Shown one piece after another: positions 1 to 36,520 of a stretch of DNA of 36,520 nt. The stretch comes from Anaerolineae bacterium (GTDB lineage Bacteria; Chloroflexota; Anaerolineae; Anaerolineales; Villigracilaceae), in assembly GCA_018648655.1 (NCBI GenBank), contig JABGQV010000089.1, positions 1 through 36,520 on the forward strand. Reading direction: 5' to 3'. The position numbers were made by a program, and so were the translations under genes. Position 1 is the first letter of the stretch; each line of letters opens with the position of its first letter. Below the pieces are notes generated by a model that saw only the letters and a list, made by a program, of their open reading frames with translations, was not told the origin of the DNA and made no database searches.

Positions 1-14
1 GGCATAGAAATATT

Positions 15-1019
15 TTAGATAAAATATGTCCTATTCATATTGAGAATTGCTGGCATAGCAAGCCGATAAAGTAATTTTTCTTTTTCTTTTTCTTCAGTGA
101 TATCAGTGATTATTCCTGCAAAATTACTGACATCACCATTTTTATCGTAAATCGCGTTAATATTAATGCGTAAGAAATATGCTTCTCCTTCTGTGTTTCG
201 ACTCCAAACCTCACCTTGCCAAGATTTTTTTTGTAATAAATTTCTGGGAATTTGCATAGTCAGGTTTTTATCTGCGATTACTGGAGGGAAAATCAATTCA
301 ATGTTTTTTCCTATAATTTCATCTTTATAACCTGTTATTTGAGTAAAACCGGTGTTGTAGAATTGTATAACTCCTCTTTTGTCTGTGGCTATCACACCAT
401 CTGTTGTATTTTCAAAAATATTCTTGGTTAATTTTCTGAGATATTCAGCATCTCTTTCTGTTGCGATATTTTGAAAAACACTTCGTGTTGAAATGCTTTT
501 TCCATCTTTTATTTGGAGACTCGTTTCTCCTTTCAGATAAATAGGCTTTTCATCTTTGCTTATTAAGATAGTTTCTATCGTGGCGCTTTCTTGTTTTCTA
601 CTAAAAAGTGCATCGAAAGTGTGCTTGCAATCTTCAAGGTGTTTTGGGTGCATAATATCAAAAAGATTGAGCCCTTTTGCCTCTGTTTCTGAGTACCCAA
701 GCGTTTTTTGCCAAGCCTGATTTACAAAAAGAAAACGCCCTTTGGCGTCAACAATCTGGATAACAAGATCAACATTATTAATAAAATCACGCATTCTTTC
801 ACGGCTTGCACGTAATCGGACATTGCTTGAATAAATAGCCAATCCGCTAATGCCACCAAAAAAAACGGGCACAACAAAGGCACTTACGTCTAGAGAAAAG
901 GGAATGTTGAGCATTTTTTTCTGTAAGAGAGAAAAAAGACTTAAAAGTAGCGCGCCACCCATAAAAGAGCTGAAAACTTCATATAGAAATTTGTTTTTTT
1001 GCATAGCGAAATTATACAT
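15..1019 (-). CDS. Membrane-anchored PAS-domain sensor protein, probably truncated before an output domain
   Basis: ORF with two N-terminal hydrophobic segments and two PAS-like repeats (FINNVDLVIQIVDAKGRFLFVNQAWQKTLGYSE; IFENTTDGVIATDKRGVIQFYNTGFTQITGY, ending in FAGIITDITEEKEKEK). Stops soon after the second PAC segment. Confidence 0.75.
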   Translation of the reverse strand: MYNFAMQKNKFLYEVFSSFMGGALLLSLFSLLQKKMLNIPFSLDVSAFVVPVFFGGISGLAIYSSNVRLRASRERMRDFINNVDLVIQIVDAKGRFLFVNQAWQKTLGYSETEAKGLNLFDIMHPKHLEDCKHTFDALFSRKQESATIETILISKDEKPIYLKGETSLQIKDGKSISTRSVFQNIATERDAEYLRKLTKNIFENTTDGVIATDKRGVIQFYNTGFTQITGYKDEIIGKNIELIFPPVIADKNLTMQIPRNLLQKKSWQGEVWSRNTEGEAYFLRININAIYDKNGDVSNFAGIITDITEEKEKEKLLYRLAMPAILNMNRTYFI

Positions 1020-1070
1020 TTTTTTTGAAAAGTAGAGTTAACAAATTTGAAAGTTCGTATATAATGCGGG

Positions 1071-2093
1071 ATGATGAAACTCAAACAAAAATTTCTCCCT
1101 TTTATCTTCTTATTCTTATTGAGTGCTTTGCTGATTCCCATCATCGCTTCCGCGCGCGTCTCAAAGCCTGCTACCGATGCATATAGCTTGATTGCTGAAG
1201 TAAACGCCCTCCGCACAGCGAACGGACTTGCGCCTTATGCAATTAGTGCCACCCTAATGTCCGTTGCGCAAGCTCATAGTGATTATCAGGCAGCTACAAG
1301 TTCCGTCACGCATTATAGCGCAGATGGTTCACGCCCCTTTCAGCGTGCGCTTGCCGCTGGCTATCCCGTTAGCGGAGATTTAACCTTGGGTGGATTTTTC
1401 TCTGAAAATATCGTTGCAGGAAATGGGCTCACAGTGACTAGGGCTGTAGAGATTTGGCAAGGAGATGCTCCTCATCTTAATACCATGCTTTCCTCACATC
1501 TTACCGAAGTTGGGGCAGGGGTAACCAATGTGAATGGTTATATTTATTATACGTTAGATGCCTCTGCGCCTTCAGATGGGGCGGTGCCCGTATATACGCC
1601 AGATCCAAATTTGACTCCTGATAGCATGGGCGCGACGGGGGCACTTCCAACCTTAGATTTAATCATGCCTGTGATCACCAGCACACCTAGCCAAAATGGT
1701 AAAGTGATTCACGAAGTCCAAGTTGGGCAGAGTGTATGGGGTATTGCTGATGTTTACGGGACAACTGTGCAAGAAATCCGTGCCCTAAATAATATGAGTG
1801 CTGATGAGTTAGTATATCCAGGGGAATTATTATTCATTCGCACAGTGGCAACAGAAACTCTGCCTACGCCGACTTTAGCGGCAACAAGTACAACGCCCCC
1901 AACTCAGGTTCTTTTAACGGAAACAAGTCTCCCCACGAGCGTACCGACGTTAATCGTAGAAGAGATGCCCGCAGAAGAGCAATCTGAGAAAAATATTTTA
2001 GATAGTGGTTTGTGGGTGGTGCTTGTCATTATTTTTGCTGCACTTTTGATGGCTGGTTTGGTTACGTGGTTGAGTGGCCGGGATGGAGGTTAA
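1071..2093 (+). CDS. CAP/SCP-domain secreted protein with LysM domain and C-terminal transmembrane anchor
   Basis: Signal peptide; CAP motifs (AEVNALRTANGLAPY, AQAHSDYQA); LysM-like HEVQVGQSVWGIADVYGTTVQEIRALNNMSADELVYPGELLFI; C-terminal hydrophobic helix. Confidence 0.82.
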   Translation: MMKLKQKFLPFIFLFLLSALLIPIIASARVSKPATDAYSLIAEVNALRTANGLAPYAISATLMSVAQAHSDYQAATSSVTHYSADGSRPFQRALAAGYPVSGDLTLGGFFSENIVAGNGLTVTRAVEIWQGDAPHLNTMLSSHLTEVGAGVTNVNGYIYYTLDASAPSDGAVPVYTPDPNLTPDSMGATGALPTLDLIMPVITSTPSQNGKVIHEVQVGQSVWGIADVYGTTVQEIRALNNMSADELVYPGELLFIRTVATETLPTPTLAATSTTPPTQVLLTETSLPTSVPTLIVEEMPAEEQSEKNILDSGLWVVLVIIFAALLMAGLVTWLSGRDGG

Positions 2094-2187
2094 GATGAGT
2101 GCTTTTGGACAAATATCACCTGTCAAATATGAGTTTTCTTTGCTATAGTTGTCTTTTGTATAATAAATTTAAAGAGAGAAGAGATTT

Positions 2188-4095
2188 ATGGTTATGATGA
2201 AAAAGAAGTATTGGTTTGCTTTTATTTTATTGATTGTATTTTCCTTTCAAGCTTGCCAGCCTCTAGAGCCTGTTCCTGATGAGCCTATACCTTTGCCAGC
2301 GACAGAGATTGTTGATGTGCCCAAAGAAGAGACCGTTGAAGAGGTTGTCGAGGAAAAACCCTCGGTAGTTTTGATTTCTTGGGATGGCTCTCGCGCAGAT
2401 TTAGTGCACGACTTGATGGACGAAGGCTTAATGCCTAATTTTGCATCGGTTGCCGATGCCGGCGTGCGCGCGGAATATGCGCAGAGTATTGATCCATCCT
2501 TAACTGCTGCGGCGCATAACAGCATGTCATCTGGTTCTTTCCCAACGCATACGGGGATTACATCGAATAGCTTTCACGTTGTTGGAGATGACTTTTATTG
2601 GTATCGCAAAGGTTTTGACGAAGTAATGACCGATGCCGAGCCAATTTGGGTGACCGCATCAAAAAACGGATTAACAACTGCATCCGTCTTCTTTGTAGGT
2701 GGCTCACCTTCTCATGAGGGGCAATTGGCCGATTATACAGTAGGCTATGGTCTAAGCGATGCTTATTCGAAACAGGTGAATGTCTCTCTCAGCCCCACTG
2801 ATGGGTGGAGTGATGCACCAGAGTCTTATAGCCCTGCCCTAGAAGGAAAATTTACTATTCAGAATGTGGGCAAAGTTTTTCTCTATGTTTTCGATTCAAC
2901 GGATGATTCTACTGAAAATTACGATACCGTTATTTTGAATACCGAAAATGCTACTACCGATACAGCGAAGACACTTAAACAAAATGAGTGGGCTTCGCTG
3001 ATTTTGCTTAAGCGTGCTTTTTCTGGTGGGGATTTTCTTATTCAGGATATTAGCTCTGAAAAAGTAAAAATTTATCATACAGGCATTTACAGAAACAATA
3101 TCGCACCTAAAGAATTGCTAGATGCTATTAATGAGAAATTTGGTGCCTTCCCGGCCGGGGCCGATTCTTATGCACTCGGCGATGGGTGGATTACGCCAGA
3201 AGATAACCTTTATTTGCTTGAAATGCAATCTGTATATATGGCAGAAGTTGCAGCATGGGTTTATGAAAGTTATCAACCAGATTTGATGCTCACTTGGCAA
3301 GACCCTTTCGATTCGGCTGGGCATCAGTTTTTAATGGTAGATGAACGCCAGTTGAATTATTCACCAGAATTAGCCGAAGCTTATAGAGAAAACTATATCC
3401 GTGCAGCCCAAATAGCTGATAGTTCTCTGGGCATTATGCTCGATGCTTTTGATCTTGAAAAAATTACGCTTATGATTGGCGGCGATCATGGTATGGCGCC
3501 TATTCACTCACGGGTTTATCTTAATACTCTTCTCGAAAATGCAGGCTTACTTACACTCGATAGTAAAAATTATGTTGTACTCGAAGAAAGCAAGGCCTTT
3601 GCGATTTGTTCTGGTGGCGCCGTACACGTTTATATTAACCTTGAAGGGCGCGAAACAGGCGGTATCGTTCCTGAAAGCGAACTCCCTGCTATTCGAGATG
3701 AGATTATGGGACTCTTTGAAAACTTGACCGATCCCGAGACCGATGAGCTTATCTTCCAGCGTGTATTGCCTCGCGAATCACTCGCTGACCTTGGGCTTGT
3801 TTCCGCTAATTCTGGCGATATTTTCGCCCAAGCAGTTCCTGGCTACCACCTCGACGGCTGGCGCGGCAACGATGAAGTTTTTGCTCCAGCAGATTTTTAT
3901 GGTCAACATGGTTATGACAGCACCATTCCTGAAATGCACACAATTTTCCTTGCAGCGGGCGTAAATGTTTTTGATGTTGGTGAAATTATCTCGCCCGTCC
4001 ATATCGTAGATTATGCCCCGACCATTGCTGAAATTCTTGGCTTTGAACCTGCGCCTAATACAGACGGGAAAATTATCCCCGCATTGGTAAAATAA
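2188..4095 (+). CDS. Alkaline-phosphatase-superfamily phosphodiesterase/nucleotide pyrophosphatase-like lipoprotein
   Basis: Lipobox-like FSFQAC; VVLISWDGSRADLV and IGGDHGMAPIHSRVYLN metal-site style motifs. Confidence 0.78.
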   Translation: MVMMKKKYWFAFILLIVFSFQACQPLEPVPDEPIPLPATEIVDVPKEETVEEVVEEKPSVVLISWDGSRADLVHDLMDEGLMPNFASVADAGVRAEYAQSIDPSLTAAAHNSMSSGSFPTHTGITSNSFHVVGDDFYWYRKGFDEVMTDAEPIWVTASKNGLTTASVFFVGGSPSHEGQLADYTVGYGLSDAYSKQVNVSLSPTDGWSDAPESYSPALEGKFTIQNVGKVFLYVFDSTDDSTENYDTVILNTENATTDTAKTLKQNEWASLILLKRAFSGGDFLIQDISSEKVKIYHTGIYRNNIAPKELLDAINEKFGAFPAGADSYALGDGWITPEDNLYLLEMQSVYMAEVAAWVYESYQPDLMLTWQDPFDSAGHQFLMVDERQLNYSPELAEAYRENYIRAAQIADSSLGIMLDAFDLEKITLMIGGDHGMAPIHSRVYLNTLLENAGLLTLDSKNYVVLEESKAFAICSGGAVHVYINLEGRETGGIVPESELPAIRDEIMGLFENLTDPETDELIFQRVLPRESLADLGLVSANSGDIFAQAVPGYHLDGWRGNDEVFAPADFYGQHGYDSTIPEMHTIFLAAGVNVFDVGEIISPVHIVDYAPTIAEILGFEPAPNTDGKIIPALVK

Positions 4096-4099
4096 ATTT

Positions 4100-4978
4100 A
4101 TGAAAAAATCTATTTGTTTTCACCATAATGATCCCGATGGTTATGCCAGCGGAGCAATTGTCCGTCGCGCATTAGGCGACGCCGTCACGCTTGTTGAGAG
4201 CAATTATGACGATACCCCCATCCCCTGGGATTTGGTCGAAGATGCTGAGCAAATTATCGTGACTGATTTTTCCTTCACCGTTGATGAGATGCAACGCCTC
4301 GCTGAGGGGCGTGAACTTATCTGGATCGATCATCACAAAAGTGCAATTGCTGAGTTTGACGGCATTGCTGATAACTGGCCCGGTATTCGAGATATTTCTG
4401 AAGCAGCCTGTGTGCTGACCTGGAATTATTATTTCCCAAACGAGCCTTTGCCTCGTGCTGTGATTTTGATTGGCGATCGTGATATTTGGCGTTGGGCAGA
4501 GAAAGATACTGGCGCATTTGGCGGGGGATTATATAATGTAGACCACACAGCCGAGAACATAGGGTTATGGAAACTGCTTTTAGATGATGATGTGCCCACG
4601 TTGGAGAAAATGATTCGGGATGGTGCTTTATTGAGGGAATCGAGGCTCAAAGACATCGATCGGACAATGGAGGCACGCAGCTTCGAAGTCGAGTTTGAGG
4701 GCCATTCCACATTAGCGATTAACGCACGCGGAAGTGGCGATATTGGCAATTATGGGCGTGACCGTGACTACGAAATCGTCTATACTTATGCTGACAAAAT
4801 GCAATTAACTGGCCTCTATACAGTTGTTACCTTATATTCAAATAAAATTGACGTCTCTATTATCGCTAAAAAATATGGTGGAGGCGGGCACGCTGGTGCG
4901 GCGGGATTTGCTTTTCCGCGCGCCGTGACGCCTTTTCCGCCAGATGCAAAGCTAAAGTGGAATATTGAAGAAAAATAG
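4100..4978 (+). CDS. DHH-family phosphoesterase with DHHA1-type C-terminus
   Basis: HHNDPDGYASGAI, TDFSF, WIDHHKSA and C-terminal GGGGHAGAAGF motifs. Starts 4 bp after the upstream CDS. Confidence 0.85.
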   Translation: MKKSICFHHNDPDGYASGAIVRRALGDAVTLVESNYDDTPIPWDLVEDAEQIIVTDFSFTVDEMQRLAEGRELIWIDHHKSAIAEFDGIADNWPGIRDISEAACVLTWNYYFPNEPLPRAVILIGDRDIWRWAEKDTGAFGGGLYNVDHTAENIGLWKLLLDDDVPTLEKMIRDGALLRESRLKDIDRTMEARSFEVEFEGHSTLAINARGSGDIGNYGRDRDYEIVYTYADKMQLTGLYTVVTLYSNKIDVSIIAKKYGGGGHAGAAGFAFPRAVTPFPPDAKLKWNIEEK

Positions 4979-4989
4979 GAGCATAGCCT

Positions 4990-6684
4990 GTGAGTCTGTC
5001 TGATATTTTCTCCCCACTAAAAAAACGTTTATCAACTTGGCTCACCCCACGCCGTCTGCGGGGCTGGCGTGAGAACCTGACAGCCTATTTGATGATTGGC
5101 CCAGCTGTATCGTTGATTTTTCTTTTCGGCATTTTCCCTGTCGGATTTGCTTTATTTGTTAGCTTACATAAATGGAGGCTCAAGCGCGGGGATATTATTG
5201 GGCTAGTCAATTACACCAAAGCGATTGGCCCATTAGCCTATTTACTGATTTTTGTACTAGGAGTAGGCTTACTCTTTTTAGCATTCAGACAACTCCAGCG
5301 TAACTATAAAGAATTTGAAGGCCGACCCTTACGTTTCTGGATATTCAATATCCCTGGCGTATTATTGGCATCCGCAGGGTTGAGCTTTGTCAACTGGACA
5401 GTGGTTTTACTCCCAAATATTTTGGATATTGCAGACAAGATTAGAGGTGTAGAAAAAACCCGGGAGCTTTTTGTCCAGCTATTAGGCGAAGCCTTTAGCG
5501 CCCCGCTTGTTTTGACCGCACGTGGCATCATGTTTGGGGTTGTGTTGGCGGCCTTAATTGCTGTCTCTATCGCATTCTATTTTTGGCGAACGCTAGAAGA
5601 TATTCAACATCAATTCTCGTTAGCTGCAGCTTGGTTATTAGCAGGTGCTGGCGCAATCGTCTTGCAGTATGTATATGGCCAGATGATGCTTGCTTATACT
5701 CTTGCTATGCAAACAGGAGAAGACCCGGGCATTTTGCCGCAGATTGTTAGTATTTCAAGCGGCGTGATCTTACTCTTTATTGGTTGGAAACTTTGGCAAA
5801 AGGGAAGCGAGCAGGAAAGTATGGCGCTCTTTTCTTTTAGAATATTCGGCGCAATGGTCTTTATCGTTGGTGGCTGGATTATGATCGGGGAATTACCTAT
5901 CATCGTTGCTGCTGGTGACCCCGATTTGTGGGTAGGGTTAAAAGCGACTCTCTTCTATTCGCTCGGTACAATTCCCTTCCAATTAGGGATTTCGATTTTC
6001 CTTGCGGTCTTGCTCTTCCAAAACCTAAAAGGCTCTGCCTTCTTTCGCATGATGTTCTTCATGCCCTACGTTACACCTACTGTTGCAAGTGCAGCTGTTT
6101 TCCGACAACTTTTCTCAAATCGTCAGCAAGCGCCTATCAACGCGGGGATGAAGCTTCTTGGCATGGAGCCCTTGCAATGGCTGTGGGAGCCAAAAGGCAT
6201 TCTGCGTTTGATGGCTAATAATGCTGGAATTGAAAATTGGCCTGCCTGGGCTGATGGACCCAGCTTGGCATTGGGTGTCGTTATTATCTATTCTATTTGG
6301 GTTTTCGTTGGCTATAACACAGTGATTTATTTGGCTGGTCTTGGCAATATCTCTAAAGAAGTTGGCGAAGCGGCTGAAGTAGATGGCGCAAGTCGTTGGC
6401 AAATATTCCGTCATATCACCTTCCCCCTTCTTTCACCAACTACCTATTTCCTAACTCTAATCTCGGTTATTGGTACATTTAAAGCCTTCAATCACATTTG
6501 GATCATGCGTCTCGAAGCATCTCTTGGTACAGCCGATACTTTTAGTGTCGTCATTTTTACAGAATTCTTCGAGAAATTGCGCTATGGTTACGCCTCGGCA
6601 ATGGCATTTATTCTTTTTGCCATTATTCTTGGGTTAACATTTGTCAATAATAAAATTCAGGGATCGCGAGTTTTCTATGGATAA
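4990..6684 (+). CDS. Sugar-type ABC transporter permease (MalF-like), enlarged
   Basis: C-terminal half carries the canonical permease EAA-type loop ([27 protein letters not shown]); N-terminal half has extra hydrophobic segments. Confidence 0.85.
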
Positions 6685-7558
6685 AGCACTCACACCTCCC
6701 CGCACCAAACCTAAAAAGAAAGCCACATGGTTGCTATTGCGCAATATTGCTACTTATCTGATGTTAAGCATAGGAGTAGTCATTGCTGTCTTTCCCTTTT
6801 TCTGGATGATTTCCACTTCGCTGATGACTTTAGGTGAAGCGCAAGGTACGCGCCTAATTCCCTCATCGATTCATTGGGAAAATTATGGAAACGCATGGAA
6901 GGAAGCCAGATTCTCTCTCTTTATGTGGAATAGCGTCCGCATCACGCTCATAACCCTGGCTGGTGAACTGACTTTCAGCGTTCTCGCTGCCTACGCTTTT
7001 GCACGAATCAAATTCCCTGGTCGTGATCTGATTTTTGGCCTCTTGCTCAGTACCATGATGATTCCTGCGATGGTAACTATCATTCCAAACTTCCTCCTTG
7101 TTACTTGGCTTGGGCGCATCGGACCTATTAAATGGATTAATAATTGGCCTGCATTGACTATCCCCTTCATGGGGAGTGTTTTCGCTATCTTTTTGTTGCG
7201 CCAATTTTTTGCCCAAATTCCCAGCGAGCTATTTGACTCTGCTCGTGTTGATGGGGCAGGACATTTGCGCTTTTTGTGGAGTGTAGTTATCCCCCTCTCC
7301 AAGGCGCCTCTAATGGTCATCATTATCTTGTCCTTTATCGGAGCGTGGAATGCTCTCGCCTGGCCGATGCTGGTGACCAACTCCCCAGATTGGCGTCCGA
7401 TCGCGGTCGGATTAGCCGGTTTTATAGATGAAGCTGGGCAACAGATCCATCTGATGATGGCTGGGGCCTTTATCGTCATTATCCCCATTCTAGTGCTTTA
7501 TTTCTTCACTCAAAAACAATTCACCGAAAGTATTGCCAGAAGTGGATTGAAAGGATAA
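6677..7558 (+). CDS. Sugar-type ABC transporter permease (MalG-like)
   Basis: EAA-type motif ([32 protein letters not shown]). ATG at 6677 preferred over the ORF-track start at 6641; it overlaps the preceding stop by 8 nt. Confidence 0.86.
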
Positions 7559-7655
7559 ATAATTTTACCAATGAAGGAGGTGGTTTGTCTCAAGAAAGAA
7601 CATAGTAAGCCTATCTATTTCAGAAAGTAAAACAAATTTAAGGAGAAAGAAAATC

Positions 7656-9080
7656 ATGTTTAGTAAGACCATGAAAACCCTAGTAATGTTTGTCGTAGCC
7701 TTGGCCCTCGTATTGACTGCCTGTACGCCTGCTGCAGAACCTGCCCCAGTAGAAGAACCTGCTGCTCCCGCTGAAGAAGCCCCTGCAGAGGAAGCTCCGG
7801 CTGAAGAGCCTGCCGTGGTTGAAGAAGAAGAAATGATGCCTGCTGTTGATCCCACCGGTCAGACTATAAGCTTCTGGCATGTCTGGGGCACTGGCTCACC
7901 TAGTGAAGCTATGCTTGCTATTGCGGATGATTTCAACGCCACCAATGAGTGGGGCATCACACTTGAACCCATTGATCAGGGCCGCCATGGCGATAATGAA
8001 GACGCCTTCAATGCTGCTGTTCAATCTGGCGACCTGCCAAGTATGACCACAGGTTATACCAACGCAATGGCTAATTGGTATGCTGTAGATGCTGTTGTTG
8101 ATTTGACCCCTTACGTAGAAGATGAGTATTTTGGTTTGAGTGCTGAAGAAAAAGCTGCTTTTTATGCTGGTTCATGGGATGGCGGTAAGGCCTCTGATGG
8201 TACCCTCTTCGCCTATCCTATCAGTCAGTCTGCAAATGTTTTATTCTACAACTCTGGTTGGGCAAAAGAACTTGGTTTCGATGCTGCTCCTGCTAATTAT
8301 GAAGAGTTCAAAGCTCAAGCTTGTGCTGCTGCAGAAGCGAATACCAATGATGACAACCCAGATAATGATGGCACTGGTGGTTTGGTGCTCTACGCTGGTG
8401 CATCTAATGTAGCTTCCTTTGTTTTCGCCAACGGCGGAAATATGCTCAATGCTGCGGGTGATGGCTATGACTTCACCGACCAGACCGTGGTTGATGCTGC
8501 TGAGTTCATGAAAGAGCTCTGGGACGAAGGCTGTGCTTTCGGAACCGAGTCTTATCCGAACCCTGAATTTGCTACCCGCAAAGCTCTCTTTACGATGAGC
8601 TCAACTGCTGGCTTGCCCTACCAATTCTCTGCCTTTGAAGCTGAAGATGCCATTCAAGACGAATGGACCATCGCTCCTTTCCCCGGCAAAGATGGTGGAC
8701 AAGCAGTTGATCTTTACGGTCAATATGTAGCAATCGCTAATACCAATCCTGAACAGATGATGGCCACCTGGGTCTTCATAAAATACCTGACTTCCCCAGA
8801 AGTACAGGCAAAATGGATTGCTGGTAGTGCATATTACCCCACTCGCTCCGACACCTTGCCTCTAATTGCTGAGTATGGTGCTGAGAATGAAGTTTGGGCT
8901 TATGGTTTAAGCTTCCTTGAATACGGCTCTGCAGAACCCGCTTGGGCTTCTTGGAGCACTGTTCGCCGCGATGTTGGTGATAACTTCTATGCTATTTTAC
9001 AAGGTGCTCCTGAAGATATCCCCGCCTTGCTCGAAGAATTGAATGGTAAAGCTGCAACCGCTATTGAAGAACTTCAATAA
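7656..9080 (+). CDS. Extracellular solute-binding lipoprotein (sugar-type ABC importer)
   Basis: Lipobox LALVLTAC, Ala/Pro/Glu-rich linker, SBP-like body (TISFWHVWGTGSPSEAMLAIADDFNATN...). SD-like AAGGAGAAAG upstream. Confidence 0.88.
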   Translation: MFSKTMKTLVMFVVALALVLTACTPAAEPAPVEEPAAPAEEAPAEEAPAEEPAVVEEEEMMPAVDPTGQTISFWHVWGTGSPSEAMLAIADDFNATNEWGITLEPIDQGRHGDNEDAFNAAVQSGDLPSMTTGYTNAMANWYAVDAVVDLTPYVEDEYFGLSAEEKAAFYAGSWDGGKASDGTLFAYPISQSANVLFYNSGWAKELGFDAAPANYEEFKAQACAAAEANTNDDNPDNDGTGGLVLYAGASNVASFVFANGGNMLNAAGDGYDFTDQTVVDAAEFMKELWDEGCAFGTESYPNPEFATRKALFTMSSTAGLPYQFSAFEAEDAIQDEWTIAPFPGKDGGQAVDLYGQYVAIANTNPEQMMATWVFIKYLTSPEVQAKWIAGSAYYPTRSDTLPLIAEYGAENEVWAYGLSFLEYGSAEPAWASWSTVRRDVGDNFYAILQGAPEDIPALLEELNGKAATAIEELQ

Positions 9081-9101
9081 GCTAAGCAGTTAGATAAAAA
9101 C

Positions 9102-9135
9102 AAAAAGGAGCGAGCCAAGTGGCTCGCTCCTTTTT
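9102..9135. terminator. Bidirectional intrinsic terminator
   Basis: Perfect inverted repeat AAAAAGGAGCGAGCC-AAGT-GGCTCGCTCCTTTTT between convergent genes. Confidence 0.92.
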
Positions 9136-9201
9136 GTTTAATAATCTCTTCGCGATGCTCCGTGTTGCGATTTCTAGGGTTTATGCAAGAGTTCTATTAT
9201 T

Positions 9202-10464
9202 TTACTTATGCACATCTGCCGCAATAACAGATAGCCCGCGCTCAGTAAGTTGCCAAGCTGTTTTATTGAGTGCTTCAAATTTATCCATGAAGTTGATCTC
9301 AAGCGCATCCATATCGCCAGCTTCATTGATTTCATCTTTAGCACGGAAATATTCGAGAATGTCCGATGGATGCTCACGCGCGCCATCAACTTCTGGGTCG
9401 CCACCTTCGTGTTTCGCAGAGATATTGGCAACGTGGTCGGCGAGTTCAAGCAATTCGTCACGCCGATTATAGGGCTGGATGACGATATGCTTGAAGGTCT
9501 CGGTAATATGGTGCTCAAAGCGAACAATATCTTCAAAGCCAAGTTCTTTGCGGAACTGGGCGGTAATTTCCATCGTTTTGTTATTGGTTGAGTTGCCCCA
9601 GTTGAAGCCAATCAGAGGCGTCGTTCCATCTTCGCGGGCAAAAAGTTTTGCGCCGAGAAGTGTCCAGAGTGCACCATAAGGATTATCGTTGCCCATGAAA
9701 ACCGAGATTTTGAATTCGTTATCTACGCCGATTTTGTGGAGCATATAGGCAAGAAAAATGGTGCCAGGGTTGATATTGAGCACCTGTTTTACGCCGTAGC
9801 GTGTGTAATAATAGAGAAATTCATCAATCCATTTTAAGGCGTGGCTATTGGGTTGTCCGATGCCGCCAAAATAACCCGTAATTGTTTCAGGACCGCCAAG
9901 ATGGATATTTGAGCCATCCGTGCCTTTCGTGTCGAGCGTTTCGACGTAGGTCGCGCCGACGATCTGCATCCCAGCTGCGAAGGCGACTAAATCCCCGTCA
10001 TCTTCCTGTTCTTTCATATTGCGAACGCGGATGAAACGGCCAGGCATCAACTTGCCCTCGTCGATTGAGCGTTTTGCGGCAGTAATCAACCACGGGAAAT
10101 ACTGGCAAGCAGAGATTTCAAGGGTTACAGCAAAATCATCTTTAAATTCTGTTGAATTGGCTTTTGCACTCAAAACTTTTTCTTTATAGGCATCAACGGT
10201 GATAAATGCGCCAGCATCACGTTGCTCTTGAAGCCATTTTAGACCTTCGAGATATTCGGGTTTAACTTCTGCTACTTTTGCAAGCAAATTCTCAAGTTTA
10301 CGGGCTTCATTGGCTTTAGCATTGATTTCTTCAGGAGTGCCGTATTTGGCTACAACTTCCAGAAAATCGTTAATTACTTGCTCGTCAGGATTAAGCAAAA
10401 CAGCGTTAATTTCATCAAGGCGTGTGGCAGGGATTTTCAAGAGCTCACGTAAATCTTGGGTCAT
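9202..10464 (-). CDS. Conserved-looking protein of unknown function, 420 aa
   Basis: Long ORF with protein-like composition and convergent terminator; no family recognised by eye. Confidence 0.75.
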   Translation of the reverse strand: MTQDLRELLKIPATRLDEINAVLLNPDEQVINDFLEVVAKYGTPEEINAKANEARKLENLLAKVAEVKPEYLEGLKWLQEQRDAGAFITVDAYKEKVLSAKANSTEFKDDFAVTLEISACQYFPWLITAAKRSIDEGKLMPGRFIRVRNMKEQEDDGDLVAFAAGMQIVGATYVETLDTKGTDGSNIHLGGPETITGYFGGIGQPNSHALKWIDEFLYYYTRYGVKQVLNINPGTIFLAYMLHKIGVDNEFKISVFMGNDNPYGALWTLLGAKLFAREDGTTPLIGFNWGNSTNNKTMEITAQFRKELGFEDIVRFEHHITETFKHIVIQPYNRRDELLELADHVANISAKHEGGDPEVDGAREHPSDILEYFRAKDEINEAGDMDALEINFMDKFEALNKTAWQLTERGLSVIAADVHK

Positions 10465-10582
10465 TTTTTTTCTCCGATTGGTGAATAAGGGTATTTAGAG
10501 TATAGAATATTGAGGGGGAATTCGCAAGTAAAAATGCAATAAATTGGAGATGTAATAAAAAAATCCAGCCCACGAGACTGAA

Positions 10583-10621
10583 TTTTAGAGCGGGTGAACG
10601 AATTCAAACCGTCGAATGCTA
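10583..10621. repeat. Displaced tRNA-Gly 3' fragment (att-like direct repeat, distal copy)
   Basis: ttttagagcgggtgaacgaattcaaaccgtcgaatgcta versus ttttagagcgggtgaacggattcgaaccgtcgaatgcta at 11524-11562. Confidence 0.85.
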
Positions 10622-10679
10622 ACTATAGGTATGTATGCGACATGTGGAGAAAAGTAGGTTGGCGATAATCAGCAGAAGA

Positions 10680-11378
10680 TTATTCCAGCAAGCCGATACC
10701 AGTCATGGCTTGCTGGAACAGCGCGTATAGGCGCGCTGCCGTAGTTTGATCGATGGACATATTTGTAATGATGCCAATTATGGTTGATACAGAGACACCC
10801 TTCCAGTCAAATTTGTTTAGCCTATCCAAAGAGTTACCTAGGTAATCTAACCTTTCTTTGATGAATTCAAGATCTTCCTTAACTGGTTTTAATTCTTCTT
10901 CAAGAATACGGCTATATTCTGACAGCGATACCCGTATCTGTTCTTTTTCAGGCTCTGTAAATTTCTTGAAATCTTCTTTAGTGAATGATTTAGTGGAGAG
11001 CATTGGCTGGGCAAGCTGTAGCTCTTCCCATTCATCCAGAGCCGTTAGCTCGAAATATTGCTTTATATTATAAGAAAGCCACCGGCGAAACAATTTAGAA
11101 ACACCATCTATATTCTTGTTGCTTACACTTGGCATTCTATTTTTCGAAAGAGGAAAATCTGGCTTGATTTCAGAATAAAAAACACTAAAGTGTGTGCCCA
11201 TTTCATAGATGGTTCTTTGTTCGACTATAAATATTAATGGCGTATCAAGTATTTCAATTGCATATTTGAAGCCATTCGTTTTTGTTCTGAACTTAGAAAG
11301 TGGAAGGTTGGAGTTTTTTGCAACTTCTAATAGGGTGTTTTTATAAGAGTTGTAAAAACTATTTACGTCTGGTGGCAT
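10680..11378 (-). CDS. Orphan cargo protein, 232 aa, unknown function, with coiled-coil-like segment and hydrophobic C-terminus
   Basis: Only substantial ORF inside the tRNA-flanked segment. C-terminal part reads EELKPVKEDLEFIKERLDYLGNSLDRLNKFDWKGVSVSTIIGIITNMSIDQTTAARLYALFQQAMTGIGLLE. Confidence 0.7.
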   Translation of the reverse strand: MPPDVNSFYNSYKNTLLEVAKNSNLPLSKFRTKTNGFKYAIEILDTPLIFIVEQRTIYEMGTHFSVFYSEIKPDFPLSKNRMPSVSNKNIDGVSKLFRRWLSYNIKQYFELTALDEWEELQLAQPMLSTKSFTKEDFKKFTEPEKEQIRVSLSEYSRILEEELKPVKEDLEFIKERLDYLGNSLDRLNKFDWKGVSVSTIIGIITNMSIDQTTAARLYALFQQAMTGIGLLE

Positions 11379-11529
11379 AACTATTTTCCTTCCTTGATGA
11401 CTTCACACCGAATAAGCTGACTTTTACTTTTTGTGGCGTGGTACGATCGATGAGTGGATAGGAGACGACAGATAAGTGGAGATATTCTTTTAGATTCTCC
11501 CCGAAACAAAAGTAGTATTGAAGTTTTAG

Positions 11530-11601
11530 AGCGGGTGAACGGATTCGAACCGTCGAATGCTAGCTTGGGAAGCTAGTGCCTTACCACTTGGCGACACCCG
11601 C
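11530..11601 (-). tRNA. tRNA-Gly (anticodon CCC)
   Basis: Reverse complement folds as a cloverleaf: GCGGGTG acceptor paired with CACCCGC; anticodon arm CTAGC-TTCCCAA-GCTAG; T-arm GACGG-TTCGAAT-CCGTT; no encoded CCA. Confidence 0.93.
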
Positions 11602-11676
11602 ATATTTTGAAGCTTAGGCTTTTCCCCGATAACCCCCAAATTATAGCACTTGAAAAATCAGTGTCAAGCATATTTT

Positions 11677-12003
11677 TCAGGGATGCGCTTCAAAGCAAGT
11701 TACGCCCTGTGAGTTAACCACTGCGCTGTGAACTGTATTTTTGGGTAATTCGAGCCTGTCACCTGCGTGGAGGGTGATGTTTTCATCTGTGTCGGGAAAA
11801 ATGAAGGTGATGGAGCCGCGCACTACGTAAAGAATCTTATCGTGGGTATGGAAATGGGGCGCGTAGAGATCGTTGGGTGAATTCGACCACGGATAATAAC
11901 TCAAGTTTTCAGCGTGCAGGATTTGAGCTATCGCCTCTTCTGTGGGCACTTTGGAATTCGTCCAGTGAATTATATTTAGTTTACTGAGATTTGCTTTTGG
12001 CAT
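11677..12003 (-). CDS. Small cupin-domain protein
   Basis: Cupin-style HFHTHDKILYVVRGSITFIFPDTDENITLHAGDRLELPKNTVHSA. Confidence 0.82.
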   Translation of the reverse strand: MPKANLSKLNIIHWTNSKVPTEEAIAQILHAENLSYYPWSNSPNDLYAPHFHTHDKILYVVRGSITFIFPDTDENITLHAGDRLELPKNTVHSAVVNSQGVTCFEAHP

Positions 12004-12016
12004 TAAGTATTATCCT

Positions 12017-12595
12017 TTAATCTAGAATTTCAAAGGAGTTGAGGTAGGCTTCAATCTCATCAGATAAAGCCCACGGAAGCGGGTATTTTATATAGATCAG
12101 ATAGATACGGTTGTAAATTTTATAGACTCGTCCTTCTATAAGATTGGGATGCACTTCACCTTGTCTTCCGTCAGATTCTCGGATTCTAAATTTGCGACCT
12201 AAATGACCGTCAAAAGCAATATCTTCATTGATAACTATGGTGCCGCCTTCAGAAATGAGATTGTTTTGAAATTCGTTTAGAAGATAATCGGTATAATAAT
12301 TAATATATTCTTCTGAGTATTTTTCATATGATAGAAAATAGGTGAAGTGCTTATCTCTTGAGATAAATATGTGGGTATTTCCAGACTTCTTTTCAGAGGG
12401 TAGCTCAGGCATCAAAATGGTGAAATTTCCGTTTTCTGAGATATAAGGCTCCCAACCAAATCGTTTTTCAGCACTTCTTAAATCTATTGTTGTTACCAGA
12501 AAATATATTATTAAGATAATAATGGGAAGCACTATTATGGAAATAATAATTTTGAAGAAAAATTTTGCAGGATCGAGAGTTTTTTTATTTTCCAT
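12017..12595 (-). CDS. Membrane-anchored protein of unknown function, 192 aa
   Basis: N-terminal transmembrane segment followed by a soluble domain; lies between a cupin gene and its truncated duplicate. Confidence 0.65.
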   Translation of the reverse strand: MENKKTLDPAKFFFKIIISIIVLPIIILIIYFLVTTIDLRSAEKRFGWEPYISENGNFTILMPELPSEKKSGNTHIFISRDKHFTYFLSYEKYSEEYINYYTDYLLNEFQNNLISEGGTIVINEDIAFDGHLGRKFRIRESDGRQGEVHPNLIEGRVYKIYNRIYLIYIKYPLPWALSDEIEAYLNSFEILD

Positions 12596-12633
12596 AAGAT
12601 ATTATGTGATTTAGGTATTATCTGTTTCGGGAC

Positions 12634-12792
12634 TTAAGCGTGAAAGTGGGGTGCGTAGAGGTCGTTGGGAGAATTTGAACAAGGATAATAACTCAAGTTT
12701 TCGGCGCGCAAAATTTGTGCTATAGACTCTTCTGTAGGCGCTTTGGAGTTCGCCCAGCGAATGATATTTAGTTTAAGGTTTTCTTTGCACAT
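12634..12792 (-). pseudogene. Truncated duplicate of the cupin gene
   Basis: Reads MCKENLKLNIIRWANSKAPTEESIAQILRAENLSYYPCSNSPNDLYAPHFHA*, nearly colinear with MPKANLSKLNIIHWTNSKVPTEEAIAQILHAENLSYYPWSNSPNDLYAPHFHTHDK; stops in the cupin His motif. Confidence 0.85.
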
Positions 12793-12847
12793 TGAGCACC
12801 ATCCTATAGCCTGGGGTTTTAAAAGGACTTGTTATACTGAAGTCTCA

Positions 12848-13492
12848 TCACAACAAGCCTTCTTTTGCTGCGCGAGCAATAGCGGCTGCGCGTGAATCTA
12901 CGCCAAATTTATTATAAGTATTAGTAAGATGTGCCTTAACGGTGCGGTCGCTGATGCCTAGCTTAAGAGCTATTTGCTTATTTGTAGCCCCAGATGCAAC
13001 TTCTTTTAAAATGCCTAACTCACGTTCACTAAGTATGCCCTTCTCAGGTGATACTGTTTTTTTCTGTTGCTGAAATCGTAATAACTTATCCATAACATCA
13101 GGCTTGAGTAAAGTCTCCCCTCTTGCAGCAGCTTGGATAGCATGCATCAAATCTGCACGGCTTGTGTCTTTGAGCAAAAAGCCTTTTGCCCCAGCTTGTA
13201 AGCCTTGTACCATAATTTCATCTTCGTTATAGGTCGTTAAAATAAGTATGGCAATATCTGGCTGTGTAGCGCGGATTTCTTGAATAGCAGTTAAGCCATC
13301 TTTATTTGGCATTTGCAAATCCATTAAGATGACATCTGGTTTAAGCTCGGAGGCTAGCCGTACGGCTATTTCCCCATCTGCTGCCTCCCCAACGATATCA
13401 ATCCTGTCTTCTGTTTCAAAGACCAAGTGTAATCCCTGACGCACGATCATGTGGTCGTCAACGATTAGGACGCGAATAATCTGATCACTCAT
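12848..13492 (-). CDS. NarL/LuxR-type response regulator
   Basis: Receiver domain (VLIVDDHMIVRQGL, DVILMDLQMPNKDG) and LuxR-type HTH (LSERELGILKEVASGATNKQIALKLGISDRTVKAHLTN). Confidence 0.95.
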   Translation of the reverse strand: MSDQIIRVLIVDDHMIVRQGLHLVFETEDRIDIVGEAADGEIAVRLASELKPDVILMDLQMPNKDGLTAIQEIRATQPDIAILILTTYNEDEIMVQGLQAGAKGFLLKDTSRADLMHAIQAAARGETLLKPDVMDKLLRFQQQKKTVSPEKGILSERELGILKEVASGATNKQIALKLGISDRTVKAHLTNTYNKFGVDSRAAAIARAAKEGLL

Positions 13493-14729
13493 GCTGACCT
13501 GCTATAGGAATAAATATTTTAATTTTAGTCCCCGCCCCTGGCTGGCTATCAATTCTCAAAGTACCGTCAAGTAAATCAACCCTTTCTTGAATGCCCAACA
13601 GCCCATAGCTCCCTTCTTTTTCTTGAGCGTTCTTGGGCAGAAATCCCTGCCCATCATCAGCAACTTCCAAATGACAATCATCACCAACTAGAGAAAAAAT
13701 GATTTTTACTTTTTCTGCTTTGGCATGCTTGCTGATATTACTCAGGGCTTCATTCACAATGCGCATAATTTGCTTTTGCAGCGAGGATGAGAGGGTTAGG
13801 CCTGTTGAAATAAGCACTTCGCAAGGGATGCGAGCAGATGCTTCAAAATGGGCGGCCGTGACTTTGAGTTGTGTACCAAAATCTACATCGCCTTGCTCCA
13901 TAGAGCGCAACCCGTCGATTACTTGTCGGGCTTCTGTTAGCGTACTACGTGCGTCTTTCATCGTTTGTTGCAATATCTCTTGCGCGCGGAAGTCATTTTC
14001 GCGTGTGATCTGTGATGACACCGCCTCCATGTTGAGGATCAGCCCAGCAAGCCCTTGTGCAAGGGTGTCGTGCAATTCGCGGGCAATCCGCTGACGTTCG
14101 TTATCCAGTGTGAGTGTTTCCACCTGCTCAGCATAATCCGCCAATTCGCTATGTGCTTCACTTAACTCGTGCAGTAGCTTTTCGCTACGCTCCTGTGCTT
14201 GATTTTGCATGTGGAAGGCAATCGTAAAGATGAAGATAATAAAAGTGGTCGAAAGAATTGCCGCCCACCATAAATCAAGAAAACCATCTTCAGAAAAAGC
14301 ATATGCTGAAAAAGTTAATAGAGCAGCGTACCAAAGGATAGATAAAGATTTGGTACGCAATTTAAGAGATGTGCCTGAAACAGAGCCAATCATGGCTGCG
14401 AATATTGCAAAAATGATTTCAAAGCGACCAGTGATACTGGCAATAATTAAGCTCAGAATGCTTTGCGTAATTAATAATATTATATTGCCCTTAGGTGTTT
14501 CAAAAAACAAAGAACTAAACCAGTGTAGAGCCAAGTGCGCGATGCTGGCAACAATAAAAAGAAGAATCTGAAAGGGCGTGAATCGCGCGATATTCTGTAC
14601 GAGGGTGTATCCAAGAATGCCGCTAATCACTAGCACCAGAAAGATGAAAAAGCCATAGCCATTTCCTAGTAGTTTCCAATTGCGTTGCCAGAGGTCTTTT
14701 GCTTTAATGAACATAGATAGATTGTACAT
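13485..14729 (-). CDS. Sensor histidine kinase, HisKA_3/NarL-partner type
   Basis: Multi-TM N-terminus, ERQRIARELHDTLAQGLAGLILNMEA and ATPase motif VADDGQGF. Start at 14729 (MYNLSMF) preferred over 14807 because an SD-like AAAGGGG lies upstream. Confidence 0.92.
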   Translation of the reverse strand: MYNLSMFIKAKDLWQRNWKLLGNGYGFFIFLVLVISGILGYTLVQNIARFTPFQILLFIVASIAHLALHWFSSLFFETPKGNIILLITQSILSLIIASITGRFEIIFAIFAAMIGSVSGTSLKLRTKSLSILWYAALLTFSAYAFSEDGFLDLWWAAILSTTFIIFIFTIAFHMQNQAQERSEKLLHELSEAHSELADYAEQVETLTLDNERQRIARELHDTLAQGLAGLILNMEAVSSQITRENDFRAQEILQQTMKDARSTLTEARQVIDGLRSMEQGDVDFGTQLKVTAAHFEASARIPCEVLISTGLTLSSSLQKQIMRIVNEALSNISKHAKAEKVKIIFSLVGDDCHLEVADDGQGFLPKNAQEKEGSYGLLGIQERVDLLDGTLRIDSQPGAGTKIKIFIPIAGQHE

Positions 14730-14733
14730 TGAA

Positions 14734-14779
14734 ATTGCCCCTTTGTGCATTGCCCAAAGGGGCAATGCCCTTAAGGGCA
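14734..14779 (-). promoter_or_regulatory. Overlapping inverted repeats in the leader of the histidine kinase gene
   Basis: Perfect 12-bp arms 14734-14745/14755-14766, alternative perfect 9-bp arms 14747-14755/14760-14768, and palindrome TGCCCTTAAGGGCA at 14766-14779. Confidence 0.75.
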
Positions 14780-14862
14780 GTGGCTTGAACCTGATTGGCG
14801 ATGGCAAGACAGCACATAGAGTCTAAAATAGTGTCAGAAATAAAAATCAAAAAGGAGTATTC

Positions 14863-15777
14863 ATGAGCAACTCAACAATAGAAGTACAAGATTTCAGGAA
14901 AGAATACGGTGATTTTGTTGCAGTCAATAACATCAGCTTTGACGTGAAGATCGGTGAGATTTTTGGCTTATTGGGGCCAAATGGTGCAGGAAAAACTTCC
15001 ACGCTGGAAAGTTTGGAAGGGCTGCGTGCGCCAGATGGTGGAAAGCTAAAAGTGGCGGGCGTAGACCCTGTTCGTGAACCCCGTAAACTGCGTAGCGTAA
15101 TCGGGGTACAGCTACAGTCAGCGAGCCTGCCTGAGAGCATTACACCTGATGAAGCAATGCGCTTTTTCTGTGGCTACCATCATGTGGCGCCACGCTACGA
15201 TTTGTTGGAGCGGCTGGGCTTAGGCGAGAAACGTAAGACACAATTCCACGCACTTTCTACTGGGCAGCAACGCCGCTTGGGATTGGCACTGGCTGTGGGA
15301 CACGATCCGCAGGTGCTCTTCTTGGATGAGCCAACAGCCGGTCTGGATGTGGCATCTCGGGTAGAACTGCACAGCCTAATGCGCGAATTGCAAGAACAAG
15401 GCACAACAATCATTCTCGCAACGCACGACATGGCTGAAGCAGAAAGAATGACAGATCGTGTTGCGATTTTGCTAAAGGGCGAACTGGCAACCATTGGCAC
15501 GCCAACTGAAATCACAGCAACAGGGGCAGGGCTGACCAAAATCTCGGTGTATACATCAAATAAATCTTTGGCTAAGCATAGTCCAACCTTTCCTGCTGTT
15601 CAGCGCGCATCGGCCAAAGATGATTATCATATTTTCTTTAGCAACGATATAGGGGCAACAGTTGGTGAAATCATCAAATATCTGGAAGAAAACGCCGACC
15701 CTTTAATTGATTTGCGCGTTGAACGTCCATCCTTAGAAGATCGCTTTCTTGAAATCACAAACGGAGAATTATCATGA
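14863..15777 (+). CDS. ABC transporter ATP-binding protein (ABC-2/drug-export type)
   Basis: Walker A GPNGAGKTS, signature STGQQRRLGLA, Walker B VLFLDEPTAGLD. Confidence 0.95.
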   Translation: MSNSTIEVQDFRKEYGDFVAVNNISFDVKIGEIFGLLGPNGAGKTSTLESLEGLRAPDGGKLKVAGVDPVREPRKLRSVIGVQLQSASLPESITPDEAMRFFCGYHHVAPRYDLLERLGLGEKRKTQFHALSTGQQRRLGLALAVGHDPQVLFLDEPTAGLDVASRVELHSLMRELQEQGTTIILATHDMAEAERMTDRVAILLKGELATIGTPTEITATGAGLTKISVYTSNKSLAKHSPTFPAVQRASAKDDYHIFFSNDIGATVGEIIKYLEENADPLIDLRVERPSLEDRFLEITNGELS

Positions 15778-16583
15778 CAGCTTTTATCAATCACTTTTTA
15801 TTTGAGTTTCGTGCTGGAGTACGCAACAAGACACAATTATTAATGAACTATCTTTTGCCGCTCGGCTTTTATGCCATGATGGGATTTGTGATGGTCGAAA
15901 TCAACCCAGGCTTTTTGGATGTATTATTGCCCTCTATGCTAATCTTCGCTGTGCTGGCTTCAACATTATTGGGCATCCCCGACCCATTGGTGAACGCCCG
16001 TGAGAACGGCGTGTTTCGCAGTTATAAAATTAACGGTATCCCCGCCTTCAACATTTTGGCGATCCCTGTGCTCACAACCATGCTACATCTGGTAATTATT
16101 GCAATCATCATGAGTGCAACGGCTGGCTCTGTTTTTGATGCTCCCTTACCAACAAATTGGCTAAACTTCGCGTTGGTCTTTTTGGTCACAGCCTTTGCCA
16201 GTGCAGGCTTAAGCGTCCTGATTGGCGTGGCATCACGCAGCTCTCGAATAACAGTTTTATGGTCTCAGGCAATCTTTCTGCCCTCAATGCTAATCGGCGG
16301 ATTGATGATGCCATACAGCGTCTTACCCGAAGGCACTCAGTTGATTTCACGCATCTTTCCCTCAACGCATATGATGAATGCCTTCGGCACACTCGCGATG
16401 GGAACATCAGCCGATTTTAACGCATGGGCCTCGGTTGGAATCCTCCTCACTGGCGGCATACTTGCTATTGGGCTTGCGTGGTATCTCTTTAGCTGGGATT
16501 CGGCGAGCGGCTCCCGACGTGGACACCCGCTGATGGGTTTTCTTGCTCTAATCCCTTACATAATTGGCGCATTTTTTTTGTAG
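15774..16583 (+). CDS. ABC-2 type transporter permease
   Basis: Multi-TM protein overlapping the ATPase stop by 4 nt. Confidence 0.88.
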   Translation: MTAFINHFLFEFRAGVRNKTQLLMNYLLPLGFYAMMGFVMVEINPGFLDVLLPSMLIFAVLASTLLGIPDPLVNARENGVFRSYKINGIPAFNILAIPVLTTMLHLVIIAIIMSATAGSVFDAPLPTNWLNFALVFLVTAFASAGLSVLIGVASRSSRITVLWSQAIFLPSMLIGGLMMPYSVLPEGTQLISRIFPSTHMMNAFGTLAMGTSADFNAWASVGILLTGGILAIGLAWYLFSWDSASGSRRGHPLMGFLALIPYIIGAFFL

Positions 16584-16618
16584 GGAGATAGCCACAAGGT
16601 GAATAGTTTTTTGCTTGA

Positions 16619-17218
16619 TTAGCTATTATTTGGTTTTGGGTTTAGGCGTGAAAGTGGTAATAAGAGCAAAAATGCACCAAGTAGCGCAACTAAACCCCAG
16701 CCAATAATCCAGCCGAGGACGAAGCCAAAAGCATTGCCAAGTGGCTCTACAAGCAGCGGCAGAAGAAGGGCAACCAAGCCCCACGCAAGAGCGTTTCCGC
16801 CAATCCACCAAGATTTGCCCTCCATATTTAATCCTATTGTCTGGAGGAATCCAATCGCCAGCCCTATAATAAACCCGCCAAAAGGATTGCCTCCAAAGAG
16901 TGGCGCAAATGCCCATCCTATTGCGCTGGCGACCGCCCACCATCCACCAATTGGGAGATAGCCACGCAAGGCAAACCACTGCATAATGCCGAGAGCCGCG
17001 CCATAGACAGCCCAATTGCCGAAGCTTTGGTTGCCCATTGCACCGCTAAATGCACCTCCTAGCGCACCGCCAATGAAGCTGGCAATAACCCATTGCACCC
17101 AAGGGAGTGTTCTTTGGCTGCTTCCTGATGGTGCGAAAGCTTTGCCAATATTACCGAGCGCACGTGGCACTATATAGGCAATAATTGCACTAACCACAGC
17201 TTTGAGAATATCATCCAT
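16619..17218 (-). CDS. Gly/Trp-rich multi-spanning membrane protein, unknown function
   Basis: Hydrophobic repeats rich in G, W and A. Confidence 0.65.
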   Translation of the reverse strand: MDDILKAVVSAIIAYIVPRALGNIGKAFAPSGSSQRTLPWVQWVIASFIGGALGGAFSGAMGNQSFGNWAVYGAALGIMQWFALRGYLPIGGWWAVASAIGWAFAPLFGGNPFGGFIIGLAIGFLQTIGLNMEGKSWWIGGNALAWGLVALLLPLLVEPLGNAFGFVLGWIIGWGLVALLGAFLLLLPLSRLNPKPNNS

Positions 17219-17227
17219 TTTGGCCTC

Positions 17228-17716
17228 CTATTTTGAGAATTTGCCAATTTCAACTTTACCTAGAGCTTTTTTAAATTCTTTCATTTTCATTATAATTGCA
17301 GCACCGTGTTGGCCTGAGCCAAATGAAATCTCATCGTGGATGAAGACATTCTCATCGGCTAAAATGCGTAGAGGGTGAGCCAAAGCAATTGGAGCAACTG
17401 TGCCGATGGGATAGCCCGTAATGCTCTTGACCTCTGGCTTGGTTGCCATAGTCATCCGTGATTGCCCAAGATGGGCACGAAGGGCTTTCCACGAGAGCTG
17501 GCTAGGCCCCGCGATGAGCACGAGCATGAAATCATCTTTTCCAACGCGAAACAGAATACTACGCACGAGTTGTGAAATTTCTTGTCCGCGTACTTCGGCG
17601 GCTTCTGCCATTGAATTAACTGGCTTTTCGTGTATAAAAACTTTATGTGGGGCGTTTTGTGCCTTTAACGCGAGGGAGACGGGTGGGATATTTTTCATAA
17701 CTCTATTATATATCAA
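17228..17716 (-). CDS. YbaK/ProX-type aminoacyl-tRNA deacylase domain protein
   Basis: MAEAAEVRGQEISQLVRSILFRVGKDDFMLVLIAG and GYPIGTVAPIA motifs; ATG at 17698 is an alternative start. Confidence 0.78.
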   Translation of the reverse strand: MIYNRVMKNIPPVSLALKAQNAPHKVFIHEKPVNSMAEAAEVRGQEISQLVRSILFRVGKDDFMLVLIAGPSQLSWKALRAHLGQSRMTMATKPEVKSITGYPIGTVAPIALAHPLRILADENVFIHDEISFGSGQHGAAIIMKMKEFKKALGKVEIGKFSK

Positions 17717-17789
17717 AAAATATTGACATCAGTGCGGCTAGGCTTTATATTTACGAGCGTATTTTATTCAACTATTTTATGGAGGCACC

Positions 17790-18206
17790 ATGTTTGCAAT
17801 TAACGTATTATCTGAAGCTCAGGAACCTGATCTAGCTTGGCTATTATGGCTCGTTTTAGGACTTTTTCTTATTATTGTTTTGGTTGGCTGGATGGTTAGT
17901 AATAAAAAGGGTGAGGAAGTTGCGCCTGTTGAAAAAGAAGAAGTAGCTCCTGCTACGCCAGATATATTGAAAAAACTTGAGGGAATTGGCCCTAAAGTTG
18001 AAGGTGTTTTAAACGAAGCCGGCATCACAACTTATGTTGCATTAGCCAAAGCAAGCGTAGAGGAACTTCGTGCAATTCTTGCTGCCGAGAAGCTCCAGAT
18101 GATGCACCCTGATAACTGGCCAGAGCAAGCTGATTTAGCTGCCAAAGGTGAATGGGATACCCTTGAGAAATTGCAAGATGAATTGCAAGGTGGACGTCGC
18201 GTTTAG
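17790..18206 (+). CDS. Membrane-anchored small protein with helix-hairpin-helix-like domain
   Basis: N-terminal TM helix, then LKKLEGIGPKVEGVLNEAGITTYVALAKASVEELRAIL. Confidence 0.7.
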   Translation: MFAINVLSEAQEPDLAWLLWLVLGLFLIIVLVGWMVSNKKGEEVAPVEKEEVAPATPDILKKLEGIGPKVEGVLNEAGITTYVALAKASVEELRAILAAEKLQMMHPDNWPEQADLAAKGEWDTLEKLQDELQGGRRV

Positions 18207-18227
18207 GCAATTTTGAATTGATTATTT

Positions 18228-18260
18228 AGCCCGATAAATTTTATATTTATCGGGCTTTTT
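18228..18260 (+). terminator. Intrinsic terminator
   Basis: AGCCCGATAAA-ttttata-TTTATCGGGCT followed by T-rich tract. Confidence 0.88.
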
Positions 18261-18313
18261 ATATATATAAGCTTCACATACTTTCATCAATGTCATTATT
18301 GATATTAATTGGC

Positions 18314-18342
18314 TTGACACATTTGCATCGCGCCTGTAAAAT
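18314..18342 (+). promoter_or_regulatory. Sigma70-type promoter for the pyrophosphatase gene
   Basis: TTGACA (18314-18319), 17-nt spacer, TAAAAT (18337-18342). Confidence 0.75.
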
Positions 18343-18420
18343 TCTTGTCTGTTCAGACAACTTAGGCGTAAACCGCCTAAATTTTATTTAATTAGCTTTT
18401 TCTTCGGGAGGAGAAACACT

Positions 18421-20769
18421 ATGAGTTATATGGGACTTTCAACATTTGAAACAGTTGCAATTTGGTCAGTTTTTGGCATTGCAATTGTTGGTCTGCTATA
18501 TGCCCTTTTATTGCGTAGTCAAATTATGCGCGAAGATAAAGGCACCGAGCGAATGCAAGAAGTTTGGGGTTGGATTCGTGATGGGGCAGATGCATATTTG
18601 CAACAGCAACTTAAATCAATCTGGCCTTTTGTTTTGGTCTTGACAGTTGCTTTATTTTTCTCTGTTTATATTGTGCCCCCTACAGAAGAAGCAATGCTGC
18701 GCTTTGAAGGGAAAACTCTTGAAGAGATTAGTTTAATTCTGGGATTAGCGCGCGCCGTCGCTTTTATAATGGGTGCAGGATTTTCGCTAACCGTTGGCCA
18801 AATTGGTATGCGTATGGCGGTACAGGCAAATGTTCGAGTTGCTTCCGCTGCTCGTACATCTTTTAGCGATGCACTTCGTATTGCGTACCGTGCTGGAACA
18901 ATCACCGGTATGCTCACAGATGGTCTTGGTTTGCTCGGTGGTACTCTGATTTTCATGTGGCTCGGTATTGCCGCTCCTGATGCTCTGCTCGGGTTTGGTT
19001 TTGGTGGTACGCTCCTCGCTCTCTTCATGCGTGTTGGTGGTGGTATCTTCACTAAAGCCGCAGATGTTGGTGCGGATTTAGTCGGTAAAGTTGAAGCTGG
19101 TCTTCCTGAAGACGATCCTCGCAACCCCGCCGTTATCGCTGACCTCGTTGGCGACAACGTTGGTGACTGTGCAGGTATGGCAGCAGATATCTTTGAATCC
19201 TACGAAGTAACTATCGTTTCTGGTTTGATTCTCGCTTTGGCTCTTTGGCACACAACAGGTCGTCTTGAGTGGATTATTTTTCCGCTCATGGTACGTGGTA
19301 TCGGTGTTCTTGCTTCCATTATAGGCACTTATGCTGTAAAAAGCGATGCCAAAGAAGGTGGAGACGCAATGGGCGCGATTTTCAAAGGCTTCTTCACTTC
19401 TGCGATTATCTCATCCATCCTTTTCTACCTCGCAGGCTTTTTCTATATGAATAACCCTGGCATTGATCAATGGGGTGGCTGGTGGCGTACACCGACCGCA
19501 GTTTTTGTGGGTGTTGCTCTTGCTATCGGTATTGATCGTTTGACAGAATATTTCACAGGCACGCATGGTACTCCAGTTCTAGATATTAAGAAGAGCGCAG
19601 ATACAGGCTCTGCAACTTTGATTTTGCAGGGTACAGCTGTTGGCTTTGAATCTTCTGTTTGGTCTATTTTGCTCATTGCTCTTACTATTATTGCTTCCAT
19701 CGCCATTTTTGGTACTATTCCAGGTATTGAAGGTACAGAAAGAATCAATTTCATTCTGTACGGTGTTGCAATGGCTGGTATCGGTATGCTTACGCTAACC
19801 GGCAATAATGTAGCAATGGACTCCTTCGGGCCTATCGCAGATAATGCAAATGGTATCGGCGAAATGTCCTGGACTGGCAAAGAAAAAGAAGAAAATGCTG
19901 GTGCACAACAAATTATGGCTGATCTTGATGCTGTGGGTAATACCACCAAAGCGATTACCAAGGGCGTTGCCATTGGCTCTGCTGTTATCGCGGCAGTTTC
20001 TCTCTTCGGCTCCTTCCTCGTGGATGTAAGTCGCACACAAGCCGCACTCGGTATTCCGCTTGCAGAACAGATTCAAAGCATCGGTATCCGTGTTGATCAT
20101 CCACAAGTTTTTGTGGGCATGCTCATTGGTGGCGCAATTCCGTGGCTCTTCTCTTCCTTCGCTATCCAGGCTGTGAGCCGTGCTGCTGCGCTCATCGTGC
20201 TCGAAGCACGCCGCCAATTTGGTTTGGGCGTACTCGAAGGCACAATTGAACCAGATTATCGTCAAGCTGTTTCCATCTCAACCACTGCTGCACAGAAAGA
20301 ATTGGTCTCTTTAGCAATTATCGGTGTTGTTTCTCCGATTGTTGTTGGTTTGACTCTTCAAGTTGAAGCCCTCGGTGGCTTCCTTGCTGGCCTTATTCTC
20401 TCTGGCCAGTTATTGGCAGTCTATATGAATAACGCCGGTGGTGCATGGGATAACGCGAAGAAACTCGTTGAAGACGAACCTTCTGACATCGCAAATAACA
20501 CCGGTAAAGGCTCTGAGCGCCATAAAGCCTCTATTGTCGGCGACACCGTTGGTGACCCGATGAAAGATACTGCTGGTCCCGCCCTCAACCCAATGATCAA
20601 GGTTGCAAATCTTGTTGCCTTGATTGTTGCTCCTGTAGTTGTTCAGTATAAAGGCGCAGAAGGTGCAACATTATTCACTGTTTGGGCAGTTTCTATTGCT
20701 CTGATTGGTTTGCTCGTTTGGGCAATCAAACGCTCCAAAGCTCCTGCAGATGCGATTACCATAGTCTAA
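18421..20769 (+). CDS. hppA: Membrane-bound ion-translocating pyrophosphatase, K+-independent H+-PPase type
   Basis: DVGADLVGKVEAGLPEDDPRNPAVIADLVGDNVGDCAGMAADIFESYE; GDTVGDPMKDTAGPALNPMIK; GNTTKAITKG at the K+-dependence position. Confidence 0.95.
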   Translation: MSYMGLSTFETVAIWSVFGIAIVGLLYALLLRSQIMREDKGTERMQEVWGWIRDGADAYLQQQLKSIWPFVLVLTVALFFSVYIVPPTEEAMLRFEGKTLEEISLILGLARAVAFIMGAGFSLTVGQIGMRMAVQANVRVASAARTSFSDALRIAYRAGTITGMLTDGLGLLGGTLIFMWLGIAAPDALLGFGFGGTLLALFMRVGGGIFTKAADVGADLVGKVEAGLPEDDPRNPAVIADLVGDNVGDCAGMAADIFESYEVTIVSGLILALALWHTTGRLEWIIFPLMVRGIGVLASIIGTYAVKSDAKEGGDAMGAIFKGFFTSAIISSILFYLAGFFYMNNPGIDQWGGWWRTPTAVFVGVALAIGIDRLTEYFTGTHGTPVLDIKKSADTGSATLILQGTAVGFESSVWSILLIALTIIASIAIFGTIPGIEGTERINFILYGVAMAGIGMLTLTGNNVAMDSFGPIADNANGIGEMSWTGKEKEENAGAQQIMADLDAVGNTTKAITKGVAIGSAVIAAVSLFGSFLVDVSRTQAALGIPLAEQIQSIGIRVDHPQVFVGMLIGGAIPWLFSSFAIQAVSRAAALIVLEARRQFGLGVLEGTIEPDYRQAVSISTTAAQKELVSLAIIGVVSPIVVGLTLQVEALGGFLAGLILSGQLLAVYMNNAGGAWDNAKKLVEDEPSDIANNTGKGSERHKASIVGDTVGDPMKDTAGPALNPMIKVANLVALIVAPVVVQYKGAEGATLFTVWAVSIALIGLLVWAIKRSKAPADAITIV

Positions 20770-20795
20770 TCACATTTCTATCTTCAAAGATAAAT

Positions 20796-20831
20796 AAAAA
20801 CTCCCCACTCAAATTGAGTGGGGAGTTTTTT
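20796..20831. terminator. Intrinsic terminator between convergent genes
   Basis: AAAAACTCCCCACTCAA..TTGAGTGGGGAGTTTTTT. Confidence 0.92.
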
Positions 20832-20890
20832 CTTTAATCCTGGAGTTTTCTTGATACCTGCGAAAACTTGGAAATCTGGGCTCTATCTCT

Positions 20891-22231
20891 TTACGGATAA
20901 ACCCGCTTAATTGTTCTCGGGAAGGGGATCGTTTCGCGGATATGGTCTGTGCCGCAAATCCATGCCACAGTGCGCTCAATGCCCATCCCAAAACCAGAGT
21001 GGGGGACTGAGCCAAATTGACGGAGTTGCAGATACCATTTGAAGGCTTCTTCGGGCAATCCGTGTTCTTGAATACGTTGCAGAAGTAAATCTGGATCAGA
21101 CATGCGCTCGGAGCCACCGATAATCTCGCCGTAGCCTTCTGGTGCAAGCATGTCTACGCTTTTGCAGGCTTCTGGTCTGCCGGGCATCGGTTCCATATAA
21201 AATGCTTTGACTTTCGTTGGGTAACCATAAACAAAAACTGGCTTGTCAAATTTCTGGGTTAATACAGTTTCGTGTCTTGCGCCAAAATCCATGCCCCATT
21301 CGATTTCTAAGAATTTCTTTTCTTCAGGGTCTTCTGTTTCGGCTTGGATTTCCTTGATCATCTCTACCGCTTTATCGTAAGAAATGCGCGGGAAAGAGCC
21401 TTCTACTTTTTCTAGGGCAGAAATATCGCGTCCTAGCGATTCTAATTCAGCGCGATTTTCTTTAAGCACACGCTGAACGATATGCGAGACAAACTGCTCT
21501 TCGATTTCCATCAACTCATCTAAATCACAGAAGGCAATTTCGGGCTCTACCATCCAAAATTCGGTTAGATGTCGGCGAGTTTTAGATTTTTCGGCACGGA
21601 AGGTGGGGCCAAAACAATAAACTTTGCCAAATGCGAAGATATTGGCTTCGTTATAGAGTTGTCCTGTTTGGGCGAGATAGGCTTTGCCTTCATCGAAGTA
21701 TTCGGTTTCAAAGAGAGTTGTTGTTCCTTCGGCGGCGGCGGGGGTCAAAATTGGTGTGTCCAACAGCGTAAAGCCGTTATCATCTAGCCATTCTCGTACA
21801 GCCGAGATGATGGTGGCACGGATGCGTAAAATTGCCCATTGGCTTTGCATTCGTATCCAGAAATGTCTATTGTCGAGAGCAAAATCTGCGCCATGTTCTT
21901 TGAGCGCCATCGGGTAATCGGGCGCGGCTGATTGCACCACGTCAAATGCCGAGACACCCAGCTCAAATCCACCGGGCAAGCCTGGAGCACGGTCGTCTTT
22001 TCGAATAGTGCCGGTAATAATTACAGATGATTCCTGTGGGATATGGCTAATCGTCTCGAAGACTTCCTCATCCAAATCACCCTTAAAAGCCACGCATTGG
22101 GTAAATCCTGAGCCATCTCGAATGAGCAGAAAAGCGAGCTTTCCTTTTCCTGTGCGTTTATGAACCCAGCCCCGAAGGGTGACTTCTTCGCCTTCGTGCT
22201 CGGCGATGTCGTGTATGCGAATGATATTCAT
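20891..22231 (-). CDS. asnS: Asparagine--tRNA ligase
   Basis: Class II aaRS with OB-fold N-terminus; [55 protein letters not shown]. Confidence 0.92.
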
Positions 22232-22244
22232 AATTATTCCTTAT

Positions 22245-22284
22245 TTTATTGTAGGGGTCTAGCATGCTAGACCCCTACAATAAA
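22245..22284. repeat. Perfect 40-bp palindrome between aspS and asnS
   Basis: TTTATTGTAGGGGTCTAGCA|TGCTAGACCCCTACAATAAA, self-complementary across all 40 bases. Confidence 0.95.
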
Positions 22285-22286
22285 TA

Positions 22287-24050
22287 TTATTTCACTTTGA
22301 TATGTAATTCGTCTAGTTGCTTTTCTTCCGCTAGCGATGGGGCATCGCCCATGACATCACGGGCATTTTGATTTTTCGGGAAGGCAATCACCTCACGGAT
22401 ATTGGGCGCATCGGCGAGCAACATCACCAAACGATCCATGCCGATTGCGATGCCGCCATGCGGGGGCGCGCCATAGGTGAAGGCTTCGAGCATATGACCA
22501 AAGCGTTCTTGCGCTACTTCGGGATCAAGCCCAATGAGCTCAAAAACCTGCTCTTGTAACTCACCGTCGTGAATTCTAATCGAACCACCGCCAATCTCAT
22601 AATTATTCAGCACAATATCATATTGTTGCCCGCGCACTTTGCCCGTTTCCTTTCCAAGTATTGTCAGATCTTCGGGGTGAGGAGATGTGAAAAGGTGATG
22701 GCTGGGATCCCAGCGTTTTTCGTCCTCGTTCCAAAATACAAATGGGAAGTCGATGACCCAGCAGAATCCCAGTGTATTGGAATCGCGGAGATTCAGGAGG
22801 TCACCGAGATGGACACGCAATTTCCCAAGCGATTCAAACATGACCTCAGCTTGGTCGGCGACAAAGAGCAGTAGATCGCCATCAGATGCTTCCATTTTCG
22901 AGAGAATCGTATCTTTGACATCATCCGTTAAAAACTTGGCAAAGGATGAGCGCATCTGACCGTCGCTTGTGAGTGCGATATAAGCAAGACCCTTTGCGCC
23001 GCCATTTGTCTTGACGAAATCTGTAAGCGCATCAATCTTTTTGCGGGAATAATCACCTAAGCCTTTTGCATTAATGCCGCGAATTTCTCCGCCTGCTTTG
23101 AGTGTGCCTTCAAAAACGCCAAAACCGCAACCCTCGGCTAAATCGGTGATATTTACCAGCTCTAAGCCAAAGCGGATGTCGGGATTATCTTTCCCGAAGC
23201 GTTCCATTGCTTCAGTATAGGTGATGCGGGGCCAAGGAGTTTGGAGAACTTTCTTTTCTGGGACAACTTTGGCGACCATTTCTGTAAACATCTTCTCAGC
23301 GAGAGCCATGACATCGTCGCGTTCAACGAAAGACATTTCAATATCGAGTTGGGTGAACTCTGGTTGACGGTCACCGCGCTGATCTTCATCGCGGAAACAG
23401 CGTGCAACTTGGAAGTATTTTTCTACGCCCGCTACCATGAGCATCTGCTTTAATTGTTGAGGCGATTGAGGCAAAGCGTAAAAATGCCCGGGATGCACGC
23501 GTGAAGGCACAAGGTAATCTCGTGCTCCTTCTGGCGTAGTTTTGAAGAGAATTGGAGTCTCAATATCGAGGAAATCTTGGGCATCCAAATAATTGCGGAT
23601 GAATTTAACCGTATTATGACGTAATTCCAAGTTTCGGCGCATGGAATTACGACGGAGATCAAGATAGCGATATTTTAGGCGGAGGTGTTCATCCACTTCT
23701 TCATCTTTATTGATAAGAATAGGGAGCATCTTCGATTTATTCAAAACCTTGACAGTTTTGACTGCTACTTCTATTGCGCCTGTATCTAAATCGGGGTTTT
23801 CTGCACCTTCAATACGTGGGCGGACTTTGCCAGTCACTTGTATAACCCATTCAGAACGTGCTTCTTTGAGCGGTAAAAGTTCTTCGTTTACTTCTGGATT
23901 GCCAACAATCTGTACGATGCCAAATCTATCGCGCAAATCGATAAAGGTCACGCCACCATGATTTCTAAAATTATGTACCCAGCCAGCAAGGGTAATAGTC
24001 TCTCCGACATGGGATGCGCGTAATTCTCCGCAAGTATGCGTTTTGTACAT
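22287..24050 (-). CDS. aspS: Aspartate--tRNA ligase
   Basis: FRDEDQRGDRQPEFTQLDIEMSF; bacterial insertion domain; GGIAIGMDRLVMLLADAPNIREVIAFPKNQNARD. Confidence 0.95.
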   Translation of the reverse strand: MYKTHTCGELRASHVGETITLAGWVHNFRNHGGVTFIDLRDRFGIVQIVGNPEVNEELLPLKEARSEWVIQVTGKVRPRIEGAENPDLDTGAIEVAVKTVKVLNKSKMLPILINKDEEVDEHLRLKYRYLDLRRNSMRRNLELRHNTVKFIRNYLDAQDFLDIETPILFKTTPEGARDYLVPSRVHPGHFYALPQSPQQLKQMLMVAGVEKYFQVARCFRDEDQRGDRQPEFTQLDIEMSFVERDDVMALAEKMFTEMVAKVVPEKKVLQTPWPRITYTEAMERFGKDNPDIRFGLELVNITDLAEGCGFGVFEGTLKAGGEIRGINAKGLGDYSRKKIDALTDFVKTNGGAKGLAYIALTSDGQMRSSFAKFLTDDVKDTILSKMEASDGDLLLFVADQAEVMFESLGKLRVHLGDLLNLRDSNTLGFCWVIDFPFVFWNEDEKRWDPSHHLFTSPHPEDLTILGKETGKVRGQQYDIVLNNYEIGGGSIRIHDGELQEQVFELIGLDPEVAQERFGHMLEAFTYGAPPHGGIAIGMDRLVMLLADAPNIREVIAFPKNQNARDVMGDAPSLAEEKQLDELHIKVK

Positions 24051-24130
24051 GAGTGCCTCCGTTTTTTATGAAGAGCCAAGTTGCTTTTTCCTTGATCTTC
24101 TTTAGTGCCTTAGTTTTTTATTTCTCTTCT

Positions 24131-24170
24131 TATAATAAAAATCGCCCTTAGCGTTTTCAGCTTTGGGCGA
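24131..24170 (-). terminator. Candidate attenuator/terminator hairpin in the aspS leader
   Basis: Minus strand: TCGCCCAAAGCTGAAAACGCTAAGGGCGATTTTTATTATA, a stem with internal mismatches followed by a T-rich run, about 80-120 nt before the aspS start. Confidence 0.55.
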
Positions 24171-24293
24171 AGGGTGTCTCGAAAATAAATTCGTTACTCA
24201 GGCAAGTTTTATCGCCCGTCCCATCGCCTGATGGTCGAATTATCATTATCGCTATTATTATTGGGGGTGATTGTGTAAATCAACATGGGCGGT

Positions 24294-24302
24294 ATTATAG
24301 CA
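24294..24302 (-). promoter_or_regulatory. Extended -10 promoter element for aspS
   Basis: Minus strand TGCTATAAT; no convincing -35. Confidence 0.5.
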
Positions 24303-24320
24303 CAGGGTTGAAAAGAATAG

Positions 24321-24413
24321 AACGCGGATTACGCAGATTCAATAGAATTTCACGGATAAAAACTAAAAAAGTTTTTAAATCTGCGTGAATTTACCTAATC
24401 CATGAAAACTGCG
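24321..24413. repeat. Imperfect palindromic intergenic repeat
   Basis: GGATTACGCAGATT pairs in blocks with AATCTGCGT and TAATCC; core AAAAACT-aaaaa-AGTTTTT. Confidence 0.6.
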
Positions 24414-24426
24414 TTTTGTTTTAGAG

Positions 24427-25236
24427 CTACACTCTCTCAATCGGCATAATTAGACAATTGGGGCCACCCATTCCTTTGGCGAATTCTTCCAAATCTAGCA
24501 CGTGGACTATCATGCCGCGCGCGCGGAGTTTTTCAATGACGATTTGGTTAGATGCGTTGACAAGGACATTATTATCGCCGAGACAAATCATATTGGCAGT
24601 GGTATCGCCGCCACATTCAATTTCTACTGTATCAAAACCTTTCACCATTTCGGCTGGGACGTAGTTCGGGCAATAAAGCAGCGTATTCGGAGCGATGGTC
24701 AGAAGAACTTTATCGAGATGGAGGATATTATCTGGGAGAGGGATGACGCGCATCTCGTAGCCCATTGGCTCTAAAATGGCAGAGAGTTGTCGAATCCCTT
24801 CTGCGTTGGTGCGGATGGATTGCCCGACAAATGCCACGTTGCCAGCGAGAACAACATCACCGCCCTCGACCGAGCCAGGCGCGATGATCTGTCCAGCCAG
24901 CGGCAAGCCCAAATTGGCGAGCGTTTCGCCCATCCAATTGCCCTCGCCAAGACGGGTGTCAATTCCCAAGCGTAGCTGGATATATCCCTCTGGGGTCATT
25001 AGAGAAGTATCTCGCGTGAAAACGGAGTTGGGATGTCCATCCAATTCGTTTAAATCAATGACTTCGCAGCCAAAGGCTTTTAGCTCGGCTTTGAGCGAAT
25101 CATGTTGGTTGATGGCGTCTTCAGGGTTGCCTAAATTCCCAAGATTATGAGCGAGGTCATTTTTGCCGAGGGCATATTCTTTGCGCGGCGAGCAGACGGC
25201 TACGCGAGTGAGGCGATTCCCTTCGTTCTTGAGCAT
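24427..25236 (-). CDS. Amidinotransferase/DDAH-like (arginine-deiminase superfamily) enzyme
   Basis: TRDTSLMT, GSVEGGDVVLAG, HLDKVLLTIAPNTLLY, GGPNCLIMPIERV; ATG at 25236 preceded by GGAGAAAAT. Confidence 0.8.
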   Translation of the reverse strand: MLKNEGNRLTRVAVCSPRKEYALGKNDLAHNLGNLGNPEDAINQHDSLKAELKAFGCEVIDLNELDGHPNSVFTRDTSLMTPEGYIQLRLGIDTRLGEGNWMGETLANLGLPLAGQIIAPGSVEGGDVVLAGNVAFVGQSIRTNAEGIRQLSAILEPMGYEMRVIPLPDNILHLDKVLLTIAPNTLLYCPNYVPAEMVKGFDTVEIECGGDTTANMICLGDNNVLVNASNQIVIEKLRARGMIVHVLDLEEFAKGMGGPNCLIMPIERV

Positions 25237-25390
25237 ATTTTCTCCTGATTTTTTTTTCACGGACGAGCATTTGATATTCAAGAAGTGCCTAGCTTTTTGA
25301 AAGATTCTAACACTCTCTTCAAGAGCAGTACAGTAAATTGTGGATATCAGCAATTACTTTTCACCTTTCACTCTGCGTTATAATGCCCCC

Positions 25391-26512
25391 ATGCAAAACA
25401 CAATTCGCCCGACACATGTTGAGGTTAATCTCAACTATCTTTGCGAAAATCTTAAAGCTATAAAAGCTAAAGCTGCACCTGCAAAAGTGATGATAATTAT
25501 CAAGGCAAATGCCTATGGTCACGGCATGGAGACAGTCGCACATCACCTTGCACCTCATGCTGATTATATTGGCGTGGCAGTTTTAGAAGAGGGTATTCTC
25601 CTTCGAAAAAAGGGCATCAAAACGCCTATTCTTGTTCTAGGCGGCATCTGGGAAGAACAAATACCAGAATTTATTAAGTACAACCTCAGCCTTACTGCAT
25701 CCTCTGTTGAACGTCTTCGCCAAATTGATCGTGCCGCGGAAATGCTTGGCAAAAAAGCCATTGTTCATCTTAAAATTGATACGGGTATGGAGCGCATCGG
25801 CGTACACTATTACACAGCCCATACTTTGCAAGAAGCCGCTCTGGGATGTGAAAATCTTATCACCGAGGGGATCTACTCACATTTCGCAAACTCGGATGCA
25901 GAGAATTTGGATCATGCCCGTCTCCAACTTGCTCGCTTCAATGAGGTGCTTGATTTTTACCCCAAACATTCTCTCCCCTTTCCTGCTCTTCGGCATATTG
26001 CCAACTCTGGTGCGATTCTGCAACTTCCCGAAGCAAATTTTGATATGGTGCGTCCGGGAATTATGCTCTATGGCGTTTATCCCTCTGATGAAGTCAAACG
26101 CACAGTCAAAGTAATCCCTTCTCTCTCGTGGAGATCAAAAGTAGTTTATTTCAAGGTCACAAAAGCCAATCATCCTGTTTCTTATGGCTCAATATGGCAA
26201 TCAGATCAAAATACGCGTGTTGTCACCGTTCCCGTTGGTTATGGTGATGGCTATTTCCGCGCAATGTCTAACCAAGGAGAGGTGATTATTCGCGGTATCA
26301 AGCGCCCCCAAGTGGGTCGTATCTGTATGGATCAAATGGTTGTCAATCTCGGTGCAGACGGCTCTGGCTATAACGGTGATGAAGTTATCCTCATTGGCCA
26401 ACAAGGTGAAGAACGCATCACCGCCGAAAACTTGGCGCGTTGGGCTGGCACAATCCCTTATGAAATCTTGACCAATATCAATACGCGGGTGCCAAGAGTC
26501 TATATTTCATAG
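25391..26512 (+). CDS. alr: Alanine racemase
   Basis: PLP lysine motif IIKANAYGHG; HLKIDTGMERIGV; VGYGDGYFRAMSNQGEV; GRICMDQMVVNLG. ATG at 25391 chosen. Confidence 0.95.
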   Translation: MQNTIRPTHVEVNLNYLCENLKAIKAKAAPAKVMIIIKANAYGHGMETVAHHLAPHADYIGVAVLEEGILLRKKGIKTPILVLGGIWEEQIPEFIKYNLSLTASSVERLRQIDRAAEMLGKKAIVHLKIDTGMERIGVHYYTAHTLQEAALGCENLITEGIYSHFANSDAENLDHARLQLARFNEVLDFYPKHSLPFPALRHIANSGAILQLPEANFDMVRPGIMLYGVYPSDEVKRTVKVIPSLSWRSKVVYFKVTKANHPVSYGSIWQSDQNTRVVTVPVGYGDGYFRAMSNQGEVIIRGIKRPQVGRICMDQMVVNLGADGSGYNGDEVILIGQQGEERITAENLARWAGTIPYEILTNINTRVPRVYIS

Positions 26513-26535
26513 GCGCAGGGCTTAGTTATTTTCTC

Positions 26536-27264
26536 ATGCTAATTTTTTTTATTTTCATCATCGCGCTTCTTTATGCCTCCGTCGGGCTCGGCGGAGGCTC
26601 AGGCTACCTTGCCGCCATGGGGCTCTTCGACACCGATCCTGCCATAATGCGGCCTGTAGCTCTTGCTCTAAATATCCTTGTTACTACTATTGGCGCATAT
26701 AAATACTCACGTTCTGGTTTTTTTTCGTGGAGCCTTTTTATCCCTTTTGGTATCACTTCAATCCCCTTCGCTTTTTTTGGCGGACGATTAAATCTTGACG
26801 GTGATATTTACAAAGGCATTGTTGGCATCTTGCTTCTTTATGCGGCTACACGGCTATTCCTTAGCGCAGAAAAAGCAGAAGAAAAAGAAATATCTCGACC
26901 ACCGCTGTGGGCAAGTCTACTTACGGGTGCAATTGTCGGGTTTGTAGCGGGAATCACGGGTGTTGGTGGCGCAATTTTCCTTGCGCCACTTATTTTGCTG
27001 ATGAATTGGGCAAGTGCCAAAGAAACAGCAGGGATTTCAGTTGTTTTTGTTCTAGTGAACTCCCTTTCCGGACTTCTTGGGTATTTGAGTCATACGCCCA
27101 AATTTCCTCCTCAAATAATTTACTGGGGAATTGCTGTTATCATTGGTGGCTATATTGGTGCAGAATATGGCAGTAGCCGCTTGCCCAATCTTCTTATCAG
27201 AAAAATCTTAGCAGGCATTCTTTTTGTGGGCGGGGCAAAAATGTTTTTTACTGCTTTGGGGTAA
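26536..27264 (+). CDS. TauE/SafE-family membrane transporter
   Basis: Duplicated hydrophobic architecture with ASVGLGGGSGYLAAMGLF and GFVAGITGVGGAIFLAPL. Confidence 0.86.
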   Translation: MLIFFIFIIALLYASVGLGGGSGYLAAMGLFDTDPAIMRPVALALNILVTTIGAYKYSRSGFFSWSLFIPFGITSIPFAFFGGRLNLDGDIYKGIVGILLLYAATRLFLSAEKAEEKEISRPPLWASLLTGAIVGFVAGITGVGGAIFLAPLILLMNWASAKETAGISVVFVLVNSLSGLLGYLSHTPKFPPQIIYWGIAVIIGGYIGAEYGSSRLPNLLIRKILAGILFVGGAKMFFTALG

Positions 27265-27365
27265 AATAGAAAAAAAACGCATATCATGCTTTTGCATTTC
27301 ATATTTCAGATATTATTTTAGATTTATTATTTGAAATTTACTATCTAACTAGGAGTACCATCATT

Positions 27366-27920
27366 TTGAAAGCAACAAAAAACTATCTTTTTCTTTTTGC
27401 CATCGCAGGCGCTATCCTTGCCCTCGATCAATGGACAAAAAACCTCGTTCGTGCCAATATTCCGCTTGGTGGCACATGGCTACCTGAGGGCTGGGAAAAT
27501 CTCGCGTCTTACGCTCGTATTGTTCATTGGGAAAACTCCGGTGCGGCATTTGGCTTATTCCAAAATGGGGCACTCGTTTTTACTATTCTCGCCTTTATCG
27601 TTTCCGCCGCAATTATATGGTTTTATCGCGAAATTGAGCCAAGTGATTGGTTTCTCCGTCTCGCTCTCGCTATGCAACTTGGTGGCGCGGTTGGCAATCT
27701 CACAGACCGTCTCTTTTTTGATGGCGTAGTCACCGACATGATTTCTGTCGGCACTTTCGCTGTTTTCAATGTGGCAGATGCCAGTATCAGTGTCGGGACA
27801 GTAATTATGTTGATTGGGGTCTGGGTAATGGAAAAGCGCGAGAAGCAAGCCAAAATCGAGAACGAAGCGGAAGATGAAGATGTCGCACCCCACGTGGGGA
27901 TAGAGGAGAGCCTTCGATGA
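27366..27920 (+). CDS. lspA: Lipoprotein signal peptidase (signal peptidase II)
   Basis: DQWTKNLVR, ENSGAAFGLF, GGAVGNLTDRLFFDGVVTDMI, FNVADASISVG; TTG start. Confidence 0.94.
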   Translation: MKATKNYLFLFAIAGAILALDQWTKNLVRANIPLGGTWLPEGWENLASYARIVHWENSGAAFGLFQNGALVFTILAFIVSAAIIWFYREIEPSDWFLRLALAMQLGGAVGNLTDRLFFDGVVTDMISVGTFAVFNVADASISVGTVIMLIGVWVMEKREKQAKIENEAEDEDVAPHVGIEESLR

Positions 27921-28843
27921 GCAGCCAATTTGTAAAATTACGCTATTCTGCCGAAAAAGATGCGCGTCTCGATCATTTTCTTGTTCAAGAAATGTCCGAG
28001 TTCACTCGATCCCGCTTACAGGGAATAATTGCTAAAAAATTAGTCACCGTAGATGGTGAAATTATCACTAAAAACGGGACAAAAATATCTGCAGGTGCAT
28101 TGGTTATTATAGAAATTCCTGCACCAAAAGGGACAGATTTAGTACCCGAAAATATTCCCTTAGACATCATTTTTGAAAACGATGATGTGCTCGTCGTCAG
28201 TAAAGAGGCGGGGATGGTCGTGCACCCCTCCGCAGGGCATGATTCTGGCACGCTTGTACATGCTGCACTTGCTCATGCTCCTGAAATGGAAGGTATTGGT
28301 GGAGAAATTCGCCCGGGTGTAGTACATAGGTTAGATAAAGATACCTCAGGCGTGATTATCATGGCAAAAAATGATCTTGCAATGAAAGTTTTGCAGGAAC
28401 AATTCATGGCACGCACAGTGAAAAAGAAATATATCGCTTTGGTAGATGGCATGCCGCCCACGCCCACAGGACGCATTGAAGCCCCCATTGGGCGCGATTC
28501 TGCTCAGCGTAAGAAAATGGCAGTTGTATCTAAGGGCAAAGGGAAAAATGCCATCAGTGAATATAAAACCCTAGAAAGCTTTGAGGAACACACCCTTTTA
28601 GAAGTTGCTATCATGACAGGGCGTACACATCAAATTCGCTTACATTGCAAATTTATTGGCACACCTGTTGTTGGCGACCCTGATTATGGATATAGAAGAC
28701 AAAAGATTGAAAGCCCTCGTCAATTTCTCCACGCAGCACGTCTAGTAATCAAATTACCGAATGAAGAAGAAGCACGTAGTTTTGATGCGAAATTGCCAGA
28801 AGAGTTAGAAAATATATTAACTGAATTGCGTTCAAATCATTAG
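27917..28843 (+). CDS. rluD: RluA/RluD-family 23S rRNA pseudouridine synthase
   Basis: S4-like N-terminus; GVVHRLDKDTSGVIIMAKND; TGRTHQIRLHCKFIGTPVVGDPDYG; 4-nt overlap with lspA. Confidence 0.9.
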   Translation: MSSQFVKLRYSAEKDARLDHFLVQEMSEFTRSRLQGIIAKKLVTVDGEIITKNGTKISAGALVIIEIPAPKGTDLVPENIPLDIIFENDDVLVVSKEAGMVVHPSAGHDSGTLVHAALAHAPEMEGIGGEIRPGVVHRLDKDTSGVIIMAKNDLAMKVLQEQFMARTVKKKYIALVDGMPPTPTGRIEAPIGRDSAQRKKMAVVSKGKGKNAISEYKTLESFEEHTLLEVAIMTGRTHQIRLHCKFIGTPVVGDPDYGYRRQKIESPRQFLHAARLVIKLPNEEEARSFDAKLPEELENILTELRSNH

Positions 28844-28863
28844 CTTTGCGCTTTCTTAATCCC

Positions 28864-29766
28864 ATGACAGAAATCCAAGAAAATCTTAGTAAAATGCAAG
28901 TCTGGATGCTTGCTATTCGTCCTAAGACCCTCCCAGCAGCGGGCGCGGGTGTGATTGTAGGCACAGCGCTCGCATTTTACGATGGCTATTTTCAGCTATT
29001 GCCCGCTCTCGCCGCATTAATTGGTGCGCTTCTACTTCAAATTGGCAGCAATTTAGCAAATGATGTTTTCGATTATTTGCGTGGCGCAGAGAGCAAAGAG
29101 CGCTTAGGCCCCATCCGTGTTACACAAGCGGGGTTACTTAGCCCAAAAGAAGTTCAAAAAGGGATGTGGATTACCTTCTTTCTCGCTGCATTAATTGGCA
29201 TTTATCTCATCACTATTGCTGGATGGGCAATTTTGCTCATCGGGCTAACGGCAATTCTTGCTGCAATTGCGTATACAGGCCCCATCAGCGATAAGGGAGG
29301 CTTAGCTGATATTTTTGTCTTTCTCTATTTTGGAGTTGCGGCAGTGGTGGGGACCTATTATGTTCAAGCACTAAAAACATCTCCCGCCGCGTGGTGGATG
29401 TCAGTACCAATTGGTTTGTTGATTGTGAATATACTTGTTGTAAATAATCTACGTGATATTGAAGCCGATAAAGCAGTTGGTAAAATTACGACAGCGGTAC
29501 GGATGGGTGTTTCAGCCACACGAAAAGAATATCTGCTTTTATTGACAGCTTCTTATCTTATTCTTCCTGTCCTAATTGCAATAAAACTTATTCCTCTTTG
29601 GGCATTATTGGTTTGGCTTTCAATCCCCTTTGCTAAAAAAGTAACTGAAACTATTTTTGACCAACTTGGTCACCCTCTCAATCAGGCATTAGCCGGGACG
29701 GGGAAGATTGCTTTAATATATAGTCTTTTGTTTTTCGCTGGGCTTTTCCTGGCTAGTTATCTTTAA
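28864..29766 (+). CDS. menA: 1,4-dihydroxy-2-naphthoate polyprenyltransferase
   Basis: UbiA-type motifs: LQIGSNLANDVFDYLRGAE, NNLRDIEADKAVGK. Confidence 0.9.
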   Translation: MTEIQENLSKMQVWMLAIRPKTLPAAGAGVIVGTALAFYDGYFQLLPALAALIGALLLQIGSNLANDVFDYLRGAESKERLGPIRVTQAGLLSPKEVQKGMWITFFLAALIGIYLITIAGWAILLIGLTAILAAIAYTGPISDKGGLADIFVFLYFGVAAVVGTYYVQALKTSPAAWWMSVPIGLLIVNILVVNNLRDIEADKAVGKITTAVRMGVSATRKEYLLLLTASYLILPVLIAIKLIPLWALLVWLSIPFAKKVTETIFDQLGHPLNQALAGTGKIALIYSLLFFAGLFLASYL

Positions 29767-30039
29767 TTAAGGCTCTTTTCTTATGAGCAAATTATCTGTA
29801 GAGACTATCAAAAAGATGAAGTTTGGGAAGTGACTGTGCGACCAGCGTGTACTTGGATCAAATCACGCAATATAGATCCCTATCGACCATGGTATATGTT
29901 CATAATGAGCACAGAAAATAGAATTATTCAGCATGATATGGAGCAAGGCAAACCATCGGCCGAATCTCTTTATAACTTTGCCTATATTGATAGAGTAAAT
30001 AAAAATGCCCTCAGTTTCTGTTATTTTACCTTGTTATAA
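29767..30039 (+). pseudogene. Probable gene fragment between menA and the GT2 gene
   Basis: Open in the menA frame after its stop: LRLFSYEQIICRDYQKDEVWEVTVRPACTWIKSRNIDPYRPWYMFIMSTENRIIQHDMEQGKPSAESLYNFAYID. No ATG/GTG/TTG before GTG at 29830. Confidence 0.45.
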
Positions 30040-31024
30040 TGCCGCTCGTACCCTCGAGGAAACCTTAGAGAGTCTTGCCAGACAAAGCTTATCAGATTTT
30101 GAAGTCATAGCAGTAGATGATGGCTCAAAAGATAATACAGGATTGATGCTGGAGCGTTGGAGTAAACGTGATCCGCGTTTTAGGTATATTAAGCAAGCTC
30201 ATAGCGGGGTTATATACGCATCAAACGTGGGGATGCTTGAGTGCCGGGCCCCCTACATTGCCAGAACTGACGCAGATGATATCTCACACCCTCAGAGGTT
30301 AGAGAAGCAAGTAGCCTTTCTAGAAGAGAATCCCGATATAGCTGTAGTAAGTTCTCTTGTTAAAGCTTTTCCTGAGAAAGACGTGGGGGGAGGCTTTCAA
30401 GTTTATATAGAATGGCTGAACTCCCTAGTTGGCGACGAGGATATAAAGCGCGAAATATTTGTTGAGAGCCCTTTGCCAAATCCTAGCGTGATGTTTAGGC
30501 GAGAATGGCTCTTGAAGATGGGGGGCTATAAAGAAAACGATGGTTTCCCTGAAGATTACGATCTTTACCTAAGAATGCATCTTGCTGGGGCAAATTTTGC
30601 TAAAATCCCCGAAGTGTTATTTGAGTGGCGTGAACATCCTGATCGTATTACGCATACAGATAGCCGATATTCTTTGAAGAATTTTCTGCATGCTAAGGCG
30701 CATTACCTTGCAAAAGGCCCCCTTAAAGACCGAGATGCAGTGATTATTTGGGGTGCCGGCATGATGGGCAGAAGATTAAGTAAATGGCTTATGCGTGAGG
30801 GTGTGCCAATAGTTGCTTTTGTGGATATAGACCCAAAGAAGATTGGGAATACGCGACGTGGAAAACCGATTATTGCTGTTGATGCGCTAAAAGAACTTTG
30901 GGGCAGCTATCAAACCCCTGCGTTGCTGGCAAGTGTGGGGGCACGCGGGGCGCGCTTGCTCATCCGAGAAAGGTTAAATGATTTGGGTTATATTGAAGGG
31001 CAAGATTGGTGGGCGGCGGCATAA
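30005..31024 (+). CDS. GT2-family glycosyltransferase with C-terminal Rossmann-like domain
   Basis: VSVILPCYNAARTLEETLESLARQSLSDFEVIAVDDGS; DADD; C-terminal VIIWGAGMMGRRLSKWL...VAFVDIDPKKIG. Confidence 0.9.
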   Translation: MPSVSVILPCYNAARTLEETLESLARQSLSDFEVIAVDDGSKDNTGLMLERWSKRDPRFRYIKQAHSGVIYASNVGMLECRAPYIARTDADDISHPQRLEKQVAFLEENPDIAVVSSLVKAFPEKDVGGGFQVYIEWLNSLVGDEDIKREIFVESPLPNPSVMFRREWLLKMGGYKENDGFPEDYDLYLRMHLAGANFAKIPEVLFEWREHPDRITHTDSRYSLKNFLHAKAHYLAKGPLKDRDAVIIWGAGMMGRRLSKWLMREGVPIVAFVDIDPKKIGNTRRGKPIIAVDALKELWGSYQTPALLASVGARGARLLIRERLNDLGYIEGQDWWAAA

Positions 31025-31041
31025 AAGTTATCTTAAAACAA

Positions 31042-31074
31042 AAGCCTGGCAGATTTTCAAAATCCGCCAGGCTT
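31042..31074. terminator. Intrinsic terminator between convergent genes
   Basis: AAGCCTGGC-a-GATTTT-c-AAAATC-c-GCCAGGCTT. Confidence 0.85.
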
Positions 31075-31098
31075 GTATTTTAAGAGATAGGAGATGGC

Positions 31099-31488
31099 TT
31101 ATTCGTAACCAGGACCTTCTTCAAAATAATCGTAGTTGGGTTGAATATCTTCGGTGAGATCAACTTCCTCGCCAGCTTCGAGTTCTTTGGTGCATTCGAG
31201 AACAACAGCTTCACCGTGGTGGTCAGTGTTTTCGTAATGACCAGTAAGGCCAACGCGCGCGATAAATTCTCCGCCTTCAGCAACATAGGGTTCAGGCACT
31301 TCGTCTTCAGGGAAGATTGCTTCGTAGGGGCATTCAGGGACACAAGCGCCACAATCAATGCAGGTATCAGGATCAATATAGAACCATGGATACTCTTCTT
31401 TAGGGGTACCGGGGACAATACATTCGACAGGGCAAACTTCAACACATCCGCTGTCGCGTAAACATAAGCTGGTAATAATATGAGTCAT
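31099..31488 (-). CDS. 4Fe-4S-type ferredoxin with acidic C-terminal extension
   Basis: CVEVCPVECI and CIDCGACVPECPYEAI. Confidence 0.9.
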   Translation of the reverse strand: MTHIITSLCLRDSGCVEVCPVECIVPGTPKEEYPWFYIDPDTCIDCGACVPECPYEAIFPEDEVPEPYVAEGGEFIARVGLTGHYENTDHHGEAVVLECTKELEAGEEVDLTEDIQPNYDYFEEGPGYE

Positions 31489-31620
31489 CTTTTCTCCTCT
31501 TCTATTATAGATATGATAAAGTGAATATAGTGTATTTTACCGCATTTTTTGAGCGGACGCATGGACTTTTCGATAGTTCTTTTTAGATGTTTTGGCACGA
31601 AAATAATTTTTATGATTTTC

Positions 31621-31649
31621 TTGACAATATTTACCTTTATTAGTATTAT
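31621..31649 (+). promoter_or_regulatory. Sigma70-type promoter for sodN
   Basis: TTGACA, 17-nt spacer, TATTAT. Confidence 0.75.
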
Positions 31650-31712
31650 TATTTTCGCAGATAGCAGGTCTGCTTTCTGATGACTTATACTAAAATTACC
31701 CTAGGAGTAAAT

Positions 31713-32204
31713 ATGTTTTACCGTCTTTTTGAAGCTCTTGATAAAAAATCTCCCTTCGCTCGTGCAGAGGCTCATTGTGATGTTCCGTGTGGGATTTATG
31801 ATCCCAGCACCGCACAAATCTCAGCCCTAACCGTTGTGCGTATGATGGACTTGATGGCTGCTGAATCTGAAGCCCACCACGAGCATAGTGCTGAACACGT
31901 GAATAGTATGGCTCGCTATATTGAAGTAAAAGAAGAACACGCTGAAAAAGCAAAGCAAGAAGTCCGTATTATTTGGGGTGATTATTTCAAAAAAGATAAA
32001 CACCCAAATGTAGATGACTTGGTTCACAAGATTATGCAACTTGGTTCATCATCTCGCCAAACTGCTAATCGTGAAAACGGTGTGGCTTTTGTTGAAGCTA
32101 TCAACGAATTCTCTGCCATCTTCTGGGAAACCAAAGGTGTTGCAATCAAAAAGGCAAAAGCGCCTTATGCACCTGCACTTGAGATGGTTTATCCCGACCT
32201 CTAA
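31713..32204 (+). CDS. sodN: Nickel-containing superoxide dismutase
   Basis: Ni-hook sequence HCDVPCGIYDP after a short leader; helical body typical of SodN; ATG at 31713 with upstream TAGGAG. Confidence 0.95.
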   Translation: MFYRLFEALDKKSPFARAEAHCDVPCGIYDPSTAQISALTVVRMMDLMAAESEAHHEHSAEHVNSMARYIEVKEEHAEKAKQEVRIIWGDYFKKDKHPNVDDLVHKIMQLGSSSRQTANRENGVAFVEAINEFSAIFWETKGVAIKKAKAPYAPALEMVYPDL

Positions 32205-32214
32205 AAAACAGTAT

Positions 32215-32249
32215 AAAAAGGCTGGCTTTATTTAAAGCCAGCCTTTTTT
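32215..32249 (+). terminator. Intrinsic terminator between sodN and sodX
   Basis: AAAAAGGCTGGCTTTA-tt-TAAAGCCAGCCTTTTTT. Confidence 0.9.
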
Positions 32250-32256
32250 GAATCTT

Positions 32257-32541
32257 ATGTTTCAGATTTTACGCGTTCGTGGTGAAAGCATGTCCCCTGA
32301 GTATAAAGAAGGGGATTTTGTGTTAATAGTGAAGTCTTTTCGTAGAAATATCAAAGTGGGTGACGTGATTGTTTTTAAGAATAAACTTTATGGCATATTA
32401 ATTAAGCGAGTTCAGAAAATTACGGATGATGGAGTTTATGTTCAGGGTACAGGGGAGAGCAGTCTTGACAGTCGTAGGTTGGGCCCGATAAATTTTCAAG
32501 CAGTACGAGGAAAAGTGATTTGGCATCTTCGTCGAGATTAA
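32257..32541 (+). CDS. sodX: S24/S26-type signal peptidase, putative Ni-SOD maturation protease
   Basis: VRGESMSPEYKEGDFVLI catalytic Ser motif; IKRVQKI Lys motif; directly downstream of sodN. Confidence 0.88.
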   Translation: MFQILRVRGESMSPEYKEGDFVLIVKSFRRNIKVGDVIVFKNKLYGILIKRVQKITDDGVYVQGTGESSLDSRRLGPINFQAVRGKVIWHLRRD

Positions 32542-32610
32542 GAAGGGGCAAAAGCCTCTGCCTAAAAATTATGCCACTCAGGTTACGGGAGAGGAAAACT
32601 CATCCGACAG
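32542..32610 (+). promoter_or_regulatory. Glycine-riboswitch-like core motifs (tentative)
   Basis: Ordered GAAGGGGCAA (32542-32551), ACTCAGGT (32576-32583) and GACAG (32606-32610), followed by a terminator; the expected 5' GGAGAG/P1 half is not clear. Confidence 0.3.
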
Positions 32611-32631
32611 AAGAAAATATAAAATTTTGTG

Positions 32632-32659
32632 CTCCCATAAAGCTTTTCTGGGAGTTTTT
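32632..32659 (+). terminator. Intrinsic terminator downstream of sodX
   Basis: CTCCCAtAAAGCTTTTcTGGGAG followed by TTTTT. Confidence 0.85.
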
Positions 32660-32674
32660 CTTTGTGAATTAAGG

Positions 32675-32708
32675 TATAATACCGACGAAGTTGTCTGACA
32701 ACTTCGTC
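32675..32708 (+). promoter_or_regulatory. -10 element plus dyad operator/5' hairpin before the aminotransferase gene
   Basis: TATAAT at 32675-32680; GACGAAGTTGTC-t-GACAACTTCGTC at 32684-32708. Confidence 0.65.
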
Positions 32709-32743
32709 TTAGACAAATTTAATCCTATTTTGGAGGCACTTTG

Positions 32744-33814
32744 ATGTACAAAAAACTTTTTATCCCTGGCCCTACCCACGTTGTGGACGAGGTTCTCGAA
32801 GCGATGGCAATCCCTATGATAGGGCATCGCGATTCTCTTTACTCTGATATGCATGGGGAAGTGGTAGAGAAGCTCAAAAAAATGCTTTATACGGATAATC
32901 GTATTTACCTTTCTACATCTTCTTCAACGGGGATGATGGAAGGCGCAATTCGGAACTGCGTACAAACTAAAGCGCTCATGACAGATTGTGGCGCATTTTC
33001 AAAGCGCTGGGCGCAAATCGCAACTGCTAATGGCAAAGAAACCGAAGTCATTAAAGTAGAAATGGGTGAAGCAATTACACCAGAAATGGTAGATGAAAAA
33101 CTTGCGCAGGGAGGATTTGATTCTGTCTTCATTACACATAATGAGACATCGACTGGTGTCACTAATCCTCTCAAAGAAATCGCTGCCTTGGTCAAAGAGA
33201 AATATCCTGATGTTTTAGTTCTCGTGGATGCCGTCAGCATTATGTCTGGTGCGGAAATCCGTGTAGATGACTGGGATTTAGATGTTGTTCTTGCTGGCAC
33301 TCAAAAAGCCTTCGCGCTTCCCCCAGGACTTTGCGTTATTGCTGTGAGTGATGCTGCTTTTGAGCGTTCAAAAACTACCGAAAATAAAGGCTATTATTTC
33401 GACTTTGTTGCTCTTGAAGGAAAAGCCGTCAAAAGCCAAACTCCTGCAACGCCAGCTCTGAGCCTGATTAACGCACTTAATGTTCAAATGGATCGAATAA
33501 TTAAAGAAGGCGTCGAAAATCGTTTTACTCGTCATGCTGAAATGGCAAAATACGTTCAAGATTGGGCAAAAGAGTATTTTGCTCTTTATGTTAACGATGA
33601 GAAATATCTTTCCCCGACTATTACAAATATCAAAAACACACGCGGTATCAGTGTCGCTGATTTGAATAAAGAACTTGCCAAACGCGGTGCAATGCTTTCT
33701 AATGGTTACGGCGCACTCAAAGAAAAATCTTTCCGCATTGCTCATATGGGCGATTTACAGATGGAAGATTTGAAATGGCTCACAGGGCAAATTGAAGATA
33801 TTTTAGAGCTATAA
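32744..33814 (+). CDS. Class V aminotransferase (alanine-glyoxylate/serine-pyruvate type)
   Basis: LFIPGPTHVVDEVLEAMA, VLVDAVSIMSGAEIRVDDWDLDVVLAGTQKAFALPPGL with PLP lysine context. Confidence 0.9.
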   Translation: MYKKLFIPGPTHVVDEVLEAMAIPMIGHRDSLYSDMHGEVVEKLKKMLYTDNRIYLSTSSSTGMMEGAIRNCVQTKALMTDCGAFSKRWAQIATANGKETEVIKVEMGEAITPEMVDEKLAQGGFDSVFITHNETSTGVTNPLKEIAALVKEKYPDVLVLVDAVSIMSGAEIRVDDWDLDVVLAGTQKAFALPPGLCVIAVSDAAFERSKTTENKGYYFDFVALEGKAVKSQTPATPALSLINALNVQMDRIIKEGVENRFTRHAEMAKYVQDWAKEYFALYVNDEKYLSPTITNIKNTRGISVADLNKELAKRGAMLSNGYGALKEKSFRIAHMGDLQMEDLKWLTGQIEDILEL

Positions 33815-33857
33815 AAAGCACTACCATAGAGCGCACGAAGAAAAGGATAAATAAAAA

Positions 33858-34760
33858 ATGAAAGTACTGATTTGCGATGCAACCGCACAAGCCGCGCTAG
33901 ACATGATTTCAGAAGCTGGCATAGAGGTTGTAAATAAACCTGATATTACTCCCGAAGAATTATTGGAAGAAATCGTTGAATACGATGCAATGGTTGTGCG
34001 GAGCAGAACCAAAGTCCGCAAACCCGTTATTGATAAAGCCATAAAACTCAAAGCCATTGTTCGTGGCGGCGTAGGGCTTGACAATATAGATGTGAAATAT
34101 GCTGGCTCAAAGGGGATTCAAGTGCTCAATACTCCCTCAGCTTCTACTGCTGCAGTTGCTGAATTAGCAATAGGCTATATTTTTGCTTTGGCACGTAATA
34201 TCCATCAGATGACCATCTCCATGGAAGAGGGTGAATGGGCAAAAAAATCCTTCTCTGGCACAGAAATATCTGGAAAAACATTGGGTTTGATTGGCGCAGG
34301 ACGCATAGCGCGCTCTGTTGGCCAAAAGGCGAATGCCTTAGGAATGCGTGTCATTGCTTATGACCCCTATGTGGATGAAGCACCAGGTATTGGCATGGTT
34401 GAAGCCCTCGATGCTCTTTTCTCTAGCGCAGACTATATTAGTATGCATGTTCCCTACACCAAAGAAACCCACAATATCCTTAACGCAGAAGCCTTCGAAA
34501 AAATGAAAGCTGGCGTTTATGTCGTCAACTGCGGACGTGGGAGCACAATTGACGAAGATGCTCTCTTTGATGCACTCAAAAGTGGTAAAGTTGCTGGCGC
34601 AGCGCTCGATGTCTATACCGAAGAACCGAGCATGGGGCACAAGCTTTATACCTTAGAGCAAGTCATCGGCTCTCCCCATATCGGTGCGGGCACAGCAGAA
34701 GCCAAAGCTCGCGTTGGCACTGAAGTTGCCAAAAACGTAATTAACGCGCTTAAAGCATAA
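33858..34760 (+). CDS. serA: D-3-phosphoglycerate dehydrogenase (short form)
   Basis: D-2-hydroxyacid dehydrogenase motifs: GGVGLDNID, GLIGAGRIARSVGQKANALGMRVIAYDPY, NCGRGSTIDEDAL, SPHIGAGTAEA. Confidence 0.88.
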   Translation: MKVLICDATAQAALDMISEAGIEVVNKPDITPEELLEEIVEYDAMVVRSRTKVRKPVIDKAIKLKAIVRGGVGLDNIDVKYAGSKGIQVLNTPSASTAAVAELAIGYIFALARNIHQMTISMEEGEWAKKSFSGTEISGKTLGLIGAGRIARSVGQKANALGMRVIAYDPYVDEAPGIGMVEALDALFSSADYISMHVPYTKETHNILNAEAFEKMKAGVYVVNCGRGSTIDEDALFDALKSGKVAGAALDVYTEEPSMGHKLYTLEQVIGSPHIGAGTAEAKARVGTEVAKNVINALKA

Positions 34761-34836
34761 TACTTTTTAAATACAGGGAGCGCAAAGCCTTAAAGGTTTT
34801 TCGTTCCCTGTGCTTATTTCTTTCAGGAGTAAAAAA

Positions 34837-36159
34837 ATGGCAAAAATAAAACCCTTCAAAGGCATTCGCTATAACCCCGAACAAGCTGGAGATATCGCCA
34901 CCCTCATCAGCCAACCCTACGACCGTGTGCGGCATGGCTTGCAAGATAAATACTACGATATGAATGACTATAATGTCGTTCGCATGATTAAGGGGAAAGA
35001 ATTTGAAAGTGATCACGCTGGTAGCAATGTCTATACTCGCGCCCAAGCCTTTTTAAGTGAATGGCTTGCCAAAGGCGTTTTGAAATATGAAGAGAAACCC
35101 GCTCTTTACGTCTACCACCAAGATTTTGAGCTTAATGGTGAGCAAATTACCCGCAAAGCTATGGTTACGGCTCTTGAGCTTGCTAAATTTGAAGAGGGCA
35201 TTGTCCTTCCTCATGAGCGCACTCACGATGGCCCTAAAATGGATCGTCTCAATCTTACCCGCGCTACCGAAGCTTATTATGGCAATCTTTTTATTCTTTA
35301 TCCAGATGCAGAGAATAAAGTTGATTCTCTGCTTGAAAAAGCTACCCAGCGTGACCCTGATATAGATGTGACTGAACTTTTTGAGAAAGATGTTCGTCAA
35401 AAACTGTGGGTTGTCACCGACGAAGCTCTCATCAAAGCTGTACAAGCAGAAATGGCACCTAAAAAAGGCCTCATCATTGCAGACGGTCACCATCGCTATG
35501 AAACGGCCATTGCCTATCGCGAAGAAATGCGCGCGAAATTCCCCGATGCTCCAGCTAATGCCGCCTTTAATTACCTCTTGGTCTCGCTTGTCAGCACGAG
35601 TAATCCTGGACTTGTTATTTTGCCCACCCATCGCTTGATTTTTGACTACAAAAAGATGGATGCTGAAGCGATTCTTGCCAAGGCAGGCGAATATTTCAAG
35701 ATAGAAAAGCTGAATGGACGCGTGGAATTAGAATCTAGAATGAAATCCAGACTGGGACAAAAAGGGTGCTTTGGATTGATTGCGAATTCTGGAGTTTACG
35801 CCCTTGAATTGGAAGTTGATGCCATTATGGATACATTATCCCCCGACCGAGCCGATATTTGGCGCGCCCTCGATGCGAGTATCCTCCACAAACTCTTATT
35901 GGAGCATGTTCTGGGTATTAGTGCAGAAAAAATCGATGCAAAAGAGGGTATAGAATACCTTCGGGAACCAGACCGTGGCTACGAGCGTGTTGCTGAAGAT
36001 AAAAAGGCCTTCCTTTTCATTGTCAACGCTACCCGCATGGATCAAATCTCTGATTGCACCGCCATAGATGAGGTAATGCCCCAAAAATCGACTGATTTCT
36101 ATCCAAAAATTGTCACAGGTTTGGCGGTTTTGGATGTGGGTTCAGAGGAACGATTATAA
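34837..36159 (+). CDS. DUF1015-family protein
   Basis: IKPFKGIRYNPEQAGDIATLISQPYDRV and LIIADGHHRYETAIAYREEM are typical of DUF1015. Confidence 0.85.
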   Translation: MAKIKPFKGIRYNPEQAGDIATLISQPYDRVRHGLQDKYYDMNDYNVVRMIKGKEFESDHAGSNVYTRAQAFLSEWLAKGVLKYEEKPALYVYHQDFELNGEQITRKAMVTALELAKFEEGIVLPHERTHDGPKMDRLNLTRATEAYYGNLFILYPDAENKVDSLLEKATQRDPDIDVTELFEKDVRQKLWVVTDEALIKAVQAEMAPKKGLIIADGHHRYETAIAYREEMRAKFPDAPANAAFNYLLVSLVSTSNPGLVILPTHRLIFDYKKMDAEAILAKAGEYFKIEKLNGRVELESRMKSRLGQKGCFGLIANSGVYALELEVDAIMDTLSPDRADIWRALDASILHKLLLEHVLGISAEKIDAKEGIEYLREPDRGYERVAEDKKAFLFIVNATRMDQISDCTAIDEVMPQKSTDFYPKIVTGLAVLDVGSEERL

Positions 36160-36183
36160 AAATAACAACTATCAATTTGTTCA

Positions 36184-36218
36184 AAATCTCCGAAGTCTTT
36201 AAGGCTTCGGAGATTTTT
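36184..36218 (+). terminator. Intrinsic terminator
   Basis: AAATCTCCGAAG-t-CTTTAAG-g-CTTCGGAGATTTTTTT. Confidence 0.88.
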
Positions 36219-36313
36219 TTGAATATGACCTCATCCATGACCTCCAGCACTGTCAAATATGACCTGATCTCGTTATATTCACAGCGTTCTCAATCCTAAT
36301 ACATCGAGGTCGC

Positions 36314-36424
36314 ATGGAAAACACAATTCAAGATTCCCCACTCCCAGAAAATTGGGCATTTCGTTTCTTTACCATCTGGAGCGGGCAAGCTGTCTCGCTC
36401 TTTGGTAGTGTAAGCATCCCCTAA
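36314..36424 (+). pseudogene. 5' fragment of an MFS-type transporter gene, interrupted
   Basis: MENTIQDSPLPENWAFRFFTIWSGQAVSLFGSV resembles an MFS first helix; reading is lost at the putative IS end and stops at 36422-36424. Confidence 0.7.
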
Positions 36425-36520
36425 AATCATACCACTAGGAAGTGGAATTTTCTGGCAAAATAAGTAAGAAGGAGAATTCCATATGAAAAAGAAAAGATTT
36501 AGCGAAGCCCAGATCGTGAA
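36409..36520 (+). mobile_element. Left end of a putative IS3-family element (continues past window)
   Basis: TGTAAGCATCCCC-type terminus at the point where the MFS reading is lost, followed by an SD and the transposase start. Confidence 0.65.
36483..36520 (+). CDS. IS3-family transposase OrfA, N-terminal fragment
   Basis: MKKKRFSEAQIV start typical of IS3-type OrfA; runs off the window. Confidence 0.75.
   Translation, partial: MKKKRFSEAQIV

Follow-up and report, generated by a model that had tools for sequence, protein, structure and literature searches.

A small integrase-less insert at tRNA-Gly(CCC) in an Anaerolineae genome and a phage integrase family that shares its attachment core

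Additive flexible genomic islands are built from cassettes inserted at tRNA genes and carry partial tRNA repeats, and they have been described at tRNA-Lys in Methylophilaceae (PMC10872708), in Ca. Actinomarinales (PMC7771536) and in Alteromonas (PMC4119200). The locus reported here resembles them in its conserved tRNA target, in the partial tRNA direct repeat at its far end, in its variable cargo and in its size, such islands ranging from 330 bp and a single CDS upwards. It differs from them in its setting (Anaerolineae-type MAGs, tRNA-Gly(CCC)), in holding a single cassette between the tRNA and its terminator, and in having a matching phage attP and integrase family. The insert abuts the 3′ end of the conserved tRNA, bears a 3′ repeat at its far end, and is replaced by different cargo or by an empty layout in related genomes. 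Judged against the open-access literature searched, it belongs to the tRNA-targeted additive islands already described; what is new is the phage family sharing the att core, the placement of the cargo between tRNA and terminator, and the newly mapped hotspot.

Other known systems match less well. Tycheposons combine a tyrosine recombinase with cargo at tRNA genes over 4-200 kb, whereas the present insert measures 0.94 kb and has no recombinase, and the integrase, replication and phage-interference genes of phage satellites (PICI, P4-like) are all absent between its repeats. Compared with an integrative element of the tyrosine-integrase type, it has no integrase of its own, but the core of its attL and attR is that of an integrase-linked attP. 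Prophages at tRNA-Gly(CCC), known here from viral contigs, resemble the insert in their core, the tRNA 3′ half, and in a gene on the tRNA strand that ends shortly before it; unlike them, the insert has neither an integrase nor a recognised phage gene nor a recognisable arm motif. Integrase-lacking hotspots of horizontal transfer that are kept by homologous recombination (PMC5635113) show a similar turnover of genes at a fixed locus without mobility genes, but the edge here is a precise tRNA 3′ repeat. In tRNA-dependent lysogeny (PMC10865867), an element integrates at a tRNA and the resident tRNA is lost or replaced, a situation reminiscent of one sister genome below (G005), whereas in our sequence the tRNA is reconstituted and the insert contains no other tRNA gene.

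The tRNA-Gly(CCC) locus and its displaced 3′ copy

The stretch of DNA analysed, hereafter the window, is 36,520 nt long and forms contig C68 of a MAG (G000) of 225 contigs that is 85% complete with 4.6% estimated contamination. Its features around the tRNA are as follows.

9202..10464, minus strand: conserved downstream gene of 420 aa, the chromosomal neighbour of the site
10560..10586, minus strand: displaced original tRNA terminator, a 12-pair stem and U tract, homologous to the hairpin directly 3′ of the tRNA in G008
10583..10624, minus strand: attR-like displaced copy of the tRNA 3′ part, 39/42 identical
10680..11378, minus strand: cargo gene of 232 aa, in the same direction as the tRNA, its stop codon ~56 nt before the displaced core
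11524..11565, minus strand: attL-like copy, comprising the tRNA 3′ part and ~7 nt of flank
11529..11601, minus strand: intact tRNA-Gly(CCC) (ARAGORN; Rfam RF00005)
11640..11667, minus strand: tRNA promoter, perfect TTGACA-16-TATAAT with TG ahead of the -10 box (12/12 match)
11677..12003, minus strand: cupin gene upstream of the tRNA, likewise in G002
12641..12790, minus strand: second, truncated copy of the cupin gene (5′ part), at the place of the G002 cupin

An earlier note on this DNA, made from the letters alone, had placed an intact tRNA-Gly at 11530-11601 on the minus strand, and ARAGORN reports tRNA-Gly(CCC) there, at 11529-11601. The note had also described a 39-bp repeat with two mismatches; the repeat and its 941-bp spacing are real, as are the two mismatches in the T arm, but its length is 42 nt (10583-10624 against 11524-11565) and it holds three mismatches in all (93% identity). 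Beginning with the 3′ strand of the anticodon stem, it covers the T arm and the acceptor and extends ~7 nt beyond the tRNA. By chance, this 42-mer is matched at no more than 22/42 positions in the rest of the window and at best at 22-24/42 across ten Markov-shuffled windows. Beside the displaced copy in the window, no tRNA 5′ half was detectable (p = 0.07).

A scan of the whole MAG found the 32-nt core at these two places only, and no third copy was found in any of nine genomes of the genus. Its few occurrences among related genomes lie every time at tRNA-Gly(CCC) or at a displaced copy of it. A scan of 82 tRNA genes (those of G000 and G002 and parts of those of G003 and G008) for displaced 3′ copies within ~10 kb yielded two, both at tRNA-Gly(CCC), one in the window and one in G002, and none at the 80 others.

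As a separate observation, about six of the 29 tRNA genes in the window's own genome lie at or a few bases from a contig end (C223, C217, C95, C37, C5 and C62), which is above chance; this crowding may reflect strain variation at tRNAs or tRNA sequence shared between loci.

The same site in sister genomes

In G008, contig C153 starts inside the tRNA, and past the tRNA 3′ end come a terminator and the 420-aa gene also present in the window; contig C85 supplies the remainder of the tRNA, the two overlapping by 24 nt within it. From this we infer an empty-site layout across the contig break, with the tRNA followed directly by terminator and 420-aa gene, as the earlier note had expected of relatives. 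The G008 terminator is homologous to the one behind the displaced copy in the window (CTCTAAAATCCAGTC versus CTCTAAAATTCAGTC). Because the flank and terminator that accompany the displaced copy are homologous to those of G008, this copy is best read as the original end of the tRNA.

Three other sister genomes carry different genes at the site. G002, which has the same cupin upstream of its tRNA as the window, shows the intact tRNA, two other genes (286 and 137 aa), a 47-nt displaced copy (96% identity, 1.5 kb away) and a strong hairpin, and so provides the other cargo between repeats of the same kind that the earlier note had suggested looking for. In G003 a 196-aa gene and a TMEM260-like gene come after the tRNA, and no displaced tRNA copy was found there. 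The G005 site, assembled from two contigs overlapping by 55 nt, begins with another type of tRNA-Gly(CCC) and its own terminator, followed by a gene ~70% similar in DNA to the TMEM260-like gene of G003, a 27-nt tRNA remnant, a terminator and the 420-aa gene. Within this locus (L030) the genus-type tRNA has been replaced by a 70%-identical tRNA-Gly(CCC) at 1888-1960, and the 3′ remnant of the old tRNA at 3766-3792 is identical to the tRNA of this genus. Since the inserts of the window, G002, G003 and G005 differ, the site holds different genes in sister species, and in all four the cargo is co-directional with the tRNA. In G002, G005 and G008 the tRNA, or what is left of it, adjoins the 420-aa gene.

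Were the displaced copy a degraded tRNA left over from an ancient tandem array or a duplication, the 232-aa gene would be merely an intergenic neighbour. Something of this kind is seen in another family of the order, where G279 (locus L211) has degenerate near-full-length copies of tRNA-Gly(CCC) at 3693-3742 and 6245-6286, 3.3 and 5.8 kb downstream of the intact gene and with other genes between, possibly as successive insertions. In the window, G002 and G005, however, the displaced copies comprise the 3′ part only, with sharp edges and ending within the tRNA 3′ half, and a full-length degenerate tRNA is not supported in any of them; moreover, the window's displaced copy carries the tRNA terminator as in the G008 layout, and the cargo varies between species. 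We consider decay of an array very improbable, and the independent degenerate array that the earlier note had named as a refutation is not supported here, where no 5′ half was detectable and the 80 other tRNA genes scanned show no copies. Among 20 tRNA-Gly(CCC) loci across the order, G279 stood out for its two degenerate copies and G196, also from another family, for a different integrase ~90 bp downstream of the tRNA.

A chimera or misassembly of the MAG joining unrelated contigs at the tRNA might be suspected from the estimated contamination (4.6%) and from how often tRNAs fall at contig ends in this MAG. Nevertheless, a single 36.5-kb contig spans the two repeats together with both flanks, the 420-aa gene neighbours the tRNA, or what remains of it, in G002, G005 and G008, the cupin is upstream in G002 too, and the repeat copies differ at three positions; an assembly artefact is extremely improbable.

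Phage integrases, the cupin side and the origin of the insert

Scanning viral contigs with a 24-nt core gave one match, IMGVR_UViG_3300005985_000030, in which GACGGTTCGAATCCGTTCACCCGC occurs exactly within a tRNA-Gly(CCC) 3′ half that matches the tRNA of this genus over 25 nt. This contig has no complete tRNA there but only the anticodon arm, T arm and 3′ strand of the acceptor, and ~40 nt upstream of the core a tyrosine integrase gene (PF00589, 6e-28) ends in its stop codon. Relatives of the integrase (58-83% identity) on other viral contigs show the same arrangement with other tRNA-Gly(CCC) variants. A degenerate pattern search returned 20 stretches. In 16 of them this integrase lies to the tRNA 5′ side, in some cases cut off by the end of the stretch. 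At least 15 viral contigs have a tyrosine integrase stop codon just upstream of a tRNA-Gly(CCC) 3′ half, as an attP, and one contig shows a natural attL, its complete tRNA continuing into a right flank of phage type. One IMG/VR contig, 3300021090_000015 (among family loci L231-L256), contains two integrase-attP units. The att core led to an integrase family on viral contigs, as the earlier note had hoped, but to none in the nine genus genomes, where the integrase loci examined include no close relative of the phage integrase (at most 26% identity).

These phages have as their att core the segment that is duplicated in the window, G002 and G005, and because a phage attP matches the genus tRNA over 25 nt, the duplicated segment of the window appears to be a real integrase target. 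Integration is preferred as the best explanation since the duplicated segment equals the phage att core: we think it probable, at roughly 60%, that the insert is a small integrase-less island that arose by integration at the tRNA-Gly(CCC) 3′ half. The 3′ half would serve as attB for the tyrosine integrases of a phage family, and an element whose attP bears the same 3′ half would have recombined there, leaving the host with a working tRNA (attL) and moving the original 3′ end and terminator ~0.94 kb downstream (attR). Between attL and attR a single gene without an integrase would have remained. Most likely, the insert derives either from a larger element that was deleted down or from a small attP-bearing cassette served by an integrase in trans. 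The earlier note had read the locus as integration at a tRNA 3′ end, and the empty layout in G008, the other cargo in G002 and the integrase-linked phage attP all favour that reading.

Several observations count against it. The inserts lack integrases, and no third core copy exists in the nine genus genomes. The wholly different tRNA of G005 could not be produced by 3′-half integration alone. The window flank lacks the conserved GTTGTTAAGGT-like motif that follows the phage attPs on their right, and the cupin gene beside the tRNA is part-duplicated. On that side, the window has (12017-12790, minus strand) a 5′ cupin fragment, then an AT-rich gene of 192 aa (orf192), then the complete cupin. 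The orf192 gene has 33% GC and no match in eight sister genomes. The fragment is 82.7% identical to the G002 cupin, and the complete cupin is 84% identical to the fragment; a foreign origin for the full cupin as opposed to the fragment was set aside, their identities to the G002 cupin (79% against 83%) not being decisive. The cupin/orf192 arrangement is a second one-gene insertion with partial duplication, this time without a tRNA. Together with the whole-tRNA difference in G005, the cupin duplication points to homologous or illegitimate recombination at the locus, either alone or after integration.

Recombination alone would take the form of homologous import, in which donor DNA from a related lineage, with its own tRNA, cupin and neighbouring gene, recombined in the shared core and was joined illegitimately at its far end, leaving the truncated 3′ end of the resident tRNA with no integrase involved. 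The truncated resident cupin fragment, orf192 and the complete cupin would then show this pattern again across the tRNA, the tRNA of G005 was replaced whole, and hotspots that lack integrases and have recombining flanks are frequent (PMC5635113). No mosaic signal was seen in the prenyl synthase upstream in G005. All three displaced copies, however, end in the tRNA 3′ half, the very segment carried by the phage attPs, and no such copy occurs at the other tRNAs scanned; import is a possible but somewhat unlikely origin of the insert.

The cargo gene and its place in the tRNA transcription unit

The 232-aa cargo gene is the sole sizeable ORF between the repeat copies, and analyses of ORFs and Pfam domains agree with the earlier note that no integrase accompanies it. 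The ORF lacks PF00589, its protein family shows no invariant R..HxxR..Y pattern, and no integrase or integrase relic was found in the inserts of the window, G002, G003 or G005. The ORF has 37.5% GC against 44% for the window. The protein has no Pfam match above the cut-off and no significant PHROG match; a match to the Isochorismatase family was dropped (E 0.012, below the cut-off). Its AlphaFold model (pLDDT 82, pTM 0.47) has no PDB or viral fold match at E ≤ 0.001.

The gene is not the orphan it had been taken for. Relatives occur on a Desulfosporosinus plasmid, at ten loci in GTDB genomes, one of them in G008 at another locus (55% identity), and on two viral contigs with terminase genes nearby. 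Elsewhere the neighbours of these relatives include a CBASS-type cyclase and SduA, a type II methyltransferase and a type IIG enzyme, and a PD-T4-1 homologue. In a Pedobacter locus (L126, 2731-6628), a relative has an oligonucleotide cyclase of CBASS type on one side and SduA (Shedu) on the other. From the association with such neighbours we would guess that the gene is a candidate for a role in phage conflict, in defence or counter-defence.

A candidate shared element end adjoining the tRNA in the window and G002 (CTTTTTGTTTYGGGG) was dropped as being at shuffle level, and a motif search yielded nothing useful.

The insert is part of the tRNA transcription unit, with the tRNA promoter on one side and the displaced terminator on the other. 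The promoter at 11667-11640 is a perfect extended -10 sigma-70 promoter, and the 12/12 match is also found upstream of the tRNA in G002 and G003. No promoter-like site or stable hairpin was found between tRNA and cargo in the window, and the first terminator-like site past the cargo on the tRNA strand is the displaced one at 10586-10560; beyond it, the 420-aa gene has a promoter-like site of its own at 10527-10499. G002 shows the same arrangement of promoter, cargo and terminator. Because the insert lies between the tRNA promoter and terminator, with neither a promoter nor a terminator ahead of the gene, the sequence suggests that the cargo is probably transcribed by read-through from the tRNA promoter. 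A more far-reaching reading, which we hold to be doubtful, is that tRNA-Gly(CCC) acts as a promoter-trap docking site at which phage integrases acting in trans place single-gene cassettes between tRNA and terminator, to be expressed from the tRNA promoter. If true, this would amount to integron-like logic without an integron, each new cassette coming under a strong tRNA promoter.

The locus pairs a minimal, well-bounded, integrase-less tRNA insert with a phage integrase family of the same att core. One attB, one attP and one integrase would suffice for a direct test of how integrase-less islands arrive at tRNA genes. The family of the cargo protein is uncharacterised; its members turn up on a plasmid and on phage-like contigs, as well as next to genes of CBASS, Shedu and restriction systems, and it is a candidate for a function in phage conflict. 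The position of the cargo between tRNA and terminator suggests a use for such sites, as a ready promoter for captured genes.
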